Below are positions 1 to 64,000 of a DNA stretch of 64,000 nucleotides, in pieces. The stretch is from Methanolobus psychrophilus R15 (GTDB lineage: Archaea; Halobacteriota; Methanosarcinia; Methanosarcinales; Methanosarcinaceae). The stretch lies in assembly GCA_000306725.1 (NCBI GenBank), contig CP003083.1, positions 558,001-622,000 of the forward strand, written 5' to 3'. The position numbers were made by a program, and so were the translations under genes. Below the pieces are notes generated by a model that worked only from the letters and a program-made list of their open reading frames with translations, did no database searches and was not told the origin of the DNA. Within the stretch, counting starts at the first letter, position 1; each line of letters opens with the position of its first letter.

Positions 1-2
1 AT

Positions 3-479
3 AAGAAGCTTGCCTGCTCTGGTTCGGAATTCAATATGGACAACATCATTTTCTACGACAGGAAGGTACCGTATCTGGAGGTTCTCAAGATCCTGCGAGG
101 ATATGAAGAGAAACAGGTCACAGAGGACATTGAAAGACTTAAAAATGTCGAAATTGTTTTTGAAGGAAATATTATCGATCTCGAGGAGACTGCCAGAAAA
201 TACGGGGTCACCCTCGATGCTTTGCTGAATGCTATTAAAAACGATAACAATGCCAATGCCAATGCCAATGATTATCTGCGGATCGGACATCAGCTTGTGG
301 ACGATCAAACCCTAAAAGCTGTTGAGGACGAGTTGAATGGTGTAAAAAAGTACAACGAAGCTCTTATTATTATCGAGAAATATGGGATTAAAGGTCAGCA
401 GGTATTTGATATTCTCGGATATAAGGTGAGATGGAGCGGACTTGATCCAGATAACGCAGAAATAGTGAAACTCTCATAG
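3..479 (+). CDS. C-terminal part of an unrecognised protein, 5' end outside window
   Basis: The frame is open to the left edge, so this is probably the 3' end of a longer gene; the first Met in frame is at 36. The visible 150 or so residues are charged and mostly helical. They include a stretch that could be a helix-turn-helix (LEETARKYGVTLDALLNAI, about residues 50-68 from Met 36) and a short Asn-Ala repeat around residues 70-78 (encoded by a repeated aatgcc motif near 248-270). I do not recognise the family. The function is unknown; a DNA-binding role would be a guess from the possible HTH. Confidence 0.5.
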   Translation, partial: KKLACSGSEFNMDNIIFYDRKVPYLEVLKILRGYEEKQVTEDIERLKNVEIVFEGNIIDLEETARKYGVTLDALLNAIKNDNNANANANDYLRIGHQLVDDQTLKAVEDELNGVKKYNEALIIIEKYGIKGQQVFDILGYKVRWSGLDPDNAEIVKLS

Positions 480-614
480 CCAGATGGCCATTATTTGCTC
501 AGATGAATGGCGGTTGTGTGGAGAAAATACAAACAAGAACAGATGAAGATTAGAGTTGGTACTATTTCTACATCATAATAGTACAATAACTGCAGCAAAC
601 TACTCTTCTGTATG

Positions 615-700
615 GTGTGGTCCCAAGCTAATTATCGAATTACAAACGCAACCGACCCGCCGCAGGCGGCACATTTCAATGCTACTGATAAAGAAAGGAA
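615..700. repeat. Dispersed repeat with REP-like palindrome (copy 1)
   Basis: The core is the palindrome CCGCCGCAGGCGG followed by CACATT. About 45 bases upstream (GCTAATTATCGAATTACAAA and neighbours) match the copy at 18225-18277, and the downstream part (aatgctactgataaag) resembles the copies at 21126 and 26535. A right-end half of the ggctctgtag-type MITE described at 3470-3716 lies just after it at 735-750. The gap 480-764 holds no other feature that I can see. Confidence 0.6.
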
Positions 701-764
701 CAAAGCCTTTATTCCCATTTTGCCTGAATATCGAGGATTTCTACAGAGCCTGATATTAATGCAT

Positions 765-2123
765 TCATATGCCAGTCTTGGCTGTGATGCGCCCCGTGTT
801 CACAGCTTTCACCAGCTTCTGATAGTCCTTCTCATTCTGGTCGGCATAAGCCATCGAGAATTCAGCAATTGCCTTGGCAAAATCCTTACCGCTACCAAGG
901 TAACCGGAGATGGAAGAGGCATCACCTGTACGGGCGTGAGCCCTGGCAAGGCACCAGCTGCATATAGCCACATAAACCCTGAAGGAAGATTTGTCCATGT
1001 CGGTAACGTCGAAGGAACCTTTCATGTCCTTGAGCTGGCGCCAGTACTGGTCCCGTTGCGTCAACGGACTGGTGATCCATCCAAGGAACATGTCACTTGC
1101 AGCCTCCATGAGGTGCTGAGCGATCACAACACGCTGGCCGTGCGATACACCGGGCCGTTTCGGAACATAGTCCTCAAGCACTGAACGACCGGCTTCCTTT
1201 AGCTGCAGGATCAGGAAATCGTCCTCAGCTCCACCTTTCACCAGCAGGATCAAGCAGCGTGTTCCAACACTGCCCACCCCGCCTACCCGCAGGGCTGCAT
1301 CAACTATATGAAAGCGCCGCAGCAGGAAACGCCTCTCGTCAGGCAAGCTGTCTAGGTATTGGACCCAGATCTTCTCGGCATAGTCTGCGGACACCTGCGG
1401 CATTTCTTCACGAGAGAGATACTGAGAGAGGTTTGTTTCACGCAGAGGCACCAATAGCGGCGGTTCGGTTTTAATGCGCCGATGACCGTTCTCCATCACA
1501 GTCAGCTTTTCAAGGGTTTGCTCCTGGTTCCTGGAACGTGCCTTGGCAACAGCCTTCTCTGCATCTTTCTTACCTTTTCCGGAAGAGGCCCGCTCGAAGA
1601 CTTTCAGTAGAGTATCGGCATCTACCTGGTAGTAGTACCAGACGTCCATGGTGTCCATCCCGGAGAAGCGATCCATGACCTTGCAGTAGGCCTTGGGAAC
1701 AGTGGCAGCCATTTTCCTGCACTCGTTCCTGTCAAGGCCTATCTCCCGGCCTGCGACTACGGCGCTGACAGCCAGACGTTTCAGATCCCATTCCCATGGA
1801 CCGGGAAACGCCTCGTCAAAATCATTTATATCGAAGACCAGTTTGCGTTCAGGTGTGGCGAAGAGGCCGAAGTTGGCCAGATGAGCATCACCACACAGCA
1901 TCGTTGTGATGCCCGACACCGGCGACGATGCCAGATCTGCCGCCATAACAGCTGCCGAACCGCGCAGGAAGGCAAAAGGCGAGGCCAGCATGCGACCGTA
2001 TTTTATAGGTAGAAGATGCTGCAAACGTCCCTGATCCTGTGCTTGCAGGATAGCAAGAGGATCAGGCCTGTCGGGATCAGGCTCCCAGGTTCCGTGGCTT
2101 TTAAAAGGTAACTTCTCACGCAA
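765..2123 (-). CDS. DUF2252 family protein, 5' end probably frameshifted
   Basis: This is recognised as DUF2252 from the conserved run of motifs GRM..SPFAFLRG, CGDAHLANFG, VFDINDFDE and PGPWEWDLKRL in the first 120 residues; the fold resembles kinase-like phosphotransferases, and the biochemical role of the family is not established. The open frame starts at a TTG at 2123. However, the family's usual N-terminal motif (SERKAAGRALR) is encoded just upstream in the same frame, without a start codon and behind a TGA. A second frame supplies a good start at 2209 (GGAGG upstream, MERMKFSNDG). A one-base shift near 2150-2165 would join the two. The gene is therefore either a recent pseudogene or carries a sequence error. 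It is flanked by unrelated genes. Confidence 0.85.
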   Translation of the reverse strand: MREKLPFKSHGTWEPDPDRPDPLAILQAQDQGRLQHLLPIKYGRMLASPFAFLRGSAAVMAADLASSPVSGITTMLCGDAHLANFGLFATPERKLVFDINDFDEAFPGPWEWDLKRLAVSAVVAGREIGLDRNECRKMAATVPKAYCKVMDRFSGMDTMDVWYYYQVDADTLLKVFERASSGKGKKDAEKAVAKARSRNQEQTLEKLTVMENGHRRIKTEPPLLVPLRETNLSQYLSREEMPQVSADYAEKIWVQYLDSLPDERRFLLRRFHIVDAALRVGGVGSVGTRCLILLVKGGAEDDFLILQLKEAGRSVLEDYVPKRPGVSHGQRVVIAQHLMEAASDMFLGWITSPLTQRDQYWRQLKDMKGSFDVTDMDKSSFRVYVAICSWCLARAHARTGDASSISGYLGSGKDFAKAIAEFSMAYADQNEKDYQKLVKAVNTGRITAKTGI

Positions 2124-2314
2124 GGCCCTACCTGCAGCTTTACGCTCGGACCGCGTAGGGTATCCCTGGTTCCAAGAATACCGTCATTGCTGAACTTCAT
2201 CCGTTCCATGGCAACCTCCACTCGAAACCTGGCACCTCATCATTCATAATCTAGTATAAAATAGTCTCGTAACCGAAAATGTTTTCCTGTTGGGAATATT
2301 TTGATTAATTTTGA

Positions 2315-3100
2315 TTAAAGTTCAGTTATAGGTATTGAATTCTTCAAGTAATATTCAAAAAGCTCCCTTCCCCACCGAATTGCACTGTCACTGGAACAAA
2401 TAACTCTTTTATTATCGGAAACACCTTGCTCTGTCAGCAATTTTAACATAAGGCTGTAGTCATTGATGGAAACAGATAAGAAATCAAAACGAGTTGGATA
2501 TACGCTCAAATTGATATTTGGATTTTCGATCAATGCCTGAGATTTTTCGGGATTGTCAATTATGAGTTTTTCATAAAGCTCTTTTGAGATAATAATAAAT
2601 ATATCCACATTATTTGCTATTAACTCTGAAAATGTTTGTTCAAAATTGGGAAATACGAATGAACTCATCGTAAACACAGATTTCGAAATCCTAGCCTCTT
2701 TAGTAAACTGTTTGTCTTCCTCGAATATCTCATGCAAACCAATCTTAATCAAGTTACATGGCCCAAGTTCATCTATTCTTTTAAATAAATGTGAGGGTAT
2801 GAAATCAAGTTTATGTGTTCCCCAATAATCAATATCAAAGTCCAAAACGCTAAGAGTACTTAAAAGAGGAGGCGTATCATCAACTATCAGTTTCCCGATA
2901 GTTGTCAACTCATAAGTGTCCCCATAGTGATCAACAAGATAATGCTCTTCAAGCACCCTTATCTGAGGGAGGAGTGCCTTTCTGGTGGTATCCAGCAACT
3001 GCAGGAGTGTTGGCATTTCCTTTGCTCCATTCTGTAGTACCAAAAGAACTTCCTTCCTCTTTTCAGATGCAAATATCACATCAAGCAATGGCTTTTTCAT
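2315..3100 (-). CDS. DUF1724/FilR1 winged-helix transcriptional regulator
   Basis: This is a methanogen-type regulator. It has an N-terminal ArsR-like winged helix (MKKPLLDVIFASEKRKEVLL, about residues 1-80), then the DUF1724 (FilR1) domain with the signature DYWGTH and a C-terminal WGRELFEYYLKNS. Members of this family (the Msr proteins of Methanosarcina acetivorans) control methyltransferase genes for methanol and methylated compounds; which genes this one controls is unknown. I start it at the ATG at 3100, where GGAGG lies 9 bases upstream, rather than at 3118. It is one of five intact paralogues in the window; the other four sit together at 39.7-45.3 kb. Confidence 0.88.
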   Translation of the reverse strand: MKKPLLDVIFASEKRKEVLLVLQNGAKEMPTLLQLLDTTRKALLPQIRVLEEHYLVDHYGDTYELTTIGKLIVDDTPPLLSTLSVLDFDIDYWGTHKLDFIPSHLFKRIDELGPCNLIKIGLHEIFEEDKQFTKEARISKSVFTMSSFVFPNFEQTFSELIANNVDIFIIISKELYEKLIIDNPEKSQALIENPNINLSVYPTRFDFLSVSINDYSLMLKLLTEQGVSDNKRVICSSDSAIRWGRELFEYYLKNSIPITEL

Positions 3101-3365
3101 ATGGAGTACATCCTCCATGTATCTGTAATTTCATTTAATTCCACTCCCATATTGGTATTTATCTTAACTACTATTTATAAAGATTCCATTCAACTGTTGA
3201 AATATGTATATAGTTCATTCTGACGTATTTGAAAAACATGAGATGAAAAACTTGGAAGTACTATTCACTTGAATAGTAAGAATATGTGCAAAATATTTAT
3301 AGCGACAACTAATATATAACGTAACGCCGTTAACAGGGTAATATAGAGGTGTGTGTGCCTTTTCT

Positions 3366-3401
3366 ACCACCAACCCCCCACTCCCCCCACTCCCCCCAAT
3401 T
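3366..3401 (-). other. Potential G-quadruplex tract
   Basis: The plus strand has three runs of six C (cccccc a ct cccccc a ct cccccc) followed by further CC pairs. The minus strand therefore carries three G6 runs with 3-base loops plus GG dinucleotides. It lies in the region upstream of the regulator at 2315-3100, about 270 bases before its start. Confidence 0.4.
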
Positions 3402-3469
3402 ACACACACCTAATTTAAAATATTTATACTATGATGAGTCACGTTAGTTTTAATTCTTATGGTAGTTTC

Positions 3470-3716
3470 GGCTCTGTAGAAAACCTATTTCCTACTAAAA
3501 ATTAGGTAGTCATTTAAAAAGGATAAAACCCCAAAGTGTTAGTTGGGACCAAAACACAAAGGTGATGATTAGTGTTTTACCTGGTTTCTTTAGAGATCCC
3601 GTTAAAATCATGATCGTTAACCGAAATCCATCAAAAGCAACCCTTGCCCAGAAATGTATTTAAAAATCATATTGGCATATATGGTTGCTTGAATCTGGGA
3701 GATTTCCTACAGAGCC
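3470..3716. mobile_element. MITE-like element, 247 bp with inverted ends
   Basis: The left end GGCTCTGTAGAAAA (3470-3483) is matched in inverted orientation by TTTCCTACAGAGCC (3703-3716), with one mismatch in 14. There is no coding frame between them. A 50-bp deleted derivative sits at 15911-15960 and a lone right end at 735-750. I see no clear target-site duplication. Confidence 0.5.
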
Positions 3717-3775
3717 CAAAACCTATAATTAATAGTATTTTTAAAGTTACTTTGATTAGTCGGAGGTTGCTGTTA

Positions 3776-3997
3776 ATGGCCTATGAAGTTTATCCGATCT
3801 ATGACTTAGAAATTGAATTTAACAGTTTGGATAAGAAATATGATAAAAAGAATTCTTATAAGGATAAGGTGTATAAAATTGTTTATGTAGATGTTGGAAT
3901 TATTTTAGTGTATATTGAGGAACCAACCGTCAGACATGAGTTTATACCATTGTCTACCATCTCCAAGGTTACTTATAGAACACAAAATACAACGTAA
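3776..3997 (+). CDS. Small hypothetical protein (73 aa)
   Basis: I start it at the ATG at 3776 because GGAGGT lies 8 bases upstream; the frame stays open to 3644, but those extra residues fall inside the MITE end. The protein is rich in Lys, Tyr and Asp (MAYEVYPIYDLEIEF...), with a beta-strand-like hydrophobic stretch VYKIVYVDVGIILVYIEE. It has no membrane segment long enough for an anchor and no motif that I recognise. It stands alone between the MITE and the DUF3267 gene. Confidence 0.6.
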   Translation: MAYEVYPIYDLEIEFNSLDKKYDKKNSYKDKVYKIVYVDVGIILVYIEEPTVRHEFIPLSTISKVTYRTQNTT

Positions 3998-4221
3998 AAT
4001 AAGCCCTATATTGATATGTATGCTAGGGTACAAGTTAATTTTATATCACAGCTAGGGATCTTTATACATTCGAAACTGAGGCAAATTAAATCGCCGTTGG
4101 CAAATCTGCGTAGCATTGAACGGAGAGGAGGCCTATTTTGTATAAGTGGCGATTTACAGCTGTTCGGTCTTTGGGGCGGGGACATCCGTGGAATTTGATA
4201 GAAAATGGACAAGGTACAATC

Positions 4222-4830
4222 ATGAAGATCGTTAGTAAGATCCCGGCAACAAACCCTCAGAGACATGAGAAACTAGTAGGGTCTGGATGGACGGCACTGA
4301 AAGAGCCTCAAAGCCTGATGACTGCAATGGCGGCTTCAGTTCCGCTGGCTGTTCTCAATCTTGTGCTGACGATGGGGATATTCTGGCTGTTCCAGCCATT
4401 AACGATGGCAGACTTTGGCTTCAGCTCGGACGGATTCAGCATAAGCATCAGCCTGCCGGTAATCGCAGGCCTGTTATTGCTTTTGATAACTCATGAAATG
4501 CTGCACCTGCTGATGGTCCCAGACTTCCTTTCCTCTGACAGGACATACACGGGCATCACCTATGCAGGGGGATTTGTTTACACCGAAGAGGAGATTCCAA
4601 GATCAAGATATCTGCTGATAACAATACTGCCTTTTGTCATTATCTCAGTACTGTTGCCCTTGGTGCTGGGAAGTGCGGACCTGCTGACAAGCACGGCAGT
4701 GGCTTTGATACTGCTCAACTCTATGGCATCTTCAGTGGATGCGTTGAGCTTCATCCTTGTAGCAACTCAAGCACCCGCCGGGTCACACATGACAAGCAAT
4801 GGCATAAGGACCTACTGGAAACAGAAGTAG
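4222..4830 (+). CDS. DUF3267-like membrane metalloprotease
   Basis: This is a multi-pass membrane protein with a HEMLH motif (HExxH, about residues 91-95) at the end of the second hydrophobic segment, the arrangement seen in DUF3267 zincin-like proteins. About four membrane helices are visible: residues about 43-65, 75-95, 130-150 and 155-180. The start at 4222 is chosen because MKIVSKIPATNP begins the aligned part; the frame is open up to 4138. The substrate is unknown. The DNA immediately upstream does not show a partner gene. Confidence 0.75.
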   Translation: MKIVSKIPATNPQRHEKLVGSGWTALKEPQSLMTAMAASVPLAVLNLVLTMGIFWLFQPLTMADFGFSSDGFSISISLPVIAGLLLLLITHEMLHLLMVPDFLSSDRTYTGITYAGGFVYTEEEIPRSRYLLITILPFVIISVLLPLVLGSADLLTSTAVALILLNSMASSVDALSFILVATQAPAGSHMTSNGIRTYWKQK

Positions 4831-4891
4831 TTCTGTGGGCTTGCTCCAGACCTACTGAGGATTGCGTTGGGGCACCGGCACCCTGCACATC

Positions 4892-4996
4892 TCATCCCTG
4901 AGCACCCTCCAGCTCCTCGTAGAGCATCGCCTCCACGAACATAAGGTAATCGCCCACTGTGGAGTTGTCAGCGACCCCCGACTTCGGTCAGAAGTT
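4892..4996 (-). pseudogene. C-terminal remnant of an unidentified gene
   Basis: On the minus strand a frame reads VADNSTVGDYLMFVEAML followed by YEELEGAQG and a stop at 4892-4894. Its composition (acidic, ordinary codon use) looks like the tail of a real protein, but nothing upstream continues it, because the ATPase gene on the other strand begins there. I cannot name the family. Confidence 0.3.
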
Positions 4997-5087
4997 GTTG
5001 ACTCTATATTTGAGAGATGATATGTTTCTACGGAACGCAGAAACTAATTCATTACATATAAATATACGGAACACAATCATAATAACT

Positions 5088-6518
5088 ATGCCCCGTAATT
5101 TTGTTAACCGTGCTCATGAGCTGGGATATCTAAACAGTGAATATGGCTCCGGCAATTTCTCGTTCACAGTTATCTATGGGCGCCGGCGGGTTGGCAAGAC
5201 GGAGCTTATCCAGCAGTTCATGCAGGATAAACCTCATATCTACTTTCTGGCAGATATGAGAGGTACGCAGTCCAATGTTCTAAGATTCAGGAAAAGGGCT
5301 GCAGACCTGTTCAACGGTATTGAGCCGGCAGCTGGAGGTTTTGATGAGATATTCGAGTACATAAGAAAGCAATGGAAAAGCGAGCAAAAGCTTATCATTG
5401 CCATCGACGAGTTTTCCTATCTGGCACAGCAGGACGAATCCATACCATCTGTGTTCCAGCTCATTGTTGATGAGATCCTCAGGGGAGGAGCATTTCATCT
5501 GATCCTCTGTGGTTCCTCTGTCTCCATGATGGAAAAAACAACCCTTGCCCACTCCAGCCCGCTTTATGGCAGAAGGACGGGACAGATGAAGATAGAACCA
5601 CTGCTTCTGCGGCATACCGCTGAATTCTTTCAGGGTTTAACAGCACAGGAAATGATGCGGATCTATGGTGTGACCGGAGGTATTCCATTTTACATAGGCT
5701 TCTTTGATCCGAAAAAGGATCTTTATACCAATCTGGAGCACTCAGTATTTTCCAAAGAAAGCGTGCTTTATGCTGAAGGCGAGTTCCTGCTTCTGGAGGA
5801 ACTGCGGGAACCTGCCACTTACATGAATATACTTTATTCCATATCCCGGGGAGCGACCAGAGCAGGGGAGATCGCCACCAATGCCTTCCTTGAGACCAAG
5901 GACCTGTCCTATTACCTGGATACACTCATGAAGCTTGGCTTTGTGAGAAAGGAACACCCTGTAGCCGAAAAGTCATCAACGCGCAAGACCATTTACTCCA
6001 TCGATGATCCATTCCTTCGTTTTTGGTTCCGTTACGTACTGGTTCACAGGAGTTCTATTGAAACGGGTGATGTCTCGCATGCAATCAAGGACCTTGAGAA
6101 GAGCTACGACCGACACCTTAGGGAAACATTCGAGCAGGTAGGCAGAGAAATACTCATGTACCTCAGTTCGCAGGATGAGCTCCCTTTCCTGATAAGGTCC
6201 ATTGGCAGGCAATGGGGAAAGATCTTAAAACTGCCAGCAGGGAAGAACGATTATGAGATAGACATAGTGGCTCTTAATCAGGATTCAAAGGATATCCTTT
6301 TCTGCGAATGCAAATGGCAGAACCAAAGAACTGATGAAGATGTCTATTTTGAACTGAAGGAGAAGGCAAAACATGTAAAATGGCTGCCGGAAAGAAAAGA
6401 GCACTTTGCCCTTATAAGCAAGTCCGGTTTCACAAAAAAGATGCATGAGATCGCTAGGGAGGAAGGCGTTCTGCTGATCACACTGGAAGAATACCTGTCT
6501 CGTTTTTTTGCTGAGTAG
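5088..6518 (+). CDS. Archaeal ATPase with C-terminal DUF234 nuclease-like domain
   Basis: An AAA-type ATPase_2 domain comes first (Walker A GRRRVGKTEL about residues 31-40; a Walker B-like LIIAIDEFSYL about residues 101-111), then a winged-helix region, then DUF234. The DUF234 end carries EIDIVAL...ILFCECKW, a D/ExK pattern like a PD-(D/E)XK nuclease core. I start at the ATG at 5088 (MPRNFVNRAHEL), which is where the family normally begins; the frame is open further upstream to 4959. An AT-rich TATA-like stretch (acatataaatata, 5053-5065) lies about 25-35 bases before this ATG, which suits a short leader. The family is common in archaea, often in many copies; its cellular role is not settled. 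Confidence 0.85.
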   Translation: MPRNFVNRAHELGYLNSEYGSGNFSFTVIYGRRRVGKTELIQQFMQDKPHIYFLADMRGTQSNVLRFRKRAADLFNGIEPAAGGFDEIFEYIRKQWKSEQKLIIAIDEFSYLAQQDESIPSVFQLIVDEILRGGAFHLILCGSSVSMMEKTTLAHSSPLYGRRTGQMKIEPLLLRHTAEFFQGLTAQEMMRIYGVTGGIPFYIGFFDPKKDLYTNLEHSVFSKESVLYAEGEFLLLEELREPATYMNILYSISRGATRAGEIATNAFLETKDLSYYLDTLMKLGFVRKEHPVAEKSSTRKTIYSIDDPFLRFWFRYVLVHRSSIETGDVSHAIKDLEKSYDRHLRETFEQVGREILMYLSSQDELPFLIRSIGRQWGKILKLPAGKNDYEIDIVALNQDSKDILFCECKWQNQRTDEDVYFELKEKAKHVKWLPERKEHFALISKSGFTKKMHEIAREEGVLLITLEEYLSRFFAE

Positions 6519-7061
6519 ATCTCATCGACCTCGACTCATACTTTACTAGCAAAAAGGTCTATATGATGAAAATGCAACTGCCTAGGTTCTATTAAAAACC
6601 AGCACACCACCCGCCGCAGGCGGCACATTTCGCTGTTGCTGTAGAACTATGCTAAGTAAATTACCAGACAAGAAACTCTGCTCTTTAAAAAAAAGAAGTG
6701 AAGCCTTAGCTCCTCTTCCTCATAAATAGAACAGCACAGATAATTATCATCAAGCTGAACATGAAGCTTAAACCTGGTGTCCATTTGTGCGTGCCCGCAA
6801 CCACTTTTTAAAAAGGACCACTGTCTTCACCCTTAAAAAGAAATACTTTATTAAGATATTCAAGTACTTCGGCTGGAATTGTATAAGGTTATTATATATT
6901 AGAAAGATCATTCCAGTTTGGACAAATTGGTACAAAATCGTTTTTTAGTACAGGTGGGGAGAACGCATTATTTCATATCTTTCAAATGCCCAGTTTCTTT
7001 TTCTCATTTACAAATTGTATAAAGGAAAGTTCAGGGTCCTGAGGACGACCCCATCTGAAAT
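6519..7061. other. Gene-free interval with REP-like palindrome
   Basis: No coding frame is supported here. A short copy of the dispersed repeat (CCGCCGCAGGCGGCACATTT) lies at 6611-6630. An A-rich run follows at 6688-6696. The rest shows nothing that I can identify. Confidence 0.5.
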
Positions 7062-10000
7062 TTACTCTGCTAATGTCTCTTCTACTACCATTTCCTCCGT
7101 TGCACTGTTTTCAGGTGCTTTTTCTTCAACTGGTGTTTCTTCTGCAATGTCTTCTTCTACTGGTTCTTCAACTGTCACTTCCTCAACAGTTTCTTCTTCT
7201 ATCGGAGTATCATCCACCTGCTCTTTATCATCTACTGGTTCTTCAAAAGACTCATTCACAGGTGCTTCTTCGGCCGGAGCGTCATCTACTGTTTCTTCAT
7301 CTGCGGGGGTTTCTTCACCCGGTTCTTCTGTTGATTCTTCAATAGGTTCCTCTTCAACTGTTACATCCTCAAGTGTCTCTTCTGATGCAGAATCTTGGAT
7401 TATTACAACATCTGAGCTCTCTATAAGCTCGATGATCCTCTGCAGCTCACTGGTCAGATATTCTGCCTGCTCAGTGGATAATCTGTCCTTTGGAAGTAGT
7501 TGCCCTTCAATAGAAGCGATGATCTTGCTTAGCCTATCAATACTTTTTTCAGCATCTCCCATCTCAAGCATGTGAATTGCGTTCTTTAGGTTTGCATTCA
7601 AAGAGTTTTTAGTACCGGTGTTCACTCCTTCCATACCACTAATATAGTCTTGGAGTTCTTCAAGCGCTTTTATAGGATCTTCTTGAACTGGTGGTGCTTG
7701 CTCGTCAAGAGTGAACATAAATATGTCGAAGTGATCCATCCCACCACGGCTATCAGACCACACAATTCTGTTCTCATATATTGCAAGACCTTCTCTCCAG
7801 TGAGTCTCTGTGAAGATGTAGTCCGAGTATGCCCATTCAGTAATCCTAAATTCCTTACCAGTAGATATATCGTACATGTAAATTTCAGGCATGAAAAATA
7901 TATAATCTTCAATGTAAGCCACATTACGCTCATCAACCCAAACTATCCTGTCTCCATATATCGCAGGTTCTCTTTGATGAGATTGATTTGTTGTTATTTG
8001 TGTCTCCTCACCTGAAAAGATATCGTACATATATATGTCCCAGTTCCCATTCCGATAATCTTGCCACACTATCTTATCTTTATGTATGGCCGGATCAGTC
8101 TGATCAGATGTGTCTGTGGTTATCTGCTGCTCCTCTCCGGTTGAAATGTCGTACATGTAAACGTCCCAATTTCCACTACGATTATCCTGCCAAACTATTA
8201 TATTTCCATGGGCAGCCGGATTTATCTGGTCGGATGGTTGGCTTGTTATTTGCCTTTCTTCTTCCAAAGATAGGCAATACATGTAAATATCCCAGTTTCT
8301 ATTCCTGTAATCCTGCCATACCAGGATGTCATCGGAAAATACGATATTGCCAAAGCTATCCAATTCAATAACCGGCGAGCTCTCTCCTGAAGAAATATCA
8401 TACAAATAAAATCCAGCGAAATGATGATCATCAGTAGCGTTATGGCGGGGGATGTCAAACCATACTACTTCGTTTTCATATATTGCAGGACTTGAACCAA
8501 ATTCTGATGTTAATATGATTTCTTCTTTTGTGGGTATATTGAATAAAGAAACAGATTGATGGAAATAATTTTCCCATGCTATCCAGTCTCCATAAATTAC
8601 TGGATTAAATGAACTAATTGATGTCGTGATACGTGTTTCTATCCCCTTGGCCCTTTCTGTTGTTTTGTCCACCACTGGCAGTTCATCAACATGTCCTTTC
8701 TCTACTGGATCTTCATCAGTTGGTTCTTTTTCTACTGGTGCTTCTTCTACTGGTGCTTCTTCTACTGGATCTTCTTCTACTGGTACTTCTTCGTCTACCA
8801 GTACTTCATCAGCTGGTTCTTTTTCAACCGGAGTTTCTTCCACTGGTGCTTCTTCTACTGGTGCTTTTTCTACTGGTGCTTTTTCTACTGGTACTTCTTC
8901 CACTGGATCTTCACCTATCGGAGCTTCTTCTACCGGAACTTCATCTATCGGTACTTCATCGTCTACCGGTACTTCATCTGGAGTGTCTCCTATAGGTTCC
9001 TGGATCGGATCTTCTGGGTCGGGCAGTATCTGTTCATTCAATGTGAACAGGCCGATGTGGGAAGTGTCGTAGGTCCATCCTTCCCATACAATCCTATTTC
9101 CGTAAATTGCAAGAGATTGATCATTCATGTTGAAGTACCAACCAGCAGTTGGCAATTGAGATGCTTCTCCAGAAGAGATCTTGTACATATGGATGTGTGA
9201 TGGACCTGCTATCGAAGTGCTATCGGCCCATACGATCACATCTTCATATATTACAGGACTGAACTTAAGGGACTCGTATCCAAGGGTTTCATTTGTAGTG
9301 ACTTGGATCTCCTCTCCTGAGGATATATTGTACATATAGATATCTGAGAGAGATATGGGATAGTAGGCAGGACTATTAGGATAATCACGAAGGTCAGACC
9401 ACACTATTTTATCCTCATAAACTGCAGGACCTGCAAAGATCATTGCTTCATCATTTGTAACTCGCTTTTCCTCTCCAGTCAAGATATCATACATGTAGAT
9501 AGTGCTGTTGTTCTCCCAGGCTATCGTATTACCATATATGGCAAGATCTATCGACTCCGCTGGAGCGTAAATTATCTGAGATTCACCATCTATGATTTCC
9601 TCCCCAAGCCCCACGTAGTCTCCTTGGTATGGATGCGATGTTATCTCGCTCTCCTCTCCAGCCGATAGATCGTACATGTAAATGCCCAGGTTACCGTTCC
9701 TATAATCCGACCATACGATCTTATCTTCGTAGATTTCAGGGGAGCCTTTTATAGACTCACTGGTAGTTATTTGAGTTTCTTCCCCTGAAGAAATATCGTA
9801 TATATGGATATTTGAATTGCCACTATAGACATGCTTATCATCAACTGAAATCAGTTTCCTAGTAAAGTTTGATCCATCTAGCCAAATTATCATGTCATTA
9901 TAAATTGCAGGACTTGCGGCACTACCACTTGTTGATATTTGTTTTCCTGTGTTTGAAGATAAATTGTACAAGTATATATTGCTACCAGAATAAGGGTGAT

Positions 10001-10166
10001 TTTCCACCCAGACCGTTTTATCCTCGTAGATTGCTGGACTGAAGTGTTCAGTATGACTTATTGGCGCTACAGAGCCTTTAGCTGTTTCTATTGCACTAGC
10101 ATTGCTGACAGATATTGCAAATAGAATGATCATAATAAGAATTATATTAGTCTGCTTGATCTTCAT
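7062..10166 (-). CDS. Secreted TolB-like beta-propeller protein with Pro/Glu/Val linkers
   Basis: The protein has 1034 residues. A signal peptide is visible (MKIKQTNIILIMIILFAISV then ASA). Two blocks of propeller repeats follow, about residues 35-385 and 515-830; each repeat reads roughly PAIYGDRIVWQDYRNGNWD then IYMYDISTGEE and QIT. The blocks are joined by a low-complexity linker (about 390-505) of repeats such as VEEAPVEE and PVEKEP. A helical stretch (about 838-925) and a second acidic Val/Glu/Thr tail end the protein. There is no C-terminal membrane helix, so how it stays at the surface is not evident. The likely role is an extracellular or S-layer-associated binding protein; the ligand is unknown. 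The repetitive linkers create long false frames on the other strand. Confidence 0.88.
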   Translation of the reverse strand: MKIKQTNIILIMIILFAISVSNASAIETAKGSVAPISHTEHFSPAIYEDKTVWVENHPYSGSNIYLYNLSSNTGKQISTSGSAASPAIYNDMIIWLDGSNFTRKLISVDDKHVYSGNSNIHIYDISSGEETQITTSESIKGSPEIYEDKIVWSDYRNGNLGIYMYDLSAGEESEITSHPYQGDYVGLGEEIIDGESQIIYAPAESIDLAIYGNTIAWENNSTIYMYDILTGEEKRVTNDEAMIFAGPAVYEDKIVWSDLRDYPNSPAYYPISLSDIYMYNISSGEEIQVTTNETLGYESLKFSPVIYEDVIVWADSTSIAGPSHIHMYKISSGEASQLPTAGWYFNMNDQSLAIYGNRIVWEGWTYDTSHIGLFTLNEQILPDPEDPIQEPIGDTPDEVPVDDEVPIDEVPVEEAPIGEDPVEEVPVEKAPVEKAPVEEAPVEETPVEKEPADEVLVDEEVPVEEDPVEEAPVEEAPVEKEPTDEDPVEKGHVDELPVVDKTTERAKGIETRITTSISSFNPVIYGDWIAWENYFHQSVSLFNIPTKEEIILTSEFGSSPAIYENEVVWFDIPRHNATDDHHFAGFYLYDISSGESSPVIELDSFGNIVFSDDILVWQDYRNRNWDIYMYCLSLEEERQITSQPSDQINPAAHGNIIVWQDNRSGNWDVYMYDISTGEEQQITTDTSDQTDPAIHKDKIVWQDYRNGNWDIYMYDIFSGEETQITTNQSHQREPAIYGDRIVWVDERNVAYIEDYIFFMPEIYMYDISTGKEFRITEWAYSDYIFTETHWREGLAIYENRIVWSDSRGGMDHFDIFMFTLDEQAPPVQEDPIKALEELQDYISGMEGVNTGTKNSLNANLKNAIHMLEMGDAEKSIDRLSKIIASIEGQLLPKDRLSTEQAEYLTSELQRIIELIESSDVVIIQDSASEETLEDVTVEEEPIEESTEEPGEETPADEETVDDAPAEEAPVNESFEEPVDDKEQVDDTPIEEETVEEVTVEEPVEEDIAEETPVEEKAPENSATEEMVVEETLAE

Positions 10167-10590
10167 TTACTATCCCCTACCCTTTCAGTTTTAGCTTCGC
10201 TGAACCCATGATCATTATGAAATTTACAGGTATTAGGAATTTTGAACCAAGTGTCTTAAACAGAGTTAGCAAGGAAACATTTGTTAAATTAGAGAGTTGT
10301 TTCTTCTCACAAAATAAGATGGAAACCCAAATATTCCACTTCAACAAATACCCTCTCTTCTGGAGAATCGGTCATCTCCCCTCTGAAATTCTACATACCA
10401 CCCGGAACCAAAAACGGCCAACGAATGCATCTGGAAACTTGTCGAAAAGTTCCCTGATAGGGTTTACAAGCCATCTAAAGGGCTTTTCCGTTCACGACGG
10501 ATGGAGCAGGGTGCTTGCGACTTTAGTCGCGAGAGGAATGCGTCTAGCAATAAATAAATTATAAATATTATTGAAACATATACTCAATAG
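10167..10590. other. Left-end region of the rearranged TnpB element
   Basis: The hairpin CTTGCGACTTTAGTCGCGAG (10514-10533) lies just ahead of the tnpB start. It corresponds in sequence and position to the hairpin at 23827-23846 in front of the other TnpB copy, so it probably marks the left end of the element. The rest of the interval shows no supported gene; a 118-residue frame at 10208-10564 overlaps the hairpin and has no recognisable features. Confidence 0.45.
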
Positions 10591-11562
10591 ATGTTATTAA
10601 CTGTCAAACTCAAACTGTATCCTTCCGAAGAACAACATGTCAGGCTATTGAACACGATGGAACAGTTCAATAAAGCATGTAATTACATATCGGAAGTTGC
10701 ATGGTCAAACCGAGTTTTCGGTAAGATCAGGATACAGAAACTTGTCTATCGGGATGTCAGGAACACATTCGGATTGTCTGCACAAATGGTCGTCAGGGCT
10801 ATTGGAAAGGTTTCTGAATCATACAAGATAGATAAGAGCAAAAAACACGAATTTGATAGTCATGGAGCCATAGTATACGATCAGCGTATCCTAACGTTCA
10901 AAACAGCCGATGAGATCTCTATCCTGACATTAGATGGCAGGGAACGAATGGGCATAAAATACGGAGAATATTGTCAGTTAACATCCCGTAGGGTCCGTGG
11001 CCAGGCAGATCTTGTATACCATAATAATACATTCTATCTGATGGTGGTTGTCGATGTCCCAGAGGAAGAGAAGATCGATCCAAATGGAGTGGTCGGTGTC
11101 GATATGGGTATCGTTAACATTGCAACAACATCGGATGGAAAGATGTATTCTGGAGAAAAGTGTACTGAGATTAGACAAAGATATTCCGCTATCAAGTCCA
11201 AACTCCAACAGGCTGGTACCTGGTCGGCAAAGAAACATCTGAAGAGGATCAGCGGAAGAGAAAGACGGTTTAAGCGTGACATAAACCATCAGACAGCTAA
11301 AGATATCGTACAGACTGCAAAAGACACTGATCGAGCAATTGCCATCGAAGATCTGACTGGTATAAGGTCGAGAAGCACGGTTTCAAAAGCAATACGGGAA
11401 TCTATTGGAAAATGGGCATTCAGTGAGCTTGGAATGTTCATTAAATACAAGGCAGCTCTCAAAGGCATACCAGTATATGATGTTGATCCCAGGAATACAT
11501 CAAGGATGTGTTCAGTATGCGGAAATATCGATAAAAAGAACAGAAAAAACAGCTTGCAGTAA
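10591..11562 (+). pseudogene. tnpB: TnpB (IS605-type), copy 1, C-terminally truncated
   Basis: This is an RNA-guided nuclease of the TnpB family. It has the N-terminal region MLLTVKLKLYPSEEQHVRLL, the first RuvC Asp in GVDMGI, the Glu in AIEDLTGI, and the first half of the zinc ribbon (CSVCGNIDKKNR). The frame then runs into unrelated DNA and stops after KNSLQ. The second Cys pair and the last RuvC Asp are missing, so the protein should be inactive as a nuclease. The breakpoint falls in a run of A (11545-11549) that matches one at 12762-12766. The next 78 bases are a copy of host sequence from 12762-12839. Confidence 0.85.
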
Positions 11563-11622
11563 CTTCAAATTGATTCGAAGTCAAAGAAGTGGCTAAATAG
11601 TAATAGTTACTACTCAGATACA
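11545..11622. repeat. 78-bp direct repeat of flanking DNA (partner at 12762-12839)
   Basis: The stretch from aaaaacagcttgcagtaac to ...actactcagataca is found both here, between the two partial tnpB copies, and at 12762-12839, just in front of the META lipoprotein gene. The offset is 1217 bases. It shows that the region was rearranged and not that the element inserted twice. Confidence 0.85.
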
Positions 11623-12472
11623 ATCATACAAGATAGATAAGAGCAAAAAACACGAATTTGATAGTCATGGAGCCATAGTATACGATCAGCGTATCCTAAC
11701 GTTCAAAACAGCCGATGAGATCTCTATCCTGACATTAGATGGCAGGGAACGAATGGGCATAAAATACGGAGAATATTGTCAGTTAACATCCCGTAGGGTC
11801 CGTGGCCAGGCAGATCTTGTATACCATAATAATACATTCTATCTGATGGTGGTTGTCGATGTCCCAGAGGAAGAGAAGATCGATCCAAATGGAGTGGTCG
11901 GTGTCGATATGGGTATCGTTAACATTGCAACAACATCGGATGGAAAGATGTATTCTGGAAAAAAGTGTACTGAGATTAGACAAAGATATTCCGCTATCAA
12001 GTCCAAGCTCCAACAGGCTGGTACCTGGTCGGCAAAGAAACACCTGAAGAGGATCAGCGGAAGGGAAAGACGGTTTAAGCGTGACATAAACCATCAGACA
12101 GCTAAAGATATCGTACAGACTGCAAAAGACACTGATCGAGCAATTGCCATCGAAGATCTGACTGGTATAAGGTCGAGAAGCACGGTTTCAAAAGCAATAC
12201 GGGAATCTATTGGAAAATGGGCATTCAGTGAGCTTGGAATGTTCATTAAATACAAGGCAGCTCTCAAAGGCATACCAGTATATGATGTTGATCCCAGGAA
12301 TACATCAAGGATGTGTTCAGTATGCGGAAATATCGATAAAAAGAACAGAAAAAATCAGTCTGAGTTCAAATGTACAAAATGTAACCATACTGAAAATGCC
12401 GATGTAAACGCTTCGAAAAATATCGCATCCAGGGGCATCTGTCAATTGTCCCAACGTCCTCTGCCTGTTTAA
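11622..12472 (+). pseudogene. tnpB: TnpB copy 2, lacking the N-terminal part
   Basis: From 11622 to about 12354 this repeats 10817-11549 of copy 1 with only a few substitutions (for example ggagaaaag/ggaaaaaag and catctg/cacctg). It then continues into the proper C-terminus: second zinc-ribbon Cys pair (CTKCNHTENAD), final RuvC motif NADVNASKNIA, and the stop at 12470-12472. The first 75 or so codons of the gene are missing and the first ATG in frame is 11753. All three RuvC acidic residues are present here, but the N-terminal domain is not. It ends at the right-end hairpin. Confidence 0.85.
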
Positions 12473-12491
12473 AGGAAGTTGAAGGACAAGT

Positions 12492-12516
12492 CCGCTACTT
12501 CAGTAGTGGGTAATTG
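12492..12516 (+). ncRNA. Right-end hairpin of TnpB element (omegaRNA 3' part)
   Basis: The motif CCGCTACTTCAGTAGTGGGT forms a short hairpin just after tnpB copy 2. The equivalent motif in the element at 22016-23867 is ctccctacttcagtggggag (22023-22042 on the minus strand). In TnpB elements this end of the transcript forms the guide scaffold; that role is taken from the family. The interval from here to 12852 has no supported gene. Confidence 0.5.
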
Positions 12517-12761
12517 ACTGGAATATAAGTAGACCTTCCTAACATGAGCGCTTAAAGTAACCGGTTTATCCGCTTTGGCATTTTTCTTCATGTAATGCAG
12601 GTATCCTCAGAAAGCCCTTAGGTAGGTTTTTTGCGTTCGTCCAAGTAACTTCTATGAACCGCGAAATTGTGTTGTTAGGAGCGATTGTGGTCGTTGACAG
12701 TAAGTCAAACGTACTGAGTATACCAACAAATGTTGGCATCATAAGTATGATCCAATATTGT

Positions 12762-12839
12762 AAAAACAGCTTGCAGTAACTTCAAATTGATTCGAAGTCA
12801 AAGAAGTGGCTAAATAGTAATAGTTACTACTCAGATACA
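12762..12839. repeat. 78-bp direct repeat, original copy
   Basis: This matches 11545-11622. It is probably the original location, because it leads directly into the ribosome site of the lipoprotein gene at 12853. Confidence 0.8.
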
Positions 12840-12852
12840 CGAAGGAAGAAAT

Positions 12853-13731
12853 ATGGTGAACGTGCAAAAAATACTGACATTACTTTTCATATGTGCTCTG
12901 GTAAGTGTCGCTCTTCTAGTATCCGGGTGCTTTGACACTGCAGATATTACCGAAGAGACAAGCAACGGACAATCCGAGACACACACAGATCCTGAAGCTG
13001 TACCCATTGATGATATCACTGACATTAAATGGCATTGGTCAGCATTGACCGGAGATGATGCCGGCAATCTGTCAACTATCCCTGATCCGCAGAGATACAC
13101 AATACAGTTCTCAAAAGATGGGACATACGGTATCAGGGCAGACTGTAATGTAGGAGGCGGTGAATACGCCCTTGTAGGAGATAAACTCACAATAGAGCCC
13201 GGATTTACGACTCTTGCATACTGCGGCCCGGAATCACTTGATACCCAGTATCTTTCCCTTCTGCATGATGTGACAGGTTTTTCAATGGTAGATGAGAAAC
13301 TGGTCCTGAGCTTTGAAAAAGAGGGCAAGCAGATGATATTCGTTAAAGAAAGTCCTGCCTCTGCAGAGGACATCCAGGATATTGAATGGCAGTGGACAGG
13401 AATTGTTGAAGCCACCGAAGATGCTATCAGTCAGACTGCCGTTCCTGGACCGGAAAACTATAATATCATATTCCAGGCCGATGAACGATACTCTATCAAA
13501 GCGGACTGCAATGTCGGGAGTGGGGAATATGCAATTAAAGGTAACAACCTTACAGTTTCAACACCTGCCCTTACAAGGGCATACTGTGGTCCGGATTCCA
13601 TGGACATGCTGTATCTCTCCATGCTAAGTAATGTAACAGCCTTCTCAATGGAGAACGGCCGGCTTGTTCTCAGCCTAGGAAGTAGTGGTGATGAGATGAT
13701 CTTTGACATAGGGAGAGAAAGCAGGCTGTAA
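12853..13731 (+). CDS. Lipoprotein with two META (HslJ-like) domains
   Basis: An N-terminal signal sequence ends in a lipobox-like LLVSGC (Cys at residue 26), so the protein is probably lipid-anchored outside the cell. Two META domains follow, about residues 55-165 and 175-288. Each has the order W.W, YTIQF/YNIIF, the metal- or turn-like ADCNVGGGEYA / ADCNVGSGEYA, and AYCGP. META domains are found in HslJ and other envelope stress proteins; the molecular function is not defined. The start at 12853 follows gaaggaag. The 78 bases just upstream are duplicated at 11545, so the promoter region was caught up in the TnpB rearrangement. Confidence 0.88.
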   Translation: MVNVQKILTLLFICALVSVALLVSGCFDTADITEETSNGQSETHTDPEAVPIDDITDIKWHWSALTGDDAGNLSTIPDPQRYTIQFSKDGTYGIRADCNVGGGEYALVGDKLTIEPGFTTLAYCGPESLDTQYLSLLHDVTGFSMVDEKLVLSFEKEGKQMIFVKESPASAEDIQDIEWQWTGIVEATEDAISQTAVPGPENYNIIFQADERYSIKADCNVGSGEYAIKGNNLTVSTPALTRAYCGPDSMDMLYLSMLSNVTAFSMENGRLVLSLGSSGDEMIFDIGRESRL

Positions 13732-13783
13732 AACCTGTTCATGAAAAATGGGAGCGCAGAGGGCCGTAGAAACCCGCGACTTT

Positions 13784-13902
13784 ACAGGCTGTCTGACAAT
13801 TACTGCCAGTAATAGGAAAATTCCTTCTTTTCCGATTTAAAAGCTTTATAAGCCTTCTTTCTCTCCGTTTTTGCGATCAAGTTGAATTGTCGGACAGCCT
13901 GT
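13784..13902. mobile_element. MITE-like element, 119 bp with 18-bp inverted ends
   Basis: The left end ACAGGCTGTCTGACAATT (13784-13801) is matched by AATTGTCGGACAGCCTGT (13885-13902), with one mismatch. It contains no gene. The ends resemble those of IS4/IS5-type transposons, so it was probably mobilised by a transposase not present in the window. No convincing target duplication is visible. Confidence 0.6.
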
Positions 13903-13999
13903 TCAGTCGGGGGTCGTTGACGATAAGATGAGCAGGAAGTGGGCAGCCTCAGAACATTGAAGACAGGCGAGCTAATGTACACAACGGTTTTGCAATCCC

Positions 14000-14356
14000 T
14001 TAATCCTCTGGGGTGGACATTTCTTCTCTATTTGAGAATGATTCCTTTGCACCCCCACCACAGCAGGACATCTGTTCTCCACCGCAGCCACACTCTCCAC
14101 TATCCATACCCTTGCCTCTCAGTGCTGCACTGATCATTGCCCATGCACAGCCGACACCGCTCTGTACTTCTATTGCCTGAACCGGGCAATTCCGGACACA
14201 TGCCCCACACTCCATACATGCGGCTGGCTGCATGAGCTCAGCATGCTCTTTTCCTTCAGCAAAGACTCCATGGGGACAGACCTGCGTACACCGCAGGCAA
14301 TTGATACACTTTTGAGGATAATAGAGGAGGGTATTTTCAAGATAAGAATCAAACAT
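14000..14356 (-). CDS. hgcB: Mercury methylation ferredoxin HgcB
   Basis: HgcB supplies electrons to HgcA for methylation of Hg(II). Two [4Fe-4S] motifs are visible: C17-xx-C20-xx-C23-xxx-C27 (CINCLRCTQVCPHG) and C47-xx-C50-xx-C53-xxx-C57 (CMECGACVRNCPV). They are followed by the HgcB-specific Cys in GVGCAW (C70) and a Cys-rich tail with a vicinal pair (C98-C99), proposed in the family to bind mercury. I start at the ATG at 14356, which overlaps the hgcA stop by one base (TGATG) and has GGAGGT 7 bases upstream; the upstream Met at 14377 would lie inside hgcA. Tight overlap implies translational coupling with hgcA. Confidence 0.95.
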   Translation of the reverse strand: MFDSYLENTLLYYPQKCINCLRCTQVCPHGVFAEGKEHAELMQPAACMECGACVRNCPVQAIEVQSGVGCAWAMISAALRGKGMDSGECGCGGEQMSCCGGGAKESFSNREEMSTPED

Positions 14357-15426
14357 CAGATTACCTCCATAAGCCAAATTGCTCCCAGTAGGACCAAAAT
14401 CAAGATCCCAGACCCTGCCATAAGTACCATGACAGGCACGTATCTATATATCTCTTTTTTGACGCCGGTCCTTGAAGTGAATGTTGTACAACCTGTAAAG
14501 TTAAGGGCCAGGTATGCCGTCAATGCAGGCATGATCAGGAGTGGAACCAGTGATTTAAGCAGATCTGTCCAGAGCGGCATTATAGGATTTGCCGCAAAGG
14601 AAATGGCAAAGGGAATTGCAAAGATCACTCCTAGGATGAGCCCTTTTGTACTGAGATCATGCGTGGGAATGATAGGAAGCAGGGCAGGAAAGAATACAGT
14701 TCCCGCCAGCACGGCGGTGATCGCAGCAAGGGCTGCAAGAGGGCCTGTAAGAAGATAAAGAATAATGGCAGCAACAAGCGTCGGTAGTGCTACATGGACC
14801 AATTCGACCGGAGTGAGGACCAGCCGGTCTTTGAATGAGAACTGAACCCTGCGCATTTCAGGCGTTGCCTTACGTGTTTTAATGTATTCGGGAAGGTCAC
14901 TGGCACGGACCGGGCCATATTCTACCCTGAAACCGGAACGGCGCTGTACTTCATGCGCCGATATCCCCGGAGCTCCAAGCTGTGGCAGTATGAGATTTCG
15001 GTGGCTGACAATGCTGGAAAGCCCTGACCATGCGATGCGATGCACGAGTTCCTCTGTCCCAAATGTGCCCTTGCCTGCGGCACACCACACATTAACTCCC
15101 TTTGTATCCAGAACAAGAATGTAGCAGTCGGTGCCGGCAAGAGCGCTGCGGACCGCATCAAAGCTCAGTGTGTAATTTGCCGAAACCAAAACCGGAGAAT
15201 CTGCATTGGGGCGTCCCATTTTGTAAAGGCCGGGTTTTACAATATGTCCCATCCGGTTCATTCCCCAGCGGGCAAGAAAATGATCAAACCGGTCGTTGAG
15301 TGTGAGCTTACCTGTAACGGTACGAAGCTCAGACACCAGTTTGTTGTGAGTCAGATCAATGAATGAGGTTGTATCATATCCCGATGCACATGAGCACGAT
15401 AAGCTGGATTTTTTGTCATCATCCAT
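14356..15426 (-). CDS. hgcA: Mercury methylation corrinoid protein HgcA
   Basis: HgcA transfers a methyl group from its corrinoid cofactor to Hg(II), producing methylmercury. The diagnostic cap-helix motif NVWCAAGKGTFGTEEL is present (N112 to K118, corrinoid-ligating C115), inside the N-terminal corrinoid-binding domain (about residues 25-165). The C-terminal part (about 195-350) has four to five hydrophobic helices, as expected for the membrane domain. I start at the ATG at 15426, with GGAGGG 8 bases upstream; the frame also has Mets at 15450 and 15441. At 356 residues it is close to known HgcA lengths. It lies between the AbrB-like gene and hgcB on the same strand. Confidence 0.96.
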   Translation of the reverse strand: MDDDKKSSLSCSCASGYDTTSFIDLTHNKLVSELRTVTGKLTLNDRFDHFLARWGMNRMGHIVKPGLYKMGRPNADSPVLVSANYTLSFDAVRSALAGTDCYILVLDTKGVNVWCAAGKGTFGTEELVHRIAWSGLSSIVSHRNLILPQLGAPGISAHEVQRRSGFRVEYGPVRASDLPEYIKTRKATPEMRRVQFSFKDRLVLTPVELVHVALPTLVAAIILYLLTGPLAALAAITAVLAGTVFFPALLPIIPTHDLSTKGLILGVIFAIPFAISFAANPIMPLWTDLLKSLVPLLIMPALTAYLALNFTGCTTFTSRTGVKKEIYRYVPVMVLMAGSGILILVLLGAIWLMEVI

Positions 15427-15442
15427 GTGGTTTCCCTCCATT

Positions 15443-15733
15443 CTAATCATGCATGTGCATCAATGGGTCAAGCACTTCCTTTACCATTCCACTAAGGTTT
15501 TCGGCTTTGATAAGAGCAAGACAACAGATGCTGCCGTCCTTTTCCCAGCTGATCAAAGCGAGTTTATTTCCACTATTAATGCTCGCTTTTTCCCGCACGT
15601 CTTTTGGTAGTACCATCTGTCCCCTTTCATCAACATTGAGGATTGCCTCCACCTTGCATGCAGAAACCTGGTTGCAATCGCATACCGATCCATCAGGATC
15701 ACAAGCTTCATGGACGTTCTTCTTTTTAGTCAT
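15443..15733 (-). CDS. AbrB-like HgcAB-associated protein (HgcC-type)
   Basis: The C-terminal half is a SpoVT/AbrB-type swapped-hairpin domain (VEAILNVDERGQMVLPKDVR, about residues 28-47). The N-terminus is Cys-rich (CDPDGSVCDCNQVSAC, residues 11-26), which could hold a metal. A small AbrB-like gene next to hgcAB is known from other archaeal hgc loci and is named HgcAB-associated protein there. It precedes hgcA by 16 bases and is therefore probably cotranscribed. A role as a metal- or mercury-responsive regulator is inference from the fold and the cysteines. The ribosome site GAGGAAT precedes the ATG at 15733. Confidence 0.82.
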   Translation of the reverse strand: MTKKKNVHEACDPDGSVCDCNQVSACKVEAILNVDERGQMVLPKDVREKASINSGNKLALISWEKDGSICCLALIKAENLSGMVKEVLDPLMHMHD

Positions 15734-15910
15734 TCTGATTCCTCATGATCAAGTATGTTTCTGTATACTTATATTTTTCTGAAAAATCAGATTGAACTTG
15801 AAAATAGGAATTTATTAGAATGTCAGAAGATCATTCAAAAGAGGCACTGGCATCTGAGAAGCCCATTTTTGCGCAAAATGGGAGAAAACCGATCTCCCAT
15901 ATCAATTCTT

Positions 15911-15960
15911 GGCTCTGTGGAAATCTTCACTTTAGTAGGAAATAGGTTTTCTACAAAGCC
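15911..15960. repeat. 50-bp deleted copy of the 247-bp MITE
   Basis: On the minus strand the element begins ggctttgtagaaaacc and ends gatttccacagagcc. Its left 28 bases match the left end of 3470-3716 and its right end matches that element's right end. The middle is gone. It lies in the short gap between the HgcC-type gene and the next membrane protein, upstream of the hgc promoter region. Confidence 0.5.
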
Positions 15961-15963
15961 GCA

Positions 15964-16518
15964 CTATTTCTGATTTATATCCATGATTATTCTCTTATTT
16001 CTTATCAACTCATATGTGGTGAATGCAAATATTATCCCTGCATATCCATAGGCAAGAGAAAGGATTATATCCTTTATGTTCACAGGCTTTGCAAAATTCT
16101 CAAGCAGATATGAAAGACCATAATCGGCTGCGTTTAATAAAACAATAAATAGTGCAAACCCAAAAATGAATGAAGGCGCTCTGTAACTACCTTTATGCAG
16201 GAGAATGTCAAATAGCGCTGCAATCATTATTACTATTGCAACCTTTGGAATGTATATCCAGTCTCCAACCATTATATGGCTTAGAAGTCCAATACTCCCA
16301 TATATTATAAAAATGAGAGTGACGACTTTAAATTTCCTGATGATTAAGCTCACCAATGAAATAACATAGATCGTGGTAATGCCTGCCGCAGATCCACCTG
16401 GCATTTTTGAGAGGAAGACACTCAAGAAGATGTTGTTCACAATGAACAAGACCAATGCAGAAACAACAATAAGCCAATCTTCCTTTGAAAGCGTTTTAAA
16501 CTTACGAAAACCAGTCAT
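15964..16518 (-). CDS. Six-helix membrane protein of unknown function
   Basis: The 184-residue protein is mostly hydrophobic, with about six membrane helices (roughly residues 14-33, 42-60, 65-84, 89-106, 115-135 and 148-168) and a basic C-terminus. The sequence order and size resemble small substrate-binding S components of ECF-type transporters, but I see no diagnostic motif and no adjacent ATPase or T component. It is not obviously part of the hgc operon: 230 bases and a MITE separate the two. The ATG at 16518 is preceded by an AGGAGAAA-type ribosome site. Confidence 0.65.
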   Translation of the reverse strand: MTGFRKFKTLSKEDWLIVVSALVLFIVNNIFLSVFLSKMPGGSAAGITTIYVISLVSLIIRKFKVVTLIFIIYGSIGLLSHIMVGDWIYIPKVAIVIMIAALFDILLHKGSYRAPSFIFGFALFIVLLNAADYGLSYLLENFAKPVNIKDIILSLAYGYAGIIFAFTTYELIRNKRIIMDINQK

Positions 16519-17130
16519 TCTGTTTTTCTCCTTTTGAGATTTAACTAGATATCGCTTCTTCCAGCACCTTATAATCCCAATAATAGAACATAACTTCCCA
16601 TTACAGATTGCTTTTAATATAGAACTTTCTTATTCATCCATTTATTCAAATTTTCAACAAGTCGTTTTCAGGTAAGGTAAAAATAATTTATCCAAGACAT
16701 GATAGGGTATTGGTCTTTGACACGAGAACTACTATAGATGCTTAAAAATAGTTTAGCGTATGACCTGCAAGAGCCTTTTAGGTTTCTTGTTGATCTTGCA
16801 ATCATCAGCCTGATTGAATATAAGAAGTCAATCATTCAAGGACATAGCCAAATGGTTTGCATTTGCGGATTTATTTTTCAGATACGGATCAACACCGATT
16901 TTACACGGATTTCACCTGCAAAGGATCTCTAAAACCCATATTTCCAGGATCCGTGTTCGTCCGCGTAAATTCGTGTCTCAAAGATGATTGCGAAAAAGCA
17001 TCATTTGGAATGGAAAGAAAGCAGACTTTTTTAATCCTAAATTTGATTTGATGTTTTCTATATCCCCGAAAAAAGTGCAGGGATACATTTTTCTTCAATT
17101 ACCAGTATGTAAATTATTGTTATCAAGCGG
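16519..17130. other. Intergenic region with imperfect inverted repeat
   Basis: No gene is supported. Between 16880 and 16977 two arms resemble each other in inverted orientation: gatcaacaccgattttacac on the left and gtgttcgtccgcgtaaattc on the right. This is a type of dispersed intergenic repeat seen in many prokaryotes. The rest is AT-rich and shows nothing clear. Confidence 0.4.
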
Positions 17131-17799
17131 TTGACGGTGAAATTGGATCAAGGAAAAGTTTGGAAATTGATATCGATCGTTGAATTATTGATCGCCTTTA
17201 CAGTCATAGTTTTAGATATGTTCCTCTCAACTATTGTAATTTTAGGGATTATGGTAATCTCGCTTTTGATCCGCAAAGAAAAACTACAAACTTTAGGTTT
17301 CAAAAAAAGTAATGACTTGCTTAAGATGATAATCACTATTTTGTTATTAGTGATCATCTGGACTCTTTTTCAATTGAGCATATTCATGCCGTTATTGAAT
17401 CACTTGACAGGAACAACACAGGATCTGAGCTCATTCGAAAACCTTAAAGGAAATTTCAATGCTTTATTGTTCTTCCTAGTCCTGACATGGACTCTGGCTG
17501 CATTTGGAGAAGAGATCGTATACAGAGGTTATCTGCAAAAAATAATACAGGGTCTGTTTGAAGATACAAGGGTCGGAGTCATCTTTGCAGTCGGGCTTTC
17601 TTCCGTGTTATTCGGACTTGCGCATACAGAACAGGGAACAACAGGAGTCATTATCACTTTTCTGGATGCGATCTTTTTCAGTATGATAAAACTGTATCAT
17701 GATAACAGCCTATGGGCCCCGATCATTGCTCACGGAACAATTAACACTATCGGTTTGCTGTGGTTCTTCTTTTTCGGTCCCATCTATGGATTCTGGTAG
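17131..17799 (+). CDS. CPBP family intramembrane metalloprotease
   Basis: This is recognised by the CPBP (Rce1-like) motifs in order: GEEIVYRGYLQ (EExxxR, about residues 126-136), FGLAHTEQG (about 165) and HGTINTIG (about 204). Six or so membrane helices surround them. The family includes protein-processing and bacteriocin-immunity proteases; the substrate here is unknown. The start is uncertain: a TTG at 17131 or the GTG two codons later, neither with a strong ribosome site. The gene is not in an operon with its neighbours. Confidence 0.82.
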   Translation: MTVKLDQGKVWKLISIVELLIAFTVIVLDMFLSTIVILGIMVISLLIRKEKLQTLGFKKSNDLLKMIITILLLVIIWTLFQLSIFMPLLNHLTGTTQDLSSFENLKGNFNALLFFLVLTWTLAAFGEEIVYRGYLQKIIQGLFEDTRVGVIFAVGLSSVLFGLAHTEQGTTGVIITFLDAIFFSMIKLYHDNSLWAPIIAHGTINTIGLLWFFFFGPIYGFW

Positions 17800-18224
17800 A
17801 TCTCGTTTTGTCTCTTCGAGGATATCAGTACCATTTAAAAGTTATTACAATTTGGGTTTTGTATAATGCCTGTGCCCTGAATCTTAACTATTACCACAAG
17901 AGTTCACAGAGAATATGTACTCAGAAGAGCATATGTGCAGTCCTCTGTGAACTCCGTGTTCTATGTGGTTGCTTTTGTTACCATTGACTTTCATGAGCAT
18001 TTCTACAAGAGCCTATTTCCTACATCTTTATGGTACGCATATTTTCGCCGGTAATTGCCTGAAGGTGGAAATCATAAAAAATTCACAATGTTCGCGGTAA
18101 TATCCACAAACTCTGGTGGTTCTAACTGTCTTGAGGCTTTTTTTTAGTGTTAGAAATATATGTTTTTGCTTGAGATGTTCTCCAAAATGTTAATCTCTAC
18201 AAGGCAGACCCTCTGTATGGTAGG
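17800..18224. other. Intergenic region with 12-bp inverted repeat
   Basis: No gene is supported. The arms GAGTTCACAGAG (17900-17911) and CTCTGTGAACTC (17942-17953) are perfectly complementary, with outer bases (accaca/tgtggt) also pairing at a distance. It could be a small palindromic repeat or a transcribed hairpin; no terminator T-run follows. Confidence 0.45.
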
Positions 18225-18277
18225 GTCTCCAGCTAATGATCCAATTACAAACGCAACCATCCCGCCGCATGCGGCGC
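18225..18277. repeat. Dispersed REP-like repeat (copy 3)
   Basis: This matches 615-670 over about 50 bases (agctaat.atc.aattacaaa, then CCCGCCGCATGCGGCG). The palindrome here carries GCATGC in place of GCAGGC, so its symmetry is kept. Confidence 0.55.
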
Positions 18278-18321
18278 GGTCCGAAAAAAGATCGCTCTGA
18301 TTATCAGCAGTTTTTAAGCTT

Positions 18322-18567
18322 CTATCTCACTAAGGCTGACTTCTCCCGCTGCAATTGGATGAACACGCAGGGAAGGATCATTAATTTCCGCATAACCTTA
18401 TCTATACGTCTGGAAGGTTGCGAGGTATAGTATGCTTCTCCGCATTCCTGGCAGATAAAAGCATCAACATCCCTGATTGCAAGCACGGTTTCACCTGTCT
18501 TCACAACAAATTCGTGTTTTCCCTCAACAAGTTTACCTTTGCAAAAACTACATTTATCCGGGATCAT
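18322..18567 (-). CDS. YgiT-type zinc finger protein (antitoxin-like)
   Basis: This 81-residue protein has two CxxC pairs (CSFC about residues 6-9 and CQEC about 39-42) with the YgiT spacing and the GE.YY motif that follows. YgiT-type proteins commonly accompany DUF4258 (RelE-like) toxins. A DUF4258 tail is encoded immediately upstream and overlaps this start by four bases (ATGA), which is the usual gene order. The last 30 residues (KLMILPCVFIQLQREKS) look less typical and may have been altered by a frameshift. It probably binds DNA or the toxin; with the toxin broken, it is now an orphan. Confidence 0.75.
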   Translation of the reverse strand: MIPDKCSFCKGKLVEGKHEFVVKTGETVLAIRDVDAFICQECGEAYYTSQPSRRIDKVMRKLMILPCVFIQLQREKSALVR

Positions 18568-18674
18568 TGTTTACCAATCCTTATTCTGTCTTCAATCCAT
18601 TTATCTTTTGCCGGGAAGTAGATAGTTACTATCCTTACATGGTCAACACACTCTGCTACCACAATATGAAATGC
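18564..18674 (-). pseudogene. DUF4258 toxin-like gene, only the C-terminal end remains
   Basis: The minus-strand frame reads AFHIVVAECVDHVRIVTIYF then PAKDKWIEDRIR, which is the conserved end of DUF4258 proteins (H.VVA, TVY.P...W). A TAA precedes the Ala codon, and the neighbouring frame carries a plausible continuation (TGEKISIS), so the gene is frameshifted or truncated. Its TGA overlaps the YgiT start. Confidence 0.6.
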
Positions 18675-18814
18675 TTATTTTTTCACCAGTCCTGAAAAAT
18701 GAGATCATTAGGTAATTCTCCATTCTTGCAAATGTACGATAAAAGCTCCTGCATACAGGTAATTATTTCTATTCACAGGCATATTCTCATTTAGAGAACA
18801 AAAAGGACAATATC

Positions 18815-19033
18815 ATGAGAGAATTCACAGTTGTCATTGAACAGGATGAGGACGGCATTTATGTGGCTTCGGTACCTGAGCTGGACGGGTGCCATACCCA
18901 GGCAAAGACACTGGACGAACTGAACCAGCGTATCAAAGAGGCTATTGAATTATATCTTGAAGTCACATCTGAGAGTGATCGATCAGGCCATCTTGATCTT
19001 GTAGGTATACAGAAAGTCCGGGTTGATGCATGA
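18815..19033 (+). CDS. hicB: HicB-family antitoxin
   Basis: This is a 72-residue HicB: MREFTVVIEQDEDGIYVASV then PELDGCHTQAKTLDEL, ending in a helix that would cover HicA. It lacks a C-terminal DNA-binding extension, as is usual for the short form. It lies upstream of hicA and overlaps it by four bases (ATGA at 19030-19033). Together they form a complete type II toxin-antitoxin pair in which HicB would neutralise the HicA mRNA-cleaving toxin. The start codon at 18815 follows an AGGACAAT-type site. Confidence 0.92.
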   Translation: MREFTVVIEQDEDGIYVASVPELDGCHTQAKTLDELNQRIKEAIELYLEVTSESDRSGHLDLVGIQKVRVDA

Positions 19034-19275
19034 CCGAAAAGATACTCCCCATTCCTGCCAAAAAGGTCATAAAAGCATTAGAAAACCGGGGTTTTGTGCA
19101 GATACGCCAGAAAGGGAGCCATCTATTTATGCAGCATCCCGATGGTAGGACAACTATTATCCCCATCCATGCAGGTCAGGATATTGGAAAAGGTATGCTA
19201 AGAAAGATCATAAGCGACGTGAAAATCTCAAGGGATGAGTGGATCAGCCTGGTAAATAGCCTTATCACATTCTGA
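19030..19275 (+). CDS. hicA: HicA-family mRNA interferase toxin
   Basis: This is an 81-residue HicA with a double-stranded-RNA-binding-like fold. The catalytic His lies in the motif RQKGSHLFMQHPDGR (about residues 26-40), and the second part, IIPIHAGQDIGKGMLRKIIS (about 43-62), matches the family. It probably cleaves mRNA when not bound by HicB. It is intact, unlike the second hicA in the window at 22010-24088, and is translationally coupled to hicB. Confidence 0.92.
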   Translation: MTEKILPIPAKKVIKALENRGFVQIRQKGSHLFMQHPDGRTTIIPIHAGQDIGKGMLRKIISDVKISRDEWISLVNSLITF

Positions 19276-19614
19276 TCGTTCTATTTGTTTTATGCAAGCA
19301 TTCAGAAAGTATCTTTTCCATTGTTTTGGCATCTACCAGCGGTAGCCTGCTCATACGGTGACCTCTATCTGCTGAGAAGGGAATTATCAAACACTTACAA
19401 CAAGAAAATAGACGCATGGGAGTCAATGTTATCGCCCCTGCAATAATCCACAGCATGCGGTACGGTCCGCCTCCAAAAAAAAAGAACCAACCAGAAGACC
19501 CGCAGTTCATTCTGTATTCAATATATCTATCTTTTTCAGGGTAAGGAATGATTATCATATAACCTTGCTAAGAATTGATCACAGGAAACTTATTAATCTA
19601 TTAAATTGTAATAA
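19276..19614. other. Gene-free interval
   Basis: No gene is supported. A fragment at 19455-19486 (gcatgcggtacggtccgcct, then a run of A) recalls the palindromic repeats and the DNA at 18267-18287, but too weakly to call. The last 60 bases are AT-rich and probably hold the promoter of the following pair. Confidence 0.4.
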
Positions 19615-20340
19615 ATGTTTATTATGGAGAATTATCGCATTGATGGATCCGGACCTGTAAATTCCATACTGAACAGTTTTTCTACGGATATGTTTGATGG
19701 AATTACATTTATCATGCGGCCCGTAGTTGGCGGTATTGATTATCTGAGATCGATGCATCAATCTTATTTGTTTAAAAAAGAGATAAATAATATCTCAAAT
19801 CTTGATTTTGAGACACGTGAAAAGATACTTGATCTTTTTACAGATATTGTTGCCGGCAAATTATTTGACGAAAGTTTCATCGATGAGCTCGAAAGAAAAG
19901 TATCCGAACTGGATGAGATCAAAGATGTTTTTAAAGAATTAGAGCACAAAAGATTGAACATCGAACAAAAGCAGATGCATCACATCTTGAAATTATCCTT
20001 AAGAAAACTCAACGGCAGAATAGTATCTATAAGGGATGAGATCAACTCCGGGATGTGGGAGGATGGTGAAGACATCGGTCAGTTATTGTTGCTTGATCAG
20101 GTATTTTACCTCATCCAGGAAATGATCAAAGAGGCTCTTGATCTTCCGTTGAACAAACTCGATAAATCAAATATCTGGAATGAATTGATCTTTTCATTAC
20201 TTTATATAGAAGCATTTCATAGAAAGAAAGTGTCTGATCTGGACTTCCAGAACTTTTTATCCGGCTTGAGTTTATATAACTACAAAAAGACCAGGAACAT
20301 AAAAGATAACGATGCTGTTTTTGAAGCTTTAGTGATCTGA
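19615..20340 (+). CDS. Unrecognised partner protein of a PIN-domain cassette
   Basis: This 241-residue, mainly helical and acidic protein has no motif that I recognise. The start MFIMENYRIDGSGPV and the hydrophobic VVGGIDYL come first, followed by a long charged helical region (residues about 55-130). It ends one base before the PIN-domain gene, so the two are almost certainly cotranscribed and probably act together. By position it could be the antitoxin or a regulatory partner of the nuclease. A TATA-like AT-rich stretch precedes the ATG at 19615; a second in-frame ATG lies at 19624. Confidence 0.72.
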   Translation: MFIMENYRIDGSGPVNSILNSFSTDMFDGITFIMRPVVGGIDYLRSMHQSYLFKKEINNISNLDFETREKILDLFTDIVAGKLFDESFIDELERKVSELDEIKDVFKELEHKRLNIEQKQMHHILKLSLRKLNGRIVSIRDEINSGMWEDGEDIGQLLLLDQVFYLIQEMIKEALDLPLNKLDKSNIWNELIFSLLYIEAFHRKKVSDLDFQNFLSGLSLYNYKKTRNIKDNDAVFEALVI

Positions 20341-20341
20341 C

Positions 20342-21025
20342 ATGAATTTCTCCATTGATTCAAATATCTTGATTGCCATAGTAAATCCACATGACAGGCT
20401 TCATGAAAGATCTATAATGCTTATGAAAGAGTCTTCTGATCATCTTATTTTGTGCTCAACGGTCCTGTCAGAATCCGGGAACCTTTTTAGAAATCGAATA
20501 AACCAAATCGTTGTGGAGATAATCCGTTTCCTTCCAAACTTCCAAAATAAGAAAATGACCCAGATGGAATATCAGGAACAACTTATAGCATCCTTCCGAA
20601 AGATAAGATCAAAAAATCCGGGTATAGCCAATTTTTTGGATCTGGTCTACAATGAGATCCTTGTATTCCTAAAAGACAATGACAGTTATGGGCTCCCACC
20701 TTTCTTATCGCAGCTTGCTGTAAAATATTCACAATCGTTATATCGGAAATTAGACCAGATACATCCTAATGAGAGCAGAATAGTACTATTAGATCAAGCT
20801 AACCTGAAACCTATAAAGACAGCAACAATTGGAACATATTTCAAAGACCCCAATGATGAAAGGATCTTTTACGAACTAATGACAAATCTTCCTGATATCG
20901 TCCCTATTAACTTTTACACGGGTGATTCTGAATTCGTAAAAAAGATAAACCAAAGCTATCATGCATGTCTTGAGTACTTTGAATTGAGTGAGGACTCTTT
21001 TTCCTGTCATCTGGTAAAGGATTGA
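20342..21025 (+). CDS. PIN-domain nuclease, large variant (227 aa)
   Basis: The four acidic residues of a PIN active site are placed as expected: D6 in SIDSNILIA, E44 in VLSESGN, D172 in PNDERIFYEL and D195 in FYTGDSEF. At 227 residues it is about 90 longer than a VapC toxin; the extra sequence is a helical insertion between E44 and D172 (about residues 55-160). PIN domains cleave RNA. The gene starts one base after the 241-residue gene upstream. Whether this is a toxin, a defence effector or an RNA-processing enzyme cannot be decided from sequence; the pairing with a non-VapB partner is unusual. Confidence 0.78.
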   Translation: MNFSIDSNILIAIVNPHDRLHERSIMLMKESSDHLILCSTVLSESGNLFRNRINQIVVEIIRFLPNFQNKKMTQMEYQEQLIASFRKIRSKNPGIANFLDLVYNEILVFLKDNDSYGLPPFLSQLAVKYSQSLYRKLDQIHPNESRIVLLDQANLKPIKTATIGTYFKDPNDERIFYELMTNLPDIVPINFYTGDSEFVKKINQSYHACLEYFELSEDSFSCHLVKD

Positions 21026-21125
21026 GCATGCATGTTCTGGAATCCATCTGTCAGGCAACTATCATAATACTAAAGATCATAAGTTTTCCATTCAAAAGGC
21101 AGATTTACTCCCGCATCTGAACAAG

Positions 21126-21317
21126 CGCCCCGCCGCAGGCGGCGCATTCCAATGCCACCGATAAAAGAATAGACAGAGCCTGTATGATTCATCTTGAAAC
21201 TGTCGCATAGTGCAGTATCAAGATCTCACTCGATCAACGCGCAAATCTGATAATATGAACTTTTTTATCAGGTTTCCCGAATTCACGGGGCTCGTCTTGA
21301 TTATCTCGGGGCGGGTG
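21126..21317. repeat. Long direct repeat, copy A (partner 26535-26733)
   Basis: About 190 bases, from the REP-like palindrome CCCGCCGCAGGCGGCGCATT through gatcaacgcgcaaatctgat to the GGGGCGGGTG motif, recur at 26535-26733 with scattered substitutions. The first 50 bases belong to the dispersed repeat. The remainder includes coding DNA of a broken UDP-GlcNAc 2-epimerase gene on the minus strand. Confidence 0.8.
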
Positions 21318-21340
21318 CCCAGTATGATGGCCAGCTTCAT
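21218..21340 (-). pseudogene. 5' fragment of a UDP-GlcNAc 2-epimerase (WecB-like) gene
   Basis: The minus strand begins MKLAIILGTRPEIIKTSPV, the classic N-terminus of WecB-type UDP-N-acetylglucosamine 2-epimerases. It then runs into unrelated sequence and stops at 21218-21220. Only about 20 family residues remain. The same fragment, more decayed (TRPGIIKMSP), is in the second repeat copy at 26.7 kb. Confidence 0.6.
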
Positions 21341-21510
21341 ATTCCCACTCCGTTGTCAGGGTGCCGGGATATGGGATCCGCACGGCCAAAGCCCGGATGA
21401 TCAAAAACAATACCGATCCTCACAGGCCTGTCAGCAGCATGGCTGCCGATGAAGCCGGCGCCGCCTGTAACCGGAATACGAAAGCCTGAAAGACTGCTCA
21501 CTACCACCAT
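21337..21510 (-). pseudogene. Fragment of an NAD-dependent sugar epimerase gene
   Basis: The minus-strand frame reads FRIPVTGGAGFIGSHAADR, the Rossmann TGGAGFIGSH signature of GalE/RmlB-type sugar-nucleotide epimerases. It is followed by unrelated residues to a stop that overlaps the WecB fragment start. Together the two fragments suggest that a surface-glycan gene cluster once lay here. Confidence 0.5.
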
Positions 21511-21596
21511 TTATCAATCACCTGATAAAGAAGGCACATCGTATGCCTTTATAATCATGCTTCGTTGGGTAGGTTAAACTCAGGGAACATATTTAA

Positions 21597-21735
21597 GTTT
21601 TGTCAACGACTCCTGAATGAAGTCGGAAGCTTGCACTTCAAGTTCTCAGTTAACTGAGCAGAGTGCAACAGACTGGTTGATAGCAGCCCTTGAAGCAATG
21701 TTCTTACTAGCATTCCAGTCTGTTGAACATAATCA
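21597..21735 (-). mobile_element. Relic of a TnpB element right end
   Basis: Read on the minus strand, this encodes the last TnpB residues (NASKNIASRAAINQS then a stop) and the right-end hairpin region ending in gagtcgttgac, closely matching 22014-22135. The rest of the element has been deleted. It is a second, older insertion next to hicB. Confidence 0.7.
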
Positions 21736-21788
21736 AACCCGGGAAAGTTTTTAATGCAAATGCATGTTATTAAAGATAAGGTGCAGAA

Positions 21789-22013
21789 ATGAAGAAATAC
21801 ACATTCCCTGTAGTTATTGAAAAGGACCAGGACGGGTATTTTGCCATGTGTCCGGCCCTTGAAGGCTGCTGTTCTCAGGGTGACACTTATGAAGAAGCTC
21901 TTGAGAACATCAAGGATGCAATTCGCCTGATTCTGGAAGATATGGAAATGTCTGATGAACTGGCTCCGGATATTAACTCCTTCAGCCTGGTCGCAGTCGA
22001 GGTCACTGCATGA
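21789..22013 (+). CDS. hicB: HicB-family antitoxin, cut off from its HicA
   Basis: The 74-residue protein MKKYTFPVVIEKDQDGYFAM then CPALEGCCSQGDTYEEALEN is a short HicB and looks intact. Its stop overlaps the ATGA that once began hicA. A TnpB transposon now lies immediately downstream (22016-23867) and the remainder of hicA is found after it. A ribosome site AAGGTG precedes the ATG at 21789. Because its toxin is broken twice, the antitoxin is now without a partner unless it acts on the intact HicA at 19030. Confidence 0.9.
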   Translation: MKKYTFPVVIEKDQDGYFAMCPALEGCCSQGDTYEEALENIKDAIRLILEDMEMSDELAPDINSFSLVAVEVTA

Positions 22014-22057
22014 GTCAACGACTCCCCACTGAAGTAGGGAGCTTGCACTTCAAATTC

Positions 22058-23713
22058 TCAGTTTACTGAGCAGAGTACAATAGGCTGGTTGATGGCAGCC
22101 CTTGATGCAATGTTTTTGCTTGCATTGAAATCTGCATTTTCTGTATGACCACACTTCTGACATGAGAAGGTATCCTGTTTCTTCCTGTTCTTATCTGAAA
22201 TATGACCACATACTGAACATTGCTTTGATGTATATGCAGGATTCACGAACCTGACAATAACTCCATGTATCCTTGCCTTATATTCTATGAAGTTTCTCAG
22301 CTCATTGAATGCCCATTTACTTTTCTTGTCTCGATCTGTTTTCCTAACCGTTGTCCTTTCCCGAATCCCTGTAAGTTCTTCCAGGGCTATCGATCTGTTT
22401 GTGTCTTTAGCAGCTTTGACAATATCTTTGGCGATACAATGATTTGTATCTTTCTTGAATCTCCTTTCTCTGCCACTTACCTTTCTCAGATGTTTTTTTG
22501 CTGAATAGGTTCCAGCTGATTGCAACTTTGTTTTTATCCGTGTATATTTTTCCCTTACTTCCTGGCTTTTATCTCCGGAATACATCTTTCCGTCAGAAGT
22601 TGTTGCAATATTGACAATTCCCAGATCAACTCCAAGGAACTCTTCTGAATCTGAGCAGAGTACAATAGGCTGGTTGATGGCAGCCCTTGATGCAATGTTT
22701 TTGCTTGCATTGAAATCTGCATTTTCTGTATGACCACACTTCTGACATGAGAAGGTATCCTGTTTCTTCCTGTTCTTATCTGAAATATGACCACATACTG
22801 AACATTGCTTTGATGTATATGCAGGATTCACGAACCTGACAATAACTCCATGTATCCTTGCCTTATATTCTATGAAGTTTCTCAGCTCATTGAATGCCCA
22901 TTTACTTTTCTTGTCTCGATCTGTTTTCCTAACCGTTGTCCTTTCCCGAATCCCTGTAAGTTCTTCCAGGGCTATCGATCTGTTTGTGTCTTTAGCAGCT
23001 TTGACAATATCTTTGGCGATACAATGATTTGTATCTTTCTTGAATCTCCTTTCTCTGCCACTTACCTTTCTCAGATGTTTTTTTGCTGAATAGGTTCCAG
23101 CTGATTGCAACTTTGTTTTTATCCGTGTATATTTTTCCCTTACTTCCTGGCTTTTATCTCCGGAATACATCTTTCCGTCAGAAGTTGTTGCAATATTGAC
23201 AATTCCCAGATCAACTCCAAGGAACTCTTCTGAATCAATTGGTTCTGCTTCCGGTTGATCGACCACGATCTGCAGGTAGAACTCCTTGTTTTGATAGATA
23301 AGGTCTGTCTGTCCTTTTCAACTGTCGATATTTTGACCTTTCCTGTACTTTATTCCGGTTTTGATCCTGCCGTCCAATGTAAGGATTGAAACCATATCAT
23401 TGTTGACGGATAGTATCCTCTGGTCATAGATAACAGCTCCATGTGGTTGGAATTGATGGAGTACTTTTTTGTCAACTTTGTAGCTTTCGGCTACTTTTGC
23501 AAGTGCCCTGACAGCTAACTGAGAGGATAGCATGAATCTTTCTCTGATCTCATAGTAGAGGTGGTTCTGTAATTTGAATTTATTGAAAACTTGGTTATAG
23601 TATGCGAAATCTGAAATGTAATTGCATGCTTCATTGAAGGATTCCATTGTTCTTAACAACAGTTCATGCTGTTCCTGAGTGGTCATCAATTTACATTTTA
23701 TAGTAAGGAGCAT
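22058..23713 (-). pseudogene. tnpB: TnpB with in-frame stop and duplicated RuvC half
   Basis: The N-terminal part (MLLTIKCKLMTTQEQHELLL, from 23713) runs to an in-frame TGA at 23318-23320. The frame continues unchanged beyond it (KGQTDLIYQNKEFYLQIVVD), so one substitution, probably from CGA, causes the stop. The C-terminal part carries an exact 195-codon tandem duplication: GVDLGI, ALEELTGI, the zinc ribbon CSVCGH/CQKCGH and NADFNASKN each occur twice. The usual family length is about 370-400 residues; the uninterrupted frame here would be about 551. It is not expected to work as a nuclease. Confidence 0.85.
22066..23235. repeat. Exact 585-bp tandem duplication inside tnpB
   Basis: Unit one is 22066-22650 and unit two 22651-23235. 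I see no difference between them. The length is a multiple of three, so the reading frame is preserved across the junction (…LCS-DSEEFLGVDLG…). Confidence 0.9.
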
Positions 23714-24099
23714 GCTATCACAGGCAATTAATCATTATTTGTATTTTAGTGCCTGGTAAGCCGACTGAAAGTATTCAGTTTCTGATTTAAAAGGAAGCTT
23801 AGATCGTTATAGTTAACGGAATTCCTCCTGCAACTGAAGTTGCAGGCATCCTTCCTTAATTCATCGTGACAAACTTCCAAGGGTCACCGCAAAGCAATTA
23901 ATAAAAGTAGTTCAGACTGTTGGATTTGAGCTTGTACGCCAGTCAGGAAGTCACATGATATTTCGTAACCATGAAGCAAAAAGGATAGTTATACCTTATC
24001 ATACAGGAAAGAGCCTGCATCCGAGGTTGTAAGTTCCATACTAAAAGACATTGACCTGAGTGTTGAGGATTTTAAGAAAATGCTGTAGCTTTCATTCTG

Positions 24100-24423
24100 T
24101 TATTTTTTGCTGTCATCTTTCCCGGAGTCATACCTGCCATATTTTTCAGCTATTTCCACACCCTTTACAAAAGTCTTGAGATCCAGATTGCTTTTGATAT
24201 GGTATTTTTCCAGCAGTTCGTTCACTTCATAGATATCCATCTCAAGCATCTCTGCCAGTTTACCCTTGCTGACATTGCCCTTTGAATATTCCTCAACGAG
24301 ATAGCGCTCAGCTCCATCCCATAGCATCTGCCTGAGAATAGACTCTTTTTCAAGATGCTGTTCCCGGGCACGTTTCTCAAGGATGGTCTCGATTGAAGCA
24401 GGGATGTCTATAGTAATGCTCAT
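24100..24423 (-). CDS. UPF0175 family protein
   Basis: This is recognised from its layout: a ribbon-like start MSITIDIPASIETILEKR, then the long helix ESILRQMLWDGAERYLVEEY, then a predicted helix-turn-helix GKLAEMLEMDIYEVNELLEK. UPF0175 proteins are small DNA-binding or antitoxin-like proteins often found beside toxin-like genes. Here the start (24423) overlaps the stop of the DUF4143 ATPase gene by four bases (ATGA), so the two formed an operon. A close paralogue lies at 26752-27078. Confidence 0.82.
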   Translation of the reverse strand: MSITIDIPASIETILEKRAREQHLEKESILRQMLWDGAERYLVEEYSKGNVSKGKLAEMLEMDIYEVNELLEKYHIKSNLDLKTFVKGVEIAEKYGRYDSGKDDSKK

Positions 24424-24943
24424 TTCAGCAACCACTTCCACAGAGGTACGAAACTGATACCATCTTCTTCCTTCTCAACATCTTCTGTAAGGAGAATAAG
24501 TTCAGCATCGTTAACTTTGCTAAACTCGTGCAGACCCTCAACTTCCCTTGGGTTGATATCATTAGTATATGAGACATTTATGGCCTGGAGTTTACCATCC
24601 TCGCTTCTGGCAACAAAATCAACCTCTTTTTTTTCTTTCCAGTAATAGACATCATAGTTCCTTCTCTTAAGCTCAATGAAAGTTATGTTCTCGGCCAGCC
24701 TTCCTGTATCCTTTGAGAACTGGAATGCCACAGCTCCCCGAAGTCCCTGATCTATACAGTATATCTTGCGTGGATTTACCTGCTGACTCTTAAGGGAAGG
24801 GCTGAAGAAAGGAACCTGCCAGATCAGCCCAATGTCCTCCAGGTGTGAGACATATTCAGCAAGAGTTTCCTTGCTAACCTGTGTATTCTCCTTCACCGCC
24901 TTATAGTATGAATTTACACTGAAAAGATTACTGAGGATTTCGA
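24420..24943 (-). pseudogene. ATP-binding protein with DUF4143, 5' end removed by IS
   Basis: Only the C-terminal part remains: the helical segment ILSNLFSVNSYYKAVKEN, the winged-helix-like VSKETLAEYVSHLEDIGLIW, and the DUF4143 nuclease-like core with RKIYCIDQGLR and KKEVDFVAR. The ATPase domain with its Walker motifs (about 200 residues in this family) is missing. The frame breaks at about 24943, next to the left end of the IS5-type element; no continuation is found beyond that element. The E-x-K end of the nuclease motif is not conserved here. Confidence 0.8.
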
Positions 24944-24950
24944 TAAACTA

Positions 24951-26014
24951 GACCCACATTAGACTAAAATATAAATATTAGATAAACAAATTAAGTATTA
25001 TGGATGATTTGACTGATTTTGCTCTTAATGAAGAATATAAACGCCTTCAATCCGTTGGAGACAAGCTTGCAGAAATAGAATCACTTATTGATTGGAAACC
25101 GTTTCGTCCAATTCTGGAATCAATGTACAAGAACAGAACAGCTTCAGGCGGCAGGCCTGAAGCTGATGTTATTGTGATGTTTAAAATGCTTGTTCTACAA
25201 CAATGGCATGGTCTTTCTGATGCTGAACTTGAAAGACAGTGTATTGACAGAATATCCTTTAGGAAATTTCTGGGGTTTCCTGAATATGTTCCAGACAGTA
25301 AAACTGTCTGGTCATTTAGAAAGAGAATTAGCGATAATGGAAAAGAGAAAGAAATATGGGACGAGATGCAAAAACAGCTTAATGCTCTTGGATTGAAGAT
25401 CAAAAAAGGGATGATCCAGGATGCCACATTCATCCACTCCAACCCTGGACATGCTAAAGCTGATGAACCTCGTGGAAAGGATGCTAAAACAGCTAGAAGC
25501 AAAGATGGAACCTGGGCAAAAAAAGGTGGCAAATCTCATTTTGGCTACAAGCTTCATACAATTATTGATAAGGAATATGAACTGATCAGAAGATTTGAAA
25601 CAACAACTGCATCAGTACATGATTCACAGGTAGATCTATCTGAAGTGGGTGAAGTAGTCTACCGTGACAAAGGATACTTTGGAGCAGTTGCAAAGGGTTT
25701 TGCAGCAACAATGCAAAGAGCGGTAAGAGGACATCCATTAGGAATAAACGATGTTCTCAGAAATGAAAGGATAAGTGTACAGCGAGTTCCATGTGAAAGA
25801 GTCTATGCAGTAGCAAAGGAAGTGTTCAAAGCAGGAAAAGTGCTTGTCACAAATGTGGAAAGGGTGAATGTAAAAATGCTGATTACAGCTTTTTCTTTTA
25901 ATCTTCATCAATTGAGAACACTGAAAAGGAAGGGAACTATCTAAGATAGCGTAAGCTATCCTAAAATTAAGGTGAAAAGGAACAAAAACATAAAAATCTT
26001 GGATGAAGTGGGAC
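24951..26014 (+). mobile_element. IS5-family insertion sequence
   Basis: A single transposase gene lies between imperfect inverted ends: gacccacattagac at 24951-24964 and ggatgaagtgggac at 26001-26014, which pair in about 10 of 14 positions. Borders are approximate. I find no clear target duplication. It truncates the DUF4143 ATPase gene. Confidence 0.65.
25000..25944 (+). CDS. IS5-family DDE transposase
   Basis: The 314-residue protein has an N-terminal DUF772-type domain (FRPILESMY then GGRPEADVIVMFKMLVLQQW, about residues 30-75). The catalytic DDE domain follows: D in MIQDATFIHSNP (about 142), D in YRDKGYFG (about 222), and E in CERVYAVAKEVF (about 266). It appears intact, with no internal stop or frameshift, so the element may be active or recently active. 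The start ATG at 25000 lies within an AT-rich leader without a strong ribosome site. Confidence 0.93.
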   Translation: MDDLTDFALNEEYKRLQSVGDKLAEIESLIDWKPFRPILESMYKNRTASGGRPEADVIVMFKMLVLQQWHGLSDAELERQCIDRISFRKFLGFPEYVPDSKTVWSFRKRISDNGKEKEIWDEMQKQLNALGLKIKKGMIQDATFIHSNPGHAKADEPRGKDAKTARSKDGTWAKKGGKSHFGYKLHTIIDKEYELIRRFETTTASVHDSQVDLSEVGEVVYRDKGYFGAVAKGFAATMQRAVRGHPLGINDVLRNERISVQRVPCERVYAVAKEVFKAGKVLVTNVERVNVKMLITAFSFNLHQLRTLKRKGTI

Positions 26015-26126
26015 GAGTAACAACTTAGATTTATCCGATACTTAAAAAAGAGAGGTTAATCTGAATCCTCTTTAGTATTTAACACCTATGGCCAGATAAT
26101 GATCCATATAAAGACTCCAGGATCCT

Positions 26127-26431
26127 TCATAATATCCTCACTTCGTCTTTAAGGACCCGTTCTCTGATAAGTGGACAATGGAATCATAAGTGATGACCTC
26201 AACCTTTCTTCGGGCTTCCTTCTCAAGCTCAAGTTTAAGCCTGGCAAAATCAAAGAGACTTTTCCTGCCCTTAAAGCGAACAAGAATATCGATGTCACTT
26301 TCCAAGCCTGCCTCGTTCCTTGCAAACGAGCCAAAGATGCCGGCTTTATCCACACCGTTTTTCAGCAGTATTGGAACTATTCTCCCTTTGTACTCATCGA
26401 TCTGCGTCTCAGCCATAGTATCATATTTCAT
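26127..26431 (-). pseudogene. MNT-type nucleotidyltransferase, frameshifted near its end
   Basis: The minimal nucleotidyltransferase motif GSFARNEAGLESDIDILV (about residues 33-50) and the family tail are present, but the frame shifts near 26174. In the original frame the protein ends HLSENGSLKTK; in the next frame the expected tail LIRERVLKDEVRIL reads to a stop at 26127-26129. MNT proteins inactivate HEPN toxins by adding AMP. No HEPN partner is found next to it; the IS5 element lies immediately downstream, where a partner would be expected. Confidence 0.75.
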
Positions 26432-26534
26432 CTCATATTCCTATTGGCGACAATTCTTATTAAGTTTCTTGCAGGGTATCCTGAAAGTTGGCTTATCCTA
26501 AGAAAAAAGCATTCAGATCGAAGAACAAAACAAC

Positions 26535-26733
26535 CACCCCGCCGCAGGCGGCACATTCCAATGCCACCGATAAAAGAATAGACAGAGCCTGTATGATTCA
26601 TCCTGAAACTGTCGTATAGTGCAGGATCAAGATCTCACTCGATCAACGCGCAAATCTGATAATATGAACTTTTTTATTAGATTTCTCACATTCACAGATT
26701 TTGGGCTCATCTTGATGATCCCGGGGCGGGTGC
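26535..26733. repeat. Long direct repeat, copy B (partner 21126-21317)
   Basis: It has the same order as copy A: palindrome, the stretch tccaatgccaccgataaaag, the gatcaacgcgcaaatctgat block, and a decayed UDP-GlcNAc 2-epimerase start on the minus strand. The last 60 bases have diverged more than the first 130. Confidence 0.8.
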
Positions 26734-26751
26734 ATGGGGTGGTTACTATTT

Positions 26752-27078
26752 TCATTCCTTTTTAGTCTGTTCTTTCTCAGAACTATACTTGCTGTGCTTT
26801 TCAGCCATTTCCACGCCTGTGACAAAATTCTCGTAGCTTATGCTGCCTTTAACGTGGTGTTTTTCAAGGAGTTCATTGACCTCATATATATTGAGGTCCA
26901 GCATCTCGGCAAGTTTTCCTTTGCTGATCCTGCCATTTGCGTACTCTTCGATCAGGTAGTTTTCAGCTCCTTCCCATAACATCTGTTTGATTACGGATTC
27001 CCTGTTCAAATGCTGTTCCTGGGAACGCTTGTCCAGTATGTTCTCGATTGCCGGAGGGATATCGATGGAGATAATCAT
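26752..27078 (-). CDS. UPF0175 family protein, paralogue
   Basis: The 108-residue protein starts MIISIDIPPAIENILDKRSQ and closely parallels the UPF0175 protein at 24100-24423 (…RESVIKQMLWEGAENYLIEE…, GKLAEMLDLNIYEVNELLEK), ending in a charged tail. I choose the ATG at 27078; the frame extends to a GTG at 27087. It stands alone: no DUF4143 ATPase or toxin-like gene is adjacent, only the long repeat downstream. It may be a solitary antitoxin-like regulator. Confidence 0.82.
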   Translation of the reverse strand: MIISIDIPPAIENILDKRSQEQHLNRESVIKQMLWEGAENYLIEEYANGRISKGKLAEMLDLNIYEVNELLEKHHVKGSISYENFVTGVEMAEKHSKYSSEKEQTKKE

Positions 27079-27289
27079 TATGATCACTCAATTTTACTTC
27101 TTATATAGTAGAAATGTTTGTCCCTGATCATAAACTTTAGTTTATCAAGGAACTTCAATCCTTCATCTTAAAATCCCCAGATTTACTGTATCTTAGCTTC
27201 TTCAAAAATAGGAATATAATTATTTATTTGGTGGCAGGGAAACAGACGTTACCCACACGATGTTGAAGGGAACTAAAGTTTTTTCCTGC

Positions 27290-27624
27290 TCAATCTCTCT
27301 CAATCAGAATTGCCCGGATAGAATCCCTTAAACCAATCAGACGATTGCCAACAACATCCCACACAATCTCATAATCAATTCCGAAATAACCATGAGCTAA
27401 GCGATCCTGCATACCGGCAATCACCCTCCACTGAATGTCAGGATAATTTGCTTTTATCTCATCTGGCACATTCTTAGCGGCTTCACCAATGATCTCGATA
27501 TTCTTCACAACTGCCTTGCGGGTTTTCCTATCGTTCAGAAATTCAGCGAAGTCCATTCCTGAAGTGAACTCTTCACGTCAATCGCTTCAACAATGTCAGT
27601 TAAAAACATCCTATACTCACGCAT
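27290..27624 (-). pseudogene. hepT: HepT-type (DUF86/HEPN) toxin gene with frameshift
   Basis: The conserved part reads FLNDRKTRKAVVKNIEIIGE then AAKNVPDEI and the HEPN RNase motif RLAHGYFG (R-x3-H). The usual N-terminus MREYRMFLTDIVEAID is encoded from 27624 in another frame. The two join only with a shift near 27575-27582, between AID and EEFTSGMDF. The intact frame starting at 27556 lacks the first helix. HepT is the toxin of MntA-HepT pairs; here it follows mntA by ten bases and is probably inactive, unless the break is a sequence error. Confidence 0.78.
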
Positions 27625-27634
27625 GAAAACCGCC

Positions 27635-27934
27635 TTATGCGTTCGCATAAACCACTTCTGACAAGATCCTGCCCTTCAATTCATCCCTTACGGCACGTTT
27701 AGATACTATATCTACCTTTGACCCGAACTCTTCTTCAAGAAAAATTCCAAGGGCCACGAGATCAAAAAGATCCGCACCTTTCTCAAACTCAACAAGGAAG
27801 TCTATATCGCTGTCGGTTTTGCATTCATTCCTCACCACCGACCCAAAAAGGCCTATTTCTTTTACCTTATAGTTCCTTTTCAACTCCGCAAGCAGCTCAT
27901 CCAGTCTTCCCAGAACACTATCCCTTTTGATCAT
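27635..27934 (-). CDS. mntA: MntA-type minimal nucleotidyltransferase antitoxin
   Basis: A 99-residue protein with the nucleotidyltransferase signature GLFGSVVRNECKTDSDIDFL (about residues 32-51) and the second strand VDIVSKRAVRDELKGRIL. In MntA-HepT systems this enzyme polyadenylylates a Tyr next to the HEPN active site and so neutralises the toxin; the Tyr in HGYFG of the neighbour fits. I start at the ATG at 27934 (MIKRDSVLGRLDE); the frame is open to 27964. It is cotranscribed with the hepT gene that follows. Confidence 0.85.
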   Translation of the reverse strand: MIKRDSVLGRLDELLAELKRNYKVKEIGLFGSVVRNECKTDSDIDFLVEFEKGADLFDLVALGIFLEEEFGSKVDIVSKRAVRDELKGRILSEVVYANA

Positions 27935-28009
27935 ATTAAGTCCCTTATGAGACCTTTGACACATATTTTGGAGGGTCTTTTTATATTATTGCTTTGGTTG
28001 GCGTTGTGC

Positions 28010-28048
28010 GAACTACTCCCTATTAAAATGGGTGGTCTTCTTGCTTAA
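28010..28048. repeat. Solo right end of the IS-C type TnpB element
   Basis: The stretch gaactactccctattaaaat then gggtggtcttcttgctt matches the right end of the intact TnpB element at 34803-34840 in nearly all positions. No tnpB is nearby. It is therefore a deletion relic or a non-autonomous piece. Confidence 0.65.
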
Positions 28049-28143
28049 ATCCAATAAACCACTACCATCACCTGAATATATCGAATATGTCCGTGACCGG
28101 AGTCGATGATTTTTTTGTCAGCATTTTTGATCTTATCAACAAA

Positions 28144-28340
28144 CTACTCTTTCAAAGGCAGTTCATCAACGGGATGCCAGTCTATTATCTCACAAAAAGC
28201 AGCATCTTCTTCTGATATTCTCTTATCTCTTATGTACGTTTCAAGTATCTTCCGTTTGCGTATCCCGTCCTGTGCAACCTTTGATCATCTGACCCATGAC
28301 ATGCTCCGGACCTTATCGTAGAGCTCATCATCGATTGGTG
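28144..28340 (-). pseudogene. Antitoxin-like relic ending in WHPVDELPLKE
   Basis: On the minus strand a frame reads TPIDDELYDKVRSMSWVR, a TGA, then SKVAQDGIRKRKILETYIRD, KRISEEDAAFCEIIDWHPVD and ELPLKE to the stop at 28144-28146. The layout (ribbon, WxxVA helix, basic linker, Asp/Pro-rich toxin-binding tail) fits archaeal ribbon-helix-helix antitoxins. The internal stop breaks it. Confidence 0.5.
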
Positions 28341-28513
28341 TTGTAAGTGTGGACAGCAATTATCACGGCTCTCTGATACTCTTCGAGTTCCTCAAGCAGA
28401 TGTACCTTCTTCTCAATGCTTTCTCTGGCCACCTGTGCCCAGTTGATATCCGCAAAAGCATCTATCTCCTTTTTCAGGTCATCAGGGAGGGATATGGTAT
28501 ACTTTTCATAATC
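28328..28513 (-). pseudogene. Ribbon-helix-helix antitoxin relic (VapB-like)
   Basis: The minus-strand frame reads KYTISLPDDLKKEIDAFADI then NWAQVARESIEKKVHLLEEL, the pattern of archaeal VapB antitoxins (strand, helix, NWxxVAR). A TGA lies two codons upstream of YEKYT, so no start codon remains in frame. No PIN-type toxin gene is adjacent. Confidence 0.55.
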
Positions 28514-28748
28514 TCATCAGCTGCATAAAATTATGCAATTGCATCTAAATTTTTTAATGCAAGGCCAAATGTCAGAAAAAATGTCAGAAATATAGAAACT
28601 TCAATGTAATGAAAACAAAGGAGATGGATATTCAGCTGATTAAAAATAAAGCTGTCAAACTCGGGTCTAAGTAAGATATGCAGAATCAAGGGTACAACTA
28701 TATATTAATAGACTTGTATATTCAGTTGACTATACAAATGAGGTAACA

Positions 28749-28952
28749 ATGTCTTTGTTCTATCTTCCCACTTCTATATTATTGATAATAGTGAGTATCT
28801 TTGTTGCATACGAGTCTTGGCTGATGCACATGAAAGGAACTCCGCAAAGCAATCATGAAAACGGTTACCTGTATGCTGCGTTCACTACCTATTTTTCCAT
28901 GATTGCCGTGTGCACACTCGCATTGCTCTTAATTTCCTCCATATGGAAATAG
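28749..28952 (+). CDS. Small two-helix membrane protein (67 aa)
   Basis: Two hydrophobic segments (residues about 5-24 and 45-65) flank a polar loop with HMKGTPQSNHENG. The ATG at 28749 has GAGGT six bases upstream. There is no recognisable motif. Small membrane proteins of this type are common in methanogens; this one is not in an operon with either neighbour. Confidence 0.65.
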   Translation: MSLFYLPTSILLIIVSIFVAYESWLMHMKGTPQSNHENGYLYAAFTTYFSMIAVCTLALLLISSIWK

Positions 28953-29087
28953 CACACGGCCTTAAGTTTTCTGGATTTAACAGAAAGCTTTCCAGGGAAC
29001 CTGGATTTACATAAACTGATCCTAAAATGTAGAAGAACATAATTTTTATAATATATTACTTATATGTAAACTAATATATTATAGGTG

Positions 29088-31811
29088 ATGAAAGTGGCTA
29101 AAATGAATTTAAAGAAACCATATTTTTCTAAATGCTTGATCTTTTTCCTAATAGTATCAGCATGTATCGCAACAGCTTCCGCAGACACTCTTACTTTAAC
29201 CGTTGGGGAAGGGAAGGATTATTTAAACATCAGTGAAGCCCTTTCCAATGCAACTAGTGGTAGTATTATTCTTGTAAGTGATGGAATATATAACGAAAGC
29301 ATAATTGTTGATAAAGAAGTTGTTATTCGCTCTGAGAATGGTTCTGCCAGCACAATAATTCAGCCGGAGTCCGGCATATCGATATTTAATATAAGTGCCA
29401 ATAATGTAACTATTGACGGATTCAATATTACAAATGGCACAGGTTCAACAGTTGGCATTCTTGCAGATTATGTTTCTAACTGCACTATAATAAACAATGA
29501 AATATCTCAACACTGGGATGGCATTATCGCCTGGAATTCAAATAACATTACTTTGATGAACAACTCACTTAGTTCGAATCTCATTTCTATTTTACTGATA
29601 GATTCCATAAATTGTACACTCCGTAATAATACAATGTCATCCACCAGCTATAATTTTGGTGTTTTGACCTCGGAATCGGACAATCTAGAGTATTATTTAC
29701 ATAATATTGATTCCAGCAACCAAGTTAATGGAAAAGCATTATATTATCTGGTCAATGAAGCAAATATAGAAGTACCCACAGATGCAGGACAGGTGTATGC
29801 TGTCAATTCCCAGAATATCACAATCAGAGACCTTGTGGTAGGCAATGGGCTGGATGGTGTGGCTTTGATCAATACAAGCAATTCCACTATAGAAAATGTC
29901 ACTGTATCCGGATGCTATGAAGGCATTCTCCTGTTCAATTCAGAATATAATCTGGTACGAAATGTGACTGCTGTCGATAACGACGGTGGTATTCACAACC
30001 ACAATTCCAGTAATAACATGCTGCTGGATAACATTGTTAACGATAATTCTGATGGCGGAATTTTCGTTTGTGAATCCGATTATATCGCTCTGCTTGGTAA
30101 TGGAGTAAGTGGTAATGGAGATAATGGTGTAAGTGTCTGGCAATCTAATTATGTTATGCTGCTGGATAATACTGTTAATTTCAATGCAGACGATGGAATT
30201 GATATTGAAGAATCGAACAATGTTTTATTTGTTGGCAACACTGTAAATTACAATTCTGAGGATGGAATTGACATTGAAGAATCATATGATATTCTTCTAA
30301 TTGACAATATTGTAAATTGCAATTCCGAAATTGGAATTACTATGTATAATACAAATGACAGCACTCTCACCAACAATACGGCAAACGAAAATGCCTGGGC
30401 TGGTATTTATTTGCATCAAACTTTTAACATTACATTAATGGATAACACTGCAGATGATAGCACAGGTGCTTATAGTATTGCTGCAATCCAAAGGCAGGAC
30501 ATTGAACCTCAAAATATGGACCGGTTGAGTAATTACGATATTAAAAGGCACTCAAAAAGTACTATCAATGAAGTCCTCTCAGATGATTCGATGTCTGTTA
30601 TGGGTAGCGATAGCACCTCATATGGATTAGGAATTGATCATTCAGACAACATAACGTTATCAAATACCCACGCAACCGGCAATGATTGTCAACTGCGTGC
30701 ATATAGATCTGAAAATCTCATAGTTGGCAATATAATAATAACTGACGAATCTGCAGGCATTTCTTTTGCTGGAAACTTTTATGATATAAGTCTAAGCGAA
30801 AGATTTTCAGCTCCTGCACCCCCATCAGGAAAAACGAATGTCAATGGTTATGTGAATTTATCTTATTCAGGATATGAATCACTGGGCATAAGTGGATATA
30901 GTGGTCCCGGTAGCATGAACATCACATTATCCTACGATGATCCCGGAATGAGCAGCGCAGAAGAGTCCTCAATAGCCCTGTTCAACCTTAATGGCAGCAC
31001 ATGGGTAAGGGTACCAAATGTTACACTCAGCACTAGTAATAACTGTGTTTCAGCAACCGTTACTGGATATGGAGTTGTTGATCTTGATTCAATCATGATC
31101 TCTTACCCTACTGCTGAGATAACATTAGCACTTTTCAAGGACTCAGAAAGAACCGGTAGTTCCGGCAGTTCCGTTATCGCAAGGGAAAGAAGTCAGGGAA
31201 CTATAACCGATCTGCCCCAGGGAGATGATAGAGGACTGACCAAAGATACTGTTGTTAAATCCTCAGATTCAACCACCACCCTGACACTATTCACGGGAAC
31301 AAAGGCCCTTGATCCATTAGGCAACCCTGTGAACAGTATCATAGTAACTACTCCATCCTCCCTGCCTTCAGACACTCCAAGAGAGGTGATCGAATCTGGT
31401 CTCTATTTCAGGTTCGGTCCGTCAGGAACCACGTTCAGCCAGGATGTGATGATCACAATGGACTTCGACCCTGCAGACTTTGAAGGCAGGACTCCTGTGA
31501 TCTACACATACACATCTGAAGATGGCTGGATCGCCCTGGAAACAACCGTAGACTGGGAAAATGGCAGAGCAACAGCTTATATCAGTCATTTCTCATTGTA
31601 TGCACTCTTTGGAACAGAGGCCGGGGAAACAACAGTGATAGTAGCTGAAACTCAGGGAGCAGATATCACTGCTCCTGCTGTACAGGAAGAAGAAATACCT
31701 GCCGAAAACGAAAGCAGTTCCACCTACCTTTACTGGATAGTTGGTCTGACTATCGTCCTAATCCTGGCTGTTGCAGTTGTTAGACAGAAAAAGAAAGATG
31801 GAGGGCTCTAA
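29088..31811 (+). CDS. Surface protein with parallel beta-helix (NosD-like) repeats
   Basis: A signal peptide (KCLIFFLIVSACIATASADT) is followed by a right-handed beta-helix domain (about residues 35-560). Its many short repeats have the form NTVNYNSEDGIDIEESNNVL and carry abundant Asn and Ser, like NosD/CASH repeats. A beta-rich region follows (about 565-800), then an acidic linker, and finally a C-terminal membrane helix with basic tail (YLYWIVGLTIVLILAVAVV then RQKKKDG). The protein is thus anchored in the membrane with its bulk outside. The function is probably structural or carbohydrate-binding. The start is uncertain: ATG at 29088 or 29103, or GTG at 29094, all near an AGGTGAT ribosome site. 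Confidence 0.85.
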   Translation: MKVAKMNLKKPYFSKCLIFFLIVSACIATASADTLTLTVGEGKDYLNISEALSNATSGSIILVSDGIYNESIIVDKEVVIRSENGSASTIIQPESGISIFNISANNVTIDGFNITNGTGSTVGILADYVSNCTIINNEISQHWDGIIAWNSNNITLMNNSLSSNLISILLIDSINCTLRNNTMSSTSYNFGVLTSESDNLEYYLHNIDSSNQVNGKALYYLVNEANIEVPTDAGQVYAVNSQNITIRDLVVGNGLDGVALINTSNSTIENVTVSGCYEGILLFNSEYNLVRNVTAVDNDGGIHNHNSSNNMLLDNIVNDNSDGGIFVCESDYIALLGNGVSGNGDNGVSVWQSNYVMLLDNTVNFNADDGIDIEESNNVLFVGNTVNYNSEDGIDIEESYDILLIDNIVNCNSEIGITMYNTNDSTLTNNTANENAWAGIYLHQTFNITLMDNTADDSTGAYSIAAIQRQDIEPQNMDRLSNYDIKRHSKSTINEVLSDDSMSVMGSDSTSYGLGIDHSDNITLSNTHATGNDCQLRAYRSENLIVGNIIITDESAGISFAGNFYDISLSERFSAPAPPSGKTNVNGYVNLSYSGYESLGISGYSGPGSMNITLSYDDPGMSSAEESSIALFNLNGSTWVRVPNVTLSTSNNCVSATVTGYGVVDLDSIMISYPTAEITLALFKDSERTGSSGSSVIARERSQGTITDLPQGDDRGLTKDTVVKSSDSTTTLTLFTGTKALDPLGNPVNSIIVTTPSSLPSDTPREVIESGLYFRFGPSGTTFSQDVMITMDFDPADFEGRTPVIYTYTSEDGWIALETTVDWENGRATAYISHFSLYALFGTEAGETTVIVAETQGADITAPAVQEEEIPAENESSSTYLYWIVGLTIVLILAVAVVRQKKKDGGL

Positions 31812-32204
31812 GCTCTCTACTCTCATTTTTAAAGACAGAGTACGCTGTATGTTGCTCTAAGCATTCGTGACATAAGGGATATTTACAGGACATATACACT
31901 GCCATGGAGGCGGCCAAATACTTTGTCATTGGGATTTTAGACTCTCTGTTTTGTATTTTACATGAACATATTTAATTTTTAGAAGAGCAGTACTTTTAAG
32001 ATTATTCTTTTACAATTTGTGCCTGGATACCGGGAATCCCTACAGCTCCAAAAAGAACTATAACTATAAGGTCATGTGGAATACAGGCTGAACAATTACA
32101 AGATACAATTACATGAGCACTGCTTCAGGCCAGCGCCTAACAGATGATACAAAGCAGGCATGCTTTGAAAGTGCCTGGATCGGAAAAATTGCCGGAAAAA
32201 TACA
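31812..32204. other. Gene-free interval
   Basis: No supported gene. On the minus strand a short frame ends FGAVGIPGIQAQIVKE before a stop near 32000, which could be a worn gene tail, but it is too short to identify. Otherwise I see nothing. Confidence 0.35.
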
Positions 32205-33050
32205 ATGATACCTGCCGAAACCCTTGCTATTATCTTTGGACTTACAGCTGCATTATCATGGGGTGCAGGTGATTTTGTAGGAGGGTGTGCTACCAGGCGG
32301 ACAAGTGCTTATTCTGTGGTCCTGGTCACGCAGATCATGGGCATCATTACATTCCCAATCCTCGCATTTGCATTTTCAGAAAGCCTGCCTCCATCGAACA
32401 ATCTTATGTGGGGTGCTTTTGCAGGATTTTTTGGAGCTGCCGGGTTGATAGCACTATACATAGGTCTGGCCAAAGGAAAAATGAGCATAGTTGCTCCTCT
32501 GGCTGCAGTAATATCGGTGGTCACACCTGTAATATATTCAGGTCTGAACGAAGGTATCCCTTCCATTATCAAGATCACGGGTTTTACTTTTGCGTTCATT
32601 GGAATATGGTTTATTGTCAGTATGAGTGCCGGACCCGGTTTAAAAGCAAAAGACCTGGAATATCCACTCCTTGCAGGTGTGTTATTTGGATTGTTCTTTA
32701 TATCCATTGATAATTTCAGCGCCACTGCAATTTACTGGCCATTGACAGCTTCAAGAATTACAGCACTGATCATGCTCACTGGATTCATGATGTTAACAAA
32801 GACTCTCAGTAAACCCACATCCGATATAATTCCGGTAGTTATCCTTGCCGGATTATTCAACACAGGAGGTGCTACCTTGTTTGCTCTGGCCTCAGAAGCC
32901 GGAAGACTGGATGTTGCCACAGTCCTGTCATCGCTAAGTACTGCGGTTACAGTATTGCTGGCATGTACATTATTAAAAGAACAACTTGCTCCGCGCCAGT
33001 GGGCAGGAGTGATGGCCGCCCTGACCGCTATAATCCTTATATCTATCTGA
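32205..33050 (+). CDS. EamA/DMT-family permease
   Basis: The 281-residue protein has about ten membrane helices in two repeated halves, the EamA layout. Conserved pieces are AALSWGAGDFVGG in helix 1 and ALYIGLAKGKMSIVAPLAAV at helix 4; their counterparts in the second half are LFALASEAGRLDVATVLSSL and LLKEQLAPRQWAGVMAAL. This family moves small metabolites across the cytoplasmic membrane; the substrate is not predictable. The gene is monocistronic as far as I can see. Confidence 0.88.
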   Translation: MIPAETLAIIFGLTAALSWGAGDFVGGCATRRTSAYSVVLVTQIMGIITFPILAFAFSESLPPSNNLMWGAFAGFFGAAGLIALYIGLAKGKMSIVAPLAAVISVVTPVIYSGLNEGIPSIIKITGFTFAFIGIWFIVSMSAGPGLKAKDLEYPLLAGVLFGLFFISIDNFSATAIYWPLTASRITALIMLTGFMMLTKTLSKPTSDIIPVVILAGLFNTGGATLFALASEAGRLDVATVLSSLSTAVTVLLACTLLKEQLAPRQWAGVMAALTAIILISI

Positions 33051-33185
33051 CATCCTGCACGTACAATAGATAATGGAAGAAAAGGGAGTCATTTTTGGCG
33101 GCACGAAACAGTTAAACACTTTCACCCAACTTGTTGTAGGTTTTTATACCAGATAGTACAGAAAAGGATGTACAGATAAATGTAG

Positions 33186-33683
33186 GTGATAAGTTTGGAA
33201 ATTGTAAACGAACCACAAATAAAAGAAATAGAAGAACGAAATGTAGCATGTGTTTCATTTATCGGCAACTACCTGGGAAATGCTAGCGTCTTTGGAGAAC
33301 TATTCGGTAAACTTTGTGGCTGGGCAGGTGCTAAACAATTGATGGGACCAGATACTATTCTGATGTCTGCCTATTATGACGATCCGGGAGTTACACCTCC
33401 GGAAGAACTCAAGCTGGATGTATGCATAACCATTGAAGATGGCATTGAAACTGAAGGAGAGATAAAAAAGAAAAAGCTTCCCGGAGGAAAGTATGTAGTA
33501 ATGCGTACAGAACTGACAGGTGCAGAAGAATATGGCCCTGCGTGGGAGAAGGTCGTTGAGTGGCTGATACAAAATAACCTTGGAATTGATATGTCCAGAG
33601 CAAGTTATGAGATTTATTTAAACAGTCCCGAAGAACATCCACAAAAACATCATATTCTTGATATATGTATGCCCGTGAATTAG
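33186..33683 (+). CDS. GyrI-like small-molecule-binding domain protein
   Basis: This 165-residue protein matches the GyrI/AraC effector-binding fold: the start IVNEPQIKEIEERNVACVSF, the central YYDDPGVTPPEELKLDVCIT, the strand LPGGKYVVMRTELTGAEEYG, and the closing SYEIYLNSPEEHP then LDICMPV. Such stand-alone domains bind hydrophobic or toxic small molecules and some hydrolyse them. The start is GTG at 33186 or, better supported by the AGGTGAT ribosome site at 33184-33190, TTG at 33195. The TATA-like ttttatacc lies at 33141-33149. Confidence 0.82.
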   Translation: MISLEIVNEPQIKEIEERNVACVSFIGNYLGNASVFGELFGKLCGWAGAKQLMGPDTILMSAYYDDPGVTPPEELKLDVCITIEDGIETEGEIKKKKLPGGKYVVMRTELTGAEEYGPAWEKVVEWLIQNNLGIDMSRASYEIYLNSPEEHPQKHHILDICMPVN

Positions 33684-33929
33684 ATTCATGGGCTCATTTC
33701 TGAAGTTTGGACTACCACTGGAGAAATCCAATGGTAGTTCCCCGGGCAGATTTTCACGGCCAGCTACATCAGTACTATAGGTTCCAAACAACCGTTCCTT
33801 AATCATAAGTATCATAAACGGCTAATATAGTACTGCTCCTGTCAGGAACAATTCCCTATAGCGAAGTCACAGAAAATGCTACAACCTGTGTACTTTCAGA
33901 GGACACATAGATTTTATATGGAGTACAAT

Positions 33930-34793
33930 ATGAAATTAATATGTGGATTATCCTATTTTATTTTCTTATCTATTTTTATTTCGATAAGCTGTTGTATTGC
34001 AAAACCAAGCGCATGTGTCGATGACATCAATGTAGATGTATCCTGGTCAGATGGTTGGGAGAATGAAGGCGGACTTCATTATGATGAGTCAGCAGGATCA
34101 TACATATCCTTTATCAACATCTCCGTAACTTCCCAAAGAGATGACTTGATTTGGAAAAGTTATGATGGGGATACAGGTGAATTGTTGGGGGATGTAGAGG
34201 GTAAAGAGGTATATTACGTAAACAATGCAGAAGAAAATATTCCTGTCATACTGAGATCATACAGATCTCCAAAACAAATAGAGGTATGGGTCATCGCACG
34301 ATATGATGCAGTTTACAACCAGGATGCACATTTTTTTAAAAGGTATTCATTTAATGAAGAGTCTAATGGCGTTGTCAGAAAGACGATCCAATTACCAGCA
34401 AGGGAAATAAGCTATGAGATAACACCTGACCCGCTAGGATTTGTAGTATCAAAAGACGCTGGCCGGACTCAAGACAATTTACAATGGATCATCATCACAA
34501 ATACCGGAGATATTGATCTGCATGGCGGCATTCTGGAATTTCCCCAGTACTTAAATGAGAAACATATGCATAGACCACACTATAGAACAAGAGAGGTTAT
34601 TAGACATTTTGATGGAGATATGCCTGGGAAAAGAAACAGTATATATTTAAAACCCGGGGAAAGCGCCAGTTGTGCGATAGAGGTTTCAATCGACGCAAAG
34701 ACGCCAACAGGGATCCATGAATCAAAAGGGTGGCTGGTAGATACTAAGAGTGGGTATAGACAGTCATTCGTTATTAAAACCAAAGTCATTTAA
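33930..34793 (+). CDS. Secreted protein of unknown function
   Basis: I start at the ATG at 33930, preceded by GGAG; the frame opens at 33876. A signal peptide (MKLICGLSYFIFLSIFISIS then CCIAKPSA) leads to a beta-rich exported protein of about 260 residues. The last 110 residues (PDPLGFVVSKDAGRTQDNLQ … LKPGESASCAIEVSIDA …) look like an Ig-like or CARDB-type domain, as in archaeal surface proteins. There is no C-terminal anchor. The function is unknown. The Cys-Cys pair at the end of the signal sequence might be a lipidation site, but it lacks a clean lipobox. Confidence 0.7.
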   Translation: MKLICGLSYFIFLSIFISISCCIAKPSACVDDINVDVSWSDGWENEGGLHYDESAGSYISFINISVTSQRDDLIWKSYDGDTGELLGDVEGKEVYYVNNAEENIPVILRSYRSPKQIEVWVIARYDAVYNQDAHFFKRYSFNEESNGVVRKTIQLPAREISYEITPDPLGFVVSKDAGRTQDNLQWIIITNTGDIDLHGGILEFPQYLNEKHMHRPHYRTREVIRHFDGDMPGKRNSIYLKPGESASCAIEVSIDAKTPTGIHESKGWLVDTKSGYRQSFVIKTKVI

Positions 34794-34796
34794 GCT

Positions 34797-36070
34797 CTGC
34801 GTGAACTACCACCCATTAAAATGGGTGGCTTCTTGCTTCATCCAGCTTTCTCGAGTGAAAGGTCTGTCCACAAGCTCAGACCGCAGTCCCTGCGGCAATA
34901 TTGTTTAATGCAATATTCAGGATGTTGATGGCTGCGTTAACATCCCGATCATGTTTTGTATGACACGAAGGACATTCCCAGCTTCTATCGTTCAATTTCA
35001 GGCCGGCATTCTTGTATCCGCATATGCTACACAGCTTGGAACTTGGCACAAACCTACCGATCTGCATAATGGTCTTACCATACCAATCTGCTTTGTATCT
35101 TAGTTTCTCGATGAAACTATTCCAGGCAACATCGGATATCGCCTGTGCCAGACAGTGATTCTTGACCATTCCTGAAATGTTCAGATCTTCCAGACAAATT
35201 GCTTGGTTCTTGTCAATCAGTCTTTTAGATATCTTGTGATGGAAATCGTTTCTCTGGTTGGCTATCTTTTCGTGTAGTTTAGCCACAACCAACTTTTGTT
35301 TCTTTCTGTTACTCGATCCCTTTTTCTTACGAGATAATGCCCGCTGTTCATGTTGCAATTTCTTCAGGGATGTTTTCAAATGCCGAGGATTCTCGATCTT
35401 TTCACCCGTTGAAAGAATGGCAAAATGGCTAATGCCAACATCAACGCCAATGGTTGTGCCTGTCTCAATCTTCTCAGGTATTTCCTGTCCATCATCAACC
35501 AGTATGCTTATGAAATACTTACCAGTCGGTGTTCTGGATACAGTAGCAGTCCTGGTTTCCCCGTCGAATCGACGATGGAATTTGGCTTTGATTGGCTCCT
35601 TTAATTTAGGCAATTTAACCGTGCCGTTGTCAAGGTCCACTACATAATGCTGTGGAACCTGAAAAGACTGTACAGGGTTGTATTTTGACTTGAAATTAGG
35701 ATAGTCTGCCTCTTTCCTGAAGAACTTCTGGAAAGCGTTGTCCAGATTGTCAATGGAACCTTGTAAGGATTGGGAATTGACATCCTTTAGCCAATTGTAT
35801 TGGACCTTGAGACCTGGAAGCATTTTCTTGAGCTCATTCTTACTTATGGATCGGTTCTCATCCTTGTAAACTGTACTCTTAAGATCCAATGCCCAGTTGT
35901 ATACGAATCTACAAGTACCGAACTGTTTCTCAAAGGAATCTATCTGGGATTTATTTGGATATAATCGATATTTATAGGCTCTTAACATAATCAAATTATT
36001 TTATGCTATAATAGCATATATATTTAATGTTTGGTCATGTATGCGATTTTAGATGTTTTTCAAATGAAAA
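34797..36070 (-). mobile_element. Intact TnpB-only IS605-type element (IS-C)
   Basis: It contains one full tnpB. The right end is the hairpin CCACCCATTAAAATGGGTGG (34809-34828) with flanking tcttgctt. The left border is estimated from the AT-rich segment upstream of the gene. A second right-end copy directly beyond it (36081-36115) suggests two insertions at or near one site, or a truncated older element. Confidence 0.55.
34876..35988 (-). CDS. tnpB: TnpB RNA-guided nuclease, apparently intact
   Basis: The 370-residue protein begins MLRAYKYRLYPNKSQIDSFE. All RuvC residues are present: D183 in IGVDVGI, E267 in CLEDLNISGM and D349 in HDRDVNAAIN. The zinc ribbon is complete (C320/C323 and C339/C342). 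This is the usual TnpB length. TnpB cuts DNA next to a short motif under guidance of the RNA made from the element's right end, which lies just downstream at 34797-34875. I start at the ATG at 35988; an upstream ATG in frame is at 35994. It belongs to a different subgroup from the TnpB copies at 10.6 and 22 kb. Confidence 0.93.
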   Translation of the reverse strand: MLRAYKYRLYPNKSQIDSFEKQFGTCRFVYNWALDLKSTVYKDENRSISKNELKKMLPGLKVQYNWLKDVNSQSLQGSIDNLDNAFQKFFRKEADYPNFKSKYNPVQSFQVPQHYVVDLDNGTVKLPKLKEPIKAKFHRRFDGETRTATVSRTPTGKYFISILVDDGQEIPEKIETGTTIGVDVGISHFAILSTGEKIENPRHLKTSLKKLQHEQRALSRKKKGSSNRKKQKLVVAKLHEKIANQRNDFHHKISKRLIDKNQAICLEDLNISGMVKNHCLAQAISDVAWNSFIEKLRYKADWYGKTIMQIGRFVPSSKLCSICGYKNAGLKLNDRSWECPSCHTKHDRDVNAAINILNIALNNIAAGTAV

Positions 36071-36080
36071 TGGACGTAAT

Positions 36081-36115
36081 TCATCCACCCATTGAAATGG
36101 GTGGTCTTCTTACTC
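36081..36115. repeat. Solo right end of IS-C type element
   Basis: The stretch catccacccattgaaatggg then tggtcttcttact has the same hairpin and tail as 34803-34840, in the same orientation. It lies just outside the intact element. Confidence 0.65.
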
Positions 36116-37069
36116 CAACGTGATAAATCCTCTCAATTACAGTTCAGACAAGATAATTACAGAAGACAGGAAGTCCACAGAGGACAGGAGGTTCACAACG
36201 AGGTTTTCATATGCAGTGGGTTAAAATGATGTTTTTCTGGAATGAGCACTCCTCTCCTTCAAGAGCCCGGATACTTTGCAAGTCTGAAATCTCATAATGA
36301 TGGTACTCATTATATATTATAATATAGATATATTTATATAGTATAATCAATTACTAGGATTTGCAGGTGCAATACCTGCGACGCAGCAAACTGCAATGAC
36401 CAATACATATAGGTACGATATGTAACTCAAACGGGATCTCCGGAAGGGGATCAGACAAAAACGGAAAAACGAAATGTAACTGCAAAACGGCATAAGGTCA
36501 AAGGTCCATCCCCTCAGCCCCCTAAAAACGTTAATCTTTGCCCTTATCCCTTTGCAGGAACACAATAAGTGGAGTATGAGCGGTTCAGTGGAGAATTCTG
36601 GACTGTGGTGGTTGAGTGGGGAATGGTGGATTGGGAGTGGTCAGGAAGGAGTGGGGGAGTAAAGAGTGGATACAATGAATATCAGAGTATGAGCATGGGT
36701 TAGATACATTCCGGCAATGCCGGGATGTACCGGGGTTATTGTCAACCATTGTGATTATAGTCAATTCTTCCGATCAGCGGAAAATACCGGGTGGTAAATT
36801 CAATTACCACTCAGTCCTCTTACTGTTCTGTACATCCGGAACATTATCTTCTTTTCCGATGCTCCGGGTTTTCGGCCAGGATTTGCAGGATACATGAGAA
36901 TCGTTTCTGTTCCGAAAGGACCTTACTCAGGAAGGCGGTTTTACATCAGCGCGATAGCGACAAAACCTGCCATGATCATAACTGAGAAAACTACGAAACT
37001 GAAGAAGTTAATTTTATTGTATATGCTAAACATGGTTAATTTCAAATATCAGAAACTCTATTACTAATT
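36116..37069. other. Long non-coding interval before the integrase
   Basis: No gene or tRNA was recognised. Features seen: an AT-rich segment at 36305-36350 that could hold promoters; a G-rich plus-strand segment at 36590-36665; and a hairpin ACATTCCGGCAATGCCGGGA (36709-36728, with tgt completing the stem). If the recombinases define an integrated element, the attachment site may lie here, but I could not find its repeat. Confidence 0.35.
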
Positions 37070-38557
37070 ATGGAGAAATTGCCCGATTCAATACGCACAA
37101 TGGTAATTGAAGATGTACTTGTACAAGAGTGGTTAAACGATTATAGTAAACCAAAGACCATACAAAATTATTTAGAAGGTTTAACCCGATTCATGAGATT
37201 TGTGCATCAATATGATAATGGTAGCATGAAAGAGAAAACACCTACTGATATGATTGTAGATGCAATATATGAACAAGGTTTAGCATCTCAGGAAATGGAT
37301 AAATCATCTCCATCTGCCATTAAAGCGGCATTATTGAAAAAAAATGAAATTGGAAAAACAACGCAATTAATGAATGAATACAAAAGGCATCTTGATTCTA
37401 TGGGATATACTAAGCGAACCATAAACGGTAGACTGTTTAATGTGGCTTCGTTCTACAAAAAGCATAAGGTTATTCTCGAAGTCAAAATGTCTATTAAGAA
37501 TGTTGAAACCTCTATTCCAAACCGCAAACCGCCTGAACTGGAAATGTTAATCAATTTCTTTAAAAACTTGAATTTAAGGAACAAGTGCATAATGGGTATA
37601 GGGTTAAGTTCAGGACTTGCAAGGGCAGATATTGTTACATTAACAGTGGGAGAATTTAAGAGAGGATGTAAAACATACATTGATGATGAAGGAAACGAAA
37701 TACAATATTGTGTTTTAAATCGTCAAAGGCACAAATCCGAAGTACAGCACCATACATTCATTTCGCCTGAAACTTGCGGGTTGATAGACCAATACATACA
37801 ATGGCGCAACAATCCAAATATTACACGTCATCAACTTATAAAAATATATTCAGATGATGATGCACTTTTTATACATGATGCCTTAAAACCAAAATATGTA
37901 AAATCGGTAAAGTATGATACACAGGGCAATGTGATTACATATGATGATTCCATAAGGGCAATTTCAGGGCATACTATTTCACACCTGTATATAAGAATGA
38001 ATGAATCAATGGGCATGGAAAAAAATGCAAATGGTTTCTATCCTATTAGAAGTCATAATATGCGAAGGTATTTCAGTAATATTATGAAAAGTTCATATGT
38101 TAAGGAACATTTCATGGGACATAAGGGCAAGGACTCAATAACAACTTATGAAAATTTTGAAGAAGATGAAGCACTTGCCGAATACATGAAATATATTGAT
38201 GATTTGACTATGCTTGATAAGGTCATTATATCTTCATCTACTGCACCATCTATGAAGAAAATGAAGATGGAATTGGATGAAGAAAAGGCAAGGAATCTTG
38301 AAAACGAGAAACGTATTGCACGTCTCGAATTAATGTCTGCCAAAGCAGTCAAACCAAGGAAGAAAAGACTTGCTGAATATCAATCTGATGTATCTGCACA
38401 GGAATATCTAAAATATGGCGGCATTGATGATGGTGAACCATTTCCAGATGATGAAGGGGAAATAACGTATCACACTTCGATGTCAGAAGCCGAAAGGAAA
38501 GAACTGAAAAAGGCAATGCAAGACAATCCAGATGTGGATATTGAAGGGGATGTTTAA
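37070..38557 (+). CDS. Tyrosine recombinase (integrase-like)
   Basis: The 495-residue protein has an N-terminal SAM-like core-binding domain (about residues 15-145, with KPKTIQNYLEGLTRFMRFV), then the catalytic domain: R in SSGLARADIVTL (about 185-196), H-x-x-R in RSHNMRRYF (about 324-332), H in FMGHKG (about 346-351), and the nucleophile Tyr in TTYENF (about 356-361). The first 140 residues and the 100-residue C-terminal extension with a coiled coil (EEKARNLENEKRIARLE) make it longer than most integrases. It probably excises or integrates the AT-rich region that begins here. No clear ribosome site precedes the ATG, so it may be leaderless. Confidence 0.88.
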   Translation: MEKLPDSIRTMVIEDVLVQEWLNDYSKPKTIQNYLEGLTRFMRFVHQYDNGSMKEKTPTDMIVDAIYEQGLASQEMDKSSPSAIKAALLKKNEIGKTTQLMNEYKRHLDSMGYTKRTINGRLFNVASFYKKHKVILEVKMSIKNVETSIPNRKPPELEMLINFFKNLNLRNKCIMGIGLSSGLARADIVTLTVGEFKRGCKTYIDDEGNEIQYCVLNRQRHKSEVQHHTFISPETCGLIDQYIQWRNNPNITRHQLIKIYSDDDALFIHDALKPKYVKSVKYDTQGNVITYDDSIRAISGHTISHLYIRMNESMGMEKNANGFYPIRSHNMRRYFSNIMKSSYVKEHFMGHKGKDSITTYENFEEDEALAEYMKYIDDLTMLDKVIISSSTAPSMKKMKMELDEEKARNLENEKRIARLELMSAKAVKPRKKRLAEYQSDVSAQEYLKYGGIDDGEPFPDDEGEITYHTSMSEAERKELKKAMQDNPDVDIEGDV

Positions 38558-38637
38558 CACCCCTCTAGGAATGTTTTAAATTGCACTGGTTGAGTTTGTG
38601 AGGGATTAGGCATACTTACATACCCATATTTCATATT

Positions 38638-39261
38638 TCATTTTAACACCCATTCTCCAAATTCATATTTATATCCCCAATTATTCAAATTCTTTTTAAT
38701 AGTTGTTGGAGTTGTATTGTAGAGTTTGGATATCGCATTACAGGATAATCCTTTTTGTATATACTCAACCACCTGTTTCTTTGGAAATTCTTTTGGTTTC
38801 CGATGGCACATTTTACCATTTTTCTCTGCATTAATCCTGCCCGCCTGCATTCTCTCAACAATAATATTCCTTTCAAATTCGGCAAATGCTGCCATTATTT
38901 GCAATGTAAGTCTACCCATGCTTGATGTTGTATCAATTGGTTGAGTGCTTGCGATAAAATAAACATTTAATTCTTTTAATTTTTCTATGCTTATTAATAA
39001 ATCCATTGTAGACCTTGCGAATCTATCAATTTTTGTAACAATTAAAATATCAAATATGCCTAATTTTGCATCACTAAGCATCCTTTGGAATTCTGGTCTT
39101 CTATCGTCTTTACCACTCCAACCGGAATCAACATATTCTTTTACAATTTCATAATCTTTGAGGGAACAATATTTCTGTAACTCTTGCCTTTGCATGAGTA
39201 TTGATTCTTCCTGTTTATCCGTTGATGTACGGATGTAAATTGCTACGTTTTTTGTCATCAT
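38638..39261 (-). CDS. Serine recombinase (resolvase/invertase family)
   Basis: The 207-residue protein has the catalytic Ser in the motif VAIYIRTSTDKQEES (about residues 6-20), the conserved SGWSGKDDRRPEFQRML and the core VTKIDRFARSTMDLL. It ends with a short helix-turn-helix (LSCNAISKLYNTTPTTIKKN). This matches small resolvases and invertases. It faces the tyrosine recombinase convergently, 80 bases from its end. The start is ATG 39261 or 39258; the DNA upstream is AT-rich with a TATA-like box and no ribosome site, consistent with a leaderless transcript. Confidence 0.9.
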   Translation of the reverse strand: MMTKNVAIYIRTSTDKQEESILMQRQELQKYCSLKDYEIVKEYVDSGWSGKDDRRPEFQRMLSDAKLGIFDILIVTKIDRFARSTMDLLISIEKLKELNVYFIASTQPIDTTSSMGRLTLQIMAAFAEFERNIIVERMQAGRINAEKNGKMCHRKPKEFPKKQVVEYIQKGLSCNAISKLYNTTPTTIKKNLNNWGYKYEFGEWVLK

Positions 39262-39689
39262 ACAGTTATAATATCTTACTGGATGTATATATATATTTTG
39301 TATGTTATAAAATATGCTTTAGGTTATTGCACAGGTTACATTGAAAGGGGCGTAGGCATACTTATCATCCCTGATAAAAAGTCCGAAACTTATGCATATA
39401 GAATATTGTTGTTTTTATTGTATATTGTTATTTTTGTATGGCTTAACATTTTATACAGTATGTGATAATGAGGGAGTTTTTGCCTTTCAGGACGAGGCTA
39501 TTTTCAACAAGGATTACATGACCATATCATATTGAATTGCAAACCCCAAAAATCAAAAAATAGATTAGTGGATTAAATGAAAAGGATATTATTTATGAAA
39601 AATGAATTTAATTTGCTATAAATATTAAGGCTACATTATTAAATGTAGTGCTTCTGAAAGTGCAATTGATTGTAAGTGGGGTAATACGA
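39262..39689. other. AT-rich promoter interval
   Basis: No gene is supported. TATA-like stretches occur near 39282-39298 (upstream of the resolvase on the minus strand) and near 39610-39625 (upstream of the DUF1724 gene). A 60-residue frame at 39283-39465 is hydrophobic but has no ribosome site and I do not accept it. Confidence 0.35.
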
Positions 39690-40475
39690 ATGATTAAGCC
39701 ATTGATTGAAGTCCTATTCATGTCGGAGAAAAGAAAAAATACTCTTTTGTTATTGCATGATGGAGCAAAGGAAATGGAAATCGTTCTCAAAACTCTTAAT
39801 ACAACCAGACAAGCACTTCTTCCACAGATAAGGATACTTGAGGAACATCATCTTGTTTCTCATCATAGGGATATGTATGAACTAACAACTATTGGAAATC
39901 TGATAGTTAATCAGATGAGTCCTCTTATGGGCACATTAGAAGCCCTTGATACTGACATTGATTATTGGGGGACTCATCATCTTGATTCTATCCCTCCTCA
40001 TCTTCTTGCAAGGATAAACGAACTTGGAAGATGCAAGATAATAAACCCTCCACTTATAGAATATTTTCACGACTACAATGATTTCTATGAGGCTTCAAAA
40101 AAATCCAAATCTCTCTTTAAAATGACCACCTTTTTTTATCCAAAAGATGAGATAGCATTCTCTGAACTTGTTGCACGTAATGTAAATATAAATCTTATAA
40201 TCACCCCAAATTTACTCGAAAAAATGCGAACTAATAAATCTGCTATTTTTGCAGAGCTGATAAAAGATAAAAAGTTACATCTTTATGTTTATCCCACAGA
40301 AATGGGCTTTCTATCCATTTCATATAACGATTACTACACGAAGATACGTCTTTTAAAGAATGGTAACGAATTTTCTCATAAACTTGCTTTATGTTCCAAC
40401 CCAGAGTCATTTAAGTGGGGAAAAGAATTATTTGAGCATTATCTGAAAGAAGCAACACCAATCAGTGAACTCTAA
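39690..40475 (+). CDS. DUF1724/FilR1 winged-helix regulator (array copy 1)
   Basis: It starts MIKPLIEVLFMSEKRKNTLL at the ATG at 39690; the frame is open to 39648, but the conserved N-terminus and a GGGGT site point to 39690. It has a winged helix (about residues 1-80; TTRQALLPQIRILEEH), then DUF1724 with DYWGTHHLDSIPPHLL, and the tail KWGKELFEHYLKEATP. It is the first of four related genes in 5.6 kb, each with its own leader. By family it probably controls methyltransferase or substrate-response genes; the target is unknown. Confidence 0.88.
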   Translation: MIKPLIEVLFMSEKRKNTLLLLHDGAKEMEIVLKTLNTTRQALLPQIRILEEHHLVSHHRDMYELTTIGNLIVNQMSPLMGTLEALDTDIDYWGTHHLDSIPPHLLARINELGRCKIINPPLIEYFHDYNDFYEASKKSKSLFKMTTFFYPKDEIAFSELVARNVNINLIITPNLLEKMRTNKSAIFAELIKDKKLHLYVYPTEMGFLSISYNDYYTKIRLLKNGNEFSHKLALCSNPESFKWGKELFEHYLKEATPISEL

Positions 40476-40728
40476 TCAAACTGCTCATGATGTAAGATTA
40501 TTTTTAGCATGAGGATTCAACCAAAATAAATCTAACATTTTATTTAGAATGTTAGGTTCTATTGAGTATTAATATCAGATTTCACTTCAGTTGAAACTGC
40601 CATAATTCCACTACTTTTTCTTCTTCTTCAATCACTAGTTTGAAAAATTGCTGTATATACAGTAGGCTTAAATAATTTGTAAACGTCACGGTGTAAAATT
40701 AAATTTGTAAATACAGTGGAGATAAAAA

Positions 40729-41133
40729 ATGAAAATCCGAGTAGTAAGTTCAAAAGATGAGATTGATTCTCTTGGACAGAATGAAGAAATCGTACATCTT
40801 GCATTCAGGCCATCAAACACCGACATATTTTCCCTTGTTATGAAATGCCCAAATGTCAAAGCACTCCATATCCCCACATCCTACAAAAGAACCATTTCGA
40901 ACTCTGCTCAAATGTATCTCGAAATGCAAGGAATTGCTCTTCTGGAAGGCGATGTATGGGGTCACAGGGAGGATATCAACGAATACTCTGAAGTTTCCCA
41001 AAGTGTCTATGACCGTATAGACCAATACAGGGCAGATGGTTTTTCTGAGGAAGAGATAGTGGACAAGATGAGTAGGGACCTGCATGTTGGGACAGATTTA
41101 ATCAGATTCTTGCTTAAAAATAAAAAATGGTAG
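40729..41133 (+). CDS. DUF1699 family protein
   Basis: The 134-residue protein MKIRVVSSKDEIDSLGQNEE has the alpha/beta start typical of DUF1699 (MKIRVVSSK), then FRPSNTDIFSLVMKCPNVKA, IPTSYKRTIS and LLEGDVWGHR. This family is found in Methanosarcinales; the function is unknown. The ATG at 40729 follows a GGAG site. It lies between a DUF1724 regulator and a broken regulator on the opposite strand. Confidence 0.75.
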   Translation: MKIRVVSSKDEIDSLGQNEEIVHLAFRPSNTDIFSLVMKCPNVKALHIPTSYKRTISNSAQMYLEMQGIALLEGDVWGHREDINEYSEVSQSVYDRIDQYRADGFSEEEIVDKMSRDLHVGTDLIRFLLKNKKW

Positions 41134-41160
41134 ATGCCTAGAAACATCACATTTTTATTA

Positions 41161-41444
41161 TCATGATTTTCCGATTCCTTCAATTTCATCAATGACATGT
41201 AGCAGAGGAATCATTTTATCGACAATTAAATTTCCGATTGTACTCAAATTATAAGTATTATCACCATTTTTGTTGATAAGGTAATATCCTGTAATTCTAC
41301 TAGGTGAGAGAGCACCGCTTTTTCGGTTATGTTTAAGTATGTAATAAGATGTTCGACTGTTCTTGGACTATCCTTCAAGAACAATAACGAATTCACTGTA
41401 AGTTCCGATTCAAATAGCATTTGATTTAAGTCTTTTTGTTTCAT
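41161..41444 (-). pseudogene. Truncated, frameshifted DUF1724-like regulator
   Basis: The N-terminal winged-helix part reads MKQKDLNQMLFESELTVNSL then SPRTVEHLITYLNITEKAVL. After a one-base shift near 41300, the next frame reads GYYLINKNGDNTYNLSTIGN and LIVDKMIPLLHVIDEIEG to a stop at 41161-41163. It resembles the first 90 residues of the neighbouring regulators (ELTTIGKLIVDEM). The DUF1724 domain is absent. Confidence 0.65.
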
Positions 41445-41474
41445 GTTATCACGCTCTGAACCAGTTGCATTCAA

Positions 41475-41946
41475 TATATTCTTTGATTTTTCTGTAGATG
41501 ACGCTAGTAAGAACTAATACTTTATGTCCAACATTACTTAACATAATCTCTTATGAATCATTAACATCAAGTGCAGTTATAAGATAAATTGAATTTGTAT
41601 TGGTATGTTTATTTCAAGCCGAAAATCTTTCAATTACTGTAAATAATAGTGCTGCTTTTTGAGATATCACTCCAAATTGCATTTTGATTGATGTCCAGTA
41701 CCTTTCAATAAACCAGAATGAAATCCTTTTGTAATTTCACAACTTGCCTATAATTACTTTCAGATGATTACGATGTGAGTATTTCAGGAAAAGGTTGGCG
41801 ATGTTAGAGTAAAAGATAAATTATTGGTTATAAATCTAAGTAGTTTCAAAGGTTAGTAGTTAATTTATTATAAGCAGTATGCATTCTGTTAATATGTTAA
41901 GATTATAGTTATGTAAAAGTACAATTGTTTTCTAGGATAAGTCTAA
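41475..41946. other. AT-rich interval without a recognised gene
   Basis: Nothing is coding here that I can support. It probably holds the divergent promoters of the pseudogene at 41161-41444 and the regulator at 41947. Confidence 0.35.
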
Positions 41947-42732
41947 ATGACAAAGCCATTGCTTGATGTTGTGTTCATGTCAGAGAAAAGAAAGGGTGTT
42001 CTTCTCTTGCTCAAAGATGGAGCTAAAGAGATGGAATATTTACTAAATTCTCTTGATACTACCAGACAGGCATTGCTTCCTCAGATAAGGATACTTGAAG
42101 AACATTATCTTGTTAATCACTACCATGATAGTTATGAATTGACAACAATTGGAAAACTTGTAACTGATGAGATGGTTCCTCTTTTAAATACTCTCGATGT
42201 TTTGGACAATGATGTTGATTACTGGGGAACTCATAACCTTGATTTTATTCCGCCTCACCTATTGAGCAGAATGAATGAGCTTGGGGATTGTGAAATCGTA
42301 AAGCCTCTTATAAGTGAAATGTATGACCTTAACGCTAAAATAACTAATTCCTCTTGTACTTCTAATTCTGTAAATATGATTGCTGCATCATTTCATCCGA
42401 GTTACCCCACTGTTTTTTCTGAAATGGCTCGCAAAAATGTAAATGTAAATGCCATCTTCTCCAAAGATGTGCTTGACACTTTACAAGAGAATCACTATAT
42501 TTTTTTAGAGGAAATGGCGAAGGGCAAGTCATTTAATATTTTTATTCACCATAAAAAGTTAGACTTTTTGGCATTTCTGGTCAATGACTACTATACTCAC
42601 ATGCGGTTGCTAACAAACAATGGAGAGATTGATGGGCAATTTGTTATGTGCAGCAATCCCGCCGCTCTTGAGTGGGGAAAAGAGTTGTTTGACTATTACT
42701 TGAAGGATTCCACACCAATCACTAAAATATAA
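41947..42732 (+). CDS. DUF1724/FilR1 winged-helix regulator (array copy 2)
   Basis: The 261-residue protein starts MTKPLLDVVFMSEKRKGVLL; winged helix with TTRQALLPQIRILEEHYLVN; DUF1724 with DYWGTHNLDFIPPHLLSRMN; tail EWGKELFDYYLKDSTPIT. It is very similar in layout to the copies at 39690 and 44490. The central ligand-sensing part (about residues 115-215) is the least conserved, which suggests different signals for each copy. It follows a 470-base leader, and the possible RNA elements lie downstream. Confidence 0.88.
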   Translation: MTKPLLDVVFMSEKRKGVLLLLKDGAKEMEYLLNSLDTTRQALLPQIRILEEHYLVNHYHDSYELTTIGKLVTDEMVPLLNTLDVLDNDVDYWGTHNLDFIPPHLLSRMNELGDCEIVKPLISEMYDLNAKITNSSCTSNSVNMIAASFHPSYPTVFSEMARKNVNVNAIFSKDVLDTLQENHYIFLEEMAKGKSFNIFIHHKKLDFLAFLVNDYYTHMRLLTNNGEIDGQFVMCSNPAALEWGKELFDYYLKDSTPITKI

Positions 42733-43155
42733 TTTGTTGCAGCGATGAGAAAACAACATCCTCGACCCAAATACATCAGAAAATTCCTAAGTCAACTAAA
42801 TATATAGTGGCGGAGATATGCTATTATGTATAATTCACACTTGTTAAGGGGAATGACTCTTATGCAATGAACCCATTTTAGAACTAGCTACAAGGTAAGG
42901 TGAAGCGTCTGCTACACCACCAAGCTTTAAGGCGACTCTTTCCTAACAAGCCCAAAATATTTCCCAATAGCATTTAAGTCTTAACCATCCCGATTGTCTC
43001 TATTTTTTGACCTGTTAGTTACAAATTTAAACCTTTTACTTCATTCGGATATCATATATATTATAAAATTCCCATTTAATTCAGTATAAATAGCAATAAC
43101 GTTATAATCTATGATTAAACGTTTGAAGAAACAGCTACTTGTATGGGGTGTTCAA
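42733..43155. other. Interval with a degenerate copy of the two-hairpin element
   Basis: Between 42896 and 42978 the order caccaccaagctttaaggcg, ctctttcctaacaag and atatttcccaat follows the two conserved elements at 44030 and 44134. The first stem, however, no longer pairs well. No gene is supported. Confidence 0.45.
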
Positions 43156-43941
43156 TTGAAGCAACTACTACTTGATGTGATGTTTGCCTCTGATAAGAGA
43201 AAAGAGGTTTTATTGCTGTTAAATGAGGGCTCTCAGGAGATGGAATATCTCGTAAAGTGTCTTGGTACCAATAGACAGGCATTACTTCCTCAGGTAAAAA
43301 TACTTGAGAATCATTATCTTATTTCCCATCAAAGAGATGTCTACGAGCTGACATCTATCGGGAAGCTTTTAGTTGAAGAATTTATTCCATTGCTAGGCAC
43401 AATTGAATTTTTTAGTGTTGATATTGAATATCTTGGAACTCAAAAGCTCGAATTCATACCTCCTCACCTTTTGAAAAGGGTAAAGGAAATTGGAAGCAGT
43501 GAGGTTATAACCCCTGAGATAGCAAATATGTATGACCTTAATGAAGAGTTTCACGAGGCCTCAAAAAAATCTAAATCCGTATTAATAGTTACTTCATTCA
43601 TCTACCCAAATTTCTGTGAATTAACTCTCGAACTTATAAGTAACAATGTAGAAGTGTACTTTATCATTTCTCCTGAATTAATGGACAAACTGAAGGGGCA
43701 CAAGTATGTTCATGTTAACAAACTTCTAGAGAGTAATCTGATTCATATATATGTTTATTCTAAAGAGTTGGATTTTCTTTTTATGGGTTGCAATGATTAT
43801 TACCTGATAGTAAACCCGCTGTCACAGGATGGGACAACCGACCGTAAATATATTATTTCTAATAAAAAGGAGGCTCTTAAATGGGGACGTGATTTCTTTG
43901 AATATTATCTGAAAGATTCAACACTAATCACAGAACTTTAA
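43156..43941 (+). CDS. DUF1724/FilR1 winged-helix regulator (array copy 3)
   Basis: The conserved N-terminus (LKQLLLDVMFASDKRKEVLL) begins at a TTG at 43156 with GGGGTG five bases upstream. The frame also has an ATG at 43111, which would add 15 basic residues not seen in the paralogues, so I prefer 43156. The winged helix TNRQALLPQVKILENHYLIS is followed by DUF1724 with EYLGTQKLEFIPPHLLKRVK and the tail KWGRDFFEYYLKDS. It has drifted more than its neighbours: the DYWGTH motif is EYLGTQ. Confidence 0.87.
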   Translation: MKQLLLDVMFASDKRKEVLLLLNEGSQEMEYLVKCLGTNRQALLPQVKILENHYLISHQRDVYELTSIGKLLVEEFIPLLGTIEFFSVDIEYLGTQKLEFIPPHLLKRVKEIGSSEVITPEIANMYDLNEEFHEASKKSKSVLIVTSFIYPNFCELTLELISNNVEVYFIISPELMDKLKGHKYVHVNKLLESNLIHIYVYSKELDFLFMGCNDYYLIVNPLSQDGTTDRKYIISNKKEALKWGRDFFEYYLKDSTLITEL

Positions 43942-44029
43942 TCAAAACATTGTTGCTATGAAAAATTATTGGTTTACGAGAACGTTTTATACAAGAAAAA
44001 CCAATTTTGACTTACTTGAGAATTAGGAT

Positions 44030-44100
44030 GAGGTGCTTGGAAAACCACCACGCTTTGAAGCACCTCTCTCCTTACAAATCCGAGATATTCCCCAATATCC
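44030..44100 (+). ncRNA. Covarying two-hairpin element, copy A
   Basis: Stem 1 pairs GAGGTGCTT (44030-44038) with AAGCACCTC (44058-44066) around a conserved loop containing CCACCACGCTTT. The linker TCTCCTTAC-AATCC follows. Stem 2 pairs GATATT (44084-44089) with AATATC (44094-44099) across CCCC. Copy B at 44134-44204 has different bases in both stems, but they still pair, so the structure itself is conserved. The strand is my choice from the CCCC loop and is not proven. I do not recognise the family. Confidence 0.55.
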
Positions 44101-44133
44101 CTTAAGTTTTTACTTACGGTTGTGTACTAGGAT

Positions 44134-44204
44134 GAGGCACCCGGAAACCACCACGCTTTAGGGTGCCTCTCTCCTTACGAATCCGAGATGTTCCCCAACA
44201 TCTC
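44134..44204 (+). ncRNA. Covarying two-hairpin element, copy B
   Basis: Stem 1 pairs GAGGCACCC (44134-44142) with GGGTGCCTC (44161-44169); stem 2 pairs GAGATGTT (44185-44192) with AACATCTC (44197-44204) across CCCC. Relative to copy A, the changes TGCTT to CACCC and AAGCA to GGGTG are compensatory, and so is the A-to-G / T-to-C change in stem 2. Loop and linker are nearly identical. Confidence 0.55.
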
Positions 44205-44221
44205 TCAACTAATCCACTCCC

Positions 44222-44256
44222 GTGTTGCGGTTCATTTTCCCCACGACCCGCAACAC
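44222..44256. terminator. Long hairpin after the RNA-like pair
   Basis: GTGTTGCGG (44222-44230) pairs with CCGCAACAC (44248-44256). The loop is 17 bases and contains CCCC again. It may be a terminator or a third structured piece; there is no strong T-run directly after it. Confidence 0.4.
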
Positions 44257-44489
44257 ATACTAAGTCATATTGTTATTTAACATAACTCTTTATTAATAAT
44301 ATACCTAGTAATAATTGCATGTTGAAGTTGTTTTTCAATCAGGGTTTAAATCATGCATGTTAATAGATATTCTTTCTGGATTGGAAGATTTGATAGTATT
44401 GTAATTTCAGTTTACATTTGCTATATTCCTATATATAATAAAACAAATATGGTAATGCATTTTCTTAAAAACAAACTTTTAAAAAAGAT

Positions 44490-45284
44490 TTATGTACCAA
44501 ATAATGGCACAGAATCTTTTAAGTAGTATTCAAATAGTTCCTTTCCCCACTTAAGAGCACTTGGGTTAAAACATAAAATGTATTTAGTATCAAAGTCTCC
44601 ACCGTTTTTTAATGGCCGTATCTTCGTGTAATAATCATTACAGGTAAAAGATGCACATTTCATTTCTTTATTATAAACATAAAAATGTACCAAGCTATTA
44701 TCTATTAACTTCTTAAAAATAGTGGGATTATCACTTTTAATTTTGGCAAGCAAATCTTCGGTGATAATGAAATGTAGATGCACATTATGTGAAATAAGTT
44801 CAAAAAAGAAATCAGCAAAGTTTGGATGAAAGAATGTGGTTACTCCATAGACAGATTGAGAAGTTTTTGAAGCTTCATAAAAATGATTACTCTCTTCATA
44901 AGTTTCCATGATTGAAGGACTTATCACATTACATTTCCCAATTTCATTTATCCTTTGTAAAAGGTAAGGAGGGATGAAATCAAAGTTATGAGTTCCCCAA
45001 TAATCAACATCTCCGTCCAAAACATCAAGAGTGCTTAAAAGAGTAGTCATCTCATCAACAACGAGTTTTCCGATAGTTGTTAATGCATAGTTATCCTTAT
45101 AGTGTTCAATAAGATAGTGCTCTTCTAATATTTTCATTTGTGGAAGCAGTGATTGTCTGGAAGTATTATGATATTCAAGAATAACCTCCATTTCCTTAGG
45201 ACCACCCTTCAAAAACAGTAGTATATTCTTCCTTTTCTCGGATGCGAATATCACGTCAAGTAACGGCTTTTTGATAATTGGCAT
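44490..45284 (-). CDS. DUF1724/FilR1 winged-helix regulator (array copy 4)
   Basis: The 264-residue protein starts MPIIKKPLLDVIFASEKRKN. The winged helix has TSRQSLLPQMKILEEHYLIE; DUF1724 has DYWGTHNFDFIPPYLLQRIN; the tail is KWGKELFEYYLKDS. It is the only array member on the minus strand and converges on the RNA-like elements at 44.0-44.3 kb. It is closest in wording to the regulator at 2315-3100 (KKPLLDVIFASEKRK). Its target is unknown. Confidence 0.88.
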   Translation of the reverse strand: MPIIKKPLLDVIFASEKRKNILLFLKGGPKEMEVILEYHNTSRQSLLPQMKILEEHYLIEHYKDNYALTTIGKLVVDEMTTLLSTLDVLDGDVDYWGTHNFDFIPPYLLQRINEIGKCNVISPSIMETYEESNHFYEASKTSQSVYGVTTFFHPNFADFFFELISHNVHLHFIITEDLLAKIKSDNPTIFKKLIDNSLVHFYVYNKEMKCASFTCNDYYTKIRPLKNGGDFDTKYILCFNPSALKWGKELFEYYLKDSVPLFGT

Positions 45285-45504
45285 TATTTCTCACTCTCTT
45301 ATTCCCACTGCTAATTAAGTAACAATTATATAAAAAATAATTGCACTTCATTGTTTATTTCCACTTGAACCCATCATCTCTTCCGCTGCTATTCCATCAA
45401 TCTATTCAACTGTAAAGTGACAAACTAATGCATCCTTCATCAAATATAATTGAAGTTTCACAGGAGAAGTTTCATCCATTTTGAATCCTGATTAAAGTCT
45501 GCAA

Positions 45505-45816
45505 TTATTTGGAAGGCATTTCATTTGTTGCCAACTTTTCCACAAATGTGACTCTGCTTGGATTGGATACTTCCCCATTGAGCACCCAAGCCTGAAATGA
45601 AATCCTATCTCCCTTTTTCAATTCCCCTGCTTCAAAAAATCTATCAATATGCCTTAGAGAAACTCTTTTTGTTACCAATTTTCCATTTTCTCTTGCAATA
45701 TTCAGCAGGTCAACGCATCTTGGATTCCCTTCAAAATCTTTTTTTGAGTAACCTTGGAATTCCGCAGTAAGTTTAATTTTAACGCCACTATAAGTACTCG
45801 TTTTTCTGTAACCCAT
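45505..45816 (-). CDS. Hypothetical protein, 103 aa
   Basis: This basic, beta-rich protein (MGYRKTSTYSGVKIKLTAEF … LKKGDRISFQAWVLNGEVSN … RVTFVEKL) has a shape that could be an OB-fold or small barrel; this is inference only. No cysteines suggest a zinc site. The ATG at 45816 has GGAGA upstream. It is alone on its strand. It may belong to the accessory element rather than to the core chromosome, since I know no family for it. Confidence 0.65.
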   Translation of the reverse strand: MGYRKTSTYSGVKIKLTAEFQGYSKKDFEGNPRCVDLLNIARENGKLVTKRVSLRHIDRFFEAGELKKGDRISFQAWVLNGEVSNPSRVTFVEKLATNEMPSK

Positions 45817-46089
45817 TTTTTCTCCAATAAATTTAGTTATTTAATGAAATTATTTATTATTTATGCATATATAAACTTATTGACTTAGTACTGAGCGTGG
45901 GTTAATTTGTTATTGGAATTATCACCTCTTATAGAAAACTTCGTCTGCCAAACACTATTGCACATGTCAGATTTTTCAAATATGCTTTCCAGCATGGATT
46001 TTGTTTGTTAAATATTACTGAAGCAAAAGAATTATAGGAGAAATTCTAGAAAGGCCCATATTTAAGTAACATAGCACAAATGTAACAGC

Positions 46090-46320
46090 ATGGTAATGGA
46101 AGGATTGCGTTTTTCACTATTTATAATACCTATATTTGTAGTATTTATTCTTGGAACATTGTTCTGGATTTGGATGCTTGTAGACTGTGCCCTAAATGAA
46201 CCATCTGAAGGAAATGACAAACTAATATGGATTGTGGTAATAATATTTACACATCTGATTGGGGCATTAATTTATTTCTTGGTCAGGCGTCCACAAAGAA
46301 AAAGAATCTATGGCAAATAA
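46090..46320 (+). CDS. PLDc_N domain membrane protein
   Basis: The 76-residue protein has two membrane helices (residues about 8-30 and 44-64) with the motif FWIWMLVDCALNEP between them and the ending IYFLVRRPQRKR. This is the PLDc_N (phospholipase D nuclease N-terminal-like) domain, which occurs alone in many archaea and bacteria as a small membrane protein. The function is unknown. The start is ATG 46090 or 46096. Confidence 0.82.
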   Translation: MVMEGLRFSLFIIPIFVVFILGTLFWIWMLVDCALNEPSEGNDKLIWIVVIIFTHLIGALIYFLVRRPQRKRIYGK

Positions 46321-46933
46321 TTAGGATTCAGTGAATTTGGGCTCTGTATAAATCTCAATATTAGGGTGAAATCAAGATTACAATATCTCAATAAGTAATG
46401 CAACTTGCTTAAAATATTTACGAGATTCAATCTTCGTTTTCTCATATTGATACTGTGGAATTTGCTAGGAAAATTTAAAAAACAATCCCCATCTCAATTT
46501 TTTTAATGAAAAATTTGCGGAATATCTATTCAGTATAAATATTTTCTATCGAAATGTCGTCAAAAGTACCTATATTATAGTTATAGGTACTTTTCGGCAA
46601 TTAAAAAAATAATTAATTTTGAATGTTTAAATGATACTTAAATTTTGGAAGAAAAAAATTGAGATAATAAGTATTTCCGGATTTATTATCGAAATAGGTA
46701 GAGAGCATTTGTTACCGATTAAGAAATGAATCATTTTATCTACTAAAATTGTGATGTGGGCTATAACTTAATTAAAAAATGATTAATAAAGAAATAGTTT
46801 GACATTCTGAATCTGTATATCTATCCATATATAATCTAGTTAGACGATAAATCGTAAGTCTTATGAATATGTAGTCTTTCTAAGAAGTGAGTATTTTGAT
46901 TTATTTTATAATTGTTTAATTGGAGGAACAGAT
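46321..46933. other. AT-rich interval with a perfect 13-bp palindrome
   Basis: AAAAGTACCTATA (46562-46574) and TATAGGTACTTTT (46582-46594) are exact inverted copies around a 7-base loop. It could be an operator, a terminator or a replication or att site. The T-rich end on either strand suits a bidirectional terminator. No gene is supported in the interval. Confidence 0.5.
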
Positions 46934-47311
46934 TTGCCGAATAACAAAGTAATGCCACCTAAATACTGGATTTACGTATGGGGAATACTAGCTGCTTTTT
47001 TTGCATTTTCATATGTAGCATATGCACCAAGTGAGGTCATTGCTGGAATCATGTCGGGCATACTGGTTGCAGCAGTTTTTACCCTTTGGCTAGCGGTTAT
47101 TCATAATCTATGCTATGCATCCCAACTGATTCACAAAATCGTTGCTATTATAGTTGGGGGAGTATCTATTTTCCTTTTTTGGAATCGTTATAACGCACCT
47201 AATGCAACTTTGGCAATAATGTTTGTAGTAGTAGTTTCGATTATAATAGTCAGCATAATTCAATTCCTATATCACCATACTCTAAACAAAGGAACCATTA
47301 AAGAGGTCTGA
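46934..47311 (+). CDS. Four-helix membrane protein (start TTG)
   Basis: The 125-residue protein starts at a TTG (46934) with GGAGG seven bases upstream; no ATG suits better. Four hydrophobic helices (about residues 12-32, 36-56, 66-84 and 92-112) end in a short basic tail. No motif is recognised. Two bases separate it from the next membrane protein, so the two form an operon and may act together. Confidence 0.72.
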   Translation: MPNNKVMPPKYWIYVWGILAAFFAFSYVAYAPSEVIAGIMSGILVAAVFTLWLAVIHNLCYASQLIHKIVAIIVGGVSIFLFWNRYNAPNATLAIMFVVVVSIIIVSIIQFLYHHTLNKGTIKEV

Positions 47312-47313
47312 AT

Positions 47314-47715
47314 ATGAATTATTTTCAAACATTAGGAATCATTTTTGGGCTTGCAGCATTACTAAAACCGTTCTATATGCATTTATTGCTGAAAAGACAA
47401 AATCAATTCATTTCTAAAGCCTATACTAAAGAACGTCCTAAATGGATAGTTCCTGTAGCAATTATAGGTTTATCTTTGGTTGCGTTTACTTGGTATAAAG
47501 AATTAACAACTGACATTCCATTTTCAATCATAATCACAATTCTTTTCTCATTGACAGCTATAAAAGCAATCTACTTCTTAGTGAATTATAGTGCCTTCCA
47601 GAAATGGGTAGCAGGCATGCTTGAAAAAGATGATGGAAAGAAAATAACAGTTCTTAATGCTTTAACTGGAGTATTTGGATTGATTGTTATAATCATTTCA
47701 TTGGTTTTATATTGA
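47314..47715 (+). CDS. Membrane protein paired with the upstream gene
   Basis: The 133-residue protein has four hydrophobic helices (about 4-24, 44-62, 68-88 and 110-131). A basic loop RQNQFISKAYTKERPKW lies inside the first half and an acidic/basic loop EKDDGKKITV before the last helix. The GAGGT site lies at the end of the upstream gene. The function is unknown; an immunity or small transport role cannot be told apart. Confidence 0.72.
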   Translation: MNYFQTLGIIFGLAALLKPFYMHLLLKRQNQFISKAYTKERPKWIVPVAIIGLSLVAFTWYKELTTDIPFSIIITILFSLTAIKAIYFLVNYSAFQKWVAGMLEKDDGKKITVLNALTGVFGLIVIIISLVLY

Positions 47716-47836
47716 GATATTTTAGAATTTGCATGAAATTGTATTAAGACTTGCGATTTGATTTTTCTGCTGACATCGACCGAAATATTATATAGAAAAA
47801 GAATCAATTGTATAAAAGTTAAATTAATGGGTAAAA

Positions 47837-48319
47837 ATGTTAATGCGAGAACCATTTCCTGAAAAAAAGGACTTCCCTGCTGACCTTCAGCGATTTTATG
47901 TAAATCCACCGAAGAGATTAAAAAGTTTTAGTGAAGAACATAGTTTAACGTGTATATTGGTGGATGCAAACGAAATAGACAATGGGAAAAATGGAATCTT
48001 TTCAAATTATATAGGCAAAAGACCAGATGAGATTCATTATTCAATAGGAATTGGCTTAATTGAAGAAAAGTCACGTAACTATGCTGCAACTGATATAAAA
48101 AATAAGTTTACTCAATTTAAACATTACTTTGAAAATAAATACCAAGATAATAAACTATGCAGTATAGGATATTGTGTATTAATAGCAGATAAATTCTCAG
48201 AAAAAATCAAAAGAGAACTTAAAGTAAATAAAGACAATAGGTTGGTATATGCTCATAATAAAAATAAACATTTTAAAATAGGAAATGCCCCCGTTTTTTT
48301 TGTAAAAAGAGAGGGGTAA
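47837..48319 (+). CDS. Possible PD-(D/E)XK nuclease-like protein (160 aa)
   Basis: I do not recognise the family by name. A possible nuclease core is visible: P63-D64 in GKRPDEIHYS, then E76-E77-K78 in IGLIEEKSR, followed by a helix with Q93 (KFTQFKHYFENK) and the hydrophobic strand IGYCVLIAD. This order (D, ExK, helix with Gln/Lys) is that of PD-(D/E)XK folds. The next gene starts four bases after its stop, so they are coupled. Position just upstream of a type I restriction operon supports a defence role. This assignment is inference. Confidence 0.6.
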   Translation: MLMREPFPEKKDFPADLQRFYVNPPKRLKSFSEEHSLTCILVDANEIDNGKNGIFSNYIGKRPDEIHYSIGIGLIEEKSRNYAATDIKNKFTQFKHYFENKYQDNKLCSIGYCVLIADKFSEKIKRELKVNKDNRLVYAHNKNKHFKIGNAPVFFVKREG

Positions 48320-48323
48320 TATT

Positions 48324-49124
48324 ATGCTTGCAATAAAATTCAGAAACAGAATGAAAGTAAGTGTTAAAACAAAGATTGAAATTATTAACTCTGTTTTTGA
48401 TATTATCGAAGTAAAAAAAAGGACTAAGATTTTTTACTCGGATTACACATTCTCTGAAGTAGAGGAATCGACGGTAGTTCCACTAATAGATGATTTATTT
48501 GAGCATAATATATTAGATAGGTTGGATAGTGACCATTTTATAACGTTTACTGCTGAAACGTCATACGGTTCAGTTAGAGCAGAAATTAATCCCACGAAGG
48601 TTAGAAATAGCATATTTAATTGTTCTCATATTGATATAAACATTGAAAATGAGACTTTTTTATATGATATATTAAAAGAAAAAAATAAAATTGTGCATTT
48701 AGTTGAATCTCTTGATGAATATAGAGATATTTTGAGTGAAGTTTACTTTTTTGATTTAAATAAAAGTCCGGATTGTTATTCTGATATCTCTAATCGAAGC
48801 TTGTTGAAAGTTTATGATGAGGTTGAGTTTGCCAACTTATTGCTTAAAGACTATAAATTTGAGGATAAAGTCGATGAAAAAACAACTAAAGCAATTGGGT
48901 GTAATTTTACTCATCAGATTTTCTTGGAGCATCGACAACCTTTTATTCAAAATATCATTCAGGAACATAACTTAAACTTGGTTGCAGCTGCTGGAAGTCT
49001 TATGTTAGATGGAAGTGATGTATCTAAATTCATGTCTATAATATTTCTAAAACTGAACCTATACATCACAAACATTAAAAATAAAGATGTTTATAATACG
49101 GAATTTAATAAACTCTATGATTAA
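48324..49124 (+). CDS. Unrecognised partner of the nuclease-like protein (266 aa)
   Basis: The start at 48324 follows GGGGT. The first 80 residues are consistent with a winged helix (VKTKIEIINSVFDIIEVKKR … ESTVVPLIDDLFEHNILDRL). The middle is acidic with beta strands, and the C-terminal part (GCNFTHQIFLEHRQPFIQNI then IQEHNLNLVAAAGSLML) is helical. No catalytic motif is clear. Together with the preceding gene it forms a two-gene unit of unknown function. Confidence 0.65.
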   Translation: MLAIKFRNRMKVSVKTKIEIINSVFDIIEVKKRTKIFYSDYTFSEVEESTVVPLIDDLFEHNILDRLDSDHFITFTAETSYGSVRAEINPTKVRNSIFNCSHIDINIENETFLYDILKEKNKIVHLVESLDEYRDILSEVYFFDLNKSPDCYSDISNRSLLKVYDEVEFANLLLKDYKFEDKVDEKTTKAIGCNFTHQIFLEHRQPFIQNIIQEHNLNLVAAAGSLMLDGSDVSKFMSIIFLKLNLYITNIKNKDVYNTEFNKLYD

Positions 49125-49281
49125 CGTATCTATGTCGTTATCTCAAAGAATATTTCTTATAATACAGATAAAATATAATATGCTCTCTTTTTCATAGAAA
49201 AAGCATAATACTATTTAATGCGGTTTCTTATGCATATACACATATTTCTGTAATCCTTCATTTCATAACTAGGTGTCAAAA

Positions 49282-50796
49282 ATGGTCCTAACCTTTAACG
49301 AACTCAACTCCCATTTATTCAAAGCAGCAGATATTCTCAGAGGCTCAATTGATAGTTCCGAATACAAACAATACATATTCGGTATGCTTTTCTTGAAACG
49401 CCTGTCAGACCAGTTTGATGAAAATGTAAAACAGGTCAAGCAGGAATTAATTAATGATGGAATGCCTGAAGAACAGGCGGAGCTACTTGCAACCACCGAC
49501 CCTGATGAACATCCTGAAAGCTTCTTCGTTCCTGAAAGGGCAAGATGGAGTGAATTACAAAAGAAGTCATCAGATATTGGTGAAGCAATTAACACTGCAT
49601 TTGAAGCACTTGAAAATGAAAACTCATCTCTTGAAGGTGTCCTTGTTGCAATTGATTTTAATGATAAGGAAAGGTTAAGTGATGCAGTTCTTCAAAAATT
49701 AATTATTCATTTCTCCAAACATAACCTTGCAAATCATAATCTTGAAAATAAGGACATGTTGGGAAGGGCATATGAATATCTCATTAAGCACTTTGCAGAT
49801 GATGCAGGTAAGAAAGGTGGGGAATTCTACACTCCTGAAGGTGTGGTGCGACTACTGGTAAAATTATTAAAGCCCACTGAAGGTATGAGAATATGTGACC
49901 CTGCATGTGGTTCAGGTGGAATGCTCATTGAATGTATCCACTATCTTGCAGAACATGATAAAAATCCAAATCAGATTTCACTGTATGGTCAGGAAAAGAA
50001 CCTCAACACGTGGGCTATCTGTAAAATGAATATGCTCCTTCACAACATCCTTGATGTAAGAATTGAGAAAGGGGATACCATGTCAGAACCTAAACTTGTT
50101 GATTCCGGTGAACTGATGGTATTTGACAGAGTGCTTGCTAATCCTATGTGGAATCAGAAGGAATGGTCAAGGGAGTTATTTGAAAAAGGCGACCCTTACG
50201 GAAGGGTAAAGTATGCAGTTCCATCTAACTCTTCAGCTGATTGGATGTGGATACAGCATATGACCTCAACCTTAAACTCCACTGGAATGTTGGGGATTGT
50301 CCTTGATAATGGAGTCCTGTTCAGAGGTGGTAAAGAAAGGGAATCCAGAAAGGGGTATGTTGATGATGACCTTATTGAACTTGTAATTGCATTACCATCC
50401 AACTTATTCTATAACACTGGCAGTCCCGGAACAATTGTAGTATTCAATAAGAACAAAGCATCTGGACGAAAGAACAAGATACTATTCATTGATGCATCCA
50501 ATGAATATGAAGAAGGGAAAGCGCAAAACTTCTTACGTGAATCACATATTGACCGGATAGTTGAAGCATTTGATAAATATGAAAATATTGACAAACTTTG
50601 TGCTATTGTTGATATGGACAAGGTAATTGAGAACGATTACAATCTCAATGTTTCGTTATACGTTGATACTTCTGAACATGAAGAGGAAATTGATGTTGCT
50701 AAAATCAATGCTGAATTGAAGGAATTGATAAATAAAAGGGATGAATCATATCAGGAAATGCAGGCTTACCTCAAGGAGTTGGGGTATGATGAGTGA
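49282..50796 (+). CDS. hsdM: Type I restriction-modification DNA methyltransferase subunit
   Basis: HsdM methylates adenine N6 in complex with HsdS. Visible parts: N-terminal helical HsdM_N domain (about residues 1-130), the SAM-binding motif [13 protein letters not shown] (about 205-217) with the preceding [15 protein letters not shown], and the catalytic motif ANPMWNQ (about 285-291), a variant of the usual NPPF. I start at the ATG at 49282 ([13 protein letters not shown]), seven bases from AGGTG; the frame starts at a GTG at 49273. It is the first gene of the restriction operon; hsdS starts within its last codons. Confidence 0.95.
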
Positions 50797-52081
50797 AGAA
50801 TCAGTGCCTGATGGTTACAAGAAAACTGAGATTGGAGTGATACCGGAAGAGTGGGATGTTTGTAAGTTCAAAGAATATCTTGACATAAAATCTGGAAAAG
50901 GATTCAAATTATCGGAATATTCTGAAACAGGTATAAGGTTACTCAGAATAGATAACGTAACATATGGAAAGATAAAATGGGATACAATTGCTTATTTGCC
51001 TGAAGATTATCTAACTGATTATTCTGATTTAGTACTGAAAGAAGGAGATATTCTTTTAGCACTTAATAGGCCAATTACACAAAATAGACTTAAAATTGGT
51101 ATTCTTAAAAAGGAAGATGTACCTTCTATATTATATCAAAGAGTAGGGAAAATAGTTTTCACTCAAAAGATTAATCCCATTTATGTTTATTACTGGTTAT
51201 CTACCTATTTACCACCCTTTATTTCCAAAAAAGCTGTTGGCTCAGACCAACCTTTTATAAACATAACTGATTTAAGGAATTTATTATTTATTGTACCGAA
51301 TCAGAATGAACAACAAAAAATCGCATCCATTCTTTCTAAGGTCGATGAACAGATATCCTTCACTGAATCTATCATTGAAAAGACCGAGGAACTAAAGAAA
51401 GGACTGATGCAGCAGTTGTTAACAAGGGGCATCGGGCATACAAAGTTCAAGAAGACCGAGATTGGTGAGATACCGGAAGAATGGAACTATCTAAAACTTG
51501 AAGAGTGCTGCACTAGGATTACTGATGGTTCACATTTGTCTCCAAAGAATGTTGATTATTCGGGATATAAAATTGCTACAATTGCAAATATGGATGGAAA
51601 CAAGTTTGATATAGAGTCGTGTAAAAATATATCTAAAGAAGAGTATGACAAACTCTTTAGTAATGGATGTAAACCTGCAATAGGTGATATTTTATTTTCA
51701 AAAGATGGCACTGTGGGTTTATGTTTTGTTCATAAGCAAGATTCAAATTTAGTTTTACTCTCATCAATTGCAATAATATCTCCAAATAATGAAATACTTG
51801 ATTCGAATTATGGTGCTCAATCTCTTAAGTCTGATTTGATATTGAATCATATTATCGGCAGAAAAACAGGTACAGCTATCAGAAGAATTGTTTTAAGAGA
51901 TTTAAAGTCTGTAAAAATTCCTATACCCCCTTTATCAGAACAACAGCAGATTGCATCCATTATTTCAAAAGTAGATGAACAAATCACTGACAACAAAAAT
52001 TATTTATCCTATCTGAAGGAACTTAAGCAAGGACTTATGCAAGATTTACTGACAGGGAAAGTTCGGGTCAAGGTTAGTTAA
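50786..52081 (+). CDS. hsdS: Type I restriction specificity subunit
   Basis: HsdS recognises the DNA target. Two target-recognition domains are visible: the first after [13 protein letters not shown] (about residue 15), the second after [14 protein letters not shown] (about 230). Each is followed by a helical spacer ([17 protein letters not shown] and [17 protein letters not shown]). The repeat of these pieces is the usual half-site symmetry of HsdS. I start at the ATG at 50786 with AAGGAG upstream; the stop of hsdM overlaps. The gene ends directly at the start of the next one without a gap. Confidence 0.94.
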
Positions 52082-53902
52082 ATGTTGTTAAAAAAAGTGA
52101 CTATTGATAATTTCCGAAGCATTGAATATCTGGAAATTGATATTTTGGAAATTGCTGGATGCAAGCTTCATACATTTTTTGGCATTAATGAAAGTGGTAA
52201 AAGCAATATTCTTAAGGCCATTTCTTTGTTGAACCCTCAGGCTACTATTCAATATGAATCTGACTGCAATAAAAGTGCTATTAAACAGGGCAAACCAATT
52301 GAAATAAGATTCATTTTCGAAGTAACAAAAGAAGATGATTTCCCAAAAATTATAAACTCGATGGATAATCAATTTAAAATTGCAGATACCTTTGAACCTT
52401 TGAAAATAGAAAAAACAATTTTCTATAAAGAAAATTCAACAAGGGAAGAATACTACAGAATAAATCCATCTGAATTGGTAAATAACATTACAAAAGATGG
52501 ATTTAACTCTAAAAATACAGCATTAAATATTGTCACTTTTATCGTAGCTGCTGCAGATATAGTAAATAAGCAGAACATAGAAAAATGTATTAATGCTAAT
52601 GCAAAAGCTCTGATTGATTCTATTGTTCCTGAGGTAATATTTTGGGAACCTTCAGAGAAGTACCTTATAGTGAATCCTGTTAATTTAGAGCAATTCAAGC
52701 AAAATCCTGATGTTTCAATACCGCTTAAGCATATTTTCAATTTAGCAGGGTACGATAAAGAAAACACTGCTAAGAATGTAAAAAGAATTCAAGTAAATGC
52801 CGATGTTAGAGCTGAGTTTGAGTATGAACTATCAAAAAACATAACTGACCATATTAACCGTATTTGGCCTGAACATTCTATAAATATCAGAGTCCGACTG
52901 GAAAATCACGATTTATGTCAAATTTCAGTAGAAGATAAAGACACTGAAAGACTCAAATTTAATATGAATCAAAGAAGTGATGGCTTCAAGCAATTCATAT
53001 CTATTCTTCTGTCGCTGTCAGTTGAAAATGCTACTAAACAATTACAGAATAAAGTCATTCTACTTGATGAACCTGAACGAAGTTTACATCCCGGAAGTAT
53101 CAAATGCTTACGTGATGAGTTATTAAGAATAGCTGAAAATAATATCGTCTTGGTATCTTCTCACTCAATATACATGGTAGATAAAAAGAATTTGAATCGG
53201 CATTACACTGTTACAAAAGACAAATCAAAAACACATGTTGAACAGGTAAATTCTGATAATCCTATTCAAGATGAAGTTATCTATAATGCTCTTGGAACAT
53301 CTATATTTGAACTAATTGAACCAAATATGCTCATTTTTGAAGGAAGAAGTGATAAGGATATATTTGATGCTTTTACAAAAAAGCTGGCAGAAGAAATTAA
53401 ACCTGCGAGAGTTCAAACTATATCCGCTACAGGTGCAGACCAAATACCGAAATATATGAAGTTTTTCCACAACAAACTCATAAAGGGATTTGTTTTAGTA
53501 GATTCTGATAGAGAAGGCAAATCTGCATTAAAATCTATTCTTCAACAGGATAGTGAATTTACAAACAGTGTTTTTGAATTAAAGAATCTTGTTGAAATAG
53601 GAAAAGATGATGCAACGTTAGAAGATATTCTTCCTCAAAATCTGGTAATTTCTTGTGCACAGGGACTTTATGAAGTTAGTTTTGATTCTCCAAATGGTGA
53701 AAGCATACTGAACTACATCAAATCCGTTAAAGAGAAAAAATCCATAAAAAGTGACTGGAAATTAGAACAATTGAAAGAGGATATTGTGCATTCAGTTCTT
53801 GAAGACGTCCAAAAAATGGATGTTGCAGAATTAAAAGAAAAGTATGCACAATATATTCAACTTGTACTAAACTTACATTCAAAGATTAAAGAAGTCAACT
53901 AG
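52082..53902 (+). CDS. OLD-like ATPase with TOPRIM domain inside the restriction operon
   Basis: The protein has 606 residues. The N-terminal ATPase is of the SMC/ABC-like AAA type: IDNFRSIE, Walker A GINESGKS (about 34-41), then the signature and Walker B region ILLDEPERSLHPG (about 324-336) with H-loop VSSHS. A TOPRIM-like domain follows: LIFEGRSDKD (Glu about 419) and VLVDSDREGKS (DxD about 473-475). This combination is found in OLD nucleases, in GajA and in fused forms of PARIS. It sits exactly between hsdS and hsdR (0 and 1 base gaps), so it is cotranscribed with the restriction enzyme. A role as a second-line nuclease is inference. Confidence 0.85.
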   Translation: MLLKKVTIDNFRSIEYLEIDILEIAGCKLHTFFGINESGKSNILKAISLLNPQATIQYESDCNKSAIKQGKPIEIRFIFEVTKEDDFPKIINSMDNQFKIADTFEPLKIEKTIFYKENSTREEYYRINPSELVNNITKDGFNSKNTALNIVTFIVAAADIVNKQNIEKCINANAKALIDSIVPEVIFWEPSEKYLIVNPVNLEQFKQNPDVSIPLKHIFNLAGYDKENTAKNVKRIQVNADVRAEFEYELSKNITDHINRIWPEHSINIRVRLENHDLCQISVEDKDTERLKFNMNQRSDGFKQFISILLSLSVENATKQLQNKVILLDEPERSLHPGSIKCLRDELLRIAENNIVLVSSHSIYMVDKKNLNRHYTVTKDKSKTHVEQVNSDNPIQDEVIYNALGTSIFELIEPNMLIFEGRSDKDIFDAFTKKLAEEIKPARVQTISATGADQIPKYMKFFHNKLIKGFVLVDSDREGKSALKSILQQDSEFTNSVFELKNLVEIGKDDATLEDILPQNLVISCAQGLYEVSFDSPNGESILNYIKSVKEKKSIKSDWKLEQLKEDIVHSVLEDVQKMDVAELKEKYAQYIQLVLNLHSKIKEVN

Positions 53903-53903
53903 T

Positions 53904-56894
53904 ATGACCGACGAATCCCAAATTCAAATAGATGAATACACTCTTGTTGAAGAGCCTGCAATTAATCTATTCAAGGATTTGGGATATAATTACATAGATG
54001 GTCATAATGTTGTTAAAGAACCACATCATTTCTTCCTTTTCAATATACTTGAATCAAAACTTAAAGAATTAAATCCATGGATTGACGCTAACAACCTCAA
54101 TAAGGTCATCAGGGATATTACTATAGTCCAAGCAAAATCTGCTCTTGAAGCTAATGAAATGATTTACTATAAGTTGGTAAATTACATCAGCACACGGCAG
54201 GATTTAGGTCATGGGAAGAAAGGGCAGACTGTAAGAATAATTGATTTTGATAATCCTGAAACTAATGATTTTACTGTAGTTAATCAGTTCTACATCAAAG
54301 GTAGCGATTTCAATATTAAACCCGATATTGTTGTATTCATCAATGGAATTCCAATTGCAGTTATTGAATGTAAAAGCCCTAATATTGAATCTCCCATTGA
54401 TGAAGCAATAAGTCAGTTATTCGGATACAGGGAAAAGAATGAGCAATTCTTCTATCCCAATCAGATACTTGTTGCATTAGCGAGATACCAAGCAAAATAT
54501 TCATCTACATTTTCACCTGCTAAGTACTTCTTTGATTGGAAAATTCCATATCCTCTTACAGAACATGAACTAAAAGCAAAACTGAATAAGGAAAACCTGA
54601 CAAACCAAGATATACTTCTTTACTCCTTATTCAATAAAGAGAACATTCTGGATATCATCAGAAGTTACATTGTTTTTGAAAAAGAAGATAATGATACCCA
54701 CAAGAAATTATGCAGATATAACCAGTACATTGCCAGCAAGAAGATAATCCAAAGGATTACTGAAGGCAAGGGTGGCATCATATGGCACACTCAGGGAAGT
54801 GGTAAATCCCTGACAATGACCTATACAGCGTTGAAACTTCGCAGGATGGAGAAGATACCACAGACCAATATTGAAAATCCCTGCATCCTTATTGTAACTG
54901 ATAGAACAGACCTTGATGACCAGATTTCAGGAACATTTACGAATTGCAATTTCCCAAATCCTGTACAAGTTGATGGTGTTGAACATCTAAAGCAAGAACT
55001 GCAATCTCCAATAGGTAAGACTTTATTTACCAATATCCAAAAGTTCCAGACCAATAAAGGTGAAACATATCCTGAACTTTCAAAATCATCAAACATTATT
55101 GTCTTTGTAGATGAAGCACATCGAACCCAGTACAAAGACCTTGCTTTAAACATGCGTACTGCAATCCCTAATGCTCATTTCATTGGTTTTACAGGTACTC
55201 CTATCGATAAAGAAGATAAATCCACTATAAAGGTATTCGGCACTTATATCGATAAATACCTACCTAAACAATCAATTGCAGATGGTGCAACTGTTCAAAT
55301 CAAATATCAGGCCAGATTGCCGAATGTTCATGTTATTAGCAGTGAACTTGATGTGAAATTCGATGATGAATTTGATGATTACTCTGATGAAGAAAAGGAA
55401 GTCATTAAACAAAGGTATGGCAATTATAAAGCGATAGCAGAGGAACAAAAACGCATAGGAGATATATGTAAAGACCTGCTTGAGCATTACAATACTGCTA
55501 TAAGGCCAGAAGGATTTAAAGCACAGATTGTTACTTATTCAAGAGATGCTGCTGTGATTTACAAAAAAGTCCTTGATGAGATGGGTGCACCCGAATCGGA
55601 AGTAATTTTTTCATCGAACCATAAAGATGACCCTAAGAGTGAATTAAGGAAATATTACAAAACAAAATCTCAACAAAGAAATATCATTAAGAAATTCAGA
55701 AGACCTTTTGATGAAGATAACAATCTTGCATTTCTTATTGTATGTGATATGCTGTTGACCGGATTCGATGCACCCATTGAACAGGTAATGTATCTGGATA
55801 AACCGTTAAAGGAACATAACCTGATGCAAGCTGTTGCAAGAGTTAATAGGCCATTTACTGAAAATAAAAATCATGGTCTTATCATAGACTATTGTGGAAT
55901 TTCTAAGAAACTGCATGAGGCTCTTAAGGTATTCAATGAAGGCGATATTGCCGGATATATGGAATCCCTGCTGGATGATGTAGCTCATGCAGAACAGGCA
56001 TTAAATAAAGTAAAGAGATTCTTTAAAGATGTTCCAGTCACTTCAAGTTCACAAGAATATGTTGATAATTGTGTAATGGGAGTTCTTAATGCACTTGATA
56101 CTAGGATAAGGTTTGAAAAAGCATTCAAGGAGTTTGCAGCATATGTCAATAACATCATGCCAAACCCTGAAGCAAACCAGTTTAAACGTGACCTGTTTTT
56201 CTATGGAAAGATATACAATTCCATGAGAACCAGTTATGATGGTGGAAAGGTCAGTGTTCTTGATGCAGCTCCCAAGGTGAAGAAATTAATTCATGATTAT
56301 CTTGAAAGCAATGGCATCAGAGTAATGCATGAACCTATTTCTATCTATTCAACTGATTTTTATGATATCGTTAGTCAAAAGACCTCTAATAAGGCCAAAG
56401 CCAGTCTTATTGAACATAAAATAAGAACCACAATTGCCAACCTGCTCCCCACAAATCCCATTTATTACACATCATTGAGGGAAAGATTGGACAATATCAT
56501 CAAATCCCGTGAAGAAGATATGGAATCCTCAACGGTATTACTGGATGAACTGAATGAAGTGAAAGACGGTCTTGATGTTGAAAAAGTTGCACGTCAACAT
56601 AACATGAAACCCGAAGAATTTGCCATATATCAGATGATAAGGGCAGGATATGTACAAATGAAAGGGTCATCATTAATTCTATCATCTTCAGATGATGAGA
56701 AGATTACTGACGTTGCTAAATCTATTTTTAAAGAATTGGATGAACTTGCGGTTATTGATTGGAAACATAAACAAGACCAGCAAAAGAAGATGTTGCAAAG
56801 AGTGAAGAGAGCACTATATAAATTGGAGTATGACATAACTACTGCAGAAAAGGAAAGTAAGAACATACTCCACCTTGCAAGGGCTAATTTATAA
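53904..56894 (+). CDS. hsdR: Type I restriction endonuclease/translocase subunit
   Basis: HsdR translocates DNA and cuts it. The nuclease core is visible as KPDIVVF…IAVIECKSP (D about 140, E-x-K about 154-156). The translocase follows with Walker A HTQGSGKS (about 294-301), DEAH in VFVDEAHRTQ (about 400-409), the motif III-like GFTGTP (about 430) and the helicase end LLTGFDAP…QAVARVNR (about 615-655). Its 996 residues are normal for the family. It begins one base after the TOPRIM ATPase gene and overlaps the next gene by one base (TAATG). Confidence 0.95.
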   Translation: MTDESQIQIDEYTLVEEPAINLFKDLGYNYIDGHNVVKEPHHFFLFNILESKLKELNPWIDANNLNKVIRDITIVQAKSALEANEMIYYKLVNYISTRQDLGHGKKGQTVRIIDFDNPETNDFTVVNQFYIKGSDFNIKPDIVVFINGIPIAVIECKSPNIESPIDEAISQLFGYREKNEQFFYPNQILVALARYQAKYSSTFSPAKYFFDWKIPYPLTEHELKAKLNKENLTNQDILLYSLFNKENILDIIRSYIVFEKEDNDTHKKLCRYNQYIASKKIIQRITEGKGGIIWHTQGSGKSLTMTYTALKLRRMEKIPQTNIENPCILIVTDRTDLDDQISGTFTNCNFPNPVQVDGVEHLKQELQSPIGKTLFTNIQKFQTNKGETYPELSKSSNIIVFVDEAHRTQYKDLALNMRTAIPNAHFIGFTGTPIDKEDKSTIKVFGTYIDKYLPKQSIADGATVQIKYQARLPNVHVISSELDVKFDDEFDDYSDEEKEVIKQRYGNYKAIAEEQKRIGDICKDLLEHYNTAIRPEGFKAQIVTYSRDAAVIYKKVLDEMGAPESEVIFSSNHKDDPKSELRKYYKTKSQQRNIIKKFRRPFDEDNNLAFLIVCDMLLTGFDAPIEQVMYLDKPLKEHNLMQAVARVNRPFTENKNHGLIIDYCGISKKLHEALKVFNEGDIAGYMESLLDDVAHAEQALNKVKRFFKDVPVTSSSQEYVDNCVMGVLNALDTRIRFEKAFKEFAAYVNNIMPNPEANQFKRDLFFYGKIYNSMRTSYDGGKVSVLDAAPKVKKLIHDYLESNGIRVMHEPISIYSTDFYDIVSQKTSNKAKASLIEHKIRTTIANLLPTNPIYYTSLRERLDNIIKSREEDMESSTVLLDELNEVKDGLDVEKVARQHNMKPEEFAIYQMIRAGYVQMKGSSLILSSSDDEKITDVAKSIFKELDELAVIDWKHKQDQQKKMLQRVKRALYKLEYDITTAEKESKNILHLARANL

Positions 56895-57613
56895 TGCGTT
56901 CAATTGATATTGGAAACACTACTGTACCATATGAACTGATTTTTACAGGTCGAAAGAAAACTATCGAGTTGACAATAGACCTTCATAGACACCTTACTGT
57001 AAAAGCTCCACATGGAATGGAAGATGATGCAGTCAAGACAAATCTCTTCAGGAAGGCCAAGTGGATAATTAATAATTTGGATAAAATGGATGATGTAATT
57101 ATTCATGAATCAAATAAGGAATTTATCAGTGGTGAAAAGTATCTGTTAAGGGGTCGAAGGTATCGGCTTAAGGTCATTAAGGGCGATGATGTAAGCCTGA
57201 AATTTAATAATGGAAGGTTTATTGCCACTGTTCCTAAAGATGTACTTGAATCTGAATATAAGGCACTCTTACATCCTTTGTTTATGGAATATTATCAACA
57301 GAAGGCAGAGCAGGTCATCAGTGAAAGGGTAAAGAGGTATTTGAAATATTTCGATAATGAACCTTCATTGGTTAAAGTTCAAGATTTGAAAGGAAAGTGG
57401 GGAAACTGTTCAAAGACCAACCAGTTAAGATTCAATTGGAGAATTGTAATGGCAACTACATCAATCATTGATTATGTTGTTGTTCATGAGATGTGCCATT
57501 TGAAGCATAAGAATCACTCAAAGGAGTATTGGGATTCAATTAAGACGATACTACCGGATTATGAAAAAAGGAAAGAGTGGTTGAGGATTAATGGGAAGAT
57601 ATTGGGAATATGA
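56894..57613 (+). CDS. YgjP-like (M48/DUF45) metallopeptidase in the restriction operon
   Basis: The zinc site is visible as VVHEMCHLKHKNHSKEYW (HExxH about residues 195-199, third His about 206), with the upstream KGKWGNCSKTNQLRFNWRIV motif of YgjP/DUF45. The overlap TAATG with hsdR shows that it belongs to the same transcript. Genes of this type are found next to type I hsdR genes in many genomes; the reason is not known. A role in processing or turnover of the restriction complex is inference. Confidence 0.88.
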   Translation: MRSIDIGNTTVPYELIFTGRKKTIELTIDLHRHLTVKAPHGMEDDAVKTNLFRKAKWIINNLDKMDDVIIHESNKEFISGEKYLLRGRRYRLKVIKGDDVSLKFNNGRFIATVPKDVLESEYKALLHPLFMEYYQQKAEQVISERVKRYLKYFDNEPSLVKVQDLKGKWGNCSKTNQLRFNWRIVMATTSIIDYVVVHEMCHLKHKNHSKEYWDSIKTILPDYEKRKEWLRINGKILGI

Positions 57614-57622
57614 CCGATAACT

Positions 57623-58576
57623 TTAACCAAAATCTAAAATGCTATATTGTGATTTACCCATACGTAATCTTTTTGCAGTGGGTTGCCATTCGAAGACCTT
57701 CCATTTTTCATACTCCGGAAGACTTAGTAATTTTGTTACATAATGCCCTGCATCTGAATCTGTACATAAGAACAAGCAATAGACAATAGCAGATTCAGTA
57801 TCGTCATTTATTTCAACAACAATAGGTGGCTTTTTATAGTATTCTGCAAGCCTCTCAGTATATATATTAATTATTGCAGTTCTTGCGTTGTAGCCTTCAG
57901 CGATTAGTTCATCATATTTTCTTTTCCAAATATCTTCTTCCATCCCTAGAGCAATACTGATTTTTTCAGGATTTATCTCAACATTTCTTTGCATTCCCGA
58001 TGTCATTAAGTTTATGAATAATTCAGGTTTTCTTGTAACAGACTTTCCTTTCTTAATGTAAGTGCCTTCAAATGTGCAAATTGATTCAACAACTTCCCAT
58101 GGTAAATCTGGCGCTCTATATGGGTCAAGTATCCATATACTTGGGAATTTTGGGTTGATGAACTTCCTTGCTTCAATTACAGCTTGTTCAATTGTAAGTG
58201 ATGTTATTTTACATTTAGAAGATGTCTTTGGATATTTTTTGATATGAGCCTGCAAGCCATTCACTTGAGTAGAGGAAATTTCTTTTGAAGGATGATAACT
58301 GTTTAAAAAAAGACGGTTGCCACCTTTGTAGTTCTCAAGGCATTCTGCAGCTAATATAGCACTGCCCTTCCACATTTCATCTACCTTCTCACAAAAACAA
58401 TATCCTGTAGATGCGTATAAGTCAGCAATGTCTAAAGAAGGAATGCTTTTTCCATTACTTCCGACTCTTTCAATCCAGATTTTAAAATATTCCTGCAAAA
58501 AAGCGTGTTTCTTTTTTGTAAACCACTTTACAGGTTCACACGCTACATCATCATAAATAACCAGTTCATCAGACAT
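57623..58576 (-). CDS. tcmP: Three-Cys-motif partner protein (TcmP)
   Basis: The 317-residue protein has the TcmP layout: an N-terminal YDDVACEPVKWFTKKKHAFL then EYFKIW, the nuclease- or methyltransferase-like core LDIADLYASTGYCF and WKGSAILAAECLENY, and the central ILDPYRAPDLPWEVVESI. TcmP proteins occur next to proteins with a CxxxCxxC motif; such a gene lies directly upstream here (58643-59389). The molecular role is unknown, probably in defence or nucleic-acid modification. The ATG at 58576 has GGGAGTG upstream. It converges with the restriction operon, nine bases from its end. Confidence 0.75.
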   Translation of the reverse strand: MSDELVIYDDVACEPVKWFTKKKHAFLQEYFKIWIERVGSNGKSIPSLDIADLYASTGYCFCEKVDEMWKGSAILAAECLENYKGGNRLFLNSYHPSKEISSTQVNGLQAHIKKYPKTSSKCKITSLTIEQAVIEARKFINPKFPSIWILDPYRAPDLPWEVVESICTFEGTYIKKGKSVTRKPELFINLMTSGMQRNVEINPEKISIALGMEEDIWKRKYDELIAEGYNARTAIINIYTERLAEYYKKPPIVVEINDDTESAIVYCLFLCTDSDAGHYVTKLLSLPEYEKWKVFEWQPTAKRLRMGKSQYSILDFG

Positions 58577-58642
58577 TTTACACTCCCTTGTTAGTTGTGA
58601 AATATCTTTTCGCTCTACATAGGTTATTTCATATTGATGCTT

Positions 58643-59389
58643 TTATAACTTTCGCAAATCATTCTTTATGTAAAAGTTTTTATTGAACTGGCTTAATTTA
58701 TTAATTGCATCTTCTCTGAATTGTTTCCAATCAATCTCTGACTGCTTCTTATTATAGTTAAGTTTACCTACTTTATATAAGTCTACATAATTATGCGTTA
58801 AATCTATTATTTCCAGTGTTTGCTCTACTACCCATACTGGTTCAAGTGACACGAAAGTAGATATTCCCATTTCATGGGCTTTTTTTAACGCTTCAATTCG
58901 TTCCTTTGTTGTAGCAGCAAAAGGTTCAATTTCAGTCCTTAATTTTTCGTTCGTGAAAACAATTGTTGTGCCATAACAACTAAGTTCTGGGTTCTTAGAT
59001 AATAAATCAAAATCTCTTTCAGACCTTTTACCACCTTTTGTAAGTATTTCAACTTTGAGATTATGTTCATGTAATATTTTAATAGCTTGTCTTGTTAATT
59101 TTTCGTCAACATCAATAGGTTGATAGGGGTCTGTAGTAAAAGATAAGAGTATTGACCTAGTTTCATCTGACTCTTGTAGTTCTTCCGCATCTTTTATTAG
59201 CTGTTCAATTACATTTCTTCTAACAGATGGTATTGAAAAGTCTACTCTATTTCTAAAAGTTGCTGAAGGAGCATAACAATAAGTGCATCCGTGACTACAT
59301 CCACGATATAAATTTGCAGCAAGTTCTGAATATTCTCTTGCTCGACCATTAGCTTCATAAATTATTGATGTAACAGTTTTAACCTCCAT
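58643..59389 (-). CDS. Radical SAM protein of the SplB/three-Cys type
   Basis: The radical SAM cluster motif is CSHGCTYC (C31-xxx-C35-xx-C38) in the context LYRGCSHGCTYCYAPSA. Later motifs LLSFTTDPYQPID and VEILTKGGKRSERD fit SPL-like or Rv2578c-like radical SAM proteins. It is the probable three-Cys partner of TcmP, 66 bases downstream on the same strand. The reaction is unknown; radical SAM enzymes with this motif act on nucleic acids or peptides. The upstream gap contains a twin structured repeat. Confidence 0.82.
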   Translation of the reverse strand: MEVKTVTSIIYEANGRAREYSELAANLYRGCSHGCTYCYAPSATFRNRVDFSIPSVRRNVIEQLIKDAEELQESDETRSILLSFTTDPYQPIDVDEKLTRQAIKILHEHNLKVEILTKGGKRSERDFDLLSKNPELSCYGTTIVFTNEKLRTEIEPFAATTKERIEALKKAHEMGISTFVSLEPVWVVEQTLEIIDLTHNYVDLYKVGKLNYNKKQSEIDWKQFREDAINKLSQFNKNFYIKNDLRKL

Positions 59390-59446
59390 AGGCTAATGAA
59401 GAATCTTATAATATAATGTGTTGGTGATAGTTTAGGCTTTTCCTGA

Positions 59447-59498
59447 TTCTTATTGTCAGGCGATGGCCTGCGGCACTGGTGACGGAGGAAAATGAGAA
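59447..59498. repeat. Twin structured repeat, copy 1
   Basis: TTCTTATT (59447-59454) can pair with AATGAGAA (59491-59498), one G-T pair included. Inside lie the hairpin CAGGC-GATG-GCCTG and the conserved CGGCACT-GTGACGGA. It is very similar to copy 2 at 59581. Confidence 0.5.
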
Positions 59499-59580
59499 TG
59501 GGTTTGTTATTACTGATAGATAAAATGAATCTATAATTGATTAATTATTTTGGAGGCATTATTCCATTAGGTTTTGGTAG

Positions 59581-59635
59581 TTCTTATTGTCAGGCGGTTG
59601 GCCTGCGGCACTTGTGACGGAAGGAACAATAAGAA
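59581..59635. repeat. Twin structured repeat, copy 2
   Basis: TTCTTATTGT (59581-59590) pairs with ACAATAAGAA (59626-59635) in all ten positions. Inside is CAGGCGGTTGGCCTG, then CGGCACTTGTGACGGAAGG. The spacing to copy 1 is 134 bases. Both lie between the radical SAM gene and the next small gene, so either a structured RNA or a small MITE is possible. Confidence 0.5.
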
Positions 59636-59722
59636 TGGATGTTTGTTATTACTAAAGCTGGATGATGAAAGCAGTATGTAATTTAATATATGGATACAAA
59701 ATGTTGAAACATCTATTTTGGA

Positions 59723-59905
59723 ATGGTTGATGAAATGAAAGAAGAACAAAAGAAAATTAGTTCAAAAATTAGTCCTAAAGTGCGTGAGCAGATACTTCGT
59801 ATGAGGAAAGATGAATTCAAACTAGAGAATATTATTGATTCAGTTGTGGAACTGAAATTCTATGATGCCGTTGGTAAAAAAATAAGAAAAGGCGGAAATA
59901 GGTAA
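59723..59905 (+). CDS. Small basic protein, 60 aa
   Basis: The charged, helical protein (MVDEMKEEQKKISSKISPKV then REQILRMRKDEFKLENIIDS) ends in a Lys/Arg/Gly tail. The middle could be a ribbon-helix-helix-like or coiled segment; this is not firm. There is no clear ribosome site before the ATG at 59723, or before that at 59735. It ends two bases from the convergent gene at 59908. It is not recognised. Confidence 0.45.
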   Translation: MVDEMKEEQKKISSKISPKVREQILRMRKDEFKLENIIDSVVELKFYDAVGKKIRKGGNR

Positions 59906-59907
59906 AA

Positions 59908-60846
59908 TTAGAATTTTATTCGTTCTCCGGTATTTGAAACACCTTTTCCACCAATAGTGATTCCATCATCATCGATTTTCATTATGAAGAAACAACTATT
60001 GAAAACCTGTTCAGCGTCCATCTCTTTAGCATGACCTCTTCTAAATTCTTTATTAGACTTCGAGATAAATTCAACAGAATTTTTCTCAAACATCTTTGCA
60101 CCTTTTATCCTGACCGGAGTTACATTTTGCCATAAATGGAAAAACCGAATATCTAAATAGTTTTTGTTGAAGTATTCCTTGGCTAATTCTTCCCGTAATG
60201 CAGTTAATTTATTTTTACCAGATTCTACAGGTTGGTTAATAGATGGCGGATTATTTCTTTTAGGGATTTCATATTTGGTTACTGCAAGATTTTTTAATTT
60301 TTGATTTTCAAGGACCAGAGCATTATATTTTCTTCTTAGTTCATCAAGTTCATTTGGATTTTCAACAACGCTCTCTTCTTTAAACCCTTTAATCCCTTCT
60401 AGGAGCTGGTCAACCTGACCTATGTCCGTATAATTGGTTCCCACGCTTGCATTTACGTATTCTATGATTTTCTCAGGAGGCATAACAGCACGTTGTTCGG
60501 ATAATTGTTGTAGGATTTGTGGATGTAGTTCCAATAAGGACATCAAGTGATTGTGCAATCTTTCCTGTTTCTTTAATAATCGTTCTTTAGGATTTGTCAA
60601 GAACTGCTGACCTTTCTTAGTAAGAACATAGGTTCGTTGCCTGTGAAATGGATTTTTAGGCAACGAACTTCTAGTATCATCGAATTTGATGTATCCGGAT
60701 TTTTTGATTTTTGTCAAGGAACCTCTGAAGGAAGAGTATGTTCCTGAATACTCAAGAAATTCATAAATGGTTCTTGATTTATTATAGCCTTCATTGACGG
60801 CTCTGCATATCTGTTCAGTTAATTCGTACATTTTATATTTTTTCAT
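59908..60846 (-). CDS. Winged-helix protein with coiled-coil, unknown function
   Basis: The N-terminal part (YKMYELTEQICRAVNEGYNK … TYSSFRGSLTKIKKSGYIKF … QRTYVLTKKGQQFL) is a probable winged helix. A helical and coiled-coil region (about residues 90-200; LRRKYNALVLENQKLKN) and an unrecognised C-terminal domain of about 110 residues follow. I start at the ATG at 60846 with GGAGG seven bases upstream rather than at 60858. It may be the transcriptional regulator of this end of the island; there is no direct evidence of a target. Confidence 0.7.
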   Translation of the reverse strand: MKKYKMYELTEQICRAVNEGYNKSRTIYEFLEYSGTYSSFRGSLTKIKKSGYIKFDDTRSSLPKNPFHRQRTYVLTKKGQQFLTNPKERLLKKQERLHNHLMSLLELHPQILQQLSEQRAVMPPEKIIEYVNASVGTNYTDIGQVDQLLEGIKGFKEESVVENPNELDELRRKYNALVLENQKLKNLAVTKYEIPKRNNPPSINQPVESGKNKLTALREELAKEYFNKNYLDIRFFHLWQNVTPVRIKGAKMFEKNSVEFISKSNKEFRRGHAKEMDAEQVFNSCFFIMKIDDDGITIGGKGVSNTGERIKF

Positions 60847-61181
60847 AAATTCCTCCATTTATTTTTACTCGTGTGTCGTCTATACATGCAGCACTTATAT
60901 ACTTTGTGTGAAAAGTTCTTTCATGAAACCAAGTGCAATAGCATGCAGGAAGTCAAAAATTGAATTTGAGAAACAGTATTTTTTGGAATAATTTGGGAAA
61001 CCGGAAATGAATTAATAAAGAAAGTGTTAGAGGTTTAGGGGAGTGAATTTATAAATTTCCGATAGCAAGAGGGAGAATTTGAGTACCAGAAAGGTTGAGA
61101 AGCATACAATGGATGTATGCATTACATGGCATACAAGGTTCACATAAAATACTTAAATGATTAAGAATGTTGAAGGAAAGT
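60847..61181. other. Gene-free interval
   Basis: No gene is supported. It is AT-rich, with probable promoters for the divergent genes on both sides. The frame 60794-60991 on the plus strand overlaps the real gene and is not accepted. Confidence 0.35.
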
Positions 61182-61361
61182 ATGGAAACAAAGTGTAGTA
61201 GGACAGTTATTGGCATTGCCATAATATGGGCAGCGGTTATTTTTGCATCTGCATTTATACTGAGGGAATCGGGTTATTTAACACAGTTGATTCCTATATA
61301 TGGTGCAGGGGCAATAATGTGTATTATCCTTGCAGGGAATCTTTGCAAGAAGGGTGAGTGA
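61182..61361 (+). CDS. Small two-helix membrane protein (59 aa)
   Basis: I start at the ATG at 61182, which has AAGGAAAG just upstream; the frame is open to 61167. Two hydrophobic helices (about residues 9-28 and 33-53) are linked by RESGYLTQLIP. It ends NLCKKGE. No family is recognised. Confidence 0.6.
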   Translation: METKCSRTVIGIAIIWAAVIFASAFILRESGYLTQLIPIYGAGAIMCIILAGNLCKKGE

Positions 61362-61455
61362 ACTAATTAGATTTGTATTTATTTCAAATTGTATTAAAAA
61401 AAGGATGGAAACCAAAATTGTGATTTCCAATGATATGTTTAATTAATTGTAAGGT

Positions 61456-61668
61456 TTAAGCAACTTCGCCAAAAGCGAATTTACTCATAACTTTGTTAAC
61501 TGTGATAGTTACTTCATCACCGACTTTGGTGTTAGGGACAAAGACCACGAATCCGCTTACTCTTGCGATTCCGTCTCCTTCTCTTGCAATATCTTCAATT
61601 GTTACATCATAATTTATTCCAGCTTCTACTGGAGCAGTTGAATTCATGTTACTAAACAAATATTTCAC
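61456..61668 (-). CDS. TRAM-domain RNA-binding protein
   Basis: This stand-alone TRAM domain has the family core YDVTIEDIAREGDGIARVSG then FVVFVPNTKVGDEVTITV and NKVMSKFAFGEV. TRAM proteins of methanogens bind RNA and act as cold-responsive chaperones. The start is uncertain: GTG at 61668 (with GGAC upstream) or ATG at 61647 (MNSTAPVEAGINYD), the latter giving the usual length of about 63 residues. It is monocistronic, with AT-rich DNA upstream. Confidence 0.9.
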   Translation of the reverse strand: MKYLFSNMNSTAPVEAGINYDVTIEDIAREGDGIARVSGFVVFVPNTKVGDEVTITVNKVMSKFAFGEVA

Positions 61669-61923
61669 GTCCTAATTGATTAGCTTAAAAAGAAATACAA
61701 CCATTTGGTTGAAAATAAGGAAAACAGTAAATGTGGAAAATACTATCTAAACCTATAATTCAGCAAATCAGTATCAAACTCTAAAAGCACTCTCCTCTAG
61801 GTAAGGATGATATATATATCTATTCCTATAAATGAAATATTTAATTGCAAAGGTACTTGCTTGTTAATGATATAATTATACAAATGAGCACCTAAATAAA
61901 AATAGTAAAAATGGATTGAAATA
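61669..61923. other. AT-rich interval between TRAM and GLUG genes
   Basis: No gene is supported. TATA-like stretches near 61810-61850 could serve the TRAM gene. Confidence 0.3.
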
Positions 61924-64000
61924 TCACTTCAATCCTGAATCTTTCCTTTTGTATATTGCAAATCCAATTGCCACAATAGTTACAATCAATACACCAACTA
62001 TCATGTACCAATTTGATTTGTTTTCATCTTCAACAATATCGATTGGTTGTACCTCTACGCTTTCAACCATATCGGGTTCTTCTACAACAGTCCATTCATC
62101 GCCTGCAATGGAGAATATAGAAAATCCGGAAGTCTGTGCGACGAAATAGAAGAACTCTTCATCTTCATCCAGTTGTTCTGTTGGTAATCTTTCCCAACCA
62201 CCATTATTCAATCTCTCCATTCTAATGGATTCCGGAATAATATTGTTCTCTTCTACCCATTTTTTATCGACTTTAAAATAGATGAAAATATTATCTGCAT
62301 TATGACTGCCAATAGTTCCAGTTCTACCAACATTTATCTCCATGAATTTATAAACCGGAGCATTATTTGAAGGAGTTCCTTCTGGAACGTTGTTCAAAAG
62401 GTTGATTCTGTTTTCAACTATTCCTGCATTGGTCTTAGAATCGAAACTTATCAGAGTTACAGGTATATCATCAGCAGTTACATGATATTCAACCTTACTT
62501 CCAACACCAACGTTCTGCCTGTTACTGAAAAGTGTATCTATGTTTTCAGATGGAGATTTTGAATCTGCAATATTCTGTTGTCTTGAACCGCCTGAAGATT
62601 TTGGCACATCATCATCTTCAACTACTGTATCTGAATCATATCGAATTTGTAAATATGGATATCCATTGTTGATTTCAGGATGAATGTTCCATATATTGGT
62701 GAAATTCCAACCTATAAAAGTAGATTGTTGTTTCATTTGTGAAGTTGTTCTACCTTCTCCACCAGCACTTTCTGATTGGAAAGATGTTTCAGTATTCCAG
62801 TACGATTCGGTTATTGTTCCTGAATAGTAAAATCCAATTAGTCCTCCTACATTTGAATCACCTAAATCACCTATAACTTCACCAATTGAATAAGAATTTG
62901 TAATGGAACTCTGCTCACTAATCACACCAACAAGTCCGCCTACACTCTCATTTCCAGTTACATTGGAAGTTGAATATGAATTGATTATTGTTGTACCACT
63001 TGCTTCGACTCCAACTAAGCCACCTACATCATCAATACCAATTACATCCCCTGATGAAAAAGATTCAGCAATTGTTCCATTATTCGCTCCTATAAGTACA
63101 TCTGTGCCTACAATTCCAACTAAGCCACCCACACCAGCAACACCAATTACATCCCCTGATGAAAAAGATTCAGCAATTGTTCCAATATTAAAACCAACAA
63201 GTCCACCTATGCCTAAACCTCCTTCAACAGATGCACTTGATATTGAATTTTCAATAATTCCTCCATTATAACCACTAAGTCCTCCAATAAGAAGACCACC
63301 ATCTACATGTCCAGAAGAATGTGAATTGATAATTGTACCTAAGTTTAAGCCCGCCAGAATACCAACACCTCCTAAACCACCAGTTACATTACCATGAACT
63401 CTGACATTTTTTATGACAGAATTTGGACCAAGATATCCAAATAATCCTACTCCTACTATATCTTCACTTGGTACATTTATGAATAAATCATTCACATGAT
63501 ATTCATTGCCATCAAAAGAACCACTGAACATGTCTTCCATGTCCTCCATCTCTTCCCCGAAATAAGCATTCGCTATAGGTATAAATCCTGCACCATCATT
63601 CCAGTTAACAGTTTCAGATGCATCAATATCATTTATCAGAATGTAATGTGCTGATAAATCCAAATTCATGGCTTGTAATTGGCATATTGTAGATACTTCA
63701 TATGGATTGTTTTCACTACCATCACCATTTTCAAATATAGGATACGATGTAGTTAAATTCTGCAAATATGGATAACCATTGTTTACAGCACAATGAATTT
63801 CCCATTTATGTGTGAAATCCCAATCTATAAAAGTAGATTGTTGTTTCATTTGTGAAGTTGTTCTACCTTCTCCACCAGCACTTTCTGATTGAGAAGATGT
63901 TTCACTATCCCAGTACGATTGGGTTATTGTTCCTAAATAGTTTAATCCAAGAAGTCCGCCTACCCAATTAGTTCCATTCACTTCACCTATGGAATATGAA
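61924..64000 (-). CDS. GLUG-repeat surface protein, 5' end outside window
   Basis: The frame is open to the right edge, so the N-terminus and signal peptide are missing. Visible are two blocks of GLUG-type repeats (GGLVGVEASGTTIINSYSTS, GTIAESFSSGDVIGVAGVGG), separated by conserved SESAGGEGRTTSQMKQQSTF segments that occur twice. A PGF-pre-PGF-like domain follows (about 230 residues; YHVTADDIPVTLISFDS … FIYFKVDKKWVEENNI … YFVAQTSGFSIFSI). A C-terminal membrane helix with basic tail (WYMIVGVLIVTIVAIGFAIY then KRKDSG) ends it. It is an anchored cell-surface protein, probably adhesive; the ligand is unknown. Confidence 0.87.
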   Translation of the reverse strand, partial: SYSIGEVNGTNWVGGLLGLNYLGTITQSYWDSETSSQSESAGGEGRTTSQMKQQSTFIDWDFTHKWEIHCAVNNGYPYLQNLTTSYPIFENGDGSENNPYEVSTICQLQAMNLDLSAHYILINDIDASETVNWNDGAGFIPIANAYFGEEMEDMEDMFSGSFDGNEYHVNDLFINVPSEDIVGVGLFGYLGPNSVIKNVRVHGNVTGGLGGVGILAGLNLGTIINSHSSGHVDGGLLIGGLSGYNGGIIENSISSASVEGGLGIGGLVGFNIGTIAESFSSGDVIGVAGVGGLVGIVGTDVLIGANNGTIAESFSSGDVIGIDDVGGLVGVEASGTTIINSYSTSNVTGNESVGGLVGVISEQSSITNSYSIGEVIGDLGDSNVGGLIGFYYSGTITESYWNTETSFQSESAGGEGRTTSQMKQQSTFIGWNFTNIWNIHPEINNGYPYLQIRYDSDTVVEDDDVPKSSGGSRQQNIADSKSPSENIDTLFSNRQNVGVGSKVEYHVTADDIPVTLISFDSKTNAGIVENRINLLNNVPEGTPSNNAPVYKFMEINVGRTGTIGSHNADNIFIYFKVDKKWVEENNIIPESIRMERLNNGGWERLPTEQLDEDEEFFYFVAQTSGFSIFSIAGDEWTVVEEPDMVESVEVQPIDIVEDENKSNWYMIVGVLIVTIVAIGFAIYKRKDSGLK

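Follow-up and report, generated by a model that had tools for sequence, protein, structure and literature searches.

The paired hairpins near 44 kb of the window (the whole 64,000-nucleotide stretch of the Methanolobus psychrophilus R15 genome analyzed here) belong to a single copy of a small structured-RNA gene that is present in many copies in some Methanolobus. The structured family is new. A search of Rfam 15 returned no matching family at the gathering score and nothing relevant at relaxed thresholds. On balance we favor the reading that its members are structured non-coding small RNAs (sRNAs) with G-rich loops, that this multicopy family is restricted to part of the genus Methanolobus, and that the RNA is read from the minus strand from its own promoter and acts in trans at low temperature. 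A defined structure, support from covariation, a promoter that has been mapped, and numerous natural paralogues rarely come together in an archaeal sRNA family. Here they do, and the host is an organism with published dRNA-seq at two temperatures.

Structure, copies, and covariation

The preliminary description reported two direct copies of a hairpin unit, starting at about 44029 and 44133 with a spacing of 103 to 104 nt. Both are seen in the sequence, as are the loop (AAACCACCACGCTTT) and linker (CTCTCCTTAC-AATCCGAGAT) common to the two units and the exchanges between their stems (GAGGTGCTT/AAGCACCTC versus GAGGCACCC/GGGTGCCTC, and GATATT/AATATC versus GATGTT/AACATC). Fold energies of the two blocks gave z scores of -4.4 and -5.5 on the plus strand and -4.0 and -5.1 on the minus strand, matched by none of 200 shuffles. 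The hairpin at 44222, which had been listed as another hairpin, is real (fold z -6.3), but the search for relatives showed it to belong to the same conserved element. The two units and this hairpin (H3) thus form one element, with the full unit order H3, linker, H2, linker, H1; some copies, the window copy among them, have a second H2-H1 module. The features of the window copy and its surroundings are as follows.

42889..43031, minus: decayed sRNA copy (covariance model 42.8 bits, E 7e-11)
43111..43941, plus: FilR1/DUF1724-family regulator gene, convergent with the sRNA (PF08350, E 4e-22)
43985..43992, plus: TATA-like box TTTTATAC, convergent, a possible antisense promoter (TTTWTA clustering outside the element)
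43996..44000, minus: T5 run GGTTTTTCTTG, candidate sRNA terminator (sequence; resembles T-runs in many FilR1-linked copies)
43996..44262, minus: predicted sRNA transcript of about 265 nt, with a putative start near 44258-44262 and a putative stop near the T-run (promoter spacing, U-run, two structured units)
44030..44066, minus: hairpin H1b of the second unit (sequence and alignment)
44084..44099, minus: hairpin H2b of the second unit (sequence and alignment)
44134..44169, minus: hairpin H1a, with GAGGCACCC stem, inner helix AAGC/GUUU, and loop GUGGUG (loop nearly invariant; covariation in helices 3-5)
44185..44204, minus: hairpin H2a, GAGAUGUU GGGG AACAUCUC (98.7% of cells paired; 4/6 pairs change on both sides)
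44207..44221, minus: single-stranded linker GGGAGUGGAUUAG (GAGTG invariant in 28/28 aligned full copies)
44222..44256, minus: hairpin H3, the 5' hairpin of the predicted RNA, with GUCGUGGGGAA in its loop (z -6.3; double-sided changes at 6/6 model pairs)
44274..44286, minus: predicted sRNA core promoter, BRE/TATA-like, GTTATGTTAAATA (GGTTAWATA conservation, fixed spacing)
44287..44347, minus: conserved upstream regulatory block, candidate cold box or operator (column conservation to -70)
44490..45284, minus: FilR1/DUF1724-family regulator gene, upstream of the sRNA promoter (PF08350, E 1e-25)

With the 261-base element as the query, about 18 further places were found in the host genome. The search for relatives placed the element in 11 of 60 genomes, all from a single genus, which a motif scan of named genomes identified as Methanolobus. 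Twenty-eight full copies were used to build a covariance model (R1), which found 23 to 24 copies in the host genome, nine of them scoring above 140 bits and the next at 119. The third, decayed copy that had been pointed out in addition to the tandem pair was also recovered with a covariance model. R1 was positive in 11 of 26 Methanolobus genomes, and the number of copies per genome ranges from 9 to 24 in some of these methanogens. It gave no match in the remaining family and class, searched as 112 genomes and then as 238 genomes from 39 genera, 38 of them other than Methanolobus. Exact-motif matches outside the genus look like chance for a 17-base pattern in 257 Gb.

In the alignment of 68 copies to the model, both partners change in 18 of the 25 base pairs (mean of 7.6 after shuffling), such cells number 135 compared to 38.6 after shuffling, and the covariation score is 0.257 compared to 0.142; none of 500 shuffles reached any of these values, although kinship among the copies inflates such tests. 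The pair and type counts are less affected by kinship, as is a control in which the register is slid: 96.3% of cells are paired in register, and only 33 to 54% when it is shifted. Throughout the alignments the stems vary while the loops and linkers stay nearly invariant. The proposal of a structured RNA with compensatory changes is therefore upheld, and the covariance-model search that had been suggested as its test yielded homologs with strong further covariation. A coding role was considered and rejected: the AUG in the H3 loop opens frames of 7 to 45 codons that have no common stop.

Strand and promoter

The preliminary description drew the element on the plus strand and confined it to the hairpins; its structure stands, but the evidence favors a minus-strand RNA of about 265 nt with its own promoter, in a family that is multicopy and genus-wide. 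A conserved promoter, AGGTTTAGGTTAWATA, lies at a fixed distance before the 44222 hairpin. The sequence GGTTAWATA (at least 7 of 9 positions) is found in 80 of 84 copies, 20 to 24 nt upstream of the start of the model in 78 of these 80 and 22 to 23 nt upstream of it in 75. Further conserved blocks reach upstream to about -70 from the TATA box, and comprise an ATTAA block, an A-rich block, and a distal dyad related to TTAACGCCGTTAA. A sequence-only model of the sRNA promoter (R2) matches the window at 44347-44270 with 32.8 bits. R2 likewise matches the sequence ahead of small zinc-ribbon genes, which have the same orientation, and so the region behaves like a promoter read in the direction of the minus RNA.

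Base-pair intermediates point the same way. Outside the loop helix, G-U states number 56 if the minus strand is the RNA and 23 if it is the plus strand (48 and 18 after redundancy reduction), and the loop helix itself contains an almost invariant G-U pair on the minus strand that would be a C-A mismatch on the plus strand. The promoter spacing, the orientation of the zinc-ribbon promoters, the G-U asymmetry, and the loop helix all favor the minus strand, from which the element is very likely transcribed as a non-coding RNA.

The alternative that retains most weight, which we nonetheless regard as improbable, is that the element gives rise to both a sense and an antisense structured RNA from convergent promoters. 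TATA-like sequences (TTTWTA or CTTTTATA) on the plus strand cluster 36 to 55 nt outside the H1 end, with 35 occurrences among 54 non-redundant copies and few elsewhere. Most non-redundant copies have an CTTTTATA box there, those lacking FilR1 included. The plus strand is also T-rich after H3. The R15 transcriptome study reports that some intergenic regions encode sRNAs antisense to each other (PMC5378194). The CU-rich plus RNA (CCACCACGC, CUCUCUCC, UUCCCC, CCACUCCC) would then be either the active molecule, masking ribosome-binding sites, or an antidote to the minus RNA. Against this, the spacing of the plus box varies (mostly 42 to 54 nt), its columns are less conserved than those of the minus promoter, and the G-U intermediates favor the minus strand.

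Several other features of these promoters deserve mention. In many of them the arms that flank the ATTAA block near the TATA box, in the A4 columns, stay complementary while their sequence changes (GTTC/GAAC, CCGAT/ATCGG, CCTCTG/CAGAGG), as if each copy had a dyad of its own. At 887330-887603 of the host genome, two sRNA-type promoters face each other within a single intergenic region. An H3-like hairpin comes after each of them (TTGCGAGTATGGGTCACTCGCAA, TTGCGGGTTGTGGGG...), an arrangement that would give overlapping convergent RNAs. The matches of the promoter model upstream of zinc-ribbon genes are at 2063386, 2931285, and 2862624; this family of genes (MKQLKECPECKARLHDMDQNIQHCEICGYW...) has about 6 to 7 copies in the genome and a structured-looking leader (GTCAGGATGGGG...), and may consist of co-regulated cold genes. 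The best match of the promoter model in the genome is at 2927989-2928074 (minus), where a degenerate leader resembling H3 and a small ORF (MKSLKTWEEISDIDYDGPVAASND...) come after the promoter; the site may hold the remains of an sRNA that has become a leader.

FilR1 genes and genomic context

The neighboring genes had been called DUF1724 regulators, and indeed they encode the FilR1_middle domain (PF08350, formerly DUF1724). Linkage to this family extends beyond the window. A FilR1 domain is found no more than 600 nt away from 9 of the 20 R15 loci, compared to a mean of 0.34 and a maximum of 3 in 2,000 random placements; across six genomes, the same is true of 45 of 84 copies, and 24 of these 45 are convergent with the FilR1 gene. 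The R15 copies are intergenic and have diverse neighbors, and FilR1 linkage is not obligatory, since roughly every second copy lacks a FilR1 gene in its vicinity.

A dyad, TTAAC-N3-GTTAA (at least 9 of 10 positions), occurs upstream of 14 of 82 FilR1 genes compared to 2.0 in shuffled sequence, and upstream of 10 of 66 sRNAs compared to 1.1; as the dyad was noticed before it was tested and marks only a subset, we treat it as a lead. Methanosaeta FilR1 binds its own promoter (PMC3991700). The FilR1-family regulators that sit beside half of the copies probably bind the shared dyad, and their control of the sRNA promoter is possible, if doubtful. We would propose only tentatively that a FilR1 paralogue and an sRNA make up a proliferating two-part module, in which the regulator controls the sRNA promoter through the shared dyad and has the sRNA (possibly together with a convergent antisense RNA) as its post-transcriptional arm. 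If so, one archaeal genus would hold a large family of transcription factor/sRNA pairs that expanded together for the cold response.

As separate observations, perfect or near-perfect TTAACNNNGTTAA dyads, candidates for an autoregulatory operator, are found upstream of several FilR1-family genes. A linker motif, GGGAGTGGA, upstream of one FilR1 gene (window position ~3150, minus) was discarded as chance, as it does not recur in 34 FilR1 leaders. A tyrosine-recombinase-like integrase and a small serine resolvase lie beside the FilR1 array at window positions 37070-39261. Near FilR1 genes at the ends of the host contig (3072719-3072769 and 1-35), the point at which the circular chromosome record was opened falls within an sRNA copy.

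Two further readings of the element are both very unlikely. The first is a spacer between convergent genes or a 3' UTR element (a terminator or stabilizer) of the FilR1 genes, in keeping with the fixed gap to the FilR1 stop codon seen in many copies, which is 71 to 78 nt with one unit and ~180 to 190 nt with two. However, 31 of the 84 copies have no FilR1 gene in the examined flank and stand beside unrelated genes, and the element has its own promoter on the far side. The second is a cis-acting leader or riboswitch ahead of genes. A small number of copies do face a same-strand gene (FilR1 in 6 of 84 copies), and a decayed relative precedes the small ORF at 2927989, but most face the 3' end of a convergent gene or unrelated genes.

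Least probable of all is a mobile or selfish DNA element (a MITE, a REP-like sequence, or IS200/IS605-type hairpin ends) whose hairpins are recognized as DNA. The sequence is dispersed, multicopy, and hairpin-bearing, and the flanks of one R15 pair (1537 kb, 2445 kb) are duplicated; against this, the promoter falls within the conserved block, the units repeat in direct orientation, and copies occupy the same places in 3 to 4 species at the cation-efflux, cupin, and TIR loci. At these loci the copies are positional orthologues, with RNA identity of 74 to 97%, above the promoter identity in most of the orphan cases. No transposase was found among the neighboring genes scanned, and collections of phages, plasmids, and viral contigs gave no match to the element. 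The positional orthologues and the absence from these collections argue against active mobility, and the ends of an inverted-repeat transposon, offered in the preliminary description as the alternative to an RNA, gain no support from direct repeats, a joint promoter and RNA block, and neighborhoods shared by 3 to 4 species.

Proposed function and relation to known small RNAs

In the mechanism we favor, the minus strand would be transcribed from the conserved promoter with its long upstream regulatory block, and the folded RNA would consist of hairpin H3 at the 5' end, followed by a linker rich in G and by either one or two [H2-H1] modules. The loops GUGGGG, GGGG, and GUGGUG and the linkers GGGAGUGGA and UAGGAGA hardly vary, whereas the stems drift but keep pairing through compensatory changes. 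These G-rich loops and linkers may pair in trans with CU-rich segments of mRNAs at low temperature, or may serve as decoys that draw off an RNA-binding protein or the 30S subunit (SD-like AGGAG); we regard pairing with mRNA and a protein or 30S decoy as about equally plausible. Additional gene copies and tandem modules would raise the dose of the sRNA. Action in trans, by whichever route, seems likely.

A dRNA-seq study of M. psychrophilus R15 described "nine highly conserved" cold-induced sRNAs that share a "cold box" upstream of the promoter (Li et al. 2015, PMC5378194). Gene positions in the host genome agree with the R15 numbering: the sHsp genes at 862.6 kb and 2103 kb fit Mpsy_0869 and Mpsy_2176, and the TRAM gene in the window fits Mpsy_0643. 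The likeness to the family described here lies in the organism, the intergenic location, and the high conservation as a group, and the number equals that of the intergenic family copies above 140 bits; the conserved block that reaches to -70 is a candidate for the shared motif. The accessible text of PMC5378194 is silent on sequence, structure, a family, FilR1 linkage, and species range. With nine strong copies and a conserved block upstream, the family fits the published description, and so, on this circumstantial link, it is quite likely that the family is cold induced and identical to the nine sRNAs; the upstream block is probably the "cold box." The earlier claim of novelty accordingly holds for the structured family, and not for its transcripts, which were probably already detected in M. 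psychrophilus (PMC5378194). A one-line observation from 2015 thus becomes a testable family, which suggests a link between the cold response and the large, mostly uncharacterized expansion of FilR1/DUF1724 regulators in methanogens.

The closest studied system is sRNA162 (with sRNA171) of Methanosarcina mazei, an RNA of ~190 nt whose three stem-loops are accompanied by a single-stranded linker, encoded beside an ArsR-type regulator gene (PMC3510493). It works by pairing with mRNAs, has a linker with a known mRNA target, and occurs in 1 to 2 copies; it was duplicated along with the regulator, and its promoter is conserved (PMC3510493). The Methanolobus family is like it in having stem-loops and a regulator as neighbor. 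No homology between the two was detectable with R1 in 238 genomes of the class at the sensitivity used, and the Methanolobus family differs in its 9 to 24 copies and its invariant G-rich loops. Bacterial sponge RNAs of the CsrB/RsmZ type display a single G-rich loop motif over and over on repeated hairpins. The Methanolobus RNAs resemble them in the repeated G-rich loops and in having tandem units and multiple gene copies that raise the dose, but the loop motif itself differs, and we know of no CsrA in archaea.

The cold-TRAM CCTW motif showed a modest excess (18 of 73, compared to 4.5), which we do not use as evidence of sharing. A small TRAM-domain protein, probably Mpsy_0643, a published cold-induced RNA chaperone, is encoded at window positions 61456-61668 on the minus strand, 17 kb from the sRNA.
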